Assembly (NCBI RefSeq): GCF_016469335.1
Contig: NZ_CP059888.1
Location: 1,116,001 to 1,180,000, forward strand
Length of the DNA stretch: 64,000 bases
Origin: Flocculibacter collagenilyticus
GTDB lineage: Bacteria > Pseudomonadota > Gammaproteobacteria > Enterobacterales > Alteromonadaceae
Direction: 5' to 3'
Shown: in pieces, positions 1 through 64,000 of the stretch
Position numbering within the stretch: position 1 is the first letter of the stretch
Layout of the letters: every line of letters begins with the position of its first letter
Translations under genes and position numbers: made by a program
The notes under the pieces: model-generated
Told to the model about the DNA's origin: nothing
The model's database searches: none
What the model saw: only the letters and a program-made list of their open reading frames with translations

Positions 1-93
1 AAAAGTGCAATTAACGCGATAGAAGACGATTTAACTATCTGATTATTAAACATTCTTTTACCTATAAATCTTCAAGTGTATATGTACGACAAA

Positions 94-120
94 GGGCGAT
101 AGATTAAAAATCTATCGCCC
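94..120 (-). terminator. Intrinsic terminator of the DUF4856 lipoprotein gene
   Basis: A perfect 10-bp stem (GGGCGATAGA / TCTATCGCCC) with a 7-nt A-rich loop lies 30 bases past the stop codon of the minus-strand lipoprotein gene. On the minus strand it is followed by a short T run, as expected for rho-independent termination. It could also act on plus-strand transcripts entering from the left. Confidence 0.75.
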
Positions 121-149
121 TATTAAGTTATGTATTGATTGAGTTGCTG

Positions 150-1886
150 TTACCAGTTCTCAACATTTTCTGAATCAAATCCGTATGCATCTTGTAATAA
201 AGCACGCGCAGTGATTAATTTTGCGCGGTAAGTTGCAATTGCTTCAGCATTTAATTCTGGCATATCACCAATGAGTGACTGCATAGTTGTATAATTTTCA
301 TCAGAAACGGGAGAGTGAGGGTTAAACTGTAAGCCCAATGAAAACCCTTTTAGCTCTGACCAGTGTTTAGCAAGATTTTCATAATTGAAATCGTCACTGC
401 CAAATGCATCATAATCTGCTAATACGTCGTTGATATAATGAACAACCGTTGCAGAAATAGACATTTCCCAGTTACTTAGAGCAATATCGCGCTGTGCTTT
501 AAGCTCGCTCATTTGTTCATCTGTAAGTGCTGTTGCACCAGCATTAGTAATGATTTCACGACCTTTTAAGAACGCGTTCATTGCATTTGCTGTGAAGTCG
601 GTTGCGTTAGTATTGTCTTTCGTACCACGATCACGCTTTGCTGCATTAGTAGAGTTACCGAAGTTGTACTCTGAATTCAGGTCGATCATTGCATCACCAT
701 CAGTATCGTGGTGACCTTGCCAATCTTCACGGCCATCTTTTGCGGCAATTTCGTCATCAGAGTAATCTAAATAGTCACGAGCCGCGCCAAAGTAACCAAA
801 ACCTTCGTCGTAATTATGCTCTAGTGCGGTGTAAGCTTTACCGTCAACTTGTTGAGTATTGTCAGACAACAATCCTTTGCCTGCAACATCATCATCTAAA
901 TAGTCGTCAGCGCCTTGTGAGAATGCAACCGCGCCTAGTAAAAACTTTTGTACTAGTTGCTTTAAATCTTGACCATTAGCCGTTAGGTAAATTTTGTTAA
1001 TGTCGTTACCTAATGCATCTTGGCGAATAGCACCATCTAAATATGCTTGTGCGTGATCGCCTAACATATCGAAATATAATTCAACGAGTGATTCTGGCGT
1101 ATAAGCGCCTTTTGCTCCCCAACCTTCAAAGTCTGTGCTCCAGTCTTTATGTTGACCAGTTGCGTCGTTGCCTGCAATTTTACCGCTTAAGTCTTTCTTA
1201 GAAGAGGAAATGTCTTTCAGGGTTTTTTGTTTGGTTTCAGGAGAGGCTGTAATTGTAAGAGCACGTTCACCCAGTACTAAATCATATTCTTCGCTGGTCA
1301 CTTTATATAGTGACATAAGCTTTGCGACAACATCCGCTTTATTAGTAAGCTCACCTGCATCTAAATCGGCTTTCAAGCCAGAAGAAATGTAGTTAGTTAA
1401 CTCTGAAATTAAAACATGACGAGCAATTTGACCGCTGTAATTTACGCTAGATTCATTGGTGAAATTGCTTGTAAAAGCATATACGTCTAATACGTCTTCA
1501 ACAGTGATGGTAAGAGTTTTTGTTAAACTATTATTTGCGCTGTCTGTTACAGTTACATCTACATCAACACTATTTGTTTGTTCAAAGTTAAGTGAAGTAG
1601 ACTCTGCAAGTTTTAGTTCGTTTCCAGAAATAACAAAACGTTCGTCATTTATAGAATAAGTGAATGTGTCAGTGCTGTTTGCATCAGTTGCACTTAGTGT
1701 TCCAATCGTCGCTCCAGCTGCATTTTCTGAAACAGTAGCAGATGAAAGTGTGATCGCTGTTGGCGCTGTATTGGTAGGCGTTTCTGTAGCAGGAGTGTCT
1801 GATGAAGAGCTTCCGCCACATGCGGTAAGACCAGAAGTAAGCAAAATAACAGTTGTTGCAATCAATGACTTTTTAAATGCTTTCAT
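150..1886 (-). CDS. DUF4856 (imelysin-like) lipoprotein with N-terminal cadherin-like domain
   Basis: A 578-residue exported lipoprotein. Residues 1-22 are a type II signal peptide ending in LTAC with Cys23 as the lipidation site, followed by a Ser/Thr/Pro linker. Residues about 40-132 resemble a cadherin/Ig-like repeat. The rest resembles DUF4856, with the characteristic stretch HNYDEGFGYFGAA at 357-369. Related imelysin-type proteins are periplasmic or outer-membrane lipoproteins linked to iron uptake, but the biochemical role of DUF4856 is not known to me. A strong Fur-box-like palindrome lies about 190 bases upstream, which supports an iron link. The gene stands alone and ends at a clear hairpin. 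The cadherin-like domain is less certain than the DUF4856 call. Confidence 0.75.
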   Translation of the reverse strand: MKAFKKSLIATTVILLTSGLTACGGSSSSDTPATETPTNTAPTAITLSSATVSENAAGATIGTLSATDANSTDTFTYSINDERFVISGNELKLAESTSLNFEQTNSVDVDVTVTDSANNSLTKTLTITVEDVLDVYAFTSNFTNESSVNYSGQIARHVLISELTNYISSGLKADLDAGELTNKADVVAKLMSLYKVTSEEYDLVLGERALTITASPETKQKTLKDISSSKKDLSGKIAGNDATGQHKDWSTDFEGWGAKGAYTPESLVELYFDMLGDHAQAYLDGAIRQDALGNDINKIYLTANGQDLKQLVQKFLLGAVAFSQGADDYLDDDVAGKGLLSDNTQQVDGKAYTALEHNYDEGFGYFGAARDYLDYSDDEIAAKDGREDWQGHHDTDGDAMIDLNSEYNFGNSTNAAKRDRGTKDNTNATDFTANAMNAFLKGREIITNAGATALTDEQMSELKAQRDIALSNWEMSISATVVHYINDVLADYDAFGSDDFNYENLAKHWSELKGFSLGLQFNPHSPVSDENYTTMQSLIGDMPELNAEAIATYRAKLITARALLQDAYGFDSENVENW

Positions 1887-2230
1887 TGTTTTAAATTCCT
1901 AGTACGACGAACGTGTTGTTTTAATCTAACCACTTTATTTTAACGCTCTTCACTATTATGTGATTGTATTGAAAAGATACTCATTAATAATGATATATAG
2001 CGCGTTTAATTTTATATAAAGCCGAAATTAGAATACGAATAATTCTCAATTGCGATGGATTATAACAGCATATCAATGAGAATCAATCTCATTAGCATTA
2101 CTTTACGATAAAAATTTAATCAACAAATTTTCCGCAAGTGCACAAGCTGGATGAATGAGTAATGCGTTGGATTTATTGATAGGCTAAAATACGTTGAGAA
2201 TGAATAGTCTTTTAATGTTGAGAGAATAAA
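1887..2230. other. Divergent intergenic region, 344 bases
   Basis: An AT-rich region between the DUF4856 gene (minus) and a lipoprotein gene (plus). It holds a strong Fur-box-like palindrome at 2075-2093 and a weaker related site near 2034-2048 with core GAAT-A-ATTC. I see no gene or RNA in it. Confidence 0.6.
2075..2093. promoter_or_regulatory. Fur box
   Basis: AATGAGAATCAATCTCATT consists of perfect 7-bp inverted arms (AATGAGA / TCTCATT) around a 5-base centre. It closely fits the 19-bp Fur consensus built from GATAAT-type units. It lies between divergent genes and so could repress either; the DUF4856 lipoprotein is the more plausible target because imelysin-like proteins are commonly iron-regulated. 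Assignment to Fur rests on pattern match only. Confidence 0.7.
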
Positions 2231-2770
2231 TTGAAAAACGTATTAATTTTACTACTCAGTTTTTTAGTGGCTGCTTGTGCTAGCACGCACCAAAATACCC
2301 GTGGTAATGCTGCAAAAGATTCAGCGTATGAAACATCGGACTACAGCAAAAACATATATTATGTACAGCATAAATTGATACCTGACTGGTTGTTTGTAAG
2401 CGAAGGAGAGTTTTTTAATGATCTTTTGACCCAGAAAGACGGTCAAATAAGGGGCGCGATGTCAGAGATTATTTCTCCTGAATATGCAGCGGCTGTGCAA
2501 ATTAGGCCAATAGAAAAATGGGGTGTTGAAGCGGTATTATTTATTTTTCCAAGACCAAAAAGCCCAGCCAATTGCTTTTATACCTTGGCATATTTAGATG
2601 ATGATAAGCTTCATTATCGAACCTACGAAATGGCTTTAAATTTATATGATGACGAGCTTGTTGGTATTGTAGGAGGCTGGACAAGTGATGGTTCTCATAA
2701 GAATTATGGTGGTCGCACCTATCAAGATCATGAAAGCTTTATAGATGATATTTTAAGTCACGTTAAATAA
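2231..2770 (+). CDS. Hypothetical lipoprotein
   Basis: I do not recognise this 179-residue protein. It starts with TTG; no closer ATG preserves the signal sequence. Residues 1-15 form a hydrophobic signal peptide ending in VAAC with Cys16 as the lipidation site, so it is probably a membrane-anchored periplasmic lipoprotein. The mature part is soluble, mixed in charge, with several Tyr-rich strands and no catalytic motif I can name. It is divergent from the Fur-box-linked gene and could share its iron control. plsC follows about 100 bases later with its own -10 element, so the two are probably separate units. Confidence 0.6.
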   Translation: MKNVLILLLSFLVAACASTHQNTRGNAAKDSAYETSDYSKNIYYVQHKLIPDWLFVSEGEFFNDLLTQKDGQIRGAMSEIISPEYAAAVQIRPIEKWGVEAVLFIFPRPKSPANCFYTLAYLDDDKLHYRTYEMALNLYDDELVGIVGGWTSDGSHKNYGGRTYQDHESFIDDILSHVK

Positions 2771-2841
2771 TTTCGCTTAAAGTGATTACAAGTTAATATC
2801 GAAATTTTGTTTCTCAGCGTACAAGTGTAAGTTAATTGATG

Positions 2842-2847
2842 TATAAT
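2842..2847 (+). promoter_or_regulatory. Putative -10 element for plsC
   Basis: A perfect TATAAT lies 28 bases before the proposed GTG start of plsC. No good -35 hexamer stands 16-18 bases upstream, so the promoter may rely on an activator or another contact. Its position inside the longest possible reading frame supports the shorter coding start. Confidence 0.4.
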
Positions 2848-2874
2848 CGCCGCTCAAATTTTTGGAGGATTGTT

Positions 2875-3597
2875 GTGTTAGCCGTTATACGTTTACTTAT
2901 TCTTGCTTTATTTTTTGTAATGTCGACGATTGCGATGATGTTATTTTGCATAATAAGGCCATTTCATCGAAACAATGTATACCATGTTGCAAAGCTATAT
3001 GGTTCGATGCATAAACTTTTTGGCGTTGAGCTTGAAGTGCGTAAACACCCTTCAATTAAAAGCGATGAACAATATGTCTATATTGCGAATCATCAAAATA
3101 ATTATGATTTATTTACAATCTCTGCGGCGGTTCAACCACGCACGGTAAGTATTGGTAAAAAAAGTTTAAAATGGGTGCCATTTTTTGGTTGGATTTATTG
3201 GCTAAGCGGCAACATCCTTATTGATAGAAATAATCGCTCTCGTGCAGCAGGCACCATTTCTCAAGCTGCTAATAAAATAAAAGATAATAAATTATCTATT
3301 TGGATGTTCCCAGAAGGAACGCGTAGTTATGGTAAAGGTTTATTGCCATTTAAAACAGGGGCATTCCATACTGCGGTACAAGCTGACGTTGCTATGGTGC
3401 CAGTATGTATGAACTCAACCTGCAAACGTATTTCATTAAATAAATGGAATAACGGCAAAGTGATTGTTGAAATGTTAGAGCCGATAAAACTGCCGAACAA
3501 TGCCAAAGAAAATATACGAGAAATCACCAATCAAACCCATGCACTAATGCACGATAAAATTAAGCAATTAGATGCCGAAGTGGGCATAAAGGAATAA
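2875..3597 (+). CDS. plsC: 1-acyl-sn-glycerol-3-phosphate acyltransferase
   Basis: Acylates lysophosphatidic acid to phosphatidic acid at the inner membrane, the second acylation of phospholipid synthesis. The 240-residue protein starts with GTG at 2875, six bases after a perfect GGAGG. The frame is open further upstream to a TTG-ATG pair, but that extension overlaps a TATAAT and lacks a ribosome site; the shorter form matches the roughly 245-residue E. coli protein. Catalytic NHQNNYD (the HX4D motif) is at 72-78 and FPEGTRS at 145-151. IDRNNRS between them is also typical of PlsC. The N-terminus is a membrane segment. Confidence 0.95.
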   Translation: MLAVIRLLILALFFVMSTIAMMLFCIIRPFHRNNVYHVAKLYGSMHKLFGVELEVRKHPSIKSDEQYVYIANHQNNYDLFTISAAVQPRTVSIGKKSLKWVPFFGWIYWLSGNILIDRNNRSRAAGTISQAANKIKDNKLSIWMFPEGTRSYGKGLLPFKTGAFHTAVQADVAMVPVCMNSTCKRISLNKWNNGKVIVEMLEPIKLPNNAKENIREITNQTHALMHDKIKQLDAEVGIKE

Positions 3598-3718
3598 TTC
3601 CTTAATTTGGGAACTTGTACTACGTATCACTTATAATCAAATGCTCGTATAATAGTGCATGTAAGCTTCTTTTGAAGTGATACTGAATAACACGAATTGA
3701 AAATAATAAGGCGCAACC

Positions 3719-4069
3719 ATGCAAGACTGGCAAGAATTTACTGTAAAAATTATTGATGAACTTTTAGAAGATGGAAGCGATCCAGATGCGCTACACACGA
3801 TTGAGCATCACTTTTCTGCCGAGCGATTTGATATACTTGAAAAGGCTGCTGTAGTGGCATTTAAACAAGGTTATGACGTGGGAGAGCCGGAAGAGTTTGA
3901 ATTGGAAGATGGCAGCCGAGTGCTAGGCTTTGATATTGTTATTGAACAACCACTTGAAGAAGAGTTAATGCTTGAAGATGTGAATAAACTGGTGCAATTT
4001 GCCAAAGAAACAAATATTGAATATGACGGCTGGGGCACATACTTCGAAGATGGTACAAACCAACAGTAA
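3719..4069 (+). CDS. rraB: Ribonuclease E inhibitor RraB
   Basis: A 116-residue acidic protein of the RraB (YjgD) family, which binds RNase E and modulates RNA decay and degradosome composition. Diagnostic blocks are ELLEDGSDPDALHTIEHH near the N-terminus and EYDGWGTYFED near the C-terminus, both almost identical to the E. coli protein. It lacks most of the very acidic C-terminal tail of the E. coli version (about 138 residues). The ATG start has AAGG seven bases upstream. It is a single gene convergent with the CPBP protease gene, 13 bases away, with no obvious terminator between. Confidence 0.93.
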   Translation: MQDWQEFTVKIIDELLEDGSDPDALHTIEHHFSAERFDILEKAAVVAFKQGYDVGEPEEFELEDGSRVLGFDIVIEQPLEEELMLEDVNKLVQFAKETNIEYDGWGTYFEDGTNQQ

Positions 4070-4082
4070 TTGGTAAAACTAA

Positions 4083-4775
4083 TCAACCTGCGTTTTCCAA
4101 GCGCTCGCCGATTTTTAACCAGTCTGGGCGCTTGGTTAGCACATAAAACGCAAGATAGTCGTATATAGAATGTGCAGCTATTACTACTAACATGCTGTTA
4201 ATGCTTACATAAATCACACCTAGTACGACTCCAATTAAGCTCGTCAGCAAAATATATACCTTAGAAATAGGGTGTGCTAAACCAAATAATAGTGACGATA
4301 AAAAAATCCCAGACATTATACTTAACAGGCTCACCGATACACCTTCTGATAGCATGATTAGCTTGGTTAGCTCTATTCCCAAAAGCGCTACGCCACTTTC
4401 TATTCCAATCGTTAACCAATAAAGAAATACGCCTCTAAATAGAAGTTCTTCAGAAGTACCTGCCAACACGGCTAGTAAAACTAGTTGTGGCTGTGAGAAG
4501 CTTGTTAGCATTGGCCTAATTGCGCGTACTAACTGGTGAAATGTGTCAGTGAAATTCAAGCTAACGATGAGCAGTAAATACAGAAAAAAGTACATGATAA
4601 TTGCTACAACAGACCCTAACCCTAACTCAAAAAACCAGTTATCGTTCCACCAGTTAATAGCAGTTGAAGGCCAAAATACTAAGACTAACGCAATTACAAG
4701 AATAACGCCTTGCCCAGCAACGGCTTGTAAAAACGGACTCTTTTGCTTTGCTGTTGGAGGGGCAATCGTTGACAT
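4083..4775 (-). CDS. CPBP family intramembrane metalloprotease
   Basis: A 230-residue multi-pass membrane protein of the CPBP (Abi/CAAX protease-like) family. The conserved motifs are EELLFRG at 109-115 (EExxxR), His168 in FGLAHP, and His202 with Asp206 in AHSIYDYLAF. These residues make up the glutamate/histidine active site of the family. About six hydrophobic segments are visible. Bacterial members have been tied to bacteriocin immunity or membrane-protein processing, but nothing here defines the substrate. The gene stands alone on the minus strand. Confidence 0.85.
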   Translation of the reverse strand: MSTIAPPTAKQKSPFLQAVAGQGVILVIALVLVFWPSTAINWWNDNWFFELGLGSVVAIIMYFFLYLLLIVSLNFTDTFHQLVRAIRPMLTSFSQPQLVLLAVLAGTSEELLFRGVFLYWLTIGIESGVALLGIELTKLIMLSEGVSVSLLSIMSGIFLSSLLFGLAHPISKVYILLTSLIGVVLGVIYVSINSMLVVIAAHSIYDYLAFYVLTKRPDWLKIGERLENAG

Positions 4776-4850
4776 GTGTTTTCCAGTTAGTATCAGTATG
4801 ACTAAGGGTAGTAAAAATTATAAATCCTCGCTTTGTTGTATTGAATAAAA

Positions 4851-4902
4851 AGCCCTACTAGGGCAGGTTGACCTATAAAGGTCAACACGCCCTAGTAGGG
4901 CT
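4851..4902 (-). terminator. Terminator of the M14 peptidase gene, nested hairpin
   Basis: A 14-bp outer stem (AGCCCTACTAGGGC / GCCCTAGTAGGGCT) encloses a second 8-bp stem (GTTGACCT / AGGTCAAC). On the minus strand it is followed by TTTTATTC, a good U tract. Each outer arm is nearly self-complementary, so alternative folds are possible. Confidence 0.85.
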
Positions 4903-4932
4903 TGAAGTTACTTTTCAGTAATAAAAGTTGGA

Positions 4933-7530
4933 TTATTCATAATTCCAGTTTTCATCTATACCTGCGCTGCGGCGATAACCGTATACACCAACATGCCACG
5001 TGCCTGCGGCAGGGTTATTGATTACACAAGACTCTTGGTTACTGCTGTTCCATGAGCGGCAATCATAGTTGATGGTTGATGGCGCTGATCCTGATCTTAA
5101 ATATAAGTCAGCATCGCCACTACCACCTGTTGTTGTAACTGTTAACGTTGATGTGCCAGCAGGTACTTCAATAGTGTGTCTAAACCAATACCCTTGGCTT
5201 ACACTGATATTTAAGTTGCTGCCACTATCCCCTGGAGTGCCACCAGTACTATATGAGCCAACTAACGTTACCCCTGAATAAGCTGCGTAACCGCGAATCA
5301 TTACATGGTAAGTACCTTGTTGTGTTGGATCAATATTACAGGTTTCGTTATTACCGTTTCTCCATGGTCTACAGTCATAGTCACCCGTTGTTGGCGCAGA
5401 ACCAAATTTCACATATAAGTCAGCATCACCTGTGCCGCCCGAGATAGCAAAACTTAACCCCGTTGCATCGGCTGGAACTTGCATTTCATAGCGTTTCTCA
5501 TCACCTTGACTGCCCGATAAGCCTGTTATAGGTTGACCGTTCACTAAACCATTACTGGGATCAACCAATTCAACAACTTTATTAATTGATGCAGTGTTAT
5601 TGTCGTTATCAGTGACGGTAAGCGATACAGTGTAGTTACCGTAGGCTGCGTAAGTATTGGATGCATTTACGCCAGTGCCGCTACTGCTGTCACCAAAGTC
5701 CCAACTATAACTAACAATATTGCCACCTACATCGGTAGAGCTAGATGCGTCGAAGTTACAGGCTAGTTCTGTGCAATCAAAGGTAAAGTTGGCTACAGGA
5801 TCGCCAGCTCCGCTATTGTCGATATTTAAAAATACAGCGCTAATTGCTCCCCACTTATCAGAACCGTCTTTAGCACGAACATAAACGATATGCTGACCTT
5901 CGCTAAGACTTCCTGTATTGATGGTGCCGTCGAACGCTTCAGTTTTTGAGTTAAAACTGCCGTCACTTGCGTTTAAGCTAAATGCTTGAGCGCCTGCCTC
6001 CCAAGGCGGCACATCAATATAGTATTCTGCTTGGGTTAAGTTTTGCGTACCTTCATTACCATTAGCATTACTAAATCGCTGATCGCTTGCACTACCCGTA
6101 ATGTTAACTGGCGTACCCGCAGGAACGCCAGTGGTAGAGGCATTACCCGCTAAGCTAACTGCTGTAACATCAGGGCCACCTGGTGTTATATAAGGTGTAC
6201 GGGTTACTTTGGCAGCATAAATCAGTGCTGGTAAATTGTTAGGCTTAATGGTGTTTTCATACGTAGAACAACTTTGGAAGAAGCTAGTACCTAACTCAAA
6301 GGTAAATGCCGCTACACCCAACTCAGCATAACTGACCGAATCACTGGTTCCATCAGTTGGATATAAACCAATGGATTGCTGTGGGTAATAGTTATTGAAA
6401 AACGCAAATTTACGGCCAAGAGTTTGTAGCTCTATGCCATTAGGAGCAACTTGATTGGTGCCTCCCCAAGGCCATAAAATGAGTTCACTGTAACTGTGTA
6501 AATCAATGTGAATACCGCTTGTGTCCATTGGTGCGGGATCGTTCTGATTAGGTCCCCGGCTGTCTGGCCACAAGCTACGAACATAACCTTCAATGGCCTG
6601 TGTTTCTGGCTCAGAGCCTGCACTTGGGCCGCGGTAGGTGGCATTACATACATTACCACTTGAGCCGCCCGAGCTATTCCATGTAAATGTAAAGTTTCGG
6701 TTTAAATCGGCACCGCGACTGTTACTGTTGGCGCCACAATAGTTTTGGTTAGTATTTTTACGCCAAGAAAGGCCCGTTTCAGCTTTCTTACGGCCGTCTG
6801 GGTTTGTTTGCAGCATCAAGTGCACTTCATGGTGATTTAATATCCATGTTGCATCTGCATTTGTTCCGTAGCCATCTATGAGCCAACGTGCAAAGTCTAG
6901 AGCGAGTGGCGCTGTCGTATATTCACGCGCATGAATAGCAGAATTGATAAACAGCTTGGGCTTTGTTGTGATGCCATTATTTTTGGTGAGCTTTAATACT
7001 TTCATGTCAAAGCCTGTTTGTCCGTCAGACTTTTCCCAAGAATCACCAACATCTGTCCAAGTAGCTAATGTAGGGTTGTTACTGGCAATGGTTTGCGCTG
7101 CTGCAAAGCTCTCTTCTACCGTTTCATAACATGAGTAACCGGGAATGCCAGCGGTAGGTGTAATGCTGCTGTCGGCAGCAGCGATGTTTTTTTGAAGCTC
7201 GGTTAATCTTAAATTCCGATTTTTAATAAATGTATGAGCGATTTCGAACCGAAAACCAAACTTACTTAGTTTTAGTTTTTCTTCGTCGCTTAATTCTAAA
7301 ATTAAATAGCCTTCTTCATGATTACTTTCAAGCAAAAATGAATGCAAGCTGATTGCAGCTTTGCGCGCCGTGTCCATATTGGGATAGTACGCTCGATAAA
7401 TATTTTGCTGGGCTTTTTCTTCTTCCATCAGTTGTTGGATATCTGCGGGTTCATTAGCAACACTCGCTAACGGAATGCCTGCCATGCTACCAAAACAAAT
7501 TGAAACAATGGCTGCTCTAACCTTGTTCAT
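4933..7530 (-). CDS. Secreted M14 zinc carboxypeptidase with PKD and two PPC domains
   Basis: An exported peptidase of 865 residues from the ATG at 7530; AAGGA stands 10 bases upstream, while an in-frame GTG at 7539 sits only one base after it and is less likely. A signal peptide ends near SVA-NE. In the numbering from the upstream GTG, the M14 domain spans about 135-445: zinc ligands His203 and Glu206 in HAREYTT, His348 in DLHSYSE, substrate residues in NPDGR (246-250) and RGADLNRNF (275-283), and catalytic Glu415 in FTFELGTS. A linking domain follows, then a PKD domain (about 580-658, WDFGD at 613-617) and two PPC domains (about 675-765 and 778-862) with GDADLYV/GDADLYL and paired cysteines. 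PPC tails are usual in exported marine proteases and are often removed after secretion. It probably scavenges peptides or protein outside the cell. Confidence 0.9.
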   Translation of the reverse strand: MNKVRAAIVSICFGSMAGIPLASVANEPADIQQLMEEEKAQQNIYRAYYPNMDTARKAAISLHSFLLESNHEEGYLILELSDEEKLKLSKFGFRFEIAHTFIKNRNLRLTELQKNIAAADSSITPTAGIPGYSCYETVEESFAAAQTIASNNPTLATWTDVGDSWEKSDGQTGFDMKVLKLTKNNGITTKPKLFINSAIHAREYTTAPLALDFARWLIDGYGTNADATWILNHHEVHLMLQTNPDGRKKAETGLSWRKNTNQNYCGANSNSRGADLNRNFTFTWNSSGGSSGNVCNATYRGPSAGSEPETQAIEGYVRSLWPDSRGPNQNDPAPMDTSGIHIDLHSYSELILWPWGGTNQVAPNGIELQTLGRKFAFFNNYYPQQSIGLYPTDGTSDSVSYAELGVAAFTFELGTSFFQSCSTYENTIKPNNLPALIYAAKVTRTPYITPGGPDVTAVSLAGNASTTGVPAGTPVNITGSASDQRFSNANGNEGTQNLTQAEYYIDVPPWEAGAQAFSLNASDGSFNSKTEAFDGTINTGSLSEGQHIVYVRAKDGSDKWGAISAVFLNIDNSGAGDPVANFTFDCTELACNFDASSSTDVGGNIVSYSWDFGDSSSGTGVNASNTYAAYGNYTVSLTVTDNDNNTASINKVVELVDPSNGLVNGQPITGLSGSQGDEKRYEMQVPADATGLSFAISGGTGDADLYVKFGSAPTTGDYDCRPWRNGNNETCNIDPTQQGTYHVMIRGYAAYSGVTLVGSYSTGGTPGDSGSNLNISVSQGYWFRHTIEVPAGTSTLTVTTTGGSGDADLYLRSGSAPSTINYDCRSWNSSNQESCVINNPAAGTWHVGVYGYRRSAGIDENWNYE

Positions 7531-7897
7531 ATATTTCACTTCCTTCGTTATTTTATTTATTAGAAATTAGAGCGTGTTGAGCTTTGCTGTATTATTTTTT
7601 ATTCAATACTCATCGCACTTTTGTAACGTGCTGGCCGTTAGTTTTGATAAATCAAACCTCCAGCCTGCAATACAAGATCAATGCGATTAAATTGAATGTT
7701 TTTGGCAGCGTGTTAGTGTCAACCGCTCTATTATTTTCGCTCAATTGTGATACTGAGCTAGGAAAGCTTAGTAACAAAAAAGTAACAAAACAAAGTTTTG
7801 CATGAAAAATAATCAAATAAATTTTAATGGCTGTTAAAATTTATGAATTTGTGTATATTTGTCTGAAATTTATAGAAAAAGCGAATAAGGATATATT
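7531..7897. other. Divergent intergenic region, 367 bases
   Basis: An AT-rich region between the M14 peptidase gene and the DUF4177 operon. It should carry both promoters, but I cannot point to convincing hexamers. A 73-codon plus-strand frame at 7584-7805 has no ribosome site and no recognisable sequence, so I leave it uncalled. Confidence 0.5.
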
Positions 7898-8122
7898 ATG
7901 ACGCATTATGATGAATATAAGGTGATCCACGTTGTTGAAGGTGGTTGTGGTACTCTTTTACTTGGTTCAAGTGGATTGCCACTTAAAAAGCTAGAAGCAA
8001 CGCTAAATGCTGAAGCTGCTGATGGCTGGCAAGTTGTGTTTCAGGTGTTAGAGAACAAGCGCTTTATGTTATTTTGGTCTAGAGAAGCCGTCATTGTAAC
8101 ACTTGGACGAAAGTATGGTTAA
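7898..8122 (+). CDS. DUF4177 domain protein
   Basis: A 74-residue soluble protein matching DUF4177: it opens with EYKVIHVVEGG, then LLLGSSGLPLKKLE, then GWQVVFQVLE and LFWSREAVIVTLGR at the end. The function of the family is not established. The ATG is preceded by AAGGA at a good distance. It is the first gene of a four-gene operon, and its stop overlaps the start of the yidD-like gene by 8 bases, which points to translational coupling. Confidence 0.85.
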   Translation: MTHYDEYKVIHVVEGGCGTLLLGSSGLPLKKLEATLNAEAADGWQVVFQVLENKRFMLFWSREAVIVTLGRKYG

Positions 8123-8339
8123 AAAGCTAATTCTGTTAGCTATTAGAAAATATCAAACAACAGGTGGCTCGAAACAGCACTTTAATCTTGAATGCAATTT
8201 TGAGCCAACTTGTTCTGAATATACGTATCAAGCCATTAGTCAATACGGCGTATTGGCTGGTGTAAGTAAAGGCTTACAGCGCATTAAGCGGTGTAATGAT
8301 CCTGACTGTATTCATAAAATAAACGACCCGCTGGTTTAA
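8115..8339 (+). CDS. yidD: YidD-like membrane protein insertion factor (paralogue)
   Basis: A 74-residue protein of the YidD family, which assists YidC-dependent membrane protein insertion. The core CNFEPTCSEYTYQAI and the later RIKRCNDPDC fit the family, but the usual Arg-Cys-His-Pro is replaced by RCND, so it is a divergent copy. I take the ATG at 8115, inside the end of the upstream gene; an upstream TTG gives four extra residues. Normal yidD lies between rnpA and yidC, which are not here, so this is probably a second copy. The neighbouring TM2 and M48 genes also point to the membrane. Confidence 0.8.
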   Translation: MVKKLILLAIRKYQTTGGSKQHFNLECNFEPTCSEYTYQAISQYGVLAGVSKGLQRIKRCNDPDCIHKINDPLV

Positions 8340-8351
8340 AGGATATTAAGC

Positions 8352-8765
8352 ATGGATATTGATTTGTTGAAAATGGAAGAAGATCAGCTTCGAAAAGAAA
8401 TCGCAACGCTGTCTGATGAACAGAAGCGTATTTACTATCAAATTGAAAAAAGCCAAGTAAAAGATCCCGATACTTATGCTGTTTTGAACTGGTTTTTTGT
8501 AGCAGGACTACATCACTTCTATTTGGGAGAGAATGGCCGTGGCATGATTAATGTTATTGTGATGTTAGTTGGACTCATCACGATTAGTAGCTTTGGTATT
8601 TGGATTATTTTGAGCATTTTTATTTTTGAGCTACCCCAGTTATTTAATAGTCAAAAAATTGTGCAGCACTATAATAACGAAGTGATGAAATCTGCCCTAG
8701 AAGAATGTAAAAAGATGCATTCAGGGATCGCTCGATCTGCCTCACATAGTCATTATCATGACTAA
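8352..8765 (+). CDS. TM2 domain membrane protein
   Basis: A 137-residue protein. Residues 1-40 are a charged, probably coiled-coil segment. It is followed by a TM2 domain: two membrane helices around 44-60 and 64-97 with the typical GLHHFYLGENGRGMINV turn. A charged tail ends in a His-rich stretch (HSHYHD). TM2 proteins are widespread with poorly defined roles. An AAGGA sits upstream of the ATG, 12 bases after yidD. Its stop overlaps the start of the M48 protease gene by 8 bases. Confidence 0.85.
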   Translation: MDIDLLKMEEDQLRKEIATLSDEQKRIYYQIEKSQVKDPDTYAVLNWFFVAGLHHFYLGENGRGMINVIVMLVGLITISSFGIWIILSIFIFELPQLFNSQKIVQHYNNEVMKSALEECKKMHSGIARSASHSHYHD

Positions 8766-9579
8766 CCATCTTCATGAACAATTTCAAAAGAGTAATAACC
8801 AGCAATGGCTTAAAATTATAGCTGTTTCTTTACTGGTTATTACTATCGCTATTTATCAATTTACGTATGTTGGTTTGCCTTATTTTTCAGAAAAAATTGC
8901 AAGCAACATTCCAGATAAAGCCTATGAGTATTTAGATGAGAACACATTAAAGTCCCTCGACGAGGCTGAATTTAAACCTACTGCGTTAAGTGTTGAACGT
9001 CAGCAAGCAATACAAACGCTGTTTAACAGGTTAACGGCAAAGCAAGCGTCAAAAGAAGCACTGAACACTAACAAAAAAGAGCTTGAGCATTCACGCGATG
9101 GTAGACAATATCAATTGATATTTAAAAGCTGGCGGGAAGAGCCTAACGCGCTAGCATTGGCAAATGGCACGATTATCATCACGGATCAAATGGTTGCGCT
9201 GGCAGAAAGTGACGAAGAAATTGCGGCTATTCTGTTACACGAAATAGGGCATGTTGAAAATAACCATGTGATGGAGAATTTGGTAAGCGTATCGCTTGTG
9301 TCAGTTTCGATATCATTACTATTTGGTGATATGTCAAGTGTCGTTGATGTGCTATTACAAGGCACAGCACTTGGCCTTGCTCTTAACTTTTCACGTAGTG
9401 CCGAAAAAGAAGCCGATCAATTTGCTATTCATCACCTCAAATTAAAGTATGGTAATACCGATGGCATGGTATCGATTTTTGAAAAATTAAAGCGTCATGA
9501 AAAAGAGGAGATCTCATGGTTAAGCACTCATCCAAATTTAGATGAGCGTATTCAGCTGGCCAAACATCCAATCCATTAA
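8758..9579 (+). CDS. M48 family membrane-anchored metalloprotease
   Basis: A 273-residue zinc protease. A single N-terminal membrane helix (about 17-38) puts the catalytic domain in the periplasm. HEIGH at 161-165 gives two zinc ligands and the catalytic Glu; Glu218 in EKEAD is the likely third ligand, and the family motif STHPNLDER follows near the end. The fold resembles BepA/LoiP/HtpX-type quality-control proteases. It is the last gene of the DUF4177-yidD-TM2 operon, with an ATGA-type overlap. By context it may clear misassembled envelope proteins, but that is inference. Confidence 0.88.
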   Translation: MTNHLHEQFQKSNNQQWLKIIAVSLLVITIAIYQFTYVGLPYFSEKIASNIPDKAYEYLDENTLKSLDEAEFKPTALSVERQQAIQTLFNRLTAKQASKEALNTNKKELEHSRDGRQYQLIFKSWREEPNALALANGTIIITDQMVALAESDEEIAAILLHEIGHVENNHVMENLVSVSLVSVSISLLFGDMSSVVDVLLQGTALGLALNFSRSAEKEADQFAIHHLKLKYGNTDGMVSIFEKLKRHEKEEISWLSTHPNLDERIQLAKHPIH

Positions 9580-9729
9580 GCTCATCCTACGATAAGTGAC
9601 TCATTAAGTTTACACCCAGCTTTACATTCATATTAAAACGATCCCCCCGTCAAATTATCTTATATAAAATCAAAGTGTTACCTATTTATGATTTTATTGT
9701 TAAATTTCATGCAACAACTGATTTATGCC

Positions 9730-9738
9730 CTATACTTA
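9730..9738 (+). promoter_or_regulatory. Sigma-S-like -10 promoter element for csbD
   Basis: CTATACTTA fits the extended -10 favoured by RpoS (C before TATACT, followed by TTA). No sigma-70 -35 hexamer lies at the right distance, also as expected for RpoS promoters. It is about 65 bases upstream of the csbD start. The E. coli homologue YjbJ is known to depend on RpoS. Confidence 0.5.
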
Positions 9739-9801
9739 GCGTGGCAGTAATTGGGCATTAAGCTCACCATCGTTTACATTTTTCAAATTAGGAGAAATCA
9801 A

Positions 9802-9993
9802 ATGAATAAAGATATTGCTGAAGGTAAATGGAAACAAATGAAAGGGAGCGTTAAACAAAAGTGGGGGAAGCTTACTGATGATGATGTTCAGCAAATAAAT
9901 GGACGTTGCGATAAATTCTGCGGAAAAATGCAAGAAAGATACGGTATGCAAAGAGAAGAAGCAGAGCGCGAATTTAACCAGTTAAACAAATAA
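9802..9993 (+). CDS. csbD: CsbD family stress protein
   Basis: A 63-residue, highly charged protein of the CsbD/YjbJ family: it opens MNKDIAEGKWKQMKGSVKQ, with KWGKLTDDD following. These small abundant proteins are general stress markers of unknown mechanism. The ATG at 9802 has AGGAG seven bases before it; an upstream in-frame start would add unrelated residues and lacks a ribosome site. The two cysteines (CDKFCGK) are unusual for the family. It is a single-gene unit with a sigma-S-like promoter upstream and a strong terminator downstream. Confidence 0.88.
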   Translation: MNKDIAEGKWKQMKGSVKQKWGKLTDDDVQQINGRCDKFCGKMQERYGMQREEAEREFNQLNK

Positions 9994-10011
9994 CTACGCT
10001 CACACATATAT

Positions 10012-10039
10012 CAATGCCAACTGAATTCGGTTGGCATTG
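10012..10039 (+). terminator. Terminator between csbD and the esterase gene
   Basis: A perfect 10-bp stem (CAATGCCAAC / GTTGGCATTG) with an 8-base loop is followed on the plus strand by TTTGTTTATG. It lies between convergent genes and may serve both. Confidence 0.8.
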
Positions 10040-10062
10040 TTTGTTTATGCTTATAACAAGAC

Positions 10063-11334
10063 TTAATGAAGTTCCCACACCTCCCATGATGCAAGCTGCG
10101 CCTTACTAGCAAATTTAATCGCTTTTTGGTGATGTTTGTCAGCTAATTCTTGTTTGCCTTGAGCCGCTAATACTTTACTTAACTGGCTGTGCCACTCTGG
10201 AAAGTGTTCGGCCGACGTTTGAATAGAGCGTAATAATTGTTCAGCTTTATCAAGATTCTTCTTGGCCAGAAATCCTTTTGTTAATTGCGTAGTGACTTCT
10301 ACGTACGACTCAGGAAAGCGCTTTTTCACTGCGGCTAGAATCTCATCGGCTTTATCCACTTGTTTTGACCAGAAAACATATTTAGAGAATTGATAAGCTT
10401 GCAGCCATCCAAATGTGAACCCGCCCCATTGCTGTTTTTGTTGCTCAAAATAGTCGAGTACTGCGTGGTAATCGCCTAGTGCAACTAAATCGGAACCGTC
10501 TTTGCTATAAGTAGGTGATAAGAAAGTGATACCGTCATATAGTGCGGGTAATGAGGTGGTGAAGTGGTTTTCTTCAGGGTATTGTTTAAATTTCCAGCGA
10601 AGATCTTTAGGTGCGTATTTTTCAAAAGCTAGGTTAATTTCAGTGACGCCCATGCCTTCTTCATTCGCGACCGATAAAAACACTGGGCTACTTGGTTTAG
10701 CATGTTGTAAATACTGCTCTACTTTAGTTTTTAGTTCATTATCGTCGTACCAAGCGCTTGGGCTCATGGCAATGAAGGCATTAAATGGCGTGTCAGCATT
10801 CATCATGCTATATAGTGAGAATAAGCCTCCTAACGAGTACCCGGCTAACGCTTTGTCCTTACTTGTACGGTAACGTTTATCAATTAATGGTACTAACTCA
10901 TTTTTTAAGTATTTGTGAAATTGTTCCGCCCCGCCAAATGGGTCGTCTGACTTTTGATCCGTTTCTTGTTTTTTCTTTGAGCTCCAGGTTGTTGCGTACA
11001 TGTAGTCCTGATTACCTTGATTGGCAATGCCTACTACAATCATGGGCGGAAGTTTTCCAACGCGGGCTAAATGCTTGGCGGTAGCCGCAGTGTGGTGAAA
11101 TTGAAAATCTGCATCAACAATATATAGCGCTGGGTAGTTTCGCTGTTCTGAATTTTCTAAGAAGTAACGCTCTGGCAATGAAATCATATATCGGCGCTGC
11201 TCGTCTAATACTTCAGAGCTATGCTCAAATACATATCCTTCAACAATAGGGGTTTTTGCTAAACTGGTAGCTGAAAGCATACTCAAAATAAATATCCCTA
11301 GGCTACCAAGTAATGAAAATTGAGGCATTTTCAT
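10063..11334 (-). CDS. Secreted putative esterase (alpha/beta hydrolase) with TPR-like tail
   Basis: A protein of the esterase D/Fes-like family (PF00756 type). In the numbering from an upstream ATG at 11349, the nucleophile is Ser172 in GYSLGG and the likely His is His262 in ENHFTT, with an acidic partner near 230. A signal peptide ends around SLA-KT. I prefer the start at 11334 (423 residues) because GGAG stands nine bases before it, while the upstream ATG has no ribosome site. Residues about 300-420 are helical and look like TPR repeats. Relatives hydrolyse carboxyl or siderophore esters; the substrate here is not visible. It is a single gene convergent with csbD. Confidence 0.82.
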   Translation of the reverse strand: MKMPQFSLLGSLGIFILSMLSATSLAKTPIVEGYVFEHSSEVLDEQRRYMISLPERYFLENSEQRNYPALYIVDADFQFHHTAATAKHLARVGKLPPMIVVGIANQGNQDYMYATTWSSKKKQETDQKSDDPFGGAEQFHKYLKNELVPLIDKRYRTSKDKALAGYSLGGLFSLYSMMNADTPFNAFIAMSPSAWYDDNELKTKVEQYLQHAKPSSPVFLSVANEEGMGVTEINLAFEKYAPKDLRWKFKQYPEENHFTTSLPALYDGITFLSPTYSKDGSDLVALGDYHAVLDYFEQQKQQWGGFTFGWLQAYQFSKYVFWSKQVDKADEILAAVKKRFPESYVEVTTQLTKGFLAKKNLDKAEQLLRSIQTSAEHFPEWHSQLSKVLAAQGKQELADKHHQKAIKFASKAQLASWEVWELH

Positions 11335-11560
11335 ATTTTCTAACTCCATGTTCGTTATTGTTATTTTTCTTATAGTACCAATTAATTTAAACGTTAATAT
11401 AATGCTTTGCGTTAAATGATGAAAAAAGAAAGATCAAATGAGGCTATACGCTTATTTTTTTGCGCTTGTTTTGTGCGCTATTTGGTGCATTTATTTTCGT
11501 AGCTGGGTGCGAGTTTGTTATCATTACAGCAATTAACTAAATGTAACCGCTGGAAATAAC

Positions 11561-11938
11561 ATGAGTGATGCGCAATTAACCGATAAGCAAGTAGAAGTCA
11601 TTAACAATATGTCGGACGAAACCCGTTATGAATATATTGTCTCTCAAGCTAAGCAACATCAAAAAATATGGACATTAAGTGACGAGAAGGGCTGCTTACT
11701 GATTAATACCGGTGAAGAGCAATGTTTAGCGATATTTTCGCATAAACAATTAGCGACAACATGGGCGGCAATTGATCACCCTGAATGCACGCCGCTTGAA
11801 ATTGAACTCAGTGCTTTTTTAAATGCTTGGGTGGTAGGAATGGAGAACGATGGCTTTCAGCTGGCTATACAACCAAATGTTGCTGGAGAAAGCTTAATCG
11901 CAACACCTAGTGAATTTGCTTCTAACTTTGGTATATAA
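11561..11938 (+). CDS. DUF2750 domain protein
   Basis: A 125-residue soluble acidic protein matching DUF2750: an N-terminal RYEYIVSQAKQHQKIWTL, a middle PLEIELSAFLNAWV, and a closing segment on Pro-rich and acidic residues. The family has no known function. It starts at the ATG at 11561. The acetyltransferase gene follows 33 bases after its stop, so the two are probably co-transcribed, although no shared role is evident. Confidence 0.8.
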   Translation: MSDAQLTDKQVEVINNMSDETRYEYIVSQAKQHQKIWTLSDEKGCLLINTGEEQCLAIFSHKQLATTWAAIDHPECTPLEIELSAFLNAWVVGMENDGFQLAIQPNVAGESLIATPSEFASNFGI

Positions 11939-11971
11939 GCCAAACTTTTAGGCTGAACGAAGAGCAAGAAT

Positions 11972-12490
11972 ATGAGGTCACAATTCGATAGTTTAACTTC
12001 TACGCTTATTGCACAACGTCAGCAGGTGCATGAAATTTGCCGTCAGTTTGCACGCAGCCCAAGTAAAGGTAACTTAAAACGTTTAAAGGCGTTATTTGGC
12101 AGTTGTGGCGAGCAAGTCGTGATTGAGTCAGGGTTTTATTGTGATTATGGCGATAAAATTCAGATTGGCGATCGTGTATTTATCAACATCAATTGCACCG
12201 TGTTAGATGCGGGGAATGTGACGATAGGCGATGATTGTTTAATTGGACCAAACGTACAGATTATGGCTGTTGAGCATGGTGTTGAGCCGCAAGCGCGCTT
12301 GTTAAAACATAATTATGCAAAAGACGTGAAAATAGGCGCTAATGTGTGGATTGCAGCAGGTGTTATCATTTTACCTGGAGTAACGATTGGTGATAATAGC
12401 GTGATAGGGGCAGGGAGCGTGGTTACAAAATTGGTGCCTGATAATAGTTTATTTGCGGGTAATCCCGCACAATTTATTAAGTCGCTATGA
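11972..12490 (+). CDS. Hexapeptide-repeat O-acetyltransferase (Maa/LacA/NodL type)
   Basis: A 172-residue left-handed beta-helix acetyltransferase that should move acetyl from acetyl-CoA to a sugar hydroxyl. Hexapeptide repeats run from about residue 62 to 155 (IQIGDRVFIN, VTIGDDCLIGPN, VKIGANVWIAAG, VTIGDNSVIGAGSVVT) and it ends with FAGNPAQFIKSL, the usual C-terminus of the group. His in MAVEHGVEPQAR is at the position of the catalytic His. The short N-terminal helical region replaces the longer one of LacA. A sulfotransferase gene follows 74 bases later. The acceptor is unknown. Confidence 0.88.
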   Translation: MRSQFDSLTSTLIAQRQQVHEICRQFARSPSKGNLKRLKALFGSCGEQVVIESGFYCDYGDKIQIGDRVFININCTVLDAGNVTIGDDCLIGPNVQIMAVEHGVEPQARLLKHNYAKDVKIGANVWIAAGVIILPGVTIGDNSVIGAGSVVTKLVPDNSLFAGNPAQFIKSL

Positions 12491-12564
12491 TCGATAATTG
12501 CGACCAATAATTGTGAACAACAATAGCAACCGACTGTTATGACTGATTATTATGGCTAATTACT

Positions 12565-13236
12565 ATGACTGAATGCAACACAACTCCTAGCCAATCAAGG
12601 TCATCAGCGACCCGAAAATACTTCATCATTGGTTTACCTCGAACCGCAACCACCAGTGTGTGTGTTGCAGCGCTAAAGTTAGGTTTTAAAACGGCGCATA
12701 CCGCTTACGTAAAAGAGGCGTTCGAGCAGGCTGAGGTAATTGCAGATACACCAATATTTTGTGACTACCCTCAATTAGCTGAGCAATATCCAGCTGCGAA
12801 GTTTATTTATTTAACGCGCAAACCTGAAAAGTGGCTGCCTTCAATTAAACAATTATTGCAAAGAATGTACGTTAATCTACAGCGTCAAGATGGTGGGTTT
12901 AATCCAATATTAAAGCGTTGTTATAACGAGGTGTTTTTTCCCTTAACGCTTGACAATATTGACAGCGATGACTTTTTGTTAGGTTGCTATGTGCAGCATC
13001 AAACTCAAATAGAAAAATATTTTAAATCAGCCCCCGAGCGACTACTAACCATAGACGTTAGCGAAGCAGGCAGTTTTGCAACGTTTACTCGTTTTTTGAA
13101 TGCGAGTAACAATGTAAATGAAGACGCAGGATTTGAAGTAGTTAATACAGGTAACAAAGTGACTACTTGGAAAAGTATTAAACATCCGTTGAAAGTAGAG
13201 TCTACCCGCAATGGTAAGGTTGATAGCGGGTTGTAA
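12565..13236 (+). CDS. PAPS-dependent sulfotransferase family protein
   Basis: A 223-residue protein with the sulfotransferase P-loop-like 5'-phosphosulfate motif GLPRTATTS at 23-31 and the 3'-phosphate motif region LTRKPEKW at 83-90. It should transfer sulfate from PAPS to a hydroxyl of a sugar or lipid, but the acceptor cannot be read from sequence. It is short for the NodH or carbohydrate types, yet both cofactor motifs are present. It lies just after a NodL-like acetyltransferase, which suggests both decorate one glycan or lipid. Moderately sure of family, unsure of substrate. Confidence 0.78.
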   Translation: MTECNTTPSQSRSSATRKYFIIGLPRTATTSVCVAALKLGFKTAHTAYVKEAFEQAEVIADTPIFCDYPQLAEQYPAAKFIYLTRKPEKWLPSIKQLLQRMYVNLQRQDGGFNPILKRCYNEVFFPLTLDNIDSDDFLLGCYVQHQTQIEKYFKSAPERLLTIDVSEAGSFATFTRFLNASNNVNEDAGFEVVNTGNKVTTWKSIKHPLKVESTRNGKVDSGL

Positions 13237-13368
13237 ACTAATTGCGTAACTTCTTCATGAAATGCTCAATCGCTTTGTGGCTACATTAACCGCCTTAATA
13301 ATTTCACTTCACTTTCGTCAAATCCAAAGTAGAATCCTCCTGTCTTATAAATGTTATAAAGAAAAAGA

Positions 13369-13941
13369 ATGTTTGAACTTAAATACTTAACGCCAAGTGC
13401 TTGGACAGATGCAGTTTTGGCTGATTTTGATACCTTTTTGCAAGACCATGCCGCAGCAGAAAAAAAAGCATCTGGCATGGCGCTATCTATGCTGTCGCAT
13501 TATCCAGACCGTAGAAAGTTAGTTAAAGCAATGACAGATTTGGCTTTAGAAGAGTTAATCCACTTCAAGCAAGTGCTAAAACTGCTTTTAGATCGTGATG
13601 TCAACTTAGGTGATGATAAAAAAGACACTTACGTAAAACAACTGCGCGCGCTATTTCGTAATGGCAGTGAGGTATTTTTAATGGATAGATTGCTGGTAGC
13701 AGGAGTTATTGAGGCAAGGGGGCATGAACGTTTTTCACTTGTGGCTGAGGCATTACCACAAGGTAAAGAAAAAGAGTTTTACGTTGCGATTGCTAAATCA
13801 GAAGAAAAGCATAAAAATTTGTTTGTAGAGCTGGCGTATGAATACTTTCCCAAAGAAACGGTAGATGAGAGGCTAGAAGAAATATTAATAGCTGAAGCCG
13901 AAATTTGCGCTAAATTACCGTTCAGGGCTGCACTGCATTAG
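13369..13941 (+). CDS. miaE: tRNA-(ms2io6A37) hydroxylase
   Basis: A 190-residue di-iron monooxygenase that hydroxylates ms2i6A37 to ms2io6A37 in tRNAs reading U-initial codons. The iron ligands match the ferritin-like pattern: Glu31, Glu62 and His65 (EELIH), then Glu115 (near EARGHERF), Glu145 and His148 (EEKHKN). The length is normal. It starts at the ATG at 13369, in a region without a strong ribosome site. It appears to be its own transcription unit. Confidence 0.93.
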   Translation: MFELKYLTPSAWTDAVLADFDTFLQDHAAAEKKASGMALSMLSHYPDRRKLVKAMTDLALEELIHFKQVLKLLLDRDVNLGDDKKDTYVKQLRALFRNGSEVFLMDRLLVAGVIEARGHERFSLVAEALPQGKEKEFYVAIAKSEEKHKNLFVELAYEYFPKETVDERLEEILIAEAEICAKLPFRAALH

Positions 13942-13998
13942 AGTGTGTAGGCCTTATGGTTAACCGATAAAAATAATAAAAATAGAGTAAGTGAAAAC

Positions 13999-14412
13999 AT
14001 GGAACAAGAAGCCCTACAAAAAGAATGGTCACTATTACAAAACCAGTTTGATAGCTATGAAAAGTATTCGCTAATGATTAAGTTATTGAGTATTAGCGTA
14101 CTCACAGCCATGTATATAACGCATAGTCTTAGCGTATTTAGCTTATTGCTATTAGGTATTATTTGGGGGCAAGATGCTATCTGGAAAACGTTTCAATCAC
14201 GCATTGAGCCAAGGTTACTGCAAATTGAGTCAAGCCTGGTAAATTGTACTGACCAAACGGCGTTCCAATTCAATTCAGAATACCAAAAAAGCGCTTCAAC
14301 AGGGCTTGGCTTGATTGGTGAGTATTGCCGCCAAGCGATTAGACCAACCATTGCGTTCCCACATGTTGTATTAATACTTTTAGCCAGTGTGGCATTGTTC
14401 GTATTGCGGTAG
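13999..14412 (+). CDS. Hypothetical membrane protein
   Basis: I do not recognise this 137-residue protein. An N-terminal amphipathic, Gln-rich helix (1-25) is followed by two close membrane segments around 29-57, a charged loop of about 60 residues, and a third membrane segment at 117-136 ending at the C-terminus. No conserved catalytic motif is visible. It begins 57 bases after miaE and may share its transcript. No terminator follows before the methyltransferase gene. Confidence 0.6.
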   Translation: MEQEALQKEWSLLQNQFDSYEKYSLMIKLLSISVLTAMYITHSLSVFSLLLLGIIWGQDAIWKTFQSRIEPRLLQIESSLVNCTDQTAFQFNSEYQKSASTGLGLIGEYCRQAIRPTIAFPHVVLILLASVALFVLR

Positions 14413-14538
14413 CTCAACCTGAATCCAAAAACTTAACATATAAATAACTTTTCAACACTCATTTATATGAGCCGAAAATGTGCTATGTTATGCGCGCAAA
14501 TTTATCTGATTATAAGCTACATCGACTAGGGAAAATTA

Positions 14539-15294
14539 ATGGATTTGTCAGAATACCGCGAGTCAGATCGAGAGAAGCAAAGAGAAAGTGATTTGTTGCG
14601 CCTCATTAACGCTTCTGAGCATGCTGCAGGAAAAGCATTAGATATTGGCGCTAGAGATGGGCATTTTTCACTATTACTTGCTAGTTGCTTTGAAAATGTA
14701 ACAGCGCTGGACTTAGTAAAACCTCAAATACAGCATGAAAAAATCACCTGTGTAAAAGGTGATATTACAGACTTAGCATTTAATGATAATTGCTTTGACT
14801 TTGTGTTTTGTGCAGAGGTGCTTGAGCATATTTCCCCTCATTTACTTGCAACAGCATGTACAGAGTTAGGGCGCGTTGCAAATGAATATATACTCACCGG
14901 TGTTCCCTACAAGCAAGACTTACGGGTAGGTAGAACCACCTGTTTAAGTTGTGGAAAAAAGAATCCGGCTTGGGGGCACGTCAATAAGTTCGACGAAGAC
15001 CGTTTACAGCATTTGTTTTCAGGGTTCGACGTTTGTGAAGTGTCGTACGTGAGTAAAACAAACTCGTTTACCAATCCAATATCAACATGGTTATTAGATT
15101 TAGCAGGTAACCCTTACGGCACGTATTTACAAGATGAGCCTTGTGTCTACTGTAACGCAAAATTAATGCAGCCACCTCAAAGAACGATGTTACAAAAGCT
15201 GTTTACTAAAGCCTCATTTTATATCAGAAATATACAAAAGCCGTTTATCAAAGAGCAAGCAAATTGGATACACGTACTCTTTAAGAAAAAATAA
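14539..15294 (+). CDS. Class I SAM-dependent methyltransferase with split zinc-knuckle
   Basis: A 251-residue methyltransferase. Motif I is LDIGARDG at 34-41, an acidic residue ends strand 2 near VTALDL, and FDFVFCAEVLEH (86-97) is motif IV/post-IV of the Methyltransf_11 group. A zinc-binding-like insertion follows: Cys135 and Cys138 (CLSC), with Cys202 and Cys205 (CVYC) about 65 residues later, and His147 nearby. Such cysteine pairs occur in methyltransferases acting on glycan or lipid precursors, but the substrate is not evident. It sits alone, convergent with the curA-like gene. Confidence 0.8.
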   Translation: MDLSEYRESDREKQRESDLLRLINASEHAAGKALDIGARDGHFSLLLASCFENVTALDLVKPQIQHEKITCVKGDITDLAFNDNCFDFVFCAEVLEHISPHLLATACTELGRVANEYILTGVPYKQDLRVGRTTCLSCGKKNPAWGHVNKFDEDRLQHLFSGFDVCEVSYVSKTNSFTNPISTWLLDLAGNPYGTYLQDEPCVYCNAKLMQPPQRTMLQKLFTKASFYIRNIQKPFIKEQANWIHVLFKKK

Positions 15295-15305
15295 ATGCGG
15301 TTGAA

Positions 15306-15336
15306 GATGGAAAGCTTGTGTTACGCGCTTTCCATC
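15306..15336. terminator. Hairpin between convergent methyltransferase and curA-like genes
   Basis: A perfect 10-bp stem (GATGGAAAGC / GCTTTCCATC) with an 11-base loop lies in the 57-base gap between two convergent genes. It lacks a long T run on either side, so termination is likely but not certain. Confidence 0.5.
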
Positions 15337-15351
15337 CTATAAATACCACTT

Positions 15352-16383
15352 TTAAAGTGGATTATTGACTTTAACTACTGTTTTTCCAAAATTCTTTCCG
15401 TTTAACATATCATTGAATGCAGTAACGGTGTTTTCAAATCCGTCTATCATGTGCTCCTTATAATGAACTTTGCCTTCGTTAAGCCACTGCTGCATATCTT
15501 TGGCGAATTCGTCATAACGATGGCCGTAATCATCAAAGATAATAAAGCCTTGCATTTTTATACGCTTAGTTAATATATGTCCCATTAATGCAAACATGCG
15601 ATCAGGGCCATCTGGCAACGAGGTTGCGTTGTATTGCGAGACTAAGCCACATAAAGGAATGCGAGCGGATATGTTTAGCAAGGGTAAAACTGCATCAAAT
15701 ACCTTACCACCTACATTCTCGTAGTACACATCGATACCATCAGTGCAGGCTTCTTTTAGTTGCTCTTCAAAATTATCCGCTTTGTGATCAATACAAGCAT
15801 CAAAGCCAAGTTTTTCTACCGCGTGTTGACATTTTTCGGTGCCACCAGCAATACCGACCACTTTACAGCCTTTAATTTTGGCAATTTGTCCGACGGTAGC
15901 ACCCACCGGGCCCGTAGCCGCTGCCACAACAACAGTTTCACCTTCTTTAGGTTCGCCTATATCTAGCAAACCCATGTAAGCGGTAAAACCTGGCATTCCC
16001 ATTACACCTAGTGCGTATGAAGGACGACTAGGATCATTACCCAGGGGCATTAGTTCTTTCCCATTCGAAATGGCGTATTCTTGCCAGCCCGTATATGCAA
16101 GTACCCAGTCACCCACGGCAAATTTGTCGTTCTTGGATTGTTCAACTTGGCATACCGTGGCGCCAACCATGATTTCGCCAATGTTAACAGGTTCAGCATA
16201 TGACTCTGCATCATTCATTCGTCCTCGCATATAGGGATCTAGCGATAAATAAATAGTGCGAAGCAATAGTTCACCGTCTTTTATCTCAGGTAATTGTTCG
16301 GTTTTAAAATCAAAATTATCTTCTGTTGGTGCGCCTGTTGGACGTGAGGCAAGTACAAACTTCCGGTTATCGACTGATGTCAT
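15352..16383 (-). CDS. curA: NADPH-dependent MDR family oxidoreductase, CurA type
   Basis: A 343-residue zinc-free medium-chain reductase of the CurA/prostaglandin reductase group, which reduces conjugated double bonds of enones with NADPH. The start at 16383 has GGAG six bases upstream; a TTG four codons earlier would overlap that site. The nucleotide-binding region contains AATGPVGATVGQ and the N-terminal domain has YLSLDPYMRGRM, both diagnostic of the group. It lacks the cysteine ligands of zinc alcohol dehydrogenases. It is a single gene with its own promoter region. The natural substrate is unknown. Confidence 0.88.
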   Translation of the reverse strand: MTSVDNRKFVLASRPTGAPTEDNFDFKTEQLPEIKDGELLLRTIYLSLDPYMRGRMNDAESYAEPVNIGEIMVGATVCQVEQSKNDKFAVGDWVLAYTGWQEYAISNGKELMPLGNDPSRPSYALGVMGMPGFTAYMGLLDIGEPKEGETVVVAAATGPVGATVGQIAKIKGCKVVGIAGGTEKCQHAVEKLGFDACIDHKADNFEEQLKEACTDGIDVYYENVGGKVFDAVLPLLNISARIPLCGLVSQYNATSLPDGPDRMFALMGHILTKRIKMQGFIIFDDYGHRYDEFAKDMQQWLNEGKVHYKEHMIDGFENTVTAFNDMLNGKNFGKTVVKVNNPL

Positions 16384-16563
16384 GTGAGTCTCCAAATTGA
16401 AATGATGAATAAAAACACGGCTAAAATTAAAAAATATTTTACATTTAATATTATCGGTACACTATAGTGCACTTTGGGCGCTGGAGAGCAAATTCAAGTA
16501 TTAAACATATATTTAATATTCAAATAGTTATTCAGCGATAGTGAGTGCAGTAAAGGTAAAGGC

Positions 16564-16983
16564 ATGGTGAGAAGCATAGATAATAAATTTAGTTGTTACC
16601 CTGAGCATGTAAAGCCAGTTATGCAGGAGTTGCGTTTACTTATTTTTGAAACAGCTAAAACGTTAAAGCTTGGTGAGGTTGAAGAAAGTTTAAAGTGGGG
16701 TGAGCCAAGTTACAGAGTAAAAGGAGGCAGCACGATTAGAATTGATTGGAAGCCAGAACAACCAACTAAGTACTTCATGTTTTTTCATTGTCAGTCAAAG
16801 CTTGTTGATACATTTCGCGAGTTGTATTCACACACTTTGGAGTTTGAGAGAAACCGTGCCATTGTCTTTTCGTTACATGATCCACTTTCATGCCATTCAA
16901 GTAAGAGCCTCATTGTTCGGCACTGTATCGAGCTAGCTTTCAGCTACCATAAAGTTAAACATTTACCGCTTCTGGGAGCGTAA
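16564..16983 (+). CDS. DUF1801 domain protein
   Basis: A 139-residue small soluble protein of the DUF1801 (YdhG/CyaY-like fold) family. It carries VEESLKWGEPSYRVKGG (about 40-56), the recurring Lys-Trp-Gly-x-Pro-Ser-Tyr block of the family, and a Trp-Lys and Phe-rich strand KYFMFFHCQ. No enzymatic role is established. AAAGG sits shortly before the ATG. It is flanked by non-coding sequence on both sides and appears monocistronic. Confidence 0.78.
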   Translation: MVRSIDNKFSCYPEHVKPVMQELRLLIFETAKTLKLGEVEESLKWGEPSYRVKGGSTIRIDWKPEQPTKYFMFFHCQSKLVDTFRELYSHTLEFERNRAIVFSLHDPLSCHSSKSLIVRHCIELAFSYHKVKHLPLLGA

Positions 16984-17200
16984 TTGATTAATTGCTTTAT
17001 TTTCACAATCATCGACATTCTAGGTTAGATGAACTAACGTAGTATGTCAGGTGAGTAATAATACAAAGCTAACAATGCGTTGTATTTGTTATCAGCTTGA
17101 AGTCTGGATAATCGAGTGCGCTGATTTGGGGTTAAACGTCTAAATATTTTGCTTAATCGATTATTGGTGTTTAGCATTATTCGATCAGTAGTAAGCAGCC

Positions 17201-18226
17201 ATGACAAAAATAAAGTATTTGACTGCCTTTGCAGTATCCATTTTTCAGCGCTATCCGCGTTTGCTCGCTGTCATTAGTTTTATGTCAGGAGTGGCAAGCT
17301 TTTTCTTAATAAATCGGCAACATAAAACGGGCGGGGTTATAGCCGTAGTTTTAATTATTTGCTGGATTTGGTTAATGCTGGAAAACATCGTTGTCGATAA
17401 AATTAATCAGCATTTTGCTATAAAAGTGCCTTCCACATTATTGCGCTATGGCACACAATTAATTCATCAAGAAAGTTTGTTCTTTGTGCTGCCATTCTTT
17501 TTGATCACCACGACGTGGGACAGTGGCCAAGCAATATTTACAGGCTTGTTGGTTGTTGCGGCATTGTTCTCAGTGATTGATCCCTTTTATTATCGATGGT
17601 TAGCCGCTCGTCGCTTATTATTTATGGCATTTCATACGCTTACGCTTTTCATCATGCTATTAACCGTACTGCCAATTGTCCTTCACTTGACAACAGATCA
17701 AAGCTATCGGTATGCAACTGTGGCTACTGTAGTGCTCGCAATTCCCACACTATTTCGTTTGGCTGCACAATCGGGGCGGTGGGCAAGCATTCTACGAACG
17801 GGAGTATTAATTGCTTCACTGGCAGCAGTGCTGTGGTATGGACGACTTTTCGTCCCACCCGCAACCTTGTGGTTAACTCAAGTTCATATAACCAGTGAGA
17901 AAAGTGAAAAAAATGAGAGCAGTGAAGGAATTAAAACGCTAACCGATAGAGCATTACACTCTCAAGGATTGTATGCCTTTACAGCCATTAGAGCGCCACG
18001 CGGTTTAAATGAAACGGTTTTTCACGTATGGAAACATGAAGGTAAAGAGGTAGACAGAATTGCATTGTCAATTACAGGAGGGCGCAAAGATGGCTACCGA
18101 ACTTGGACACATAAAAATAATTTTCCGGCAGATTCTGTAGGTAAATGGCAAATACAAGTACTTACAGATGCCGGGCAAATGATTGGTGTACTACGATTTA
18201 CGGTTACTCCTGAAGGCAAAGAGTAA
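17201..18226 (+). CDS. DUF5924 membrane protein with C-terminal DUF2914 domain
   Basis: A 341-residue inner-membrane protein. Residues about 15-220 contain seven or so hydrophobic segments (DUF5924-like). From about 245 a soluble, probably periplasmic, domain matches DUF2914: it has HVWKHEGKEVDRIALSI, a GGRKDGYRTWTHK block, and GKWQIQVLTDAGQ near the end. DUF2914 is a beta-rich domain of unknown role in proteobacterial envelope proteins. A lipoprotein gene follows within 70 bases and may be in the same operon. I cannot infer a function. Confidence 0.75.
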   Translation: MTKIKYLTAFAVSIFQRYPRLLAVISFMSGVASFFLINRQHKTGGVIAVVLIICWIWLMLENIVVDKINQHFAIKVPSTLLRYGTQLIHQESLFFVLPFFLITTTWDSGQAIFTGLLVVAALFSVIDPFYYRWLAARRLLFMAFHTLTLFIMLLTVLPIVLHLTTDQSYRYATVATVVLAIPTLFRLAAQSGRWASILRTGVLIASLAAVLWYGRLFVPPATLWLTQVHITSEKSEKNESSEGIKTLTDRALHSQGLYAFTAIRAPRGLNETVFHVWKHEGKEVDRIALSITGGRKDGYRTWTHKNNFPADSVGKWQIQVLTDAGQMIGVLRFTVTPEGKE

Positions 18227-18293
18227 TTGAAGAGAATGCATAAACTATACTGAACGTATGTCACGCCAATTTTATGTATTAACTGGAGGTTTT

Positions 18294-18809
18294 ATGAAGT
18301 TAGTAGTGTTATTTACGTTGTTAGTATTGTTACTGGTAGGTTGTGCTAGCCCAACGACTTACGAGAAGGCGAGTAATAAGCGGGACTATGGTTACTCGCA
18401 AACAAAGCTGACTAGCAATCAATACCGTATTACTTTTCGCGGAAACAGGATCACCGATAAAGAGACGGTGAAAGATTATGCATTGCTGCGAGCAGCAGAT
18501 TTAACAATAGAGCAAGGGCATGACTGGTTTTTAGTTATTAGTCAGGATAGTGAAACTGAAAAACGTAAAGTTACTCAAACTTCACCCGCAATTAGAACGG
18601 GCACTACCGTGTATCGTAGCTGTGGTGCATTAGGATGTAGAACAGTGGTCACGCCGCACTATATTGGTGGATTTGTTACTACTACAGAAGAGGACGGTGC
18701 CTACGTATCTTCAATTGAAATCACAATGGGATCTGGCACACCTGAAGATCGTAATCGTGTTTATGATGCCAAAGAGTTGGCTAAAAATATTAGAGCGCAA
18801 ATAAAATAA
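18294..18809 (+). CDS. CC0125/CC1285-type lipoprotein
   Basis: A 171-residue lipoprotein. The start at 18294 has GGAGG five bases before it; a longer frame from 18258 lacks a ribosome site. The signal peptide ends in LVGC, and the mature protein resembles the CC0125/CC1285 family: YGYSQTKLTSNQYRITFRGN followed by an RAADLTIEQGHDWF block. These are small outer-membrane lipoproteins of unknown role. Two cysteines in RSCGALGCRT could form a disulfide in the periplasm. Confidence 0.75.
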   Translation: MKLVVLFTLLVLLLVGCASPTTYEKASNKRDYGYSQTKLTSNQYRITFRGNRITDKETVKDYALLRAADLTIEQGHDWFLVISQDSETEKRKVTQTSPAIRTGTTVYRSCGALGCRTVVTPHYIGGFVTTTEEDGAYVSSIEITMGSGTPEDRNRVYDAKELAKNIRAQIK

Positions 18810-18825
18810 GCTGCCATCCATATAA

Positions 18826-18872
18826 AAAGCCTACACTTTAGTTTTAAGTGCATAGTTTTAAGTGCAGGCTTT
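18826..18872. terminator. Bidirectional terminator between the lipoprotein gene and proC
   Basis: A 13-bp stem with one mismatch (AAAGCCTACACTT / AAGTGCAGGCTTT). The loop contains a 12-base direct repeat, GTTTTAAGTGCA, whose second copy runs into the right arm. It lies between convergent genes and has A/T-rich flanks on both sides, so it could end transcripts from both. Confidence 0.6.
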
Positions 18873-18912
18873 CAATTGTCAGTTTAAAACGCTAGAGAAG
18901 CTGAAAAAGTGA

Positions 18913-19752
18913 TTATATTTGTTTGTACACTTCTTCAACTTTAGCAGCCGCACTTTTCATCGCTTGCTTAACTAACTGATCTAAATCGCCCGCTTGAAAT
19001 GCGTTGATTGCTTGCTCTGTAGCACCTTTTGGAGATGTTACTTGGCGACGAAGTTCAGCAAAAGAGTGGGGGCTGTTAGCCGCTAGCATAATAGCGCCTT
19101 TAGCACTTTGCATGACGGCGTTAGTTGCTCCTTCCTCATCCAGTCCTTGTCCTATAGCCGCTTTTACCATTGCTTCCATAAATAAGAAAAAGTACGCTGG
19201 AGAGCTTCCTGCCGCGGCAACAATAGCGGGCATAGCGTTTTCACTTTCTACCCAAACCGTGCTGCCAACTGCATTCATAATATCGTCGGCTGTAGCTTTA
19301 TCTGTATTACTACAACTGCTTTCAGCAAACATACCTGTTAGCCCCTCACCAATTGCGGTAGGTAAATTAGGCATAGTAGCAACCACACGTGGCGAGTTAT
19401 TTAAACTAGATGAAATAGCTTGTGCAGTCACGCCTGCGGCAATTGACATAAATAACTTATTTGCGATCACTTGATGATCATCGTTACTGGCGTGTACTAA
19501 CTCTTCGCACACTTCTTTTATTAAATACGGTTTAACCGAAAGAATAACGACGTCAGCAAATTTAAGTACACTACTATTATCTTGATTAGTTATAACGCCA
19601 TATTCTTCTGATAATCGGTTACGTGTTTTATCAGTAGGTGCGCAAACTAAAATGTTTTTGCTATTGTGGCCGCTTTTAATTAAGCCAGCGATAATTGCGC
19701 TAGCCATGTTGCCACCACCAATGAAAGCGATTTTTAAGTTTTCGTTTAAAAT
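18913..19752 (-). CDS. proC: Pyrroline-5-carboxylate reductase, apparent ATT start
   Basis: The last step of proline synthesis: reduces P5C to proline with NAD(P)H. The nearest ATG (19707) would give 264 residues lacking the dinucleotide-binding glycines. The frame upstream, NENLKIAFIGGGNMASA, restores the family's N-terminus but has no ATG, GTG or TTG before the in-frame stop. An ATT at 19752-19750 stands six bases after a perfect AAGGAG, giving 279 residues, close to the usual 270. The C-terminal half has the family signature around SPAYFFLFMEAM and the final RRQVTSPKGATEQAI. It is the fourth gene of putP-proB-proA-proC, 23 bases after proA. A sequencing error or edited start cannot be excluded. 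Confidence 0.92.
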   Translation of the reverse strand: MLNENLKIAFIGGGNMASAIIAGLIKSGHNSKNILVCAPTDKTRNRLSEEYGVITNQDNSSVLKFADVVILSVKPYLIKEVCEELVHASNDDHQVIANKLFMSIAAGVTAQAISSSLNNSPRVVATMPNLPTAIGEGLTGMFAESSCSNTDKATADDIMNAVGSTVWVESENAMPAIVAAAGSSPAYFFLFMEAMVKAAIGQGLDEEGATNAVMQSAKGAIMLAANSPHSFAELRRQVTSPKGATEQAINAFQAGDLDQLVKQAMKSAAAKVEEVYKQI

Positions 19753-19775
19753 GAGATGCTCCTTTTTAGCGACGT

Positions 19776-21023
19776 TTAATTACGGATTTGACCGTGACCA
19801 TTTACAATATATTTTTCAGCAGTTAATGACTCAAGCCCCATCGGCCCATAAGCATGTAGCTTGGTCGTTGCTATGCCTATTTCTGCACCTAAGCCAAGTT
19901 GACTGCCATCGGAAAAACGCGAAGATGCGTTAACCATAACAACGGATGCATCCACAAGACGTTGAAACAGGTTGGCTGTAGTTGCGTTTTCAGTACAAAT
20001 GACCTCAGTATGATTACTGCCAAACTCTGCGATATGATCAAATGCACCTTGTAAATCGTCAACTAGCTTAATAGCAATTTCCAAATCTAAGTACTCTTGA
20101 CCAAAGTCATTATCGTTCAGCACATTATCAAGTGCAATGTACTGTTGAGTTTGATTACAGCCATTTAAAACTACATTGTGTTGACTAAGTATGTCGGCGG
20201 CTAGTGGCAAAAATTTATCAGCAATGTCTTTATGAACGATTAAACCTTCAAGGGCATTACAAACGCCAGTGCGCTGAGTTTTTCCATTCACTAATAAATT
20301 AATTGCGCGCTCAAGATCCGCGTCTTTGTCGATGTATAAATGGCACACCCCTTTAAAGTGCTGAATCACAGGTATTTTACTATTATCAGTAACATACTGG
20401 ATTAGCCCTTCACCACCGCGAGGGATGATAACGTCAATGTATTCGCGTTGTGCCATCAGCTCCATTAATAATGCGCGATCAGGATTTGGGATAATCGTAA
20501 TAAGTGCTTCAGGCAACTCATGTTGTCTTAATACTTGATGTAATACTTCAGCAATGGCTTTACTGCTATTTAAGGCTTCGCGTCCACCGCGTAAAATTAC
20601 TGCATTACCAGACTTAAAACATAATGCCCCTGCATCCGCGGTTACATTTGGACGCGCTTCATAAATCATACACACCACTCCAAGAGGAATGCGCATTTTA
20701 CTGATTTTTAAGCCATTAGGACGTTGTCCTAAATCGCGTAATTGTCCTACTGGGTCGTCTAATTTTGCAATTGTTTCAATGCCTTCCGCCATATCATTGA
20801 TACGCTCAGCGTTAAGCGTAAGACGGTCGATCATAGCTTCTGCTAAGTTATTCTCTCTTGCGCTAACTAGGTCGATTTCGTTACCGGCTAAAATAGGTGT
20901 CGCATTAGCTCTCAGTGCGTGCGCCATATCAAGTAATACCGCATTCTTTTTTTCGGTAGTGAGCGACGCAAGAATACGTGATGATGTTGCTGCATTTTTT
21001 GCCAGTTGTGTAATTAAACTCAT
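19776..21023 (-). CDS. proA: Glutamate-5-semialdehyde dehydrogenase (gamma-glutamyl phosphate reductase)
   Basis: Reduces gamma-glutamyl phosphate to glutamate semialdehyde, which cyclises to P5C for ProC. It has 415 residues, the normal length, with the catalytic Cys255 in QRTGVCNALEG and the NADPH region around YEARPNVTADAGALC (121-135). Its ATG shares one base with the proB stop (TAATG), so translation is coupled. proC follows 23 bases later with its own AAGGAG. Confidence 0.96.
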   Translation of the reverse strand: MSLITQLAKNAATSSRILASLTTEKKNAVLLDMAHALRANATPILAGNEIDLVSARENNLAEAMIDRLTLNAERINDMAEGIETIAKLDDPVGQLRDLGQRPNGLKISKMRIPLGVVCMIYEARPNVTADAGALCFKSGNAVILRGGREALNSSKAIAEVLHQVLRQHELPEALITIIPNPDRALLMELMAQREYIDVIIPRGGEGLIQYVTDNSKIPVIQHFKGVCHLYIDKDADLERAINLLVNGKTQRTGVCNALEGLIVHKDIADKFLPLAADILSQHNVVLNGCNQTQQYIALDNVLNDNDFGQEYLDLEIAIKLVDDLQGAFDHIAEFGSNHTEVICTENATTANLFQRLVDASVVMVNASSRFSDGSQLGLGAEIGIATTKLHAYGPMGLESLTAEKYIVNGHGQIRN

Positions 21024-22126
21024 TATTTCTCCAGAATTGCGATGTTTTCGTCTGATACGATAGGACCGGTTTTTTTTATGTATTGTGCAGTTGTTGGTCC
21101 TGTTTCGTTTTCAGCAATGTAATTTAATAAACAACTACTGTAATTAGTGCGCGCTTTAGCGATTTTTGTACCGTCGTTCTTACGTAACAAAATAGTATCA
21201 CCAATAGAAAAGTTACCTTTTACTTGGATGATTTCGTCTCCGGTAATTTGTTCCACTTCATCTTCATTCGGCATGTCGAATGTGCTATCAACAATTAACT
21301 CACCTTGTTCAGTTGATGTATGTTTCATCCAATGAACATTTTCCTGCATAGGTGTTTTATGGCTATGGAAATGCGTTCCGGGGTTTCTACCTGCAAGCAG
21401 TTCATTGAATACCTGCTCATTAAAACCATTGATAATAAAGGTGCTAATACCATGTGATACGGCTTTTTCGGCCGCTTCAATTTTAGTACGCATACCGCCT
21501 GTGCCTACGCCGCTGGTGGCACCGCCTGCCATAGCATAAATATCATCATTAATTTCAGCCACATCTGACAGTAACTTGGCGTTTTTATCAAGATTTGGGT
21601 TGCTGGTGAACAATCCATCAATATCAGAGCACATGATTAAGGCATCCGCATCGGCGGCGGTTGCTACCATAGCTGATAAATTGTCGTTATCACCTACTTT
21701 TAAATTGTCTGTGGTAACCGTGTCATTTTCATTAATAATGGGTAACACATCATGTTCTAACAGCGAAAATATGGTGGCACGAATACTTTCGTAGCGCTCT
21801 CTATCACGAAGGTCGCCATGTGTTAATAAAATTTGGGCAGAAGGGAAATCGAATAACTTGTCCCACGTTGCCATCATTTCAGTTTGTCCTGTTGCTGCCA
21901 TTGCTTTTTTCAGTGCAATATCACGCTTTTCGCCTTGTGCGAATTGGTGGGCGCCTGCGGCCACTGAGCCAGACGAAACTAAAACAACTTGTACGCCTTG
22001 CGCGCGACAATGCACAATAAAGCGTGCGATGCTGAGCAGGTGATGGGGACTACATCCAGTATTATTAGGCGCAATGAGTGCGCTACCAACTTTTACTACG
22101 ATGCGTTTCCAGTTAAACGATTTCAT
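21023..22126 (-). CDS. proB: Glutamate 5-kinase with PUA domain
   Basis: Phosphorylates glutamate to start proline synthesis, normally feedback-inhibited by proline. It has 367 residues: an amino acid kinase domain (about 1-255, with KVGSALI and VSSGSVAAG for ATP and glutamate binding and a GVGTGGMRTKI block near 205) and a C-terminal PUA domain (about 275-360). GAGG sits five bases before the ATG. It begins 13 bases after the putP stop. Whether proline inhibition is retained cannot be told from sequence alone. Confidence 0.96.
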   Translation of the reverse strand: MKSFNWKRIVVKVGSALIAPNNTGCSPHHLLSIARFIVHCRAQGVQVVLVSSGSVAAGAHQFAQGEKRDIALKKAMAATGQTEMMATWDKLFDFPSAQILLTHGDLRDRERYESIRATIFSLLEHDVLPIINENDTVTTDNLKVGDNDNLSAMVATAADADALIMCSDIDGLFTSNPNLDKNAKLLSDVAEINDDIYAMAGGATSGVGTGGMRTKIEAAEKAVSHGISTFIINGFNEQVFNELLAGRNPGTHFHSHKTPMQENVHWMKHTSTEQGELIVDSTFDMPNEDEVEQITGDEIIQVKGNFSIGDTILLRKNDGTKIAKARTNYSSCLLNYIAENETGPTTAQYIKKTGPIVSDENIAILEK

Positions 22127-22139
22127 ATAACCTCAGGTG

Positions 22140-23651
22140 TTAAGCGTTGTTTGACGAAAAGTGCTGTTGAACTTTGTAAAACTGAGTTGTTACAGCGTTT
22201 GAAGGTTCTCTGCTTTGAAGGCTCACAAAATAGATAAATAATGAGCTAACTATAAAGCCAGGAACCATCTCATATATAATGCTAGAAAGTGGTTTTGCAT
22301 TAGCCAAAATTGGGAATTGACTCCATACGATGACGGTGACAGCGCCTGATACTATGCCTGCAATAGCGCCTTTACTGGTGAGTTTTGGCCAGAACAAACT
22401 GAACAGTACAAGTGGGCCAAATGCCGCGCCAAACCCCGCCCATGCATTACTTACAAGGGATAAAATACTATTAGACTTGTCAAACGCCAGTATCACCGCG
22501 ACAAGTGCCACTACAAGTACACCGATGCGACCAATGTTGACGAGTTGTTTTTCTGATACTTCTTCTGTAGTAAATACGCGGTAGATATCTTCAGTGAGTG
22601 AACTTGATGACACTAATAATTGAGATGAAATCGTACTCATGATTGCAGCAAGGATAGCTGCTAATAAAAAGCCACTAATAAAAGGGTGAAATAAGATTTG
22701 CGAAAATACGATGAAAATTGTTTCAGGATCGCTAATAGGGTAATTAAACTTGTTAGCGTATGCGACACCCACAAAACCTGTGGCTAATGCACCTAAAATA
22801 GTGACCGTCATCCAGCTCATGCCAATATTTCGCGCAGTGGAAATATCATTCACCGAGCGGATAGCCATAAAGCGAACAATGATGTGCGGCTGTCCAAAAT
22901 AGCCGAGTCCCCACGCTAAACTAGAGATGAGACCAAGTACGGTTAAACTTCCCAAGGCGTCTGAAATGCTTGGAATGCTATTAGCTGCATAAGCAGGTAC
23001 CTCTGCGGCATTATCGAATGATTGCAAGGCAACAATGGGAACTAATACCAATGCGATAAACATGATACATCCTTGCACAAAGTCGGTGAGACTTACGGCT
23101 AGGAAACCGCCTAATAAAGTGTATGCAACCACTACAGAGACCGTGATAATTAGTCCCATATGATAATTAATGCCAAATGCTGACTCAAATAACTTACCGC
23201 CAGCCACTAGGCCAGCAGAGGTATACAGAGTAAAAAATAGAATAATGACACAAGCAGAAACAATGCGTAACGTATGTTGACTATTTCCAATTCGTTTTGA
23301 GAAAAACTCAGGTAGTGTTAAGGCGTTATCTGCCATCTCTGTATATACACGCAATCGAGGTGCAACAAGTAGATAGTTAAATAGTGCACCGATTAGTAAA
23401 CCTATAGCAATCCATATTGTGTCGTAGCCAGCAGCAAACATTGCACCGGGCAAGCCCATAAGCATCCAACCACTCATATCAGAAGCTCCCGCAGAAAGTG
23501 CGGTAACTTGTGGACTAACTTGTCTACCGCCAAGCAAATAACCTGAAATGTCGCTCGTTGATTTACGGTATGCGAATAACCCTATGGCAAGCATTGCGAC
23601 AAAATAAATGCCGAGAGATGCCAAACTTTCAACTGCTATCGTTGTATTCAT
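22140..23651 (-). CDS. putP: Sodium/proline symporter
   Basis: Sodium-coupled proline uptake across the inner membrane. It has 503 residues and about 13 hydrophobic segments of the SSS family, with the family's GGRQVSPQVTALSAGASDMSGW block near 41-62 and SSLAWGLGYFGQPHI further on. PutP is usually paired with the catabolic putA; here it leads the biosynthetic proB-proA-proC operon, which points to proline accumulation rather than breakdown. Ribosome site is weak (GGAAT). It is divergent from a CosR-like regulator. Confidence 0.92.
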   Translation of the reverse strand: MNTTIAVESLASLGIYFVAMLAIGLFAYRKSTSDISGYLLGGRQVSPQVTALSAGASDMSGWMLMGLPGAMFAAGYDTIWIAIGLLIGALFNYLLVAPRLRVYTEMADNALTLPEFFSKRIGNSQHTLRIVSACVIILFFTLYTSAGLVAGGKLFESAFGINYHMGLIITVSVVVAYTLLGGFLAVSLTDFVQGCIMFIALVLVPIVALQSFDNAAEVPAYAANSIPSISDALGSLTVLGLISSLAWGLGYFGQPHIIVRFMAIRSVNDISTARNIGMSWMTVTILGALATGFVGVAYANKFNYPISDPETIFIVFSQILFHPFISGFLLAAILAAIMSTISSQLLVSSSSLTEDIYRVFTTEEVSEKQLVNIGRIGVLVVALVAVILAFDKSNSILSLVSNAWAGFGAAFGPLVLFSLFWPKLTSKGAIAGIVSGAVTVIVWSQFPILANAKPLSSIIYEMVPGFIVSSLFIYFVSLQSREPSNAVTTQFYKVQQHFSSNNA

Positions 23652-24310
23652 TGTTCTATTCCGTTTGTAAGAAATTAAGTAATTTATTAATTGTTATCGT
23701 TTTACTTTATTAAGGGGCGAAATTGATAATGCCACAATGTTGCTGTGGCTCAACTTTCCTTAGCGTAACACCGAATAGGAGATGAACCGATAGCTATATG
23801 TGGAAGAGGGGGAGTTTTACCAGATTGCGCGTTGCGCTCATTTGAAATAAGGATGAAATTAGTGTTTACGGTGTACATAAAATACTTTTGCTCGTTGTGT
23901 AAATTGAGGTTATTTCATTTGAATACTAATTAATGCTTTATGTGTGATATTTGACAACTTCAGAAATTAATTAGTATTAAAATGATTAGTGTTCGAATTA
24001 AAATTGTACGCGCATTAAACATTAATATCAAATTTTGTTCGTTATTAATAATTTCAAGCTTGTTTTATAGCGCTTTATATCTTTTAAATTGATTTTATAT
24101 GAGTTTAGTACTAATTAATTATGCGATGGTTCTATTAATTTATCAGCGATATTCTTTATATAGTCGAATAAAATCATTTGAATACTAACTTTTGCTGGTA
24201 TGATTGCTTGGGTTTACCATTTAGCGGTGTGCGTGAGTAACATGTTATGTGTTTAGCTTGACGTGCTGACCATTCGAATCTGAGTTTAGTAGTAATTAAG
24301 CGTAAAAATT
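23652..24310. other. Divergent regulatory region of putP and the CosR-like gene, 659 bases
   Basis: A very AT-rich region with no coding frame I can support. From 23917 onward it is studded with copies of one motif (see the operator array). The part close to putP (23652-23880) must hold the putP promoter but shows only a short CCACA/TGTGG hairpin at 23732-23748. Confidence 0.7.
23917..24299. promoter_or_regulatory. Array of six MarR-type operator-like repeats
   Basis: The motif ATTTGAATACTAATTAA occurs at 23917-23933, inverted with one mismatch at 23967-23983 and inverted and degenerate at 23984-23998. An 18-mer GAGTTTAGTACTAATTAA at 24101-24118 shares its right half and contains the palindrome TTAGTACTAA. 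ATTTGAATACTAA recurs exactly at 24176-24188. A near-copy of the 18-mer (17 of 18 bases) lies at 24282-24299, ending 11 bases before the regulator's start. The spread and both orientations suit cooperative binding and autoregulation by the adjacent MarR-family protein. No binding is shown here; the link is inference from position and repetition. Confidence 0.65.
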
Positions 24311-24790
24311 ATGATGAAAAAATATGATGAGTTATTTATTTCGTTACGACGAGTTATTCGTGCGATAGATCTTTATTCTAAAAAGTTAAGCAAAGAAACA
24401 GGCTTAACCAGTCCTCAGCTAATTGTTCTACAGGAAATTGCTGCGGGGAAAGGGATCATGGTTAAGCAAATCGCTGAAAATATTAATTTGAGCTCAGCTA
24501 CTGTCACTAGCATTCTTGATCGTTTAGAGAGCCGTGGATTGGTTACTCGTGAGCGCTCTACTGCAGATAAACGTAAAGTGGACTTATTTCTTACCGATAG
24601 GGGTAACGAGGTGCTATCTTCGGCCCCTAAACCGCTCCAAGATCATTTCATTAATCGGTTTGAAGGCTTAGATGAGTGGGAACAAACACAAATGGTTGCC
24701 ACAATGCAACGACTGGCGAAAATGATGGATGCAGAAGAGCTAGATGCTGCGCCATTGCTGGAGGTTGGTACAATTCAAACAAAGCAATAA
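24311..24790 (+). CDS. cosR: MarR family regulator, CosR/EctR-like
   Basis: A 159-residue winged-helix repressor. The N-terminus (SLRRVIRAIDLYSKKLSKE, 11-29, then TGLTSPQLIVL), the recognition helix around 59-72 (NLSSATVTSILDRLE), the wing RERSTADKRKVDLFLTDRG at 80-98, and the tail PLQDHFINRFEGLDEWEQ with PLLEVG near the end strongly resemble the CosR/EctR1 group. That group represses compatible-solute genes such as ectoine synthesis and betaine uptake at low salinity. It is divergent from putP-proBAC with repeats between, so a role in proline osmoadaptation is likely. No clear ribosome site precedes the paired ATG codons. Confidence 0.75.
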   Translation: MMKKYDELFISLRRVIRAIDLYSKKLSKETGLTSPQLIVLQEIAAGKGIMVKQIAENINLSSATVTSILDRLESRGLVTRERSTADKRKVDLFLTDRGNEVLSSAPKPLQDHFINRFEGLDEWEQTQMVATMQRLAKMMDAEELDAAPLLEVGTIQTKQ

Positions 24791-24889
24791 ATGAGAGAAA
24801 TCTTAATTGTATTACTTGTATATTGCATTAACGTTAAATTTTTTTGTTTAAATATTAGACAGTTTAAAAATTATCTCCTAGGTTAAATA

Positions 24890-24923
24890 AACTTGTTCAT
24901 TTGGTTAAGTTCCTGAACAAGTT
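24890..24923 (+). repeat. Inverted repeat in the leader of the subtilase gene
   Basis: Perfect 10-bp arms AACTTGTTCA / TGAACAAGTT separated by 14 bases, followed after 7 bases by a smaller TGCTCA / TGAGCA hairpin (24931-24957). No T run follows, so it is not a simple terminator. It may be an operator or mRNA leader structure for the protease gene that starts 70 bases later. Confidence 0.45.
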
Positions 24924-24992
24924 ACAATAATGCTCAGGGCAGCAAGTGCTTTGAGCAAACCAATAAAATAATAATTATTTGGAGATACCTCA

Positions 24993-26969
24993 ATGCAAAG
25001 CAAAAAAGTTGACCGCAAGTCAACAGGCTTATTGCTGCCTGCTTGTACCCTACTACTATCAACCATCGCTGTATCTAACGCTGTACACGCGGTTGAAAGA
25101 GGCATGATAAGCAACGATTTTTCTAATTTAACACAACGTTTTATTGTGACTTACGAGTCTGACGAATCGAAAGATTGGCAGAACGAAGCGCAAGTGATTT
25201 CAATGTTTGCGGGAAATGATGTTAAATACATGCGTCAATTGGCGGTAAACAAGCATCATCTTTTCAAGCTAGAAAAGCCAGTCGACAGTGTAAAATTTCA
25301 ATCTATGATTGAACGATTAGGCGCGATGTCTGGCGTTGTAACCGTAGAAAAAGATTCAATCATGACAATTCAGTCAGTTCCTAATGATACGCGTTACAAC
25401 GATCAATGGCACTATTTTGAAGCGACCGGTGGCATTAATGCTCCGTCGGCTTGGGATAACTCTACTGGTAGCGGCGCCGTTGTTGCGGTTATCGATACTG
25501 GTTATGTATATCACTCAGATTTAGACGCAAATATGCTACCTGGTTATGATTTCATCAGTGATACGTCGGTTGCAAATGACGGTAACGGACGAGACTCTGA
25601 CGCAAGTGACCCAGGTGATTGGTTGTCGGCAAATGAGTGTGGTTTCTTCAACCCACCAAGTGCGGTAAGTAGCAGTTGGCACGGTACTCATGTTGCAGGT
25701 ACTATTGCTGCCGTGAGTAACAATGGTGCAGGTGTAGCAGGTGTTGCTTATAACGCTAAAGTAGTACCAGTAAGGGTATTAGGTAAATGTGGCGGTTATT
25801 TATCTGATATTACAGACGCCATTGTTTGGGCATCTGGTGGCAGCGTGTCAGGGGTTCCTGCAAACGCAAATCCAGCTGATGTTATTAATATGAGCCTGGG
25901 TGGAAGTGGTTCTTGTAGCAGCAGTTATCAATCGGCCATTAATACGGCAAGAGCAAATGGCACCACGGTTGTGGTAGCAGCAGGGAACAGTAATGCTGAC
26001 GCAAGTGGCTTTAGTCCTGCAAGCTGTAACGGCGTTATTTCTGTCGCATCAAATGATCGTCAAGGTAACCGCGCTTCTTATTCAAACTACGGTAGTTCTG
26101 TTGATTTAGCAGCGCCAGGCGGCGAAACTGCAACAACGTCAAATGGAGTGCTTTCTACACTCAACTCTGGTAGCCAATCTCCAGCTTCAGAGTCTTATGC
26201 ATACTATCAAGGTACGAGTATGGCAGCACCACATGCTGCGGGTGTAGCGGCATTAATGTATGCTGCAAATTCAAGTATTACGCCTGATCAAGTTGAAACG
26301 GCAATGAAAAATACTGCACGTACTTTACCTGGTAGTTGTTCAGGTGGTTGTGGTGCAGGTATAGTAGATGCGGCAGCAGCTGTTGCAGCAGCAGGTGGCG
26401 GCGGTGGCAATCAAAGCCCGTCTGCAAGCTTTGGTGTATCAACTAACCAATTAACAGCAAGCTTCACAGACGGTAGTTCGGATCCAGATGGTAGCATTGT
26501 AAGCTGGAGCTGGAACTTTGGTGACGGTGCAACGTCTAGTGCACAAAACCCATCTCATACTTACGGAGCAAGTGGTACTTACACGGTTTCTTTAACAGTA
26601 ACTGATAATGATGGCGCGTCAAATAGTACTTCTCAGTCAGTTGATGTTTCTGATGGTTCGGCAAATACCGGCGGATTTACAGAAGAAAACTTGGCTGCAA
26701 GTCGCCGTAGCTGGATCCGTCGTACAATTGAAGTGCCAGCTGGAGCAACGAGTCTAGATGTTGATATTAGTGGTGGTAGTGGTGATGCTGACTTATATGT
26801 TCGCTTCGGTAGCCAGCCAACAACTTGGTATTACAACTGTCGTCCTTACTTATATGGTAATAACGAAACATGTACTTTCACAAATCCTCAAGCAGGTACT
26901 TGGCACATTGGTATTCGCGCTTACAGTGCATTCTCAAGTGTTAAGCTAGATGCTTACTGGAATAAGTAG
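24993..26969 (+). CDS. Secreted subtilisin-like serine protease (S8) with PKD and PPC domains
   Basis: A 658-residue exported protease. A signal peptide (about 1-33) precedes an inhibitor I9-like propeptide (about 47-125). The catalytic domain has Asp168 in VIDTG, His233 in GTHVAGT, Asn332 for the oxyanion hole, and Ser409 in GTSMAAPH. A Gly-rich linker leads to a PKD domain (about 475-553, with the WNFGDG block) and one C-terminal PPC domain (about 565-655, GDADLYVRFGS). GGAG precedes the ATG. The PPC domain closely resembles those of the M14 carboxypeptidase at 4933-7530, so both exoenzymes probably share a secretion and maturation route, likely type II secretion. Confidence 0.92.
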   Translation: MQSKKVDRKSTGLLLPACTLLLSTIAVSNAVHAVERGMISNDFSNLTQRFIVTYESDESKDWQNEAQVISMFAGNDVKYMRQLAVNKHHLFKLEKPVDSVKFQSMIERLGAMSGVVTVEKDSIMTIQSVPNDTRYNDQWHYFEATGGINAPSAWDNSTGSGAVVAVIDTGYVYHSDLDANMLPGYDFISDTSVANDGNGRDSDASDPGDWLSANECGFFNPPSAVSSSWHGTHVAGTIAAVSNNGAGVAGVAYNAKVVPVRVLGKCGGYLSDITDAIVWASGGSVSGVPANANPADVINMSLGGSGSCSSSYQSAINTARANGTTVVVAAGNSNADASGFSPASCNGVISVASNDRQGNRASYSNYGSSVDLAAPGGETATTSNGVLSTLNSGSQSPASESYAYYQGTSMAAPHAAGVAALMYAANSSITPDQVETAMKNTARTLPGSCSGGCGAGIVDAAAAVAAAGGGGGNQSPSASFGVSTNQLTASFTDGSSDPDGSIVSWSWNFGDGATSSAQNPSHTYGASGTYTVSLTVTDNDGASNSTSQSVDVSDGSANTGGFTEENLAASRRSWIRRTIEVPAGATSLDVDISGGSGDADLYVRFGSQPTTWYYNCRPYLYGNNETCTFTNPQAGTWHIGIRAYSAFSSVKLDAYWNK

Positions 26970-27005
26970 TTTTTATTTTAGAAATTAACTTAGAAACGAA
27001 ATAAT

Positions 27006-27033
27006 AAAGGGAGCCACATGATTGGCTCCCTTT
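27006..27033. terminator. Terminator between the subtilase and GGDEF genes
   Basis: A perfect 11-bp stem (AAAGGGAGCCA / TGGCTCCCTTT) with a 6-base loop, followed on the plus strand by GTATTTT and with an A-rich left side, so it may act in both directions for these convergent genes. Confidence 0.8.
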
Positions 27034-27055
27034 GTATTTTAAAGCGTTGTCGTTA

Positions 27056-27955
27056 TTACGCGATTTTCATGCAGTCTTTACCTGCTGTTTTTGCTGTGTA
27101 TAACGCATTATCTGCACGGCTAAAAATAGTGCGGCAATTGTCTTCCTGCTTCCAGCGAGCACAACCGATACTTGAAGAAACTTGATACATACGCATAACT
27201 TCATTGGTACTGCTGAATAATTTAATGCGCTGAGCCACTAAGTTGGCAGTATTGCTGTCGCAGTTATCAAGTAAAATAGCAAATTCATCGCCGCCAAAAC
27301 GAAACAAGGTATCATTTCCTCTTACCATGCCTTTCAACGCTTGAGCAAATTGTGACAGCACAACGTCACCCGCTTGGTGGCCATATCTGTCGTTAACTTG
27401 CTTAAAATTGTCTAGATCTAAAAGCATTAATACGTAAGGTGCGTCGTTTCTTGCCGCACGTTGCTGCATGCGCTCTTGTGTTTCGTCAAAGTATCGACGA
27501 TTTCCTAGCCCCGTTAAACTGTCGACTAGTGCATAACGTTGTACTTTTTCGAAAGTAATCGCATTTCTGAGTGGGTAACCTAATTTTTGGTGAAGCGTTG
27601 CAAGTTGCATTTTTGCAATTGCATTTATAGGTTCACTAGTATGATAGATTAAGTGGCCAATGACTTCGTCTTCCACCATTAATGGGAATTCATGGATGAG
27701 ATTGCCTTTATTTGAGCCTCTTACGGTGATTTCAGTGCCTTCATAGAGAAAGCTCAAGCCATTAAATGCTGTAATTTTTGCAGCCTCCATGGAAAAAATT
27801 TCCAATAATCTAGGCAACTCAAGCGTAGTTTGTAGTAGCTCAATTAAGCTGGTCTTGTCTGCATTTTCTTGCATAGCGTACGACGATACGGACGGAACAT
27901 GTAGATATTCGTTATTCGATACACTTACAACATCAAGCATTTGCATATTTTCCAC
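27056..27955 (-). CDS. Diguanylate cyclase with GAF-like sensor
   Basis: Makes cyclic di-GMP from two GTP. In the numbering from an upstream ATG (27970), residues about 40-140 look like a GAF-type sensor and 145-300 form the GGDEF domain, with an intact GGDEF at 226-230 and the RxxD inhibitory site at 217-220. The conserved DSLTGLGNRRYFDE block marks the domain start. I prefer the GTG at 27955 (299 residues) because AGGAG stands seven bases upstream, while the ATG overlaps that site. No membrane segment is visible, so it is probably cytoplasmic. It is a single gene. Confidence 0.9.
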   Translation of the reverse strand: MENMQMLDVVSVSNNEYLHVPSVSSYAMQENADKTSLIELLQTTLELPRLLEIFSMEAAKITAFNGLSFLYEGTEITVRGSNKGNLIHEFPLMVEDEVIGHLIYHTSEPINAIAKMQLATLHQKLGYPLRNAITFEKVQRYALVDSLTGLGNRRYFDETQERMQQRAARNDAPYVLMLLDLDNFKQVNDRYGHQAGDVVLSQFAQALKGMVRGNDTLFRFGGDEFAILLDNCDSNTANLVAQRIKLFSSTNEVMRMYQVSSSIGCARWKQEDNCRTIFSRADNALYTAKTAGKDCMKIA

Positions 27956-28165
27956 AATAACACTCCTCATGGATGGCGCTAGCTATATTTAGATAATGAG
28001 CTTTATGCTAATAGTGTGCCAAAAATGCAAGCAGTTGATATAGCAAAGTAAATGTATCGATACTATGATTAAGGATGATAACTGTACAAATTGTTCAAAA
28101 AATTGGCGGCAATAGACTGCCTCATGAATATCAAAAATAAGATGGATGGCTAATATGGAGTGCGT

Positions 28166-30154
28166 GTGGATTTTACAGAGATAGCTAATAGCGCCTATTT
28201 AGAATTGCTGGGGTTATTATCTGTAGCCGTAGTATTGGTGTGGGCGTTTAAAAAAATGAATTTACCGCCTATTCTTGCGTACTTGGTAGCTGGGGTTATT
28301 ACTGGAAGTAGTGGTATTGGCTTAATTACCAACCAAGACGACATCCATGTAATCGCTGAATTAGGCATTGTGTTTTTAATGTTTTCATTAGGGTTAGAGT
28401 TTTCAGTGCCAAAGTTATTGGCAATGAGGCATTTAGTATTTGGGGTTGGTAGTGCCCAGGTGATATTAAGCATGTTTTTAATTATGTGTGTCGCTGTAGG
28501 GCTGAATTATACGTGGCAAAGTGCGATTACCATAGGCGGCATATTAGCTCTATCATCAACGGCCATTGTGATTAAATTACTGAATGAAAACGGAGCATTA
28601 CATTCAAAGCGCGGACAAATTGCTGTAAGTATACTGCTATTCCAAGATATTGCAGTTGTTCCATTACTTATTGCTATCCCTATTCTGTCAGGCAACAGTA
28701 TTGATAGTTTATGGACTTCTTTAGCGTTAGCGCTAGCAAAAGGGATTGTTGTTGTATTTATTTTATTTTCCGTTGGAAAGTGGCTTCTACCCAGAATATT
28801 CAATCAAATAGCGCAAGCAAGAACAGATGAGTTGTTTGTGCTTAGCACTATTTTGGTTGTTGTGATTGCGGGGGGTATTACGTATCTATTTGGGTTATCA
28901 ATGGCGCTAGGCGCATTTTTGGCAGGCATGATGTTAGGGGAAAGCCAATATCGTCATCAATTAGAGTCTGATATTAGACCATTTAGAGATATTTTAATGG
29001 GCTTATTTTTCGCGACGGTTGGCATGCAATTAGACTTAAATGTATTGGCTGATACTTTACACTGGATTTTGATTGGTGTGTTGGCGCTGTTACTCATAAA
29101 AACAGTTGTCACAATGGCCTTGGCAAAAATGAGTGGTGAATCATTAGTCAATAGTTGGGCGTCGGGCTTGATCACATTTCAAATGGGAGAGTTTGGTTTT
29201 GTGCTTATTGCACTGGCATTACAAAATAGTTTATTAGACAGCATCACGGCGTCCTACCTTATTGGTGTTGGAATTATCAGTATGGCGATAACGCCATACT
29301 TAATGTTGCACAGTGTAAAACTAGCTACTTGGTTAAGTGGTAGAGATCCACTAGTTGATCATTTTAATGAAAAAGGAAATGCAGAAAGTGCGTTGCACGA
29401 CCATGTCATTATTTGCGGCTTTGGCCGAGTGGGACAAACAGTAGGGCGGTTTTTAAAGCTAGAGGCCGTACCGTTCATTGCATTAGACTCTGATCCCATC
29501 AGAGTGCAAGAAGCTCAAGCAGCAGGTGAGAACGTGCAATTCGGTAATGCAAGAGATAAAAGCATTATGAAATCTGCCAACGTAACCAGCGCTAAGCTTG
29601 TTATTATTACTTTTGGTGATTTAGCAAAAGTGGAACCTATCATCAGTACCATTAAAGAAATTGCGCCTGATGCCAAAATATTGGTAAGGACGCCAAATGA
29701 TGATGATTTAGAAGCATTCCAACAAGCTGGGGTAACAGAAGTCGTGCCCGAATCGTTAGAGGGAAGCTTAATGTTGGTTTCTCATGTACTTTATATGACT
29801 GGGGTGCCAGTCGCTCGTGTAATAAAACGCGTACGTGAAGAAAGAAAAAATCGGTATGGTTTTTTACATGGCTTTTTTCCGGGTGAAACCACTGATATGA
29901 GCATGACGCAACGCGACAGGTTAGAGTTTTTACATGCGGTTTCCTTGCCTCGTAATGCTTATGCCATAGGTAAGTCAATTCAATCATTAGCACTAGAAGA
30001 GCGCAGAGTAATGGTGCATGGACTAAGGCGAAACGGTGAAGAGTTTGCCGAACCCGATGGTGACATTATTTTGCAAGAGCATGATATTTTAGTCATAAAA
30101 GGCAAGCCAAGAAGGGTAGAGCGGGTAGAGCGTTTTATGCTTGAAGGGGACTAA
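28166..30154 (+). CDS. CPA2 family monovalent cation:proton antiporter (KefB/YbaL type)
   Basis: A 662-residue inner-membrane antiporter exchanging K+ or Na+ for H+. Residues about 10-395 carry 12 membrane segments, including LPPILAYLVAGVITG and the LFQDIAVVPLL motif of CPA2 proteins. A TrkA-N domain begins near 411 with ICGFGRVGQTVG for NAD(H), and a TrkA-C domain covers about 570-655. GTG at 28166 has GGAG five bases upstream; an in-frame GTG two codons earlier overlaps it. No Kef ancillary (KefF/G) gene is adjacent, so it is closer to YbaL-type proteins. It could contribute to K+ or pH balance. Confidence 0.88.
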   Translation: MDFTEIANSAYLELLGLLSVAVVLVWAFKKMNLPPILAYLVAGVITGSSGIGLITNQDDIHVIAELGIVFLMFSLGLEFSVPKLLAMRHLVFGVGSAQVILSMFLIMCVAVGLNYTWQSAITIGGILALSSTAIVIKLLNENGALHSKRGQIAVSILLFQDIAVVPLLIAIPILSGNSIDSLWTSLALALAKGIVVVFILFSVGKWLLPRIFNQIAQARTDELFVLSTILVVVIAGGITYLFGLSMALGAFLAGMMLGESQYRHQLESDIRPFRDILMGLFFATVGMQLDLNVLADTLHWILIGVLALLLIKTVVTMALAKMSGESLVNSWASGLITFQMGEFGFVLIALALQNSLLDSITASYLIGVGIISMAITPYLMLHSVKLATWLSGRDPLVDHFNEKGNAESALHDHVIICGFGRVGQTVGRFLKLEAVPFIALDSDPIRVQEAQAAGENVQFGNARDKSIMKSANVTSAKLVIITFGDLAKVEPIISTIKEIAPDAKILVRTPNDDDLEAFQQAGVTEVVPESLEGSLMLVSHVLYMTGVPVARVIKRVREERKNRYGFLHGFFPGETTDMSMTQRDRLEFLHAVSLPRNAYAIGKSIQSLALEERRVMVHGLRRNGEEFAEPDGDIILQEHDILVIKGKPRRVERVERFMLEGD

Positions 30155-30182
30155 TGCAGCTTCTATTGGTTAAGTGGTGTTC

Positions 30183-30200
30183 CAGCCTCTACTGAGGCTG
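30183..30200. terminator. Short GC-rich hairpin between antiporter gene and ygiM
   Basis: CAGCCTC and GAGGCTG form a perfect 7-bp stem with a TACT loop between convergent genes. There is no T run on either strand, so termination is uncertain. Confidence 0.4.
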
Positions 30201-30232
30201 AAACCTATTCATCATTGAAATGGATTATAAAG

Positions 30233-30871
30233 CTACATCCATTGATCTTCACCACGTCGTTTTCTTGGAATCAAGTGAGGTAAAATTAAGCCAAGAATTA
30301 ATCCACCAAGCGCAATACCTGCGCCATATAGCATTTGCTGGTTGGCTTCTTCTTTTCCCTTTTTATCGGCTTGTTGTTTTAATGTTTTATTATTCGTTGT
30401 TAGTGTTTTTACTTGTTGAGTAAGCTGATCATTTCGACCACTTAATTCATCCATTTGTTGTTGCAGTGGCGCATTAGCTTCAGCAATTTCATTCAGTTCT
30501 GCGCGCGTTGATTCTAGCTCTTTACTGAGTGCGTCGTATTGAAGTTGAATACTTAAGTCGGTTGAGTAAAAACGACGGTCAATCCAGCCTTCACGCGCTT
30601 TTTCATCTTTAATTTTGATGTAACCGGTTTCTTCGTTTGCTTCAAGTACGTTTATTTGTGAACCAGCATTTATGCTACCAATAATGCGATAGTTACTACT
30701 TGGTCCAGCGTGCATAAAAATATATAAGTCATCTTTAACAAAACCATCGGTTTCACGCTGGGTGGTGTCATTACTAACAGCAACATTAGCCGTTTCTGAC
30801 GTAGATTCCTCTTGCGCAAATACAACTGCTGTGCTGCTAAGCGCGATTGCGAGAATTATTTTTTTTATCAT
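30233..30871 (-). CDS. ygiM: SH3 domain protein YgiM
   Basis: A 212-residue envelope protein of the TIGR04211/YgiM family. A signal peptide (1-19, ending VFA-QE) precedes a bacterial SH3 domain (about 45-105, with MHAGPSSNYRIIGSI). A coiled coil follows (about 115-175, rich in Glu, Gln and Leu heptads), then a C-terminal membrane anchor (about 182-200) and a basic tail. Placement next to ygiF, in the same divergent order as in E. coli relatives, supports the name. Its role in the cell envelope is not established. Confidence 0.88.
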   Translation of the reverse strand: MIKKIILAIALSSTAVVFAQEESTSETANVAVSNDTTQRETDGFVKDDLYIFMHAGPSSNYRIIGSINAGSQINVLEANEETGYIKIKDEKAREGWIDRRFYSTDLSIQLQYDALSKELESTRAELNEIAEANAPLQQQMDELSGRNDQLTQQVKTLTTNNKTLKQQADKKGKEEANQQMLYGAGIALGGLILGLILPHLIPRKRRGEDQWM

Positions 30872-31149
30872 AACTGTCCTGAAACTTTTTGAATGTCATT
30901 CAAACGTTGCGAGTTATTTATTTATAGTTTGAATATTAGGGGGTTAGCAGTTTGATAGCAAGTGCTAATCTATTTTGTGCAAAAAGTAAGAGGTGTACGC
31001 TTCTATACGCCATTATGTTGAAGATTGATTGTGCTTAGGGATGGGGAATTAACAAGTGTTAGGCTTTTTTATTGATTTGCATAGTGCTTACAGCTAGAGT
31101 ATGTCTTATTGTTAAAGCTTTTTCCGAGATATCCTTCAAACTACCCCTT

Positions 31150-32715
31150 ATGGAAACAGAGATAGAACTAAAATTTCTTGTTGCTCCTACCGATCAAGAT
31201 GTTGTTAGTCAAATACAGTCAGTGTCTGCTGATGTGCTTAGCCATACCGTTAATAAATTATCCAATACATATTTTGATACGCCTGAAAGGCTGTTAAGAC
31301 AATGGGATATTGGCCTACGTACTCGTGAACACGAAGATAAAATTGAGCAAACCATTAAAACAGCAGGGCAAGTAACAGGGGGCTTACATCAACGACCTGA
31401 GTACAATGTGCCTTTATCGTCACGTTGGCCTGAGCTGGTATTATTTCCTGAAAATATATGGCCGAATGAAGCCAATATAGAAATGCTACAAGACAATATT
31501 GAGGCGCTTTTTACCACTGATTTTGAACGTACTAAGTGGCATTTACGGATGCCATCGGGAACGGAAGTGGAGTTGGTTTATGATGTCGGTGATATTCGTT
31601 GTGGCAGTGACAGTCAACCTATCAATGAAATAGAAATAGAGCTCATTACCGGTAATGTTGATGATGTGTTTGTATTAGCTGAGCAACTGAATGAATTGCT
31701 CTCTGTTCGGTTAGGTTTTTTAAGTAAAGCTGCAAGAGGCTATCAATTAAGCGAGCAGTGGCAAACAGAACCTAAGAAAATGATGGAGTGCGTTAAGTTA
31801 GCGCCAAATGACACTGTTGAACAAGCATTTATTAAATGCATTGAAAGCGGCATTCATTTTATTCAGCATCATGAACAGTCGTACAGTGAAGAACCGTCCT
31901 TATTGGCTTTAAGACGATTAACAGATGGCGTTGCATTAGTGCGACATAGTGTGTGGTTGTTTGCAGGCATGCTAGATCCTGATGCAACAGCAGCGCTTCG
32001 TATGGAATTAAAACGTTTATTACGTTCTTTTCTATGGGTTGAGTCAGCAAGGCAGTTAAAAAACATCACTTCTAAGAAATCATCCTTTCGCAAACGTTTG
32101 GCTGACTGTCAGCAACTTATCAGCGTTATTGAAGAGCGAAAAGGTCGAAACCCAACCCCTGATGAAGTGAATCAGTTTTTCTATTCAACAGAGTATAACC
32201 ATACACTATTGCAGCTAACGCGCTGGCTAGTTACACGTGGTTGGCGAGCACATTTATCTGAAGAGCAGCGTGAATATGGTAATAGTCCTATTCAGCATAA
32301 ATCACCTGAAATGCTAACTCGCGCATGGCAAATTTTATGTGATTTAGTGACAGATAAAGCAGAGTTAACGACACAAGACTACCAAGATTACGATGCCCGT
32401 TTAAAGCGTCATTTACTGACAGGTGTTTGTTTGGGTAACTTGTATGAAAGAGAAGATCGAAACCCGTTCAGAGCACCGTGGGTTGATTTGTCGGAAGGTG
32501 TGGATGAGCTTAAGATCTTATGTTTATTACAGCAGATTTATGACGACGCGATAAATGAACAGGAGCAGGCAATAGAAGAGGATTTAGAAGTGATAGTGAC
32601 TCAGAAGCCTGTTACTAAAACAACAACTAAGTGGTTAGATGATAGAAAAGAAAGCCTGTTAGTTGCACTAGAGCAAACTAAGCGCTCTGCCTTAAATATG
32701 GAACCATATTGGTAA
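31150..32715 (+). CDS. ygiF: Inorganic triphosphatase with CYTH and CHAD domains
   Basis: A 521-residue protein. The CYTH domain (about 1-200) starts METEIELKFLV, giving the ExExK triphosphate-tunnel motif, and should hydrolyse inorganic triphosphate with a divalent metal. The CHAD domain (about 235-480) is helical with the conserved basic and His residues that bind polyphosphate. It is longer than E. coli YgiF (433) through an extended C-terminus. I use the ATG at 31150, since the CYTH motif starts there; a longer frame back to 31072 adds an unconserved stretch. No clear ribosome site. glnE follows after the DUF350 gene, as in the E. coli order except for that insertion. Confidence 0.9.
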   Translation: METEIELKFLVAPTDQDVVSQIQSVSADVLSHTVNKLSNTYFDTPERLLRQWDIGLRTREHEDKIEQTIKTAGQVTGGLHQRPEYNVPLSSRWPELVLFPENIWPNEANIEMLQDNIEALFTTDFERTKWHLRMPSGTEVELVYDVGDIRCGSDSQPINEIEIELITGNVDDVFVLAEQLNELLSVRLGFLSKAARGYQLSEQWQTEPKKMMECVKLAPNDTVEQAFIKCIESGIHFIQHHEQSYSEEPSLLALRRLTDGVALVRHSVWLFAGMLDPDATAALRMELKRLLRSFLWVESARQLKNITSKKSSFRKRLADCQQLISVIEERKGRNPTPDEVNQFFYSTEYNHTLLQLTRWLVTRGWRAHLSEEQREYGNSPIQHKSPEMLTRAWQILCDLVTDKAELTTQDYQDYDARLKRHLLTGVCLGNLYEREDRNPFRAPWVDLSEGVDELKILCLLQQIYDDAINEQEQAIEEDLEVIVTQKPVTKTTTKWLDDRKESLLVALEQTKRSALNMEPYW

Positions 32716-32727
32716 TCGCTCGAGTTA

Positions 32728-32759
32728 AAGAAGCTTTATTGTTCAAGATAAAGCTTCTT
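32728..32759. terminator. Bidirectional terminator between ygiF and the DUF350 gene
   Basis: A perfect 12-bp stem (AAGAAGCTTTAT / ATAAAGCTTCTT) with an 8-base loop lies between convergent genes. T-rich sequence follows on the plus strand after two bases. Confidence 0.65.
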
Positions 32760-32785
32760 CAATCTTCTTTAAGCTTCACATTACA

Positions 32786-33676
32786 TTAGCTAAAACTAAA
32801 CAGCATTAATAATGCGTAAGACACCATAATACTCATTTCTACTAGCGCCACCCCAAGATTATCTTGCTGATCAATTTCGACATTCGTTGGAATGTTTTGC
32901 AATGCAAATCGGCTCAATAAAAAACTGGTTAACGTCATCACTAAAACAGTCATAGAGCCAACTATAAAAATCGCCATTAAACTGTCGAGCTGAGAAGCCG
33001 CTTGATAAGCTGTTATTTTATTAGCTAACGGAAAACTTAAGCCTGTCACTAACAAATAGCCGCACTGGCGAAGCGCCGTCGCGATATTATTTTGACCAAG
33101 AAAGTGCTGCATTGAACACCCCTGATTGTGCCGCTTAAATAAACGTTCACGCCATCTAATGGTTAAATATACAGGGATCTGACACAGAAAAAAGCTGATG
33201 ACAACAAAGGTTAATTGAGAATATGAGTTAATCCCAAACCAGCTCATTAACGCATAAAGCAAAATGCCGTTATGTAACATTGCGCCAACGTCCATTAACG
33301 CTGAGGCGATATTCTTTTCTTTTATTTGCTCGTATTCATCAAGGTGGCTGAAGAATACACGGTTATGTAACGAACGACCTATTTCAAGTAATACAATGGT
33401 AGTAACAACCGCAAGAATAAAAGAAGGCGCATAGTCTAGGCTGTTCAGTGCGTTGAGCTGAGCGACAGGCTCGGACAAACTAATAAAGTAACCAAATAAT
33501 GTTCCACCATAAGCGATAGCGTATGCGAAGTTGTCACGCTCAGCTAATTCGTCGGTTAAGCGGCGTTTAAAGCGAAAATAAGTAAAGTAGCGATTACCTT
33601 GAATAATAAACAGCAGTAGCGCCAATAACACGCCAAAATGAATTAAACTGTCTTGGTTAATACGAAGATATTCCAT
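32786..33676 (-). CDS. DUF350 family membrane protein (YjfL-like, tandem)
   Basis: A 296-residue inner-membrane protein with about eight hydrophobic segments. Two DUF350 units are visible, each with paired helices and an Asp/Asn-Asn-x-Ala marker: ERDNFAYAIAYGG, KEKNIASALMDVG, GQNNIATALRQCG and QQDNLGVALVEMS. The repetition indicates an internal duplication. No function is known for the family; YjfL in E. coli lies near phage-shock-type genes, which are not seen here. It is inserted between ygiF and glnE on the opposite strand. Confidence 0.8.
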   Translation of the reverse strand: MEYLRINQDSLIHFGVLLALLLFIIQGNRYFTYFRFKRRLTDELAERDNFAYAIAYGGTLFGYFISLSEPVAQLNALNSLDYAPSFILAVVTTIVLLEIGRSLHNRVFFSHLDEYEQIKEKNIASALMDVGAMLHNGILLYALMSWFGINSYSQLTFVVISFFLCQIPVYLTIRWRERLFKRHNQGCSMQHFLGQNNIATALRQCGYLLVTGLSFPLANKITAYQAASQLDSLMAIFIVGSMTVLVMTLTSFLLSRFALQNIPTNVEIDQQDNLGVALVEMSIMVSYALLMLFSFS

Positions 33677-33799
33677 TGTTTCCCTTTATCGGATTAAAAT
33701 CAGTTAATTAGGAGATGGCCTAATTGTTAATACAGAATAAAGTTAGTATAAATGTTTTATAGTTATTAAGCCTAATTAAAAAATATTGGAGCAGATCAA

Positions 33800-36691
33800 T
33801 TGGATACAGCTACTTTGCATAACATGGTAAATAAGCGAGCAGCTAATGCACACGCTTTTGATTTGCTACCTGAAGAAATTAAAAAAAGATCAGAATGCAA
33901 TACTCAACAATTTAATGCTAACACGCGAGAAAGGTTTGAAGCGCTACCAAAGGCGCAACAGTTACAGCTAAAAATATTGGCAGGGCTAAGTGACTTTATT
34001 GCAATGCAATTATGCCGATATAAAGAGTTACTACCTGAATTAAGCGCCCAAACGATCGGCATCAATCCAAATTATCACAGTGAAATTCAGCAATACGTTA
34101 ATGCTGAGCAAAATCAAGACGAGTTTTTTAAAGCTTTACGTAAATTTAGGCATACCGAGCTGGCTAAAATTGCTGCTGCGGATATGCTTGGGCAGATATC
34201 AATTGCGTCCGCCATTCAATACCAGTCACATTTAGCCGATGCTTTGATTCTGATGGCTTATGATTGGGCGGTGCAGCAAATATCCAACCGCTTTGGCTTA
34301 CCTCTTGATAAAAACGAGCAGCCTATACCAATGCAAATATTGGCGATGGGAAAGTTAGGAGGTGAAGAGCTTAATTTTTCTTCCGATATCGATTTAATTT
34401 TTATTTATCCTTGCTCTGGGGAGACAAAGGGCGGAAGAAAGTCATTAGATCATCATGAGTTTTATACCAAGGTAGGGCAAAAGCTAATTGCTGCGCTTGA
34501 TCAGCAAACGCAAGATGGGCAAGTATTTCGTGTAGATATGCGTTTACGTCCGTTTGGTGATAGTGGGCCATTAGTGATGAGCCATGCCGCAATTGAAGAC
34601 TATTACCAGGAACAGGGGCGCGAATGGGAGCGTTATGCCATGCTTAAAGCGCGAGTGCTAGGCGAGCCTAATAAATATTCCCATGCATTATACGCACTGT
34701 TGCAACCTTTTGTTTTTCGTCGATATATTGACTTTGGTGTCATGGAGTCGCTACGAAAAATGAAACGGATGATTCAGCAAGAAGTGAGGCGACGCGGGCT
34801 TGCAAATAACATCAAGTTAGGGGCAGGTGGTATTCGTGAAGTGGAATTTATTGTTCAAGCGTTGCAATTAATTAAAGGTGGTAGAGAGCCTAAAGTGCAA
34901 GTGAAAAGCTTACTAAAAGCCCTTCCTGTGTTAGTTGAAATGGGGCTTATTTTAGAAGACGAATGCTTGCGTCTGCAATCTGCGTATTTGCAACTAAGGC
35001 AGTGGGAAAACTACCTACAAGCGTTTGAAGATCAACAAACTCAAACGTTACCAGACGATACGCTTAATCAGTCTCGGTTAATCTATCTTTGCCAAGCTGA
35101 AAACTGGCAAGCTGTATTAGATAAAGTACAGCAAATTACTGCACAAGTCAGCCGTGAATTTAAGTGGATAATAGGCGATGAAGCAGAGCAACATGTTACC
35201 GACTACGAACATTTCCAGCTTCTATGGGGCTTAAATAAAATAGAAGATAAATTGGATATTCAGCTGCCTTGGTTAGCAGGCGACGACACCGAAAGCTTTA
35301 TTCGATCTGTTCATCAATTTAAAGCTGAAATGCGTAAACGCTCTTTAGGTACTCGCGGTAGAGATGTATTAGATAAAATGATGCCAATCTTACTGCGTTC
35401 GTGTGAAACCGAAGAAGTCTCGCTTGCACAGTGGCGTTCAGTATCGAGAGTGATTGGAGCAATTGCTACTCGCACTGCTTATTTAGAGTTGCTGTATGAA
35501 AATCATGGCGCCATGCGTCAACTGGTATATCTGTGCGCTGAAAGTGAGTGGTTAGCTGAGCAACTAGCAAAATATCCTATGTTACTGGATGAACTAATTG
35601 ACCCTCAATATATTCACAATCCTATTTCGCCACAAGAATTTGCCAGTGAATTGCGCCAGCACATGCTGCGAGTAAATGAAGATGATCTTGAATTACAGAT
35701 GGAGGTGTTACGACAATACAAGCAGACACAACAATTAAGAATTGCAGCTAGTGATTTGTCGGGGGCGTTGGCAGTAACCAAAGTAAGTGATCATTTAACC
35801 CATTTAGCTGAAGTTATTATTCAAGAAGTGGTCAATATTGCTTGGCATCAAATGGTACATCGTTATGGTTATCCGGCTGGTACAAGCGAAGAAAACAAGC
35901 AGTTTGCGGTTATTGCATACGGCAAACTCGGCGGTATCGAGCTAGGCTATGGCTCTGATCTAGATGTGGTTTTTATACATGAATGCGATATAAAAGGCGC
36001 AACTGATGGTAACAAAAGTATCGACTCAAGACAGTTTTATATTAAGTTAGCTCAACGTATTCAGCATATTTTTACCACTAATATGCAAACTGGAATGTTG
36101 TACGAATTAGACACTAGACTTCGCCCTTCAGGTGCTTCAGGGTTACTGGCTATTCATATTGACACTTTTCAACAATATCAGTTAGAAGACGCGTGGACTT
36201 GGGAGCATCAAGCACTTGTTAGAAGTCGTATTGTGTTCGGGCAACCATCAATTACTGAGAAATTTTACAACATTAAGCAACAGATAATAGCACAATCACG
36301 TGAGCAAGCAGTGCTGCGTGAACAGGTAGTAGAAATGCGCGAAAAGATGAGAAATCACTTATCTAAGTCAGCGCAAGACCAAGCAGATTTAAAGCAAGAC
36401 AGAGGTGGAATTGCTGATATAGAGTTTATTGCTCAATATTTAGTGTTGCTACATGCCGAAAAACATTCAGTACTTGCAGAGCACTCTGATACCTTGCGTA
36501 TTTTTAAGGAACTGGAAAAGTTATCACTGATTTCAGGCGCGCAAGCCACAGCGTTAAAAGAAGGGTATTGCTTGTTAAGGGATGAAGGGCACCACTTATC
36601 ATTAAAAGGGCTGCCACTTGTCAGCAATAAAGTTAAGATTAAAAGCTGTATGCAAGCGTGTGCTGAGATATGGCATGAAATCATGGCATGA
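33800..36691 (+). CDS. glnE: Glutamine synthetase adenylyltransferase/adenylyl-removing enzyme
   Basis: Adenylylates and deadenylylates glutamine synthetase in answer to nitrogen status via PII. It has 963 residues, the normal length, with two nucleotidyltransferase domains. The deadenylylase motif GKLGGEELNFSSDIDLIF is near 183-200 and the adenylylase motif GKLGGIELGYGSDLDVVF near 709-726, each with the Asp-x-Asp metal site. The start is TTG, with GGAG eight bases upstream. An ATG 12 codons later lacks a ribosome site. It is a stand-alone gene. Confidence 0.96.
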   Translation: MDTATLHNMVNKRAANAHAFDLLPEEIKKRSECNTQQFNANTRERFEALPKAQQLQLKILAGLSDFIAMQLCRYKELLPELSAQTIGINPNYHSEIQQYVNAEQNQDEFFKALRKFRHTELAKIAAADMLGQISIASAIQYQSHLADALILMAYDWAVQQISNRFGLPLDKNEQPIPMQILAMGKLGGEELNFSSDIDLIFIYPCSGETKGGRKSLDHHEFYTKVGQKLIAALDQQTQDGQVFRVDMRLRPFGDSGPLVMSHAAIEDYYQEQGREWERYAMLKARVLGEPNKYSHALYALLQPFVFRRYIDFGVMESLRKMKRMIQQEVRRRGLANNIKLGAGGIREVEFIVQALQLIKGGREPKVQVKSLLKALPVLVEMGLILEDECLRLQSAYLQLRQWENYLQAFEDQQTQTLPDDTLNQSRLIYLCQAENWQAVLDKVQQITAQVSREFKWIIGDEAEQHVTDYEHFQLLWGLNKIEDKLDIQLPWLAGDDTESFIRSVHQFKAEMRKRSLGTRGRDVLDKMMPILLRSCETEEVSLAQWRSVSRVIGAIATRTAYLELLYENHGAMRQLVYLCAESEWLAEQLAKYPMLLDELIDPQYIHNPISPQEFASELRQHMLRVNEDDLELQMEVLRQYKQTQQLRIAASDLSGALAVTKVSDHLTHLAEVIIQEVVNIAWHQMVHRYGYPAGTSEENKQFAVIAYGKLGGIELGYGSDLDVVFIHECDIKGATDGNKSIDSRQFYIKLAQRIQHIFTTNMQTGMLYELDTRLRPSGASGLLAIHIDTFQQYQLEDAWTWEHQALVRSRIVFGQPSITEKFYNIKQQIIAQSREQAVLREQVVEMREKMRNHLSKSAQDQADLKQDRGGIADIEFIAQYLVLLHAEKHSVLAEHSDTLRIFKELEKLSLISGAQATALKEGYCLLRDEGHHLSLKGLPLVSNKVKIKSCMQACAEIWHEIMA

Positions 36692-36782
36692 AATTATGGA
36701 TAACCAATAGTGTTTAATCGTGCATGCTGCACAACTATCAAGCCGCCGCATTTATCAAAAGGGTGGTAGCAGGGTATATAAA

Positions 36783-37370
36783 TTAAATCTTTGCTCGAAT
36801 GCAGTTACGCTCTAAATAGCCTGAAGGGCTTTTGGCGATAACTGCTGCACGTTCGTTTGGACAAAAGTAAGCGACTACTTCTACTTCAAAATCGCTGCCA
36901 ATTGCTTGTGCAGTTTTAGCTAAGGTGTGAAGAAAAGTAGAATCAGTTTGAAAGTAATGTTTTATTTTGTAATCGCGCTCTAAACGCCAGTACATGACTA
37001 AGCCCTCTTCTTGAGCAAAGTCTTCCATTTTGTCTTTTAGGGTATCGCCGGGTCTAAACCGTCGGTCTCTAACTGCGCCTTTCCATTTACGTGGCATTGG
37101 CTTAGTGAAGCGCTTACGTTCGGTTAAATCTTCCTCAAGGGTGTTATCACTAAGCTTTAAATTGATGATGAACTCGTCAATGGGATCGCTCGTATTACTT
37201 AGTGCCTCGCGAAATTTTTCATACGCTTTTGCAAATGAACTACCAGACGACGTTGCAGGGCTGTTATTGTTACCGCTACCTGAAAACAACGCATCTTGGT
37301 TGACTAACAGCAAGACCGCTAAAATCACTAATACTAGCGCGATCGAAATATGTCTAACCCAAAACCACAT
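36783..37370 (-). CDS. TcpQ C-terminal domain-like protein
   Basis: A 195-residue protein with one N-terminal membrane helix and a probably periplasmic C-terminal domain. Residues about 90-165 resemble the TcpQ/secretin-pilot C-terminal domain: FRPGDTLKDKMEDFAQEEGLVMYW, with a following DYKIKHYF. That domain is found with pilus assembly and peptidoglycan-linked proteins. The start at 37370 has AAGGA six bases upstream; a TTG five codons earlier would lie within it. It follows lpxL by 78 bases on the same strand. No pilus gene is near, so its role is unclear. Confidence 0.6.
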   Translation of the reverse strand: MWFWVRHISIALVLVILAVLLLVNQDALFSGSGNNNSPATSSGSSFAKAYEKFREALSNTSDPIDEFIINLKLSDNTLEEDLTERKRFTKPMPRKWKGAVRDRRFRPGDTLKDKMEDFAQEEGLVMYWRLERDYKIKHYFQTDSTFLHTLAKTAQAIGSDFEVEVVAYFCPNERAAVIAKSPSGYLERNCIRAKI

Positions 37371-37448
37371 CGTTGTTCCTTTCAAATTAATCCTTGATAC
37401 TACTCGTAATAAATAACATTGCCAATAAAAAACTTACCACCGAACAGC

Positions 37449-38372
37449 TTAACTATATAATGAGGGGGTGTTTTCAGGGCGCGTTTTAAACCGTCTATGT
37501 AACCACATATATTGAGTCGGGTTTCTTTTTACAGCATCTTCTACCCATTGGTTGACTCGAGTCACATCGGCTAAATCATCACCTGAAGGAAAGTTATCAA
37601 ATGCGGGTGCAGCTTCTAGCTCGTAACCTTGAGTGCCAGGTAGTCGTTTAGTGTAAATGGGCATAACTACACAATTTGCTTCTTTAGCAAATAATAATGT
37701 GCCTGTCGTGGTCGCGGTGTCTTTTACGGCAAAAAAAGGCGCAAATAAACTGCGTTTTTTACCGTAGTCTTGATCTGGTAAATAAAAGCAAACTTCACCG
37801 TCATTTAACGCACTAATAAGTCCTTTCACGTCGCGTTTCCCAATCATGTATTTGTTAGAGCGTGCGCGTCCATGATATTGAAAGTATTCCATTAAAGCGT
37901 TGTTATGAGGGCGATAAAAGCCAACACTAGGATGTGTGTACCCAAAAATTCTACAGCCCATTTCCAGATGCAGAAAGTGAGAGGCAAGCAGAAGCACCCC
38001 TTTTCCTTGATCTAAGGCTTTTTGAATATGTTCAAAACCTTTAAAGTGCGCCACCTGTTTCACGCGCCATGTTGGCCACCACCATGCCATGCTTGACTCC
38101 AGCATAGCTGTGCCTGTTTCTTTAAAGTTTTGCTTTACTAGTTGGGTGCGTTCGTCTTTTGGCATATCTGGGAAACATAGCTCTAAATTACGTTCAGCAA
38201 CTTTTCGGCGAGATTTTGCCAGCAAATAAAATAAGTTGCCAAGTCCACGACCTAGCGCAAGCTGAATTCTGAAAGGTAACCACGAGATTACCCACATGAT
38301 GAACAACATTAGCCAAACTGGCCAAAATACCGGAGACAGAAATTTCAATTGAAATTGAGGGGCTGAAGTCAC
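37449..38372 (-). CDS. lpxL: Lipid A late acyltransferase (LpxL/HtrB)
   Basis: Adds a secondary acyl chain to Kdo2-lipid IVA at the inner membrane. It has 307 residues, with a membrane segment near 16-35 and the catalytic HX4E as His132 and Glu137 in SHFLHLE, as in LpxL/LpxM. The start is GTG at 38372 with AGGA six bases upstream. It faces away from tolC across about 230 bases containing a terminator. LpxL rather than LpxM is favoured by general length and motif but cannot be separated firmly here. Confidence 0.92.
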   Translation of the reverse strand: MTSAPQFQLKFLSPVFWPVWLMLFIMWVISWLPFRIQLALGRGLGNLFYLLAKSRRKVAERNLELCFPDMPKDERTQLVKQNFKETGTAMLESSMAWWWPTWRVKQVAHFKGFEHIQKALDQGKGVLLLASHFLHLEMGCRIFGYTHPSVGFYRPHNNALMEYFQYHGRARSNKYMIGKRDVKGLISALNDGEVCFYLPDQDYGKKRSLFAPFFAVKDTATTTGTLLFAKEANCVVMPIYTKRLPGTQGYELEAAPAFDNFPSGDDLADVTRVNQWVEDAVKRNPTQYMWLHRRFKTRPENTPSLYS

Positions 38373-38541
38373 AATGCATCCTCGTTAGTTAACCTATTCA
38401 GATTAACGTACTTAATTGTATGGCAAAAATAATGGGGCGCTATTGTAACTAAACTAGCGAAAAAGTGGAGTGTTTAGTGCAATTTAGCCTGCGGGTCAGA
38501 TGAGTTACGTATTGAGTGAATAAAGTGAAATAACTGAATGA

Positions 38542-38571
38542 AAAATGGCGACATCAATGAGTCGCCATTTT
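38542..38571. terminator. Terminator of tolC
   Basis: A perfect 11-bp stem (AAAATGGCGAC / GTCGCCATTTT) with an 8-base loop just past the tolC stop. The A/T-rich flanks make it usable on either strand; on the minus strand it ends in a T run. Confidence 0.8.
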
Positions 38572-38599
38572 ATTTTTACTAATATAGAGCAAAGGTTAA

Positions 38600-40012
38600 C
38601 TATTTACTTAACCCTTTGTTAATGGCTAATAAGTCTTTTTGCGATAGTGTGCCCGCAGACTGTTTTAACGCCAAAATAGATAAAACATAATCATAACGTG
38701 TACCAGCAAGGTTACGCTTTGCATCATATAGATTACGTGTGCTTTGTAATACATCGACAATAGTACGTGTACCTACTTCAAAACCTGCTTCTGTTGCTTT
38801 TAGAGCACTTTCTGCAGATACCACCGCTTGTTCTAATGCGCGAACGGTTGGAATTAATGACGCAACGTCAGCATAAGACGTTCTTACTTTACGAATTACA
38901 TTTCGATGTGCTTGCTCAAGTGTTTCACTAGCATCGACAAATTGAGCTTGAGCTTGTTTAACAATCGCTGTCGTTGCACCGCCGCTATAAATAGGCAAGT
39001 TAAGTGTTAATCCTAAGCGGGTTGTTTCAACAGTAGGTGGCTCAGTCACTTGATTGATAGAGCCATTAGCGAAGATATTTGTGTCATTATTTTCTTGTTC
39101 TGTATAACTCTGGCTTGCGCTAAATGAAAGGGTAGGCATGTGTCCTGCTTGTGCCGCATCTATATTACGTTTAGCAATTTCAACCGCTAGCTGATTTGCT
39201 TTTAGCTCAAGATTATTTTGCTCTGCTAATGAAATCCACTCCTGAACGGTTGCCGGAACAGGGTTATTCGTTGAAAAACGAGCTGTATTTAATTGATTTA
39301 ATTCATTCGGATAGGTATTCGTGATTTCACGTAATACTTCTTTAGCAATTTCAACCCCGTTTCTTGCGCGAATTTCTTGCGCTACAGCGTTATCAAACTG
39401 TGCTTGTGCTTCGTGAACGTCAGTAATTGCGGTTAAACCAACCTCAAAGCGCTGCTTAGTTTGCTCTAACTGCCTTTCAATGGCTTTCTTTTCAGACTGA
39501 ACAAACTCTAAATCGTCTTGAGACTTAAGAATGTCGAAGTAAGCTTGAGTAGTACGAACAATTAGGCCTTGCTTAGCGAACGCGTAATTTGCTTCTGCTT
39601 GAAGTGTTCTTTGTTCCGCGGCGTCTAAGTCGTACCATTTACTCATATCGAATAATGACTGTCTTAAACTAATCGTAGTAATTAGCTGGTCAACTTCACG
39701 TTCGTAATTGAATGGCGTTTGAACTAAGTTGCCGTCTTCATCTGTGATCGGAACGCCTGTGAATGGGTCTCTGTCGTAAAACCCACCACCATCAGTATCA
39801 GTACGAGATAAACTTGATTCTAAATCGATTTGTGGTTGCAACACTGCTGAAGTTTGGCTTTCGCGTGCTTTATTTAAATCGATATTTGCAGCGGCTTTCA
39901 ATAATTGAGGGTCATTTTTTAGCGCTAATTGATAAACACTGACTAAATCATCGGCTTGAGCAGAAGTAACTGCTGCCACACTGATAAGTAATGAGAGTAT
40001 GGTTTTTTTCAT
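38600..40012 (-). CDS. tolC: Outer membrane channel protein TolC
   Basis: The trimeric outer-membrane exit duct for multidrug efflux and type I secretion. From the ATG at 40012 it has 470 residues with a clear signal peptide (MKKTILSLLISVAAVTSAQA). Two outer-membrane factor repeats follow, typical in the QSLFDMSKWYDLDAAEQRT and LPIYSGGATTAIVKQA blocks. A longer start six codons upstream has no ribosome site. It is divergent from nudF, the same arrangement as in E. coli. Confidence 0.94.
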   Translation of the reverse strand: MKKTILSLLISVAAVTSAQADDLVSVYQLALKNDPQLLKAAANIDLNKARESQTSAVLQPQIDLESSLSRTDTDGGGFYDRDPFTGVPITDEDGNLVQTPFNYEREVDQLITTISLRQSLFDMSKWYDLDAAEQRTLQAEANYAFAKQGLIVRTTQAYFDILKSQDDLEFVQSEKKAIERQLEQTKQRFEVGLTAITDVHEAQAQFDNAVAQEIRARNGVEIAKEVLREITNTYPNELNQLNTARFSTNNPVPATVQEWISLAEQNNLELKANQLAVEIAKRNIDAAQAGHMPTLSFSASQSYTEQENNDTNIFANGSINQVTEPPTVETTRLGLTLNLPIYSGGATTAIVKQAQAQFVDASETLEQAHRNVIRKVRTSYADVASLIPTVRALEQAVVSAESALKATEAGFEVGTRTIVDVLQSTRNLYDAKRNLAGTRYDYVLSILALKQSAGTLSQKDLLAINKGLSK

Positions 40013-40183
40013 TGTGTTATGTTCCGTCATCCGGTGGCGAATATTATTATTTATAATGGGGTTATTGTACGGTGAATAATTAATTTGTTAACCACTCATT
40101 CGTAACCACAAGCGTTCAAGTGTAACATAATGTTTTTATTAAACTTGTAAAAATTTAATCCAAAAGCGGGACAACATTGAATA

Positions 40184-40786
40184 ATGTTTAAACATTCAGA
40201 TATCAATATTGAAAAAACAGAGACAGTTTACAACGGATACTTTTCGGTTGAAAAGTATCTTTTTCGTCATCGCTTATTTTCTGGTGAGTGGAGTGAACTA
40301 GTTTGCCGAGAAATTATGGAAAGAGGCAACGCCGCTGCATTACTGCCCTATGATGTTAGTAATGACAAAGTGGTGTTAATTGAGCAAGTTAGAATGGGAG
40401 CAATGTCTTCGCAGCATTCTCCTTGGTTATTGGAGTGCGTAGCGGGAGTGATTGAGCAGGGTGAGTCGCCCCAACAAGTGGCAATTCGTGAAACTAAAGA
40501 GGAGTCAGGATTAGATGTAACAGAAGTGATGCCAATGCTAAGTTATTTATCTAGCCCAGGCGGTACCAGTGAGCGGTTACACCTATATATTGCTAATGTA
40601 AATAGTGAGTTGGCTGAAGGTGTGCATGGGTTACCGGAAGAACATGAGGATATAAAAGTGCATGTTATGACCCGCGAGCACGCAATGAATTTATTAAACG
40701 ACGGGAAAATAGAAAATGCGGCTACCGTTATTAGCTTGCAATGGTTACAATTAAACTTGGCAAAGGTGAAAGCTGCATGGTTATAA
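40184..40786 (+). CDS. nudF: ADP-ribose pyrophosphatase
   Basis: A 200-residue Nudix hydrolase that splits ADP-ribose to AMP and ribose 5-phosphate. The Nudix box runs 88-110 with Gly88, Glu94, the REU block Arg102-Glu103, and Glu106, Glu107, Gly109 matching GX5EX7REUXEEXGU. SYLSSPGGTSERLHLY after the box is typical of the ADP-ribose subgroup. It is the first gene of the nudF-yqiB-cpdA-yqiA-parE-parC run. Confidence 0.93.
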   Translation: MFKHSDINIEKTETVYNGYFSVEKYLFRHRLFSGEWSELVCREIMERGNAAALLPYDVSNDKVVLIEQVRMGAMSSQHSPWLLECVAGVIEQGESPQQVAIRETKEESGLDVTEVMPMLSYLSSPGGTSERLHLYIANVNSELAEGVHGLPEEHEDIKVHVMTREHAMNLLNDGKIENAATVISLQWLQLNLAKVKAAWL

Positions 40787-40838
40787 ATGTTACACAGTTT
40801 ATTACTTGTAGCTAATACAAATTAAGGCGTATTCATTA

Positions 40839-41312
40839 ATGGGTGTATCGAATAGCACAAATTCACATATATTAGGTAACAAGCCGAAACGCTATGTGCC
40901 AAGTATTAAGCAGTTTATGACTCTGTGCGAAGGGAATTACGCCAACTTGCTGAAACTGCTACCTCAAATTGAACCTGTAGGCTTTCATAGTCAGTTTTTT
41001 GTAAATGATGGCTTAACGTACCAACTCACCATTAAAGAGTGCAGTAAATACACTACATTAGTTGCGTGTGAACAATTGCAAAATGGCTTACCTGAATACT
41101 TAAGGCCGCATATGGATGTGAGGTTGTATCATGATGCACGCTTAGCAGAAGTGATCAGTAGCCAGAACATTAGTCGTATTAAACCGAGCTATGATTATCC
41201 TAATGAAAAAATGCATCAACAGAATGAGAAGTTTTTAACTAATCAATTCTTAAAGGAGTGGGTTCAGTTTTGTCTTAATTCTGGCCGAGTTAATATCGCC
41301 GTTAATTTTTAA
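40839..41312 (+). CDS. yqiB: DUF1249 protein YqiB
   Basis: A 157-residue protein of the DUF1249/YqiB family, recognised by KRYVPSIKQFMTLCEGNYA near the N-terminus and HMDVRLYHDARLAEVI in the middle. Function is unknown. It sits between nudF and cpdA, exactly as in E. coli. Spacing to both neighbours is short (52 and 33 bases), so co-transcription is likely. Confidence 0.9.
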   Translation: MGVSNSTNSHILGNKPKRYVPSIKQFMTLCEGNYANLLKLLPQIEPVGFHSQFFVNDGLTYQLTIKECSKYTTLVACEQLQNGLPEYLRPHMDVRLYHDARLAEVISSQNISRIKPSYDYPNEKMHQQNEKFLTNQFLKEWVQFCLNSGRVNIAVNF

Positions 41313-41345
41313 TTCTACTGCAACGTCGTATTTGAGGTATTAAGT

Positions 41346-42215
41346 TTGCCGTTAGATGACCCTTGGTTTAATCCGCCATCTTCATTACCAGTATCAAAAA
41401 ATAAGCAAGGCAATGCTAATGCGCATGCTGCAAAGCTTATTCAAATAACAGATTTACATTTATTTGCTGATCAAGAAAGCTGCTATTTTCATGGTAATAC
41501 GTATCAGAACTTACTTAATGTACTCTCACACATTGCGCAGCACCACGGTGATGCTGATGCATTAATTATGACTGGCGATATAACACAAGATCATACGACA
41601 GCTTCTTATCAACTTTTACAGCAAACTTTACAGCAAGCAATAGCTAAATCAAATTTGGCTTTGCCAGTGGTATGGTTGCCCGGGAATCATGACGAAGTTG
41701 CGCTTATGAATGAACACTTTTTTGCCGCGCCATTTATGACTGAGAAATATTTAAAAGTGGCTGATTGGCATATTTTGCTTTGCAATTCTAAAGGCAGTAC
41801 GCCCGCTGGTTGGATAAGTGAAGAACATCAAAGTGAAATAATCCACGTATTAAACGCTATTCCGGAAAATGAACACGCCATCTTATTTTGTCATCATCAT
41901 CCATTACCCATTGATGGATACTTAGACAAACACATTTTGGAAAACGGGAGTGGGTGGTTAACGAATGTGTCTCAGTATCCCCAAGTTCGTTGTATATTCC
42001 ATGGTCACGTTCATAATGAGTACCATATTAATTTTAAGCAAATAGATATATTCGCTACACCCGCAACCTCTATACAGTTTGAAAAGCAGACAGTCGACTG
42101 GCAAATTAGTCAGCTACCGCCTGCTTATCGAGTCATTTTATTACCTTTGTCTAAAACAGAAGCGCACTGTACGCAACCTGCTACTATTGAAACGTTTGTT
42201 GAGTGGCTAGCATGA
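41346..42215 (+). CDS. cpdA: 3',5'-cyclic-AMP phosphodiesterase
   Basis: A 289-residue metallophosphoesterase that hydrolyses cAMP to AMP, lowering Crp signalling. All family motifs are present: Asp36 and His38 (TDLHLF), Asp78 (TGDITQ), Asn114-His115 (PGNHDE), CHHHP, and GHVHNE near 221-226. It starts with TTG, eight bases after GAGG. Together with yqiB and yqiA it fits the E. coli order. Confidence 0.92.
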   Translation: MPLDDPWFNPPSSLPVSKNKQGNANAHAAKLIQITDLHLFADQESCYFHGNTYQNLLNVLSHIAQHHGDADALIMTGDITQDHTTASYQLLQQTLQQAIAKSNLALPVVWLPGNHDEVALMNEHFFAAPFMTEKYLKVADWHILLCNSKGSTPAGWISEEHQSEIIHVLNAIPENEHAILFCHHHPLPIDGYLDKHILENGSGWLTNVSQYPQVRCIFHGHVHNEYHINFKQIDIFATPATSIQFEKQTVDWQISQLPPAYRVILLPLSKTEAHCTQPATIETFVEWLA

Positions 42216-42236
42216 ATAAGGAGTTAGCACTTAATA

Positions 42237-42884
42237 ATGATAAATACAAAGTGTGATAATTTACACACATTCAACCTAAAGCAAGACATTGCTCACTCCA
42301 CATTGCCTGTGATTATTTACTTACATGGCTTTAATAGCTCGCGATACTCTGAAAAAGCGACTCTGACACAAGGTTACTTTAAAGATAACAACATCCAAGT
42401 GCATTGCGTGATTCCGCAATTATGTAATACACCTAAAGCTGCGCTTGAACAAATAACAGAATTGATAAACAGGCATCAAGATAATTTAATTGGTTTTATT
42501 GGTAGCTCGTTAGGTGGTTATTTGGCAACGTATTTTGTTGAAAAGATTAAAAAGCCGTTAAAAGCGGTATTGATTAATCCAGCCGTTGATCCATACAACT
42601 TATTTCCGCAATTCTTAGGCGAGCAGGTAAACCTTTATACCGAAGAGCGATATGTTTTGGCTCCACATCATGTAAACGAGTTACATGAAATGAATACACC
42701 CACGATAAATTTTCCCAAGCAGTACTGGTTATTGCAACAAACGGAAGATGAAGTGTTAAACTATCAGCTGGCAGTAGAAAAATACAAATATGCACGGCAA
42801 ACAGTAGAAGTTGGCGGCAATCATGCTTTTATTGGTTATGAGAGATTTTTACCAGATATTGTGAAATTTTTCGAATTAGCGTAA
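42237..42884 (+). CDS. yqiA: Esterase YqiA
   Basis: A 215-residue alpha/beta hydrolase of the YqiA family. The nucleophile is Ser91 in GSSLGG, with His near NHAFIG at the C-terminus and YLHGFNSS for the oxyanion region. E. coli YqiA acts on palmitoyl-CoA and nitrophenyl esters; its role in the cell is not settled. It stands between cpdA and parE with 21 and 55 bases of spacing. Confidence 0.9.
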   Translation: MINTKCDNLHTFNLKQDIAHSTLPVIIYLHGFNSSRYSEKATLTQGYFKDNNIQVHCVIPQLCNTPKAALEQITELINRHQDNLIGFIGSSLGGYLATYFVEKIKKPLKAVLINPAVDPYNLFPQFLGEQVNLYTEERYVLAPHHVNELHEMNTPTINFPKQYWLLQQTEDEVLNYQLAVEKYKYARQTVEVGGNHAFIGYERFLPDIVKFFELA

Positions 42885-42939
42885 AACCAATAAAAACAAA
42901 TTCTTAATTAATAACACCACAGCATTAGACTTATTATTT

Positions 42940-44838
42940 ATGGCAGAACAAGATTACAACGCAGAATCCATTGAAGTCCTCAATGGTTTAGAGCCCGTTC
43001 GTCGTCGTCCGGGTATGTATACCGATACGGTCCGGCCCAATCACTTAGGACAGGAAGTCATTGATAATAGTGTGGATGAAGCACTCGCTGGCCATGCAGA
43101 TAAAATTGAAGTGATACTTCATGAAGACCAATCTTTAGAGGTCATTGATAACGGGCGTGGTATGCCGGTTGATATTCACCCTGAAGAAGGTATACCCGGC
43201 ATTGAGCTGATTTTTTGTAAACTGCATGCGGGTGGTAAATTCTCCAACAAGAATTACGCTTTTTCAGGCGGTTTGCACGGTGTTGGTATCTCAGTGGTTA
43301 ATGCTTTATCAACGCGTGTAGAAGTGGTTGTAAAACGCGATTGTATTGAATATGAAATTGCATTTGAAAACGGTGATAAAGTACAAGATTTAACCCAAAT
43401 TGGCACAGTAGGAAAGCGTAATACGGGTACCAGAGTACGTTTTTGGCCAGATGCGAGTTATTTTGATACGGCAAAGTTTTCCGTTGCTAGGTTATTACAC
43501 CTTTTGCGCGCTAAAGCAGTGCTTTGTCCGGGATTACAAATAAAATTCAAAGACAAAATTACAGGCAAGCAAGAAGACTGGTGTTATCAAGACGGCCTTC
43601 GTGATTATCTTTTTGAATCAGTAAAAGAGTGGGTTTCATTACCTGAAGAGCCATTTATTGGCTCGTTTAAAGGAAATCACGAAGCAGTAGACTGGGCGGT
43701 AAATTGGTTACCAGAAGGCGGAGAGTCGGTTACTGAATCCTATGTGAACCTTATTCCAACCGCGCAAGGTGGTACACATGTAAACGGTTTACGTCAGGGC
43801 TTACTCGAGTCTATGCGCGAATTTTGTGAATTCAGAAATTTAATGCCGCGTGGTGTAAAACTTTCTCCAGAAGATATTTGGGACAAGTGTAATTATATTC
43901 TTTCAGTAAAAATGCAAGAACCGCAATTTGCTGGGCAAACTAAAGAACGGTTGTCCTCACGACAGTGCGCGGCGTTTGTTTCTGGTGTGGTAAAAGATGC
44001 ATTTAGTTTGTGGCTTAATGAACACACCGAAATAGCAGAGCAACTTGCTGAAATCTGCATCAATAATGCGCAAAAACGACTACGCGCGAGTAAAAAAGTG
44101 GTGCGTAAGAAGGTAACTTCAGGACCTGCACTACCGGGAAAATTAACTGACTGCTCTAGCCAAGATGTAAATCAAACCGAACTGTTTTTAGTAGAAGGTG
44201 ACTCCGCTGGTGGGTCTGCAAAACAAGCGCGAGATCGTCAATTTCAAGCCATTATGCCGCTGCGCGGCAAGATCTTAAATACATGGGAAGTTGAATCGGG
44301 TCAAATTCTTGCCTCGCAAGAAGTGCATGATATCTCAGTAGCCATTGGTATCGATCCAGACAGTGAAAACCTTTCATCTTTGCGTTACGGTAAAATATGT
44401 ATCCTTGCAGATGCTGATTCAGATGGATTGCATATTGCCACATTATTGTGTGCGCTATTTGTACAGCATTTTAAAACATTAGTAGAGCAAGGCCATGTAT
44501 ATGTTGCAATGCCACCGTTATATCGCGTGGACGTTGGAAAAGATGTGTATTACGCACTAGATGAAGCAGAAAAAGAAGGTATTCTTGATCGAATTGCCGC
44601 CGAAAAGAAAAAAGGAAAAATTAACGTACAGCGCTTTAAAGGGCTTGGTGAAATGAATCCATTACAATTACGCGAAACCACCATGGATCCTAATACCCGT
44701 CGCTTAGTACAACTAACTCTTGATGATGTTGAGCAAACAATGGAGCTAATGGATATGTTATTAGCGAAAAAGCGCTCTGGCGACAGAAAAGTGTGGTTAG
44801 AACAGAAAGGTGATAAAGCCGAAGTGGCCTTACCTTAG
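42940..44838 (+). CDS. parE: DNA topoisomerase IV subunit B
   Basis: The ATPase subunit of topoisomerase IV, which decatenates daughter chromosomes. It has 632 residues. The GHKL ATPase domain contains VIDNGRGMPVD and GGLHGVGISVVNAL, and the Toprim domain has LVEGDSAGG near 417-425 and DADSDGLHI. Length and motifs match E. coli ParE, and parC follows 70 bases downstream. No strong ribosome site is visible before the ATG. Confidence 0.97.
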   Translation: MAEQDYNAESIEVLNGLEPVRRRPGMYTDTVRPNHLGQEVIDNSVDEALAGHADKIEVILHEDQSLEVIDNGRGMPVDIHPEEGIPGIELIFCKLHAGGKFSNKNYAFSGGLHGVGISVVNALSTRVEVVVKRDCIEYEIAFENGDKVQDLTQIGTVGKRNTGTRVRFWPDASYFDTAKFSVARLLHLLRAKAVLCPGLQIKFKDKITGKQEDWCYQDGLRDYLFESVKEWVSLPEEPFIGSFKGNHEAVDWAVNWLPEGGESVTESYVNLIPTAQGGTHVNGLRQGLLESMREFCEFRNLMPRGVKLSPEDIWDKCNYILSVKMQEPQFAGQTKERLSSRQCAAFVSGVVKDAFSLWLNEHTEIAEQLAEICINNAQKRLRASKKVVRKKVTSGPALPGKLTDCSSQDVNQTELFLVEGDSAGGSAKQARDRQFQAIMPLRGKILNTWEVESGQILASQEVHDISVAIGIDPDSENLSSLRYGKICILADADSDGLHIATLLCALFVQHFKTLVEQGHVYVAMPPLYRVDVGKDVYYALDEAEKEGILDRIAAEKKKGKINVQRFKGLGEMNPLQLRETTMDPNTRRLVQLTLDDVEQTMELMDMLLAKKRSGDRKVWLEQKGDKAEVALP

Positions 44839-44908
44839 CGTTTTACCTGAACACAACCCTAGGCAACAGCAACTTTTAGCGCAGATAAAGATAATTGAGA
44901 AGTGAATA

Positions 44909-47188
44909 ATGACTGATATGAATGATTTAAGCCTCGATGGAGTAGAGCAATTGCCATTAAGGCGATTTACAGAAGAAGCTTATTTAAACTATTCAATGTA
45001 CGTAATTATGGATCGAGCATTACCGCATATTGGTGATGGCTTGAAGCCAGTACAACGACGCATTGTGTATGCAATGTCGGAACTGGGACTATCTGCGCTT
45101 GCTAAATATAAGAAGTCTGCAAGAACAGTTGGTGATGTACTTGGTAAATATCACCCTCATGGAGACTCGGCTTGTTATGAAGCCATGGTGCTAATGGCTC
45201 AGCCTTTTTCTTATCGATATCCTTTAGTTGACGGCCAAGGAAACTGGGGGGCGGCGGACGATCCAAAGTCATTTGCTGCGATGCGTTATACTGAAGCTCG
45301 GTTATCAAAATTCTCTGAAGTATTATTATCTGAACTTGGTCAAGGTACGGTTGATTGGTTGCCTAATTTCGATGGCACATTAAATGAGCCTAAAAACTTG
45401 CCTGCTCGCCTCCCTCATATTCTATTAAATGGGGTTACGGGAATTGCAGTAGGTATGGCGACCGATATTCCACCCCATAATGTACGTGAGGTGGTAGCGG
45501 GGTGCCTGCATGTGCTTGATAGCCCTAAATGCACCACAGAAGAGTTAATGGAACACGTTAACGGGCCAGACTTTCCTACCGAAGCTGAAATCATCACGCC
45601 AAGAAAAGATATTCAAAAAATTTATGAGACAGGACGTGGCAGCATAAAAATGCGTGCCGTGTATATTGTTGAGCAGGGTGAAATAGTTATTACTGCGTTG
45701 CCGCATCAAACGTCGGGTGCAAAAGTTCTCGAGCAAATAGCGCAGCAAATGCAGGCGAAAAAATTGCCTATGGTCACAGATTTACGTGATGAATCTGATC
45801 ATGAAAACCCGACTAGAATAGTGATTGTTCCGCGTTCTAATCGAATTGATATTGAACAGTTAATGGCGCATATTTTTGCAACTACCGACCTTGAGAAAAA
45901 CTATCGCGTTAACTTAAATATGCTTGGCCTTGATGGCAGACCACAAGTTAAAGACTTAAAAATGATTCTGTCTGAGTGGTTGCGTTTTCGCCGTGAAACG
46001 GTAACGAAACGACTTCAGTACCGTTTAGACAAAGTATTAGCGCGTTTACATATTTTAGAAGGCTTATTGGTTGCATTCTTAAATATTGACGAAGTTATTG
46101 AAATAATAAGAAATAACGATAAGCCCAAACCCGTATTAATTGAGCGGTTTGGTATTTCAGAGATTCAAGCAGAAGCTATTTTAGAGCTTAAATTACGTCA
46201 TTTAGCGAAACTTGAAGAAGTAAAAATTCGTGGCGAGCAAGACGAGCTGGCGAAAGAGCGTGATCAAATTGAATCGACTCTGGGTTCAGCAGCTAAAATG
46301 ACGCGATTAATTAAAAAAGAATTAAAAGAAGCGGCAGAAAAGTACGGTGATGAGCGCCGCTCTCCACTAGTTGAACGTGGTGAAGCGAAAGCATTAACTG
46401 AAAAGGAGTTGATGCCGAGCGAGTCAGTGACGGTTGTATTGTCAGAGAAAGGCTGGGCACGTTGTGCAAAAGGGCACGATGTTGATGCCCAAGCTCTAAG
46501 CTATAAAGCAGGCGACAGTTATCGCTCGTCGGCACAAGGTAAAAGCAATCAACCCGCTGTATTTTTAGATACCAGTGGACGAGGCTTTGCTACGGATGCG
46601 CACGGCTTACCGTCTGCACGCAGTCAAGGAGAGCCGCTAACAGGCCGATTTAATTTAGCCGCAGGTGTTAACTTTGAACACGTATTAATGGGCAATGACG
46701 ACCATTATTATTTAATGGCATCAGACGCAGGTTATGGTTTTATTGTAAAGTTTGCAGATTTAGTTAGCCGTAACAAAAATGGTAAAGCGGTCGTGTCATT
46801 ACCCAAAGGCGCTAAGTTATTACCGCCTTCACCAGTACAGAATGTAGAAAATGACCTATGTTTAGCCATTTCTAATGAAGGACGAATGCTTGTATTCCCA
46901 CTGGCCGACTTACCTCAACTGAGTAAAGGCAAAGGTAATAAGATTATTTCTATTCCTTCAGCGCGCGCTGCAAGCCGTGAAGAATTTGTTAGCGTGTTAA
47001 CCGCAATCCCTAGCGATAGCGCAATCACGCTTTATGCAGGTAAGCGTAAGTTAACGTTAAAACCCTCTGATATTGAACATTATCGCGGGGAGCGAGGGCG
47101 AAGAGGGAATAAGTTACCACGCGGCCTTCAGCGCGTTGAAAGTATTGCCATAGATGCGGTTGAAAACAATACAGAAGAGACGGTTTAA
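44909..47188 (+). CDS. parC: DNA topoisomerase IV subunit A
   Basis: The DNA-cleaving subunit of topoisomerase IV. It has 759 residues, with the catalytic Tyr127 in [10 protein letters not shown] and a C-terminal beta-pinwheel domain. The quinolone region [12 protein letters not shown] carries Ser87 and Glu91, which correspond to the wild-type S80 and E84 of E. coli ParC, so no common resistance mutation is present in this subunit. It ends the operon, followed by a terminator. Confidence 0.97.
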
Positions 47189-47201
47189 CAAGCACTAACG
47201 T

Positions 47202-47224
47202 AAAGGCTCTACTAAGGAGCCTTT
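47202..47224 (+). terminator. Terminator of the nudF-parC operon
   Basis: AAAGGCTC and GAGCCTTT form an 8-bp stem with a 7-base loop just past the parC stop; the right arm continues into TTACTT, completing the T-rich tail of a rho-independent terminator. Confidence 0.8.
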
Positions 47225-47372
47225 TTACTTATTTGCTATTATAAACGGCGCATTTAAATCAAAAAAAACGTCTATCATAAATACAATACTCAGGCGTGTT
47301 ATTGTTGGTTATATCAAAGCACAATAACTTGCCCGCACGCTGTTGATACTAATTAAAAACAATAGAGGCTTT

Positions 47373-48167
47373 ATGAAACACACTCAATACCTATTCATCC
47401 CCTTACTTTCCACCGTATTACTTGCGGGTTGTGCAGAGTCGCCTACTGGCAGAAAGCAGTTAAAACTATTTTCTGAATCAAACCTTCAAAAAATGGGTGT
47501 TGATGCATTTGATGAAATGAAAGAAAGCACTAAGCTATCAACCAATCCAAAGCATTTAGCTAGAGCAAACTGTGTTGCGAACTCAATTACTGCAAAGGTT
47601 GGAAAAGAGGTATTTAACGGCACTTGGGAAGTAAAAGTGTTTGATGATGAACAAGTGAATGCATTTGCGCTTCCTGGTGGGAAAATAGGCATTTACACAG
47701 GTTTATTAAAAGTAGCTGAAACTAATGATCAACTCGCAGCTGTTGTGGGGCACGAAGTCGGCCACGTAATTGCAGAACATGGTAACGAACGTATGTCGAC
47801 CAGTGCGGTAGCACAAATGGGCTTACAAGTGGCTGATACGGTGTTAACCGCGAACGATGTGGGTGGCAAAGCGCAGTGGATGTCTGCACTTGGTTTAGGT
47901 ATGCAGGTTGGTTTCACTTTACCATTTAGTCGCACACACGAAAGTGAAGCAGATTTAATTGGCTTAGAGTTAATGGCAAAAGCAGGGTTTAATCCTAAAG
48001 AAGCTGTTCAGCTATGGAAAAATATGGATAAAGCAGCAGGAGGCAAACGCCCACCAGAATTATTATCAACTCACCCAGCGCCACAAACACGGATTGAAGA
48101 TCTACAAAAAAATATGCAACCCGTGCTAAAAATATACAAGTCAGCGCCTAAAAATAACTGTGCTTAA
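47373..48167 (+). CDS. M48 family lipoprotein metalloprotease (LoiP/YggG-like)
   Basis: A 264-residue periplasmic or outer-membrane-bound zinc protease. The start at 47373 has GAGG five bases upstream; a longer frame from a TTG lacks one. A lipoprotein signal ends in LLAGC with Cys20. HEVGH at 127-131 gives the metal site and catalytic Glu, with the third ligand in HESEADLIG and a final STHPAPQTR motif. LoiP in E. coli trims outer-membrane proteins under osmotic stress. This is the second M48 enzyme in the window and is distinct from the membrane-anchored one at 8758. Confidence 0.9.
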   Translation: MKHTQYLFIPLLSTVLLAGCAESPTGRKQLKLFSESNLQKMGVDAFDEMKESTKLSTNPKHLARANCVANSITAKVGKEVFNGTWEVKVFDDEQVNAFALPGGKIGIYTGLLKVAETNDQLAAVVGHEVGHVIAEHGNERMSTSAVAQMGLQVADTVLTANDVGGKAQWMSALGLGMQVGFTLPFSRTHESEADLIGLELMAKAGFNPKEAVQLWKNMDKAAGGKRPPELLSTHPAPQTRIEDLQKNMQPVLKIYKSAPKNNCA

Positions 48168-48629
48168 CTAGCGCAACTCTCCTTTAAGCATCATTTCTGG
48201 CTAGTGTTGTAAGTCCGCTACCTTAGTGTTGCGGGTTCACAGCCTCAGCCAATTTTCTTAATTTTAATATATTGTCAAAGCTAGTTGATCTAGTTATATA
48301 ACTTCTTCACCTTGCCTTTTATATTGCTCAATATATTCAATGAGGTTTGTTCTAGTGTCAGCGCATCATGAGTAGTGTGCTGTGTTACTTCAAAGCACTT
48401 GGCTCGTCCTCGTAGGGTTTTCAATATCTTACCGTAAGCCTTTAAGTCAATTTTCATACTAGGGTGAGCTTTACTTATTCACGGCTCTGCTTTTTCTACC
48501 AAGGAGGAGGCTTTTAATTTAAATATCACAATAATAAAGAATAAGTTAATAATTGATTAGGCCACAATAAATCAATAGTGGTGAGGCTCGAAAGTTCACA
48601 GTAAATAAAACTTGTTAAAAGGAGCTTGC
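48168..48629. other. Intergenic region, 462 bases, no convincing gene
   Basis: AT-rich sequence between the M48 lipoprotein gene and the DUF2986 gene. It includes a 55-codon minus-strand frame (48290-48457, starting MKIDLKAYGKILKT) without a ribosome site or recognised relatives, described separately with low confidence. No RNA gene or hairpin of note. Confidence 0.45.
48290..48457 (-). other. Doubtful small ORF or gene remnant
   Basis: An intact 55-codon frame beginning MKIDLKAYGKILKTLRG and ending KGKVKKLYN. The basic, Lys-rich ends and a Cys-containing middle are protein-like, but there is no ribosome site and I recognise no family. It could be the remains of a longer gene or chance. Confidence 0.2.
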
Positions 48630-48791
48630 TTATGCATCAATGTGTTTCTGAATAGATTGCTCAGAATTGTTCTCTAATTTTTTTCGGTCGGCCTTGCTGA
48701 TGTATCCCGGCTTATTGCTTTTTTGTTTTTTTGCATTGGCTTTTTTAGCTTTACGTTTAAGTGTTTCGTTAATTTTTTTACGGCGATTCAT
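48630..48791 (-). CDS. DUF2986 small basic protein
   Basis: A 53-residue protein, easily missed by size, recognised on the minus strand: it begins MNRRKKINETLKRKAKKANA and contains KPGYISKADRKKLE, the hallmark of DUF2986. It is strongly basic, Lys-rich and probably nucleic-acid- or ribosome-associated, but no role is known. The start codon is ATG; only a weak purine run precedes it. It lies downstream of the comFB-ybaM pair on the same strand, 122 bases away. Confidence 0.8.
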   Translation of the reverse strand: MNRRKKINETLKRKAKKANAKKQKSNKPGYISKADRKKLENNSEQSIQKHIDA

Positions 48792-48913
48792 TGAGGATAT
48801 TCCAATTTATTTTTGATTTTCGCAGATAAGGTGTTCGGCTCTTAATTATATCGCACTCTGTATGCGCTGTTTATAAATAGTTTAGTGTGGAATAAATACT
48901 ATAATGTTGAATG

Positions 48914-49081
48914 CTACTCACATTGTGGGGGATGTGCTCGTTTTTCTAAGTCATTTTTTACTATTTCAAGCGCTTGCAGTGCGGTGTTAGGGTCAATTTT
49001 ATTTTGCTCTAGTAACATAATTAAATCGACCGCTAATTTAATGTGCTCAGGGGCGTTGTCTAATGTATTAGGTTGTTTCAT
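48914..49081 (-). CDS. ybaM: YbaM family (DUF2496) small protein
   Basis: A 55-residue protein found by reading the minus strand. It carries [18 protein letters not shown] followed by [15 protein letters not shown], the core of the YbaM/DUF2496 family of enterobacteria and relatives. Function unknown. Its ATG lies inside the end of comFB (14-base overlap), so it is translationally coupled to it. Confidence 0.85.
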
Positions 49082-49352
49082 GCTGTTTGCGAAGGTCTTT
49101 GCTGTCTAAATAATTAATGGCACGCTCAATGGCTTCTTTTACTTTCATTTCCATTTCAATGCGGTCATGTTGTGGCATATAAAATGCCATGTCTACTTGA
49201 AAACGTATATAACGCGGAGGGAGTTGATTAAGCACAATGCAGCTTAAGTCAGATACATAATCAGCGCTTTTGGTTTTATCAATACCTAGCTCAGTAAGAT
49301 GTTCAATCACTAAATGCTCATAATAATTATGAATGTCGTTATCTAATTTCAT
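49068..49352 (-). CDS. comFB: ComFB family protein
   Basis: A 94-residue protein of the late competence protein ComFB family: it opens [14 protein letters not shown] and has [20 protein letters not shown], the Leu-Asn-x-Leu-Pro-Pro-x-Tyr signature. In cyanobacteria ComFB proteins have been reported to bind cyclic di-GMP, so a link to the GGDEF and HD-GYP proteins in this window is possible but unproven. ybaM overlaps its 3' end. Confidence 0.85.
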
Positions 49353-49673
49353 CGTTGAGACCCTTCGGATTAACTTTCTAATTGTTATAGCTTTAGCATA
49401 AGCGTTATTGGCGAAAAGCTCTAATTATTTTTTACCTGTATTTAACAATGACTTTGTGAAAAGATATACCTAACCCGCTTGAAGATGCAGTGTTGCTGTC
49501 TGCGCTGTCACCTCAATTATTCAGTTTATCTGGTTTATTGGGGCTCAGTAATCTATTGCTTAGCGACGTCTTCAATTGCTTTGGGTATCAGTAAATATAG
49601 GGCTATGTATGAACGCAAATTGCGGTAAGGCGTTCGCTTAATAATAATTAGAATTAAAAGCAACGAGAGTACA
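49353..49673. other. Divergent intergenic region of comFB and kynA, 321 bases
   Basis: An AT-rich region that should hold both promoters. The only structure I see is the palindrome near 49614, described separately. No gene or RNA is visible. Confidence 0.5.
49611..49635. promoter_or_regulatory. Palindrome upstream of kynA, possible operator
   Basis: CGCAA-A-TTGCG at 49614-49624 is a perfect odd palindrome, and GAACGC / GCGTTC arms bracket it at about 49611-49635. It lies roughly 40-60 bases before the kynA start, where an operator would sit. The regulator cannot be named. Confidence 0.3.
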
Positions 49674-50774
49674 ATGCAAAAAAACCAGCAACCTTGTTAC
49701 TACGGCGATTATTTACAGTTAGACAAAATTTTAAGTGCGCAAGAACCAGAAAGCACGAAATACGGCAATGAAGCTCATGATGAAACACTTTTTATTATTG
49801 TGCATCAGGCATACGAGCTATGGTTTAAGCAAATTCTACATGAGATTAAGTCCGTACTTAATGACTTTTCTGAGCAACAAGTGCGCGACGATAAACTCAT
49901 CACCGTGGTGCATCGCTTGAAGCGAGTAATTACTATTCAACAATTGTTGAATCAGCAAATTGGTGTTATGGAAACAATGACGCCGCAAGACTTTTTATCA
50001 TTTCGTGATTACCTTGTTCCTGCTTCTGGCTTCCAATCGGTTCAATTCAAAATGTTAGAAATGGGGTTGGGCTTAAAAAGTGAATATAGAATCGACTTTG
50101 ATAAACAATCATTCTACTCTCGACTAAATGAAAACGATCGCGAATTTTTACTATCATTTGAAAAAAGCCCTAGTCTGTTTGAGCGGGTAGAGCAGTGGTT
50201 AGAGCGCATGCCATTTTTGGAGTTTGGTGAGTTTAATTTCTGGCAAATGTATCAAAATGCTACGACCGACATGCTTAAACGAGATAGTGAAATTGTTGAG
50301 AGTATTGAAGCTATATCTGATACCGATAGAGAAGTGCAGTTAAAAGAGATTGAGGCAACCAGAGAAAAGTTTGCGGCATTACTCGACGAACAGAAATACC
50401 AAAAATTAAAACAAGAGGGCGTATTTCGATTATCTCAGCGTGCTATGTTGTCGGCACTGTTTATCAGTTTGTATCGTGAAGAGCCAGCCTTTAATTTACC
50501 TTTTCAATTTTTAACCTGCTTAACTGATATCGATGAAAACCTAACAATATGGCGTTATAAACACGCGATGATGGTTCAGCGAATGTTAGGTACAAAAATT
50601 GGCACAGGTGGTTCATCAGGACACGATTATTTAAAACGTACTACTGAAAAAAATCGTATTTTTTTAGATTTATTTCAAATGGCGACGTTTTTAATTGGTA
50701 AAGATCAGCTGCCAGAATTACCTGCTACATTAAAGCAAAGCTTGGGTTTTTATTTTACTAAAGAAGCAGAGTGA
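49674..50774 (+). CDS. kynA: Tryptophan 2,3-dioxygenase
   Basis: A heme enzyme that opens the indole ring of tryptophan to N-formylkynurenine. It has 366 residues. The N-terminal block FIIVHQAYELWFKQI contains the substrate-side His, and WRYKHAMMVQRMLGTKIGTGG near 293-312 holds the heme-ligating His and the conserved GTGGSSG loop. The extra N-terminal stretch is small, so it is full length. No kynurenine hydrolase or formamidase gene is adjacent, so it is an orphan step in this window. Confidence 0.93.
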   Translation: MQKNQQPCYYGDYLQLDKILSAQEPESTKYGNEAHDETLFIIVHQAYELWFKQILHEIKSVLNDFSEQQVRDDKLITVVHRLKRVITIQQLLNQQIGVMETMTPQDFLSFRDYLVPASGFQSVQFKMLEMGLGLKSEYRIDFDKQSFYSRLNENDREFLLSFEKSPSLFERVEQWLERMPFLEFGEFNFWQMYQNATTDMLKRDSEIVESIEAISDTDREVQLKEIEATREKFAALLDEQKYQKLKQEGVFRLSQRAMLSALFISLYREEPAFNLPFQFLTCLTDIDENLTIWRYKHAMMVQRMLGTKIGTGGSSGHDYLKRTTEKNRIFLDLFQMATFLIGKDQLPELPATLKQSLGFYFTKEAE

Positions 50775-50790
50775 TCAGTAATTAAAATTA

Positions 50791-50854
50791 TGTGCTTAAG
50801 CTTATTTATGATGCGGGAATAAACTATGTGGTTTATTCACAAGGCTTAAGCACA
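50791..50854. terminator. Nested hairpin between kynA and the VOC gene
   Basis: An 11-bp outer stem (TGTGCTTAAGC / GCTTAAGCACA) encloses a perfect 8-bp inner stem (GAATAAAC / GTTTATTC). It lies between convergent genes. There is no direct T run, so termination is probable only by position; it may also protect mRNA ends. Confidence 0.5.
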
Positions 50855-50894
50855 ACATTACGGCTGTATTAACGACAGTGTTAGTTTTTCCGTA

Positions 50895-51272
50895 TTAATT
50901 ATGCGAATGTAAGCCCAAACGGTTGCCTTCGGTGTCGGTAAACATGGCAATATAACCAATTTCATCTGGCAGTTGAGTTTTAGCCATTAATACTGAGCCA
51001 CCTGCGTCTTGTACGCGGTTAAGTACGGTATTTAAGTCTTTCCCACCGTTAAGGTAAATGGTAGTGCCTTCAGTGCAAGGTTTGTTGTTTGGATCATTAA
51101 TAATGGCACCGCCCACCCCTTCCTTTTCACATAATAGAAAACCCATTTTCATGCCTTCCATTTCATGCTCAGGCATATCGAAATCAAAAATTTTACTATA
51201 AAACTGTTTTGCACGATTAAAATCTTCTACTGGAATCTCAAACCAGTTAATCGCATTCGTTACCATTTCCAT
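50895..51272 (-). CDS. VOC family protein (glyoxalase-like)
   Basis: A 125-residue metal-binding VOC fold protein with two beta-alpha-beta-beta-beta modules: it opens NAINWFEIPVEDFNRAKQFY and ends FTDTEGNRLGLHSHN. The fold includes glyoxalase I, dioxygenases and resistance proteins; substrate cannot be read here. It ends next to the nested hairpin and is preceded by a ribosome site (GGATAAACAA is weak). Single gene. Confidence 0.85.
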   Translation of the reverse strand: MEMVTNAINWFEIPVEDFNRAKQFYSKIFDFDMPEHEMEGMKMGFLLCEKEGVGGAIINDPNNKPCTEGTTIYLNGGKDLNTVLNRVQDAGGSVLMAKTQLPDEIGYIAMFTDTEGNRLGLHSHN

Positions 51273-51523
51273 TTGTTTATCCTTATTATTTATTTGAATG
51301 AGAAAAATTAACTATGATGATTGAAACAAAACCTGCTAATTAAATAGAATTCACACAGGCATCTTTAAAACTAGCATAGTTACCATGTTTAGGTTAATAA
51401 CGTAGATGCCAAAATAGTGAAGCACGCCAATATAAGTCGCTTTCACTTGCTATTAAAGCGTGCAATCAATAGACTAGCGCCGATTTATTTTTCACCTGAT
51501 TTAAGTAAAACAACAGGCTTATT

Positions 51524-52564
51524 ATGCAAGTATCTAAATTCACTTTTAATTTACCAGATGAGTTAATAGCTCGATTTCCTAAAAAGGCAAGAAGTAGTAG
51601 CCGGCTAATGCATTTAGATGGTAACTCTGGTGAGCTTGTTCATCGTCAATTTACCGATATTGTGTCGTTAGTGAATGAAGGCGATTTACTTATTTTTAAT
51701 AATACCAAGGTTATTCCTGCGCGTTTGTTTGGCAGTAAAAGCTCTGGCGGAAAAGTTGAAGTGCTCGTAGAGAGAGTACTTGATGAGCACTCAGTTTTAG
51801 CTCATGTTCGTGCTAATAAAGCCCCCAAGCCTGGTAATCGCATTACGTTAGAAAACGCAGTTGAAGTGGAAATGGTTCAGCGCCAAGGCGACTTGTTCGA
51901 GCTTAAGTTTTTAGCGGAAGAAAGCGTACTTAGCATCCTTGAACGAGTAGGGCACATGCCACTACCGCCCTATATTAACCGTCCAGACAATGACGAAGAT
52001 AAGCAGCGTTATCAAACGGTTTATAGTGAAAAGCCGGGCGCTGTGGCTGCACCAACCGCGGGTTTGCATTTTGATGAGACGTTAATCGAGCAACTAAAAG
52101 AAAAGGGCGCAGAAGTTGCGTTTGTTACGCTGCACGTGGGTGCTGGTACTTTTCAGCCGGTTCGAGTAGACACGGTTGATGAGCATATTATGCATTCAGA
52201 GTACATTGAAGTGCCTCCACATGTAGTTGACGCTATTCAGAGAACTAAGCAAAACGGCAAGCGTGTAATAGCCGTGGGGACTACTTCCGTTCGTTCAATA
52301 GAAAGTGCTGCTTGGAAATCAACAACGGGTGAAATTGCACCTTATTATGGTGATACCGATATCTTTATTTATCCAGGATATGAATTTAAAGTTATTGATG
52401 CCATGGTAACAAATTTCCATCTACCAGAGTCTACGTTATTAATGTTGGTGAGCGCGTTTTGTGGCTTTGAAAATATCATGAATGCGTACAATGTCGCAGT
52501 TGAAGAACAGTACCGCTTTTTTAGTTACGGCGATGCAATGTTTTTAGAAAAACAAGAACGCTAA
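51524..52564 (+). CDS. queA: S-adenosylmethionine:tRNA ribosyltransferase-isomerase
   Basis: Transfers the ribose of SAM to 7-aminomethyl-deazaguanine in tRNA, giving epoxyqueuosine. It has 346 residues, with [12 protein letters not shown] near the N-terminus, PLPPYINRP in the middle, [11 protein letters not shown] and [13 protein letters not shown]-type blocks (here [12 protein letters not shown]), and ending with [11 protein letters not shown]. tgt follows after 168 bases containing a hairpin; the two act in succession in queuosine synthesis. Confidence 0.95.
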
Positions 52565-52643
52565 TCCACATACTTTTTAACACCCTTATCCTGGTTCTGC
52601 TACGCTTCTAGGAATACTTATTTTAGGATTAAACTACAATTAG

Positions 52644-52670
52644 TCCGCTAAGCGAACACCGCTTAGCGGA
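52644..52670 (+). repeat. Hairpin between queA and tgt
   Basis: A perfect 11-bp stem (TCCGCTAAGCG / CGCTTAGCGGA) with a 5-base loop lies about 60 bases before tgt. It has no T run and does not match a preQ1 riboswitch that I can recognise. It could be a weak attenuator, a processing site or an mRNA stabiliser. Confidence 0.45.
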
Positions 52671-52696
52671 TGAGGTTAAATCTAACTTTAAACTAA

Positions 52697-53854
<1,158 letters not shown>

Positions 53855-53867
53855 TCATTTGTTAATC

Positions 53868-53892
53868 AAGGCCTTAATTTAAGGCCTTTTTT
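53868..53892 (+). terminator. Terminator of tgt
   Basis: AAGGCC and GGCCTT arms around a 9-base AT-rich loop form the stem just after the tgt stop, followed directly by TTTTTT. A typical rho-independent terminator. Confidence 0.85.
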
Positions 53893-54012
53893 ATTTTTAG
53901 TGAAATATGTACTCAATAAATATTAAATACAGCAGATAAATGTACATGATTGGCGTGACATCCATGCACCTTTTAGGTAAAAATGCCTTAGCCTATAGAG
54001 TAGTGAGGTCAA

Positions 54013-55944
54013 ATGAATAACTTATCCATAAAACAAAAAATCATATTTACACTAATTTCATTCGTTGTTTTTACCAGTGTATTGATTGGTTCGCTGAGTC
54101 AATGGACTGCTAAAAATATCATTGAAGAAAGGGTAGTAAGCACAGAGCTGCCAAATATTATTAAGCAAATTAGTGGTCAAATCGAAAAAGAAATTGCCTT
54201 GATGAAGGTGATTTCGCAACAGATAGCGAGCGATGCATTTATTCTTGATTGGAATGTAAACAAGCAAGATGCTGCTGGTGAAGCAATACTAATAGAAAAG
54301 CTAAAAAAAACGGTTGAACAAAATAACCTTAGTGCCGCCTCTTTTGCTGATAGATCTACTGCTAAATATTGGAATCAAGACGGCTTTTTAAGAACGCTAC
54401 AGCGCGGAGCGGCAGATAGTTGGTTTTTCTCATATATCGACAGTGGCGAACCTGTCATGGTGAGTATTTATCAGGAGCCTGATACAGGTAAAACTAACTT
54501 ATTTGTAAATTACCAGCAGCTCGGCGGTAGAGGCTTGTCAGGTACTGCAAAATCGTTCGACAACATTGTTGATATGCTTAACAGCTTTAAAATTGAAGAA
54601 TCTGGCTTTGTGTACTTGGTTAATAAACAAGGTGCCATACAAATTCACAAAGACCGTAGTAAAGTAGGTAAAAAGTCGTTGAGTGACATTTTGGGCGCTA
54701 ATACGGCGAATAATTTGTTATCTGAAAAGGCATTCAGCGCTTCAATACTAGAACTTGATGGTAAAGAAACAATAGTCGCCACAAGCTATGTGCCTAGTAT
54801 GCAGTGGTACGTTGTAGCACAGGTGCCTTATCATGAAATGTTTTCCAGACTAGATGCGGCATCATGGAAAATGATGCTTTGGACATTACTGGTCGTGTTA
54901 ATTTCTGGTGTTGTTGCGATGTTTATTGGCGGCTCAATTGCTAAACCTATTAATCATTTAGCTGAGCTATTTTTGCAAATGGGTAAAGGCGATGCAGATT
55001 TATCATATCGTTTACCTGAGTCGGGGCAAAAAGAGCTGGTTGATGTGGCAAAGGGTTATAACCAGTTTGCGCACAAGCTAGAAAGCGTTTTTGGCAGAAT
55101 AGCCAGTAGTGGTCATAAACTACGTGATGTGGCTGAAAGCTTAAAGCATAAAGCTGAAAATACCTTAGCCAGCTCGCAAGCGAACGACGATAACACTGCG
55201 CAAATTTCAAATACTTTGAGTGAGATTAACGTATCAGTGGTTGATGTAGCCAGAAATGCTGGTGATGCGGCAGATGTAGCAAGTCAAATACAGAAGAACG
55301 CCTCTATCATTCGCGATGTTGTAAGTAATACCATTGAAGATATTAATGGCTTGTCTCACAACATACATGATGTATCTAAAGTCATTGACTCATTGAATGA
55401 GAATACTGAAACAATAGTGAGTGCGCTAGAAGTCATTCAAACGATTTCCGATCAAACTAACTTACTTGCATTGAACGCCGCAATTGAGGCCGCGCGTGCG
55501 GGCGAACATGGAAGAGGCTTCGCGGTTGTTGCAGAAGAAGTTAGAAATTTAGCGAAGAAAACCGCTGACTCCACGCATGAAATTCAATCTATTATGGATG
55601 CATTAAAGTCTACGTCTGTTTCGGCATCGAGTGAAATTTCTCAGATTATTAAGCAATCTGAAATCACGACGAATTCAATCTCCAAGGCGGAAGAGATCTT
55701 ACGTGCCAACCGTGAAAACTTTAATCGAATATCTGATATGAACCGTTTGGTTGCTACTGCGACGGAAGAACAATCAGTCAGTTTAGAGAACATTAACCTA
55801 AATATGACCGACATTCAGGCTAATTCGCACAGTAATATGGAAAATGTATTAAGAATTGCTGATGAAACTAGCGAGCTTCATAAGCTAGCTGAAACGTTGG
55901 ATCAGCTGATTGGACAATTCGAAAGTGTTACAAGCCGTCGCTAG
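54013..55944 (+). CDS. Methyl-accepting chemotaxis protein with dCache sensor
   Basis: A 643-residue chemoreceptor. A first membrane helix (about 9-28) and a second (about 283-305) flank a periplasmic dCache-type ligand domain with the [17 protein letters not shown] and [17 protein letters not shown] blocks of Cache sensors. A HAMP linker follows (about 306-360), then a long signalling coiled coil with the hairpin tip [19 protein letters not shown], which contacts CheA/CheW. The ligand is unknown. It is inserted between tgt and yajC, which are adjacent in many gammaproteobacteria, and has terminator-like hairpins on both sides, so it looks like an independent unit. Confidence 0.93.
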
Positions 55945-55991
55945 GTCTTAAATACGGCGTTACTTTCGTTTATTTAAGCTTTGCCTGAAGA

Positions 55992-56018
55992 TGTATCCCT
56001 AATTCGTTTAGGGATACA
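55992..56018 (+). terminator. Hairpin after the chemoreceptor gene
   Basis: A perfect 11-bp stem (TGTATCCCTAA / TTAGGGATACA) with a 5-base loop. It is followed by AATTTATC rather than a clean T run. Its position between two units makes termination likely. Confidence 0.55.
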
Positions 56019-56121
56019 AATTTATCTGGAGATTTTTCGTTAAAATCTGCTGAAAAACTCCACACCTCCTGTGTTCCTTCTGCTAGAATAGCTGCAATTT
56101 TTGTGCTGGGAAAGTACAACA

Positions 56122-56187
56122 ATGAATAGCAGGGTTGAGAATGTAAATTTAAGCCCCCACTATTCCTTCAATAACAAAGTAAAGTAA
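56122..56187 (+). other. Candidate 21-codon leader ORF upstream of yajC
   Basis: A complete frame starting MNSRVENVNLSPHYSF and ending NNKVK, preceded by a weak GGGAAAG and ending 60 bases before yajC. It has no signal sequence and is shorter than known Sec-monitoring arrest peptides (SecM, VemP), so a regulatory role is only a possibility. Confidence 0.2.
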
Positions 56188-56247
56188 CTTAGCTTTTACT
56201 TATGGTTGCTTTATATAAAACAAGTCTATGTAGTAAGGGGATCCTCA

Positions 56248-56574
56248 ATGTTTATAAGTAATGCCTACGCGCAAACTGCTGCACCACAAGGTGGTGGCAT
56301 GGAATTTTTAGTAATGATCGGTATTTTCGGTCTTATTTTCTATTTCCTAATTTATCGTCCACAAGCTAAGCGTGTAAAAGAGCACAAAGAATTGCTAAAT
56401 GCGATTAGCAAAAACGATGAAGTATTAACACAAGGTGGCTTAGTTGGTCGTGTTGTAAAAGTCTCTGATGAAAAAGATTTTGTATTAGTAGCATTAAATG
56501 ATGAAGTAGAAGTGACTGTTCAGAAATCGTCTGTTACTGCTGTTTTACCGAAAGGCACGATGAAGTCGCTGTAA
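56248..56574 (+). CDS. yajC: Preprotein translocase accessory subunit YajC
   Basis: A 108-residue inner-membrane protein that associates with SecDF in the Sec translocon. ATG at 56248 has AAGGGG seven bases upstream; an upstream start at 56206 adds residues not found in the family. After a short N-terminus with an AYAQ cleavage-like site comes one membrane helix (about 18-38, ending in IYRPQAKR) and a cytoplasmic domain with TQGGLVGRVVKV. secD follows 22 bases after its stop. Confidence 0.95.
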   Translation: MFISNAYAQTAAPQGGGMEFLVMIGIFGLIFYFLIYRPQAKRVKEHKELLNAISKNDEVLTQGGLVGRVVKVSDEKDFVLVALNDEVEVTVQKSSVTAVLPKGTMKSL

Positions 56575-56596
56575 TAACAATTAGGGATTATTAACT

Positions 56597-58468
56597 GTGT
56601 TAAACAAATATCCATTATGGAAATACATAATGGTGCTGATGGTTCTAGCAATAGGATTTTTATACGCAGCACCAAATTTGTACGGGGAAAATCCTTCCGT
56701 ACAAATATCAGGCACTAGAAACGCGGTAGTAGACGTAAGCACTCAAGATAAAATTAAAGCTGCACTAGATGAAAATAGCATAAGCTTTTTAAAGATGACG
56801 TTGGAAGATGAGCGTATTTTAGTGCGTTTTACAGATACTAACGATCAACTTAAAGCAAAAGATATTATCGCTAATACCTTAAGCGACAAATATATTACCG
56901 CTTTAAACTTAGCGCCTGCACAACCTGAATGGCTGAAAAACATTGGTGGTAATCCAATGAAGTTAGGCTTAGATTTACGTGGTGGTGTTCACTTTACTAT
57001 GGCGGTAGATATGGACGCGGCCATTGATGCTGCAAAAGAAGGCATGGTAGCTGACTTTAAAAGTGACTTATTAGGCGAGAAGATCCGTTATAGTTCAATT
57101 AAAGAAATTTCTGGTAAGCAAGGTGTTGTGGTTAAGTTCCGTAATGCTGAAGACTTAGAAAATGGCCGAAAGCTATTAAAGAAAAACTATCGCGATTTAA
57201 TTGTTGAAGAAGATGGCTCAACGGATGCACTTGACGTTACCGCGGTAATGACAGAGCAAAAACTAAAAGAAACGAAAGAGTATGCGCTACAACAAAACAT
57301 AACGATTATTCGTAATCGTGTAAATGAAATTGGTGTTGCTGAGCCACTGGTTCAACGCCAAGGTGCAGATCGTATTGTTGTACAACTTCCGGGTATTCAA
57401 GATACCGCGCGTGCCAAGCAAATTCTTAATGCGACTGCAACATTAGAATTCCGTTTAGCTGATGTTAAAACCGATATGCGAGATGCGCTAAATGGTCGTG
57501 TACCAGGTAGTTCAGAAATTATCCCTCGCCGTGATAATGGTCAACCCGTGTTAGTTAAAAAACGTGTAATGCTTCGTGGTGACCGTATAGTTGGTGCTTC
57601 TTCAAGTTTTGATGAAAATGGTCGTCCTCAAGTAAACATTAAGCTTGATGCAAAAGGTGGCAATATCATGTCACGCTTTTCAAAAGATAACGTTGGTAAG
57701 CCAATGGCATCGGTATTCATAGAATACAAGCCAACAACACGCGTTAGTAAGGACGGTAAACCAGAATTCAAAAAAGTGGTTGAAATCTTAAACGTAGCAA
57801 CGATTCAAACGCGCTTAGGCCGTAACTTCCGTATTACTGGTTTAGACTCTCCTCAAGAAGCACATAACCTTGCACTTTTACTTCGCTCTGGTGCGTTAAT
57901 TGCGCCAATACAAATTGTTGAAGAGCGTACGGTTGGACCAAGCCTTGGCCAAGAAAATATCAACAAAGGCGTACAAGCTGTGGTGCTAGGTTTCGCACTA
58001 GTCTTGTTATTTATGCTGGTTTATTACAAAAAGTTTGGTTTGGTTGCGAACTTAGCGCTAGCTGCAAACTTAGTATTAATCATTGGTGTGATGTCGATGA
58101 TCCCAGGTGCAACACTTACCTTACCGGGCATTGCGGGTATTGTATTAACCGTAGGTATGGCGGTCGATGCTAACGTGCTGATATTTGAACGTATACGTGA
58201 AGAAATTCGTGACGGTCGCTCACCACAACAAGCTATTCATCATGGTTATGATAGCGCATTTTCGACCATTGCAGATGCCAACATCACTACATTTATTGCA
58301 GCGGTAATATTATTTGCTGTAGGTACAGGTCCAATTAAAGGGTTTGCGGTAACATTAGCAATAGGTATTCTTACCTCAATGTTTACAGCAATTGTTGGTA
58401 CCCGTGCAGTCGTAAATGCAGTGTGGGGCGGTAAGTCTGTTAAAGAAGTTGAAAAACTGTCCATCTAA
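56597..58468 (+). CDS. secD: Protein translocase subunit SecD
   Basis: Uses the proton gradient to pull proteins through the Sec channel on the periplasmic side. It has 623 residues: a first membrane helix (about 9-25), a large periplasmic P1 domain with the [16 protein letters not shown] block (D1) near 123-138, and five C-terminal helices with [10 protein letters not shown] near the end. The start is GTG, 10 bases after AGGG. secF begins 12 bases after its stop. Confidence 0.96.
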
Positions 58469-58480
58469 CCGGAGACGATG

Positions 58481-59425
58481 ATGCAATTACTTAAATTAAA
58501 AGAAACCATAGGTTTCATGAATGTACGCGTTCCGGCGATGTTATTGTCAGGCTTATTGTTAGCTGCTTCAATTATTTCGTTTGCTACGCAAGGCTTAAAT
58601 TGGGGGTTAGACTTTACTGGTGGTACGCAAATAGAGGTAGGGTTTGAAAAACCAGCCAATTTAAAAGAAGTGCGTACACTGTTAGCTGATGCAGGCTTTA
58701 CGGATGCCGTAGTACAAAACTTTGGTACTAGCCGTGAAGTGCTGGTGCGTATTCCTGTGCTTGAAGGTACTGACAATAAAACATTAGGCAATGACATTGT
58801 TGCTGCAATTAATGCGGGTGCAGACCAAGCTGAAATGCGCAGAATAGAATTTGTTGGCCCAAGTGTTGGTAATGAACTACGCGAACAAGGCGGGTTAGCA
58901 ATGCTAGCTGCACTATTGTGTATTTTAGCTTACGTTGCGATGCGATTTGAATGGCGCTTCGCTTTAGGCTCTGTTATTGCACTTGCGCATGATGTGATTT
59001 TAACGGTCGGGTTATTCTCGATACTAGGTCTTGAGTTTGACTTAACTGTATTAGCAGCAGTACTCGCCGTAATTGGTTATTCACTAAACGATACAATTGT
59101 TGTGTCTGACCGTATTCGTGAAAACTTCCGCAAAATTCGCAACGGCACACCTAAAGAAATTATTGATATTTCATTAACGCAAACGTTAAATCGTACGTTA
59201 GTTACCTCAATAACAACGTTGCTTGTACTAATGGCGCTGTTTTTCCAAGGTGGCGCATTAATACACGGCTTTGCTACGGCATTATTGTTTGGTGTATTTA
59301 TTGGTACTTATTCATCAATTTATGTAGCTAGCTCAGTGGCGCTATCTTTAGGTATAAGTAAAGAAGACTTAATACCAGTAGAAGTTGAAAAAGAAGGTGC
59401 AGATCAAGAAGCGATGATGCCGTAG
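58481..59425 (+). CDS. secF: Protein translocase subunit SecF
   Basis: Partner of SecD in the SecDF-YajC complex. It has 314 residues: a first membrane helix, a periplasmic domain opening with GLDFTGGTQIEVGF, and five C-terminal helices including YSLNDTIVVSDRIREN. Two ATG codons stand in a row; I choose the second (58481), six bases after GGAG, while the first is only three bases away. A strong terminator follows. Confidence 0.95.
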   Translation: MQLLKLKETIGFMNVRVPAMLLSGLLLAASIISFATQGLNWGLDFTGGTQIEVGFEKPANLKEVRTLLADAGFTDAVVQNFGTSREVLVRIPVLEGTDNKTLGNDIVAAINAGADQAEMRRIEFVGPSVGNELREQGGLAMLAALLCILAYVAMRFEWRFALGSVIALAHDVILTVGLFSILGLEFDLTVLAAVLAVIGYSLNDTIVVSDRIRENFRKIRNGTPKEIIDISLTQTLNRTLVTSITTLLVLMALFFQGGALIHGFATALLFGVFIGTYSSIYVASSVALSLGISKEDLIPVEVEKEGADQEAMMP

Positions 59426-59460
59426 AGGCTTTCGTGGTATTATTGCACTTTATATCTTTT

Positions 59461-59485
59461 AAAACCGCCTAGTTCAGGCGGTTTT
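59461..59485 (+). terminator. Terminator of yajC-secD-secF
   Basis: AAAACCGCCT and AGGCGGTTTT form a 10-bp stem with a 5-base loop, followed by TCTTTTTAT. It also lies at the end of the convergent TonB-receptor gene. Confidence 0.85.
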
Positions 59486-59512
59486 TCTTTTTATAAGCGT
59501 TTGAAATTTTAT

Positions 59513-61612
59513 TTAAAAGGTATATTGCACTCCTACCATACCATTAATGCTAGGCTGCGGAATAACTGCATTATCCACTTCTCTAATGCCAACATGCTCA
59601 ATGTTGCGATTCAATAAATTATTTATTTTTACATACCAACGCCATTGTTTATTGTGTTTAGGGCCAGTTATCGCCGTATCTATTAAATGATAACTTGGGC
59701 CTTGTTTACTGTCAGAAAATAGTGGGTTACTAGGTAGCGTTGTAGGATTGTCTACCCATTTAAACTGTGTGGATAACGTAAAGTGATCGAATTGATAGCT
59801 TACGCCAGCCCACAGTTTATGCTTAGAGATTAATGGTGTTGGCTGAGGTACTGGCGAGCTTTTATTTGTGGCATCGGCAAATGAGTAATGTGCATAATAA
59901 GTAAATTTATTAAATTTAGCGTTTAGTGATATATCGACCCCTTGGGTATTTTCTTTTCCGATATTTTCAAATCGTAACCCAGCAGTGTAGTCATTGGCAA
60001 TTGGGTTATATATTCGCTCTAAGGGGGTATAGCGTATTAAGTCGCTTAACTGACTTTCGTAATAAGATGCTCTAAATATATAGTGTTGGTTAATTCGATT
60101 GAAGTAGAGTAACTCCCAGCTTTTCACTTGTTGGTTTTTTAAATTGAAATCTTGCGTGGTGTTAGGTGTCATGTAAAGCGCGGCATTTCCCCATTGTTCA
60201 TTAACATAATAAAGTGATGGAGCCTGAAAGGCAGTGCCGTATAGTAGCTTTATACTACTGGTTGGGTTTAGGGTGTAACATAAAGAGATACGTTCAGTTG
60301 TGTTACTGCCATACTTTGTGGAGTGATCGAAGCGAAATGCAGCTTGTACCGAAAATTTATCATTAACCCTGTAATTAATTTCATTGAATAGTGCTGACTT
60401 AGTTTCCCACTGGCGAGTGGCTTTTAGCTGAGTTGCTGTTTCTTTACTGTAGGGTATGGTGGACGTGCCAAATACAGCGTCGTTAGCGAAAGGAGGTATA
60501 CTGCGAATACGGATGGCTTCACCACCAAACAAAACATGCCATTTGGTTTTAGGTTTATAGGTATAGGTGATTCTGGCTTTTAGACTCTCATCTTCGGTAT
60601 AACGATAAATTGGTATAAACTCTTGATATGATATATCGGTAAACTCAAGAAATTTGGCATCTTCATCCACTGCAAAGTCGTGATATGAAAAATCAATATC
60701 TAATTCAGCGTATTCGGAGTGGTACTGCCAATTTAACCAATAAATATCATTAGTAAACATCCACCGGTTTTCTTTATTAAGAATGGTAAGGTGAGGTGAG
60801 CGACCTTGACCAATGCCTCTGCCACCACCTTCTTCAAACTTTTGTCGAAAGAAGCCGCCTTTTAAATTATTCCATTGCCACTCAAGTAAAATATTATAGT
60901 CATTAATAGGTTGTTCAAATTCAGGATTTAAAGGAGGTTGATACCTAGCAACTGCTTGTTGATACGCCTCACCATCAAAATCAAATCCATCAGATTTAAA
61001 TTGGCGTGCAAAAACGCGCAGCCACTTGTTTTCATTCTGTTTGTATTGGCTTTCAAACCAGAAGTCATAACTGGAATAACTACCCGCTGCAACACCAGCA
61101 CGTTGCTGGTTTATTGACACATTATTTGCAGTCACAATATTAATAATGCCAGAAAACGCATCTGGTCCGTGAACAACAGATGTTGAGCCGTACACAACTT
61201 CAACTGAGTGGGCGAGCTTTAAAGAAATAGAATTACCAATAGAAATAGGAAAACCCGTTTGAGCATTTAGCCTTCTGCCATTTAACATAACAAGAAAGCG
61301 GTCATTCCCGTTAATACCGCGAATTGAATAATACTCACCGTACCAATAGCTATTATCAGTAAGGTCGATCCCCGGCACATGTTGTAGTAATTCACTTAAA
61401 TCATTTACCGCCATGGTGTCTAAGGTTGCTCTGTCATATACCAGTACCCTTGCTGGCGACTCTAAAAGGGAGTTATTGAGCATTGAGGCACCATATACGG
61501 GCAACTGTAATAGTTCAGAGAGAGATAATGAAAACAAGTCATCAGTATTGTTAGCTGAAGTTGCAGAGCAGCTAATTAAGCAACACAAAACGCAAGCGGT
61601 TCTAAATAACAT
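59513..61612 (-). CDS. TonB-dependent outer membrane receptor
   Basis: An outer-membrane active transporter energised by TonB. The start at 61612 gives about 699 residues; a GTG two codons upstream is an alternative. A signal peptide ends near ATSA-NN. The plug domain (about 45-160) has VPGIDLTDNSYWYGEYYSIRG and NGRRLNAQTGF, and the 22-strand barrel ends in VGVQYTF with the C-terminal Phe needed for outer-membrane assembly. The substrate is unknown. I see no Fur box in the promoter region, unlike typical siderophore receptors, and no vitamin B12 riboswitch. Confidence 0.88.
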   Translation of the reverse strand: MLFRTACVLCCLISCSATSANNTDDLFSLSLSELLQLPVYGASMLNNSLLESPARVLVYDRATLDTMAVNDLSELLQHVPGIDLTDNSYWYGEYYSIRGINGNDRFLVMLNGRRLNAQTGFPISIGNSISLKLAHSVEVVYGSTSVVHGPDAFSGIINIVTANNVSINQQRAGVAAGSYSSYDFWFESQYKQNENKWLRVFARQFKSDGFDFDGEAYQQAVARYQPPLNPEFEQPINDYNILLEWQWNNLKGGFFRQKFEEGGGRGIGQGRSPHLTILNKENRWMFTNDIYWLNWQYHSEYAELDIDFSYHDFAVDEDAKFLEFTDISYQEFIPIYRYTEDESLKARITYTYKPKTKWHVLFGGEAIRIRSIPPFANDAVFGTSTIPYSKETATQLKATRQWETKSALFNEINYRVNDKFSVQAAFRFDHSTKYGSNTTERISLCYTLNPTSSIKLLYGTAFQAPSLYYVNEQWGNAALYMTPNTTQDFNLKNQQVKSWELLYFNRINQHYIFRASYYESQLSDLIRYTPLERIYNPIANDYTAGLRFENIGKENTQGVDISLNAKFNKFTYYAHYSFADATNKSSPVPQPTPLISKHKLWAGVSYQFDHFTLSTQFKWVDNPTTLPSNPLFSDSKQGPSYHLIDTAITGPKHNKQWRWYVKINNLLNRNIEHVGIREVDNAVIPQPSINGMVGVQYTF

Positions 61613-61861
61613 AAACACCCAAACGCTGTAACTAAGTTAATGAGCTTTAATCATAAAAGCTGTGTAAAGACATTTCACTTAACTATAGTACAGTTATTAA
61701 AAGCTAGGGCATGATGACTGTTTATCAATGAACTTGAATGATGGTGGTGTTTATTACTTACACTGTGTTATTGCGAATAACTTCACTTATTATCCCTTGC
61801 CTATATAAATGATAAATACGTACTAATTACTTATTGTTATACTTAAGATTATGTCAAAGTG

Positions 61862-62248
61862 ATGGGAAAAACATTTATGGATCACAGTCCTCAATTTGTG
61901 AATATAGTGAACGATGCTAAATCGCGTATAAACGAAGTAAGTATCAGCTTTATTCGTGAGCAATTCGCCAATCAAAACCAACTTAATCTTATTGATGTGC
62001 GTGAAGAAAGTGAGTGGCAACAAGGTCATTGGCCTTCAGCTGTGCACATTGGTAAAGGGGTGATTGAAAGAGACATAGAGAAGCGTTTTCCTGACTTTGC
62101 TACGCCGCTGTATTTATATTGTGGTGGAGGATATCGTTCAGCATTGGCTGCTGATGCATTGCAAAAAATGGGGTATAACAATGTATTTTCAGTTGATGGA
62201 GGCTATCGTGCATGGAGCGAAGCTGGCTATCCTATTGATACTCAATAA
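61862..62248 (+). CDS. Rhodanese-like domain protein
   Basis: A 128-residue single-domain rhodanese. In the numbering from a GTG one codon earlier, the active-site Cys88 is in YCGGGYRSA, LIDVREESEW precedes it, and the domain ends with VDGGYRAWSEAGYP. It probably carries sulfur as a persulfide, but the partner is unknown. The N-terminal 30 residues are an extra helix. An in-frame ATG five codons in is an alternative start. A TTATACTTAAG near 61837 could be its -10 element. Confidence 0.88.
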   Translation: MGKTFMDHSPQFVNIVNDAKSRINEVSISFIREQFANQNQLNLIDVREESEWQQGHWPSAVHIGKGVIERDIEKRFPDFATPLYLYCGGGYRSALAADALQKMGYNNVFSVDGGYRAWSEAGYPIDTQ

Positions 62249-62262
62249 AGATAACCATCAAT

Positions 62263-62823
62263 ATGATAGGTGTCGGCTGTAGCAAACCAAAAGTCATTTT
62301 ACATGTTCAAAATCACCCACCTTTGGACGAGTATAAACAACTTATCAATGAAGGCGTATATCGACCACTTAGAGCCGACGAGATAAAAAATATTATTAGT
62401 CAGAGTGGTAATCATTGGCGCAAGATATTTTCAATTTATGCCAAGTTGCTTTTCGCTATTACAAAGGCTCAATACCAGCATCATTCTCAAAGAAGCCTAC
62501 CTAACACTTGGCAAGACTATCGGGATACCGTGCTATTAACTGAACACTGTATTGGTGCAATTCAATGGGAGAGTGATGCTCATTGCTTTAGTTGCGCTGG
62601 GGTACATTTAATTTGTGGCTTTACTTATGCAGCAGCTTTATTGCCTGATGTGAACTGGCAAAAAGAAAAAAATGGTGAACCTGTAAGGTTATGGCAATTA
62701 ACATCTGAAGTTAGCAGCATTGATAAGGCAGAAGATGGTTCAGCAATATGGACAGTACCATATTTTGATTACCGGCAATTTCCCAATGCATTAATTGAAG
62801 AGGCACTAAATACGATTTTTTAA
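62263..62823 (+). CDS. Hypothetical protein, co-transcribed with the rhodanese
   Basis: I do not recognise this 186-residue protein. It appears soluble, with three cysteines (Cys95, Cys108 and Cys111) and Cys118 around the HCFSCAGVHLICGF block (107-120). It also contains RKIFSIYAKLLFAIT and repeated Trp residues (IQWES, VNWQKE, LWQLT). No signal peptide or membrane helix is convincing. It starts 14 bases after the rhodanese stop, which makes an operon probable and suggests a sulfur- or redox-related context; that is inference only. Confidence 0.65.
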   Translation: MIGVGCSKPKVILHVQNHPPLDEYKQLINEGVYRPLRADEIKNIISQSGNHWRKIFSIYAKLLFAITKAQYQHHSQRSLPNTWQDYRDTVLLTEHCIGAIQWESDAHCFSCAGVHLICGFTYAAALLPDVNWQKEKNGEPVRLWQLTSEVSSIDKAEDGSAIWTVPYFDYRQFPNALIEEALNTIF

Positions 62824-62942
62824 CTGAATAAAGGAAATGATAATTTAAAAAGCGGAACTGTTGTCAATTTAGCCACAGTGGTATTTGGTGTGTGTTTTCA
62901 TCTACTCATTTATTCTAGAATACACACACTTACTAATGGTAT

Positions 62943-64000
62943 TTACAAGTAATTATCTAAAGAAAGTCCAAAGTTATTAAAATTAATCACCGCCTGAATT
63001 TGTTCATCATGAAAGGGGTCAGCTAAATCGACTTCTTTCACATCAATGTGATGATTGTACTTAGAATGATAAACGACTTTAACTCTGGGTTGGGTAGGCG
63101 TGTTGTGATTTCGTGCAACAACGATACCTAATTTACCACTGCTTAATTTAACGGTCGTACCCACTGGGTAAATGCCAACGGCTTTAATAAATAATTGTAA
63201 TAATTCTTCATCAAAATGGTTTGGCACCCGTTTTAGCATTTCTCGGTAGGCAACAATAGGGCCTACGCCAGCTTGTCGAACAGTTCCTGCGGTTAACGTA
63301 TCGTACACATCAACAATAGCCATCATTCTACTAAAGCGATCAATTTGGTTAGCGTTTAAACCCGCTGGATAACCTGAGCCATCTAAATACTCATGGTGCT
63401 GCATTGCGATACGATAACTTATATTCGATAACCCGCTAATATTGCTTAAAATAGGTTGATTGTAATTAACATGACGTTGCTCAACGCGTTGTTCAAATTC
63501 ACTAAGGGCAGTTTGTTTATTTAAGATGTCTGATGGCAGTTGAACTTTACCCACGTCATGCAGTAAGGCTCCGATAGCTAGATCGTGAATAATCGATTTA
63601 TCTAAATTAAGATATTTAGCAAATAAAATAATTAACACTGCACAGCTAATACTGTGTTCAAATAAAAAGTCGTTACAATCACGAATATTAATCACTGCAG
63701 CTAACGCACTGTCGTTTCGTGATAATGAATTAATCATTTCATCGCTAACAACTTCAACTGACGTTAAATCAATATTTTTCTCGGTTTGAATATTTTCAAA
63801 AAGCTGTTGTTGTATTACTTTCGCTTCGCTAAAGATAGACTTTGCTTTGTCAATTTCAACATACAGATCTTGCGTGATAATAGTAACATTCGGCTGAGGA
63901 TCATTAGCAGCATTTTGAGTAGGATCAGAGGTGGTTTTGTCTTCAGGCGAACTGATTTCAGCCGTATCAGTAGGCTGATCAGCAAATTGATAGCCCGTCG
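62943..64000 (-). CDS. HD-GYP cyclic di-GMP phosphodiesterase, cut by the window edge
   Basis: A c-di-GMP phosphodiesterase. The visible C-terminal HD-GYP domain has HSISCAVL, the metal motif LHDVGK, and HHEYLDGSGYPAGL, all intact, then a short beta domain with GTTVKLSSGKLGIVVARN. The reading frame has no stop between the first ATG (63737) and base 64000: about 88 further codons encode a Pro/Thr/Glu-rich linker and a helical stretch (TQDLYVEIDKAKSIF). The gene therefore starts beyond the window, probably with a DUF3391 domain as in similar proteins. It pairs functionally with the GGDEF protein at 27056-27955. Confidence 0.88.
   Translation of the reverse strand, partial: TGYQFADQPTDTAEISSPEDKTTSDPTQNAANDPQPNVTIITQDLYVEIDKAKSIFSEAKVIQQQLFENIQTEKNIDLTSVEVVSDEMINSLSRNDSALAAVINIRDCNDFLFEHSISCAVLIILFAKYLNLDKSIIHDLAIGALLHDVGKVQLPSDILNKQTALSEFEQRVEQRHVNYNQPILSNISGLSNISYRIAMQHHEYLDGSGYPAGLNANQIDRFSRMMAIVDVYDTLTAGTVRQAGVGPIVAYREMLKRVPNHFDEELLQLFIKAVGIYPVGTTVKLSSGKLGIVVARNHNTPTQPRVKVVYHSKYNHHIDVKEVDLADPFHDEQIQAVINFNNFGLSLDNYL

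Follow-up and report, generated by a model that had tools for sequence, protein, structure and literature searches.

The repeats in the window, a 64,000-base stretch of DNA (bases 1116001-1180000 of a genome that is one contig of 3,973,578 bases), are best explained, with a probability of about 0.84, as the operator array of a putative repressor of the CosR/EctR clade. The repressor is encoded at 24311-24790 (feature coordinates are those of the window) and would control its own gene as well as the divergent putP-proB-proA-proC cluster. This reading draws on the boxes, their conservation and position, the gene neighbourhood and the relatives of the regulator. Known CosR/EctR targets are ectoine and betaine genes; the apparent target here is instead a set of proline genes, putP-proBAC. 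This cluster is the evident target, and was not named as such in the first-pass annotation of this DNA.

The regulator and the divergent proline cluster

The regulator gene (plus strand) encodes a 159 aa protein with a MarR winged helix-turn-helix domain (Pfam PF01047, 59.9 bits against a cut-off of 24.6); it reaches no NCBIfam equivalog cut-off. Divergent from it, tightly packed on the minus strand, are genes for a sodium/proline symporter (putP, 22140-23651; TIGR02121 at 684 bits, cut-off 515.5), glutamate 5-kinase (proB, 21023-22126; TIGR01027 above cut-off), glutamate-5-semialdehyde dehydrogenase (proA, 19776-21023; NF001221 and TIGR00407 above cut-off) and pyrroline-5-carboxylate reductase (proC, 18913-19707; TIGR00112 above cut-off). 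PutP and ProA each have their single genome-wide match in this cluster. Family models identified no putA among the four cluster genes. The listed proC frame begins within the nucleotide-binding region, with the TIGR00112 match running from model position 9, and the gene probably starts a little further upstream, by a few codons, at a different start codon.

The space between the regulator gene and putP is 659 bp long, with 31% GC. No terminator-like site was found between 23600 and 24340. An RNA element was rejected as an explanation, since no Rfam family reaches its gathering score between 23000 and 25500. Downstream of the regulator gene, a plus-strand gene (24993-26969) encodes a subtilase with PKD and pre-peptidase C-terminal domains.

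In a tree of 40 rows the protein falls inside a group of 37 (support 96/86) that includes orthologues beside putP, proB and BCCT genes, proteins of Vibrio and Aeromonas, and alphaproteobacterial proteins linked to ectABC. Outside this group are two paralogues from the same genome and a Hungatella protein, three outgroup rows on very long branches. The protein thus groups, in a tree with few outgroups whose members are contextual homologues (L094-L099 and 20 further loci) rather than biochemically characterised CosR or EctR1, with regulators linked to ectABC, proVWX and BCCT genes and apart from other MarR proteins. The gene context is of the same kind: the regulator is encoded beside compatible-solute genes, here divergent from putP-proBAC and in relatives at BCCT, OpuAC or ect genes. 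Tree and context together support assignment to the CosR/EctR clade, the part of the first-pass suggestion of a CosR regulon that has held up.

An array of 22-bp palindromes

Regulator orthologues were matched in 141 of 295 genomes of the same order (E <= 1e-25). The 520 bp upstream of the regulator at ten orthologue loci (L028-L037, of which L033 and L034 are near-identical), with the window excluded, served as the training set, from which an expectation-maximisation script derived a 22-bp palindrome, approximately AATnnTTnGAATTCnAAnnATT. When the 64 kb window was scanned with this matrix, the best three matches and four of the best five were inside the regulator-putP intergenic region. These are box 5 (24172-24193, plus strand), the best in the window at 18.5, box 3 (23981-24002, minus strand) at 18.2, box 1 (23913-23934, plus strand) at 17.5 and, in fifth place, box 2 (23966-23987, minus strand) at 12.2, which overlaps box 3 at a start-to-start offset of 15 bp.

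All six repeat copies reported earlier, in both orientations, were located within 23913-24300. They lie at 23917-23934 (plus), 23966-23983 (minus, one mismatch to the first copy), 23981-23998 (minus, four mismatches), 24101-24118 (plus), 24175-24192 (plus, half conserved) and 24282-24299 (plus). As had been described, the copy at 24282 differs from that at 24101 at one of 18 bases, and the last copy, ending at 24299, is 11 bases from the regulator's start codon (ATG at 24311). The unit had been given as 17-18 bases; the copies are present, but the actual unit is the 22-bp palindrome. The repeat that looked weakest by eye (23981-24002, box 3) is the best conserved in relatives, with scores of 22.9 in L034 and L035.

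Of the six repeats, four correspond to good boxes, scoring 12-18.5. The other two form a near-identical pair, GAGTTTAGTA[C/G]TAATTAA (GAGTTTAGTACTAATTAA and GAGTTTAGTAGTAATTAA), matching the palindrome on one half only, and are probably half-sites: the GAGTTTAGTACTAATTAA copy gives a weak or half box at 24098-24119 (plus strand, score 7.0), and the GAGTTTAGTAGTAATTAA copy only a half-site at 24279-24300 (plus strand, score -1.5). The half-sites of the box at 24098-24119 look 2 bp too close together; shortening the matrix by 2 bp did not make it stand out. Matrices with altered spacing (centre -2, -4, +1, +2 or +4 bp) gave no cluster within the intergenic region, so that a second operator class made of this pair is unsupported.

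The four sites scoring at least 12 in the 659-bp region compare with a mean of 0.02 and a maximum of 2 in 2000 dinucleotide shuffles, in agreement with the first-pass view that the repeats exceed what AT-rich sequence yields by chance. Elsewhere in the window there is one match of at least 12 in 63,341 positions. Equally AT-rich pieces of the window (3,800 bp) contain no match of at least 12. Genome-wide, a tight version of the pattern occurs at 19 places in 3.97 Mb, four of them within 281 bp at the regulator-putP locus, against 38 places for a control pattern. There is thus no genome-wide excess, and the exceptional feature is the clustering only, not the frequency of the pattern. The count below control would speak for chance repeats in AT-rich DNA, but none of the 2000 shuffles reached four sites and the matrix was derived from other genomes; with the held-out loci described below, these results refute chance, which we regard as a negligible prospect.

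An array of boxes is normal for this regulator, because each of the ten training loci contains between two and four boxes scoring at least 12. The first-pass remark that a multi-site array is uncommon for MarR proteins does not stand, also because PecS, a member of the MarR family, is reported to bind two or three sites, overlapping ones included (PMC6391409). The cooperative multi-site repressor proposed there fares better: the repeats behave like multiple operators of the adjacent MarR regulator, which would act as a repressor.

The box beside relatives and elsewhere in this genome

Three sets of held-out loci place the box near relatives of the regulator. Among 34 additional loci from the order, 13 have their best match in the 300 bp before the regulator (3.1 expected, P = 4e-6), and a match of at least 9 occurs in this proximal segment at 12 of the 34, against 4 of 340 other segments; counter to this, the best match lies outside the proximal 300 bp at 21 loci. 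For the eight BCCT-regulator pairs (L057-L064), the best match is always 2.1-2.2 kb upstream (at least 14 in six of them), about where the BCCT gene should begin, judged from BetT model positions. The third set comprises twenty Vibrio-like loci from the matches of the order-wide search, with regulators 63-75% identical to that of V. nigripulchritudo. Where a BCCT gene is divergent from the regulator (nine loci), a match of at least 6 always lies between the two genes (at least 9.8 in eight). In 10 of the 20, the top-ranking one of six segments is the proximal 400 bp (3.3 expected, P = 6e-4), but the 11 loci lacking a divergent BCCT gene mostly have no box near the regulator. On a V. nigripulchritudo plasmid, where the MarR gene is beside annotated ectA, ectB and proVWX, the top four matches of 10.5 kb are all between ectA and proV. 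Among distant relatives, Vibrio-like genomes included, the box is seen again at promoters of BCCT or proX genes.

Eleven loci (L065-L073, L075 and L076) contain no match above 8.5. The DNA motif is not common to the whole CosR/EctR group, because two ectABC loci of alphaproteobacteria lack it (best scores -0.1 and 4.4). A class-level search with the Vibrio protein for CosR relatives gave none in 274 genomes at 1e-55.

Neighbours were identified by family search or tblastn. A putP, proB or proA gene is divergent from or adjacent to the regulator at L024/L028, L029-L032, L035-L037, L074 and L116, the neighbour being PutP or SSF (L028, L030, L031, L035, L074), ProB (L029, L032, L036, L037) or ProA (L116). 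Other neighbours are OpuAC/ProX (L108, L118, L130, L131, L149, L154, L156, L167), BCCT (L039, L120, L094, L098 and nine Vibrio-like loci) and ectAB or ectABC (L096, L097, L099). Opposite the regulator orthologue at L112 is a gene for a 605 aa EctA-EctB fusion (1132-2949 of that locus, minus strand; TIGR02406 followed by TIGR02407, both above cut-off). Many loci have no recognised compatible-solute neighbour (e.g., L025, L026, L045, L049, L055, L113 and L124, and further L126, L128, L134, L143 and L144), and no Pfam model matched the neighbour in L106.

Another DNA-binding protein, such as a global osmotic or nucleoid regulator, might own the boxes, with the MarR gene a bystander target. The loci at which the regulator has no box, and the AT-richness of the intergenic region (31% GC), would fit this. 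We consider it very unlikely, because the box stays with regulator orthologues whether the neighbour is putP, proB, BCCT, proX or ect, because it has the form of a MarR-type 22-bp palindrome, and because the recognition region of the protein is conserved (17-18 of 20 residues identical between the window and L028, L029, L031, L032 and L037).

Within this genome the regulon appears local, consisting of putP-proBAC and possibly the regulator gene, because the single BCCT gene has no box, OpuAC is absent (in a search with a positive control), EctC was not found (in a search whose control likewise gave no match anywhere), and the outside places inspected are not beside compatible-solute genes. All 19 places with the tight pattern were scored with the matrix; the best three are in the intergenic region, and seven of the ten scoring at least 13 are elsewhere. 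Hits at ectoine, betaine or choline genes had been anticipated in the first-pass annotation, but none of 11 of the 15 outside places (all except 1930923, 1939379, 1977657 and 2811554), inspected by eye, is beside a recognised compatible-solute gene. The neighbours noted by eye, with no family search, include recA, katG, greB and prfB. Another version of the pattern was counted at 93 places; 52 places, picked by eye among the matches listed, were scored with the matrix. At L077 (approximately 3250-3450), opposite the genome's single BCCT gene, a sequence before an aspartokinase gene resembles, by eye, a thr-operon leader peptide and attenuator.

CosR of Vibrio is a MarR-type repressor of ectABC-asp, betIBA-proXWV, bccT3 and proVWX (PMC7876524). 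It and the present regulator share a protein group, by tree and context. A box lies between BCCT gene and regulator wherever the two are divergent in the Vibrio-like set (nine of nine), and V. nigripulchritudo has one between ectA and proV. Unlike CosR, the regulator here has putP-proB-proA-proC as neighbour and apparent target, in a genome with no OpuAC, with EctC undetected (the control being silent) and with one BCCT gene that has no box. No sign was found that the regulator controls ectoine, betaine or BCCT genes of its own genome, as CosR does in Vibrio, and this part of the first-pass suggestion is not supported.

The regulator might instead sense proline or a breakdown product, a CosR-like ancestor having been turned to the homeostasis of proline as a nutrient and amino acid. 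Its targets are the genome's only PutP and ProA, which must also have a housekeeping role, and MarR proteins are often released by ligands (PMC6391409). Against this, relatives have the regulator and box at BCCT, OpuAC/ProX and ect genes, where the common theme is osmoprotection and not proline metabolism, and no putA is among the four cluster genes. We judge proline sensing unlikely, if the least so of the alternatives, and prefer osmotic control.

Promoter register and proposed mode of action

A predicted putP promoter (TTGATA-17-TACAAT, 10 of 12 positions; 24003-24031, minus strand) ends just before box 3, which directly follows its -10 toward putP. Promoter-like sites are not more numerous than in shuffles, and the predicted promoter alone is no better than chance; the argument rests on a register common to the window and to L031 and L033-L036, where the box directly follows TTGATC-16-TATCAT (TAACAT in L035) toward the divergent side. 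In L036, a short frame occupies the place of putP upstream of proB. By eye, its start resembles the PutP N-terminus. The boxes remain, and putP appears to have been deleted, bringing proB up to the promoter.

That the regulator activates putP-proBAC, with upstream boxes recruiting polymerase, would suit boxes 1 and 5, which overlap no recognised promoter, and some MarR relatives (e.g., SlyA) counter H-NS (PMC2156107). It is nevertheless improbable: the best conserved box is directly after the predicted -10, a repressor position, and CosR and EctR are reported as repressors (PMC7876524, PMC5924519). Both are described as MarR-type proteins whose repressed targets are genes for ectoine, betaine and BCCT transporters (PMC7876524, PMC5924519). 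The operator of EctR/EctR1 of methylotrophs is reported to be AT-rich and pseudopalindromic, with 2 bp separating its two 8-bp half-sites, and to overlap the ectA -10 (PMC5924519, PMC8759281). The box here agrees with it in geometry and lies at the start of the divergent putative operon; the target genes differ.

We propose that a regulator dimer would bind the 22-bp AT-rich palindrome. Boxes 2 and 3 overlap at 15 bp directly downstream of the predicted -10, so that with a dimer on each the putP start site would be covered and the cluster, whose four genes may be read as a single transcript, would be blocked. Other sites, boxes 1 and 5 among them, may add cooperativity or looping, and the remaining sites may let the regulator limit its own expression. 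Such autoregulation would depend on weak sites, because no box of at least 12 is at the regulator's own promoter in the window. Higher salt or ionic strength would loosen binding and so raise the uptake and the synthesis of proline together. Repression would have to leave basal expression, because the only PutP and ProA found are in this cluster.

The cue sensed by CosR/EctR regulators is itself stated as unknown (PMC5924519). Sodium/proline symporters were not differentially expressed in a salinity transcriptome of Alteromonas macleodii (PMC5864184), a mild argument against salt having a strong effect on them in that relative. Tentatively, and at somewhat less than even odds, a CosR/EctR-clade repressor may have been rewired into a dedicated proline-as-osmolyte switch, in a genome with only this PutP and ProA and no detected ectoine synthesis or ProU, the 15-bp tandem operator giving a steep cooperative salt threshold. 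The proline case would make one repressor transferable between osmolyte systems with its box retained. Within the literature covered, to which most subscription journals do not belong, we came across no description of putP-proBAC as a site of CosR/EctR control. With the matrix for the CosR/EctR box, any marine genome can be searched for the regulon.

Other MarR proteins bear comparison. At PecS-type operators, the DNA between divergent genes contains several palindromes that are bound cooperatively, and in A. fabrum two of the sites overlap (PMC6391409). Multiple palindromic sites between divergent genes and an overlapping pair are shared with the present array, while subfamily, motif and targets differ. 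For the MarR protein SCO3205 of Streptomyces, two operators were likewise found by orthologue comparison, and their consensus, TTnAAnnnTCAA (PMC3737563), has similar spacing; its targets are unrelated and there is no overlapping tandem.

The 15-bp overlap of boxes 2 and 3 recurs in many relatives' loci. Because the ends of a palindrome can overlap themselves, scoring was confined to the 15 columns that the first box does not cover. In the held-out loci a second positive box occurs at offset 15 for 9 of 46 strong boxes, whereas the remaining 74 offsets together give 43 of 3305 (P = 2e-8), and 15 is the top of the 75 offsets tested. With the training loci included, a second box above score 5 is at this offset in 9 of 96 cases versus 0.18% elsewhere. 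Fifteen bp is approximately 1.4 helical turns, which would put the two dimers on different faces of the DNA. If the reading is right, a tandem overlap of exactly 15 bp has been kept from this family to Vibrio-like genomes, and the overlapping double box offers a testable idea for a switch-like response. In L162, one of the Vibrio-like loci that lack a divergent BCCT gene, boxes scoring 17.5 and 13.4 at the 15-bp offset are far from the gene, 462 and 477 bp before the regulator.
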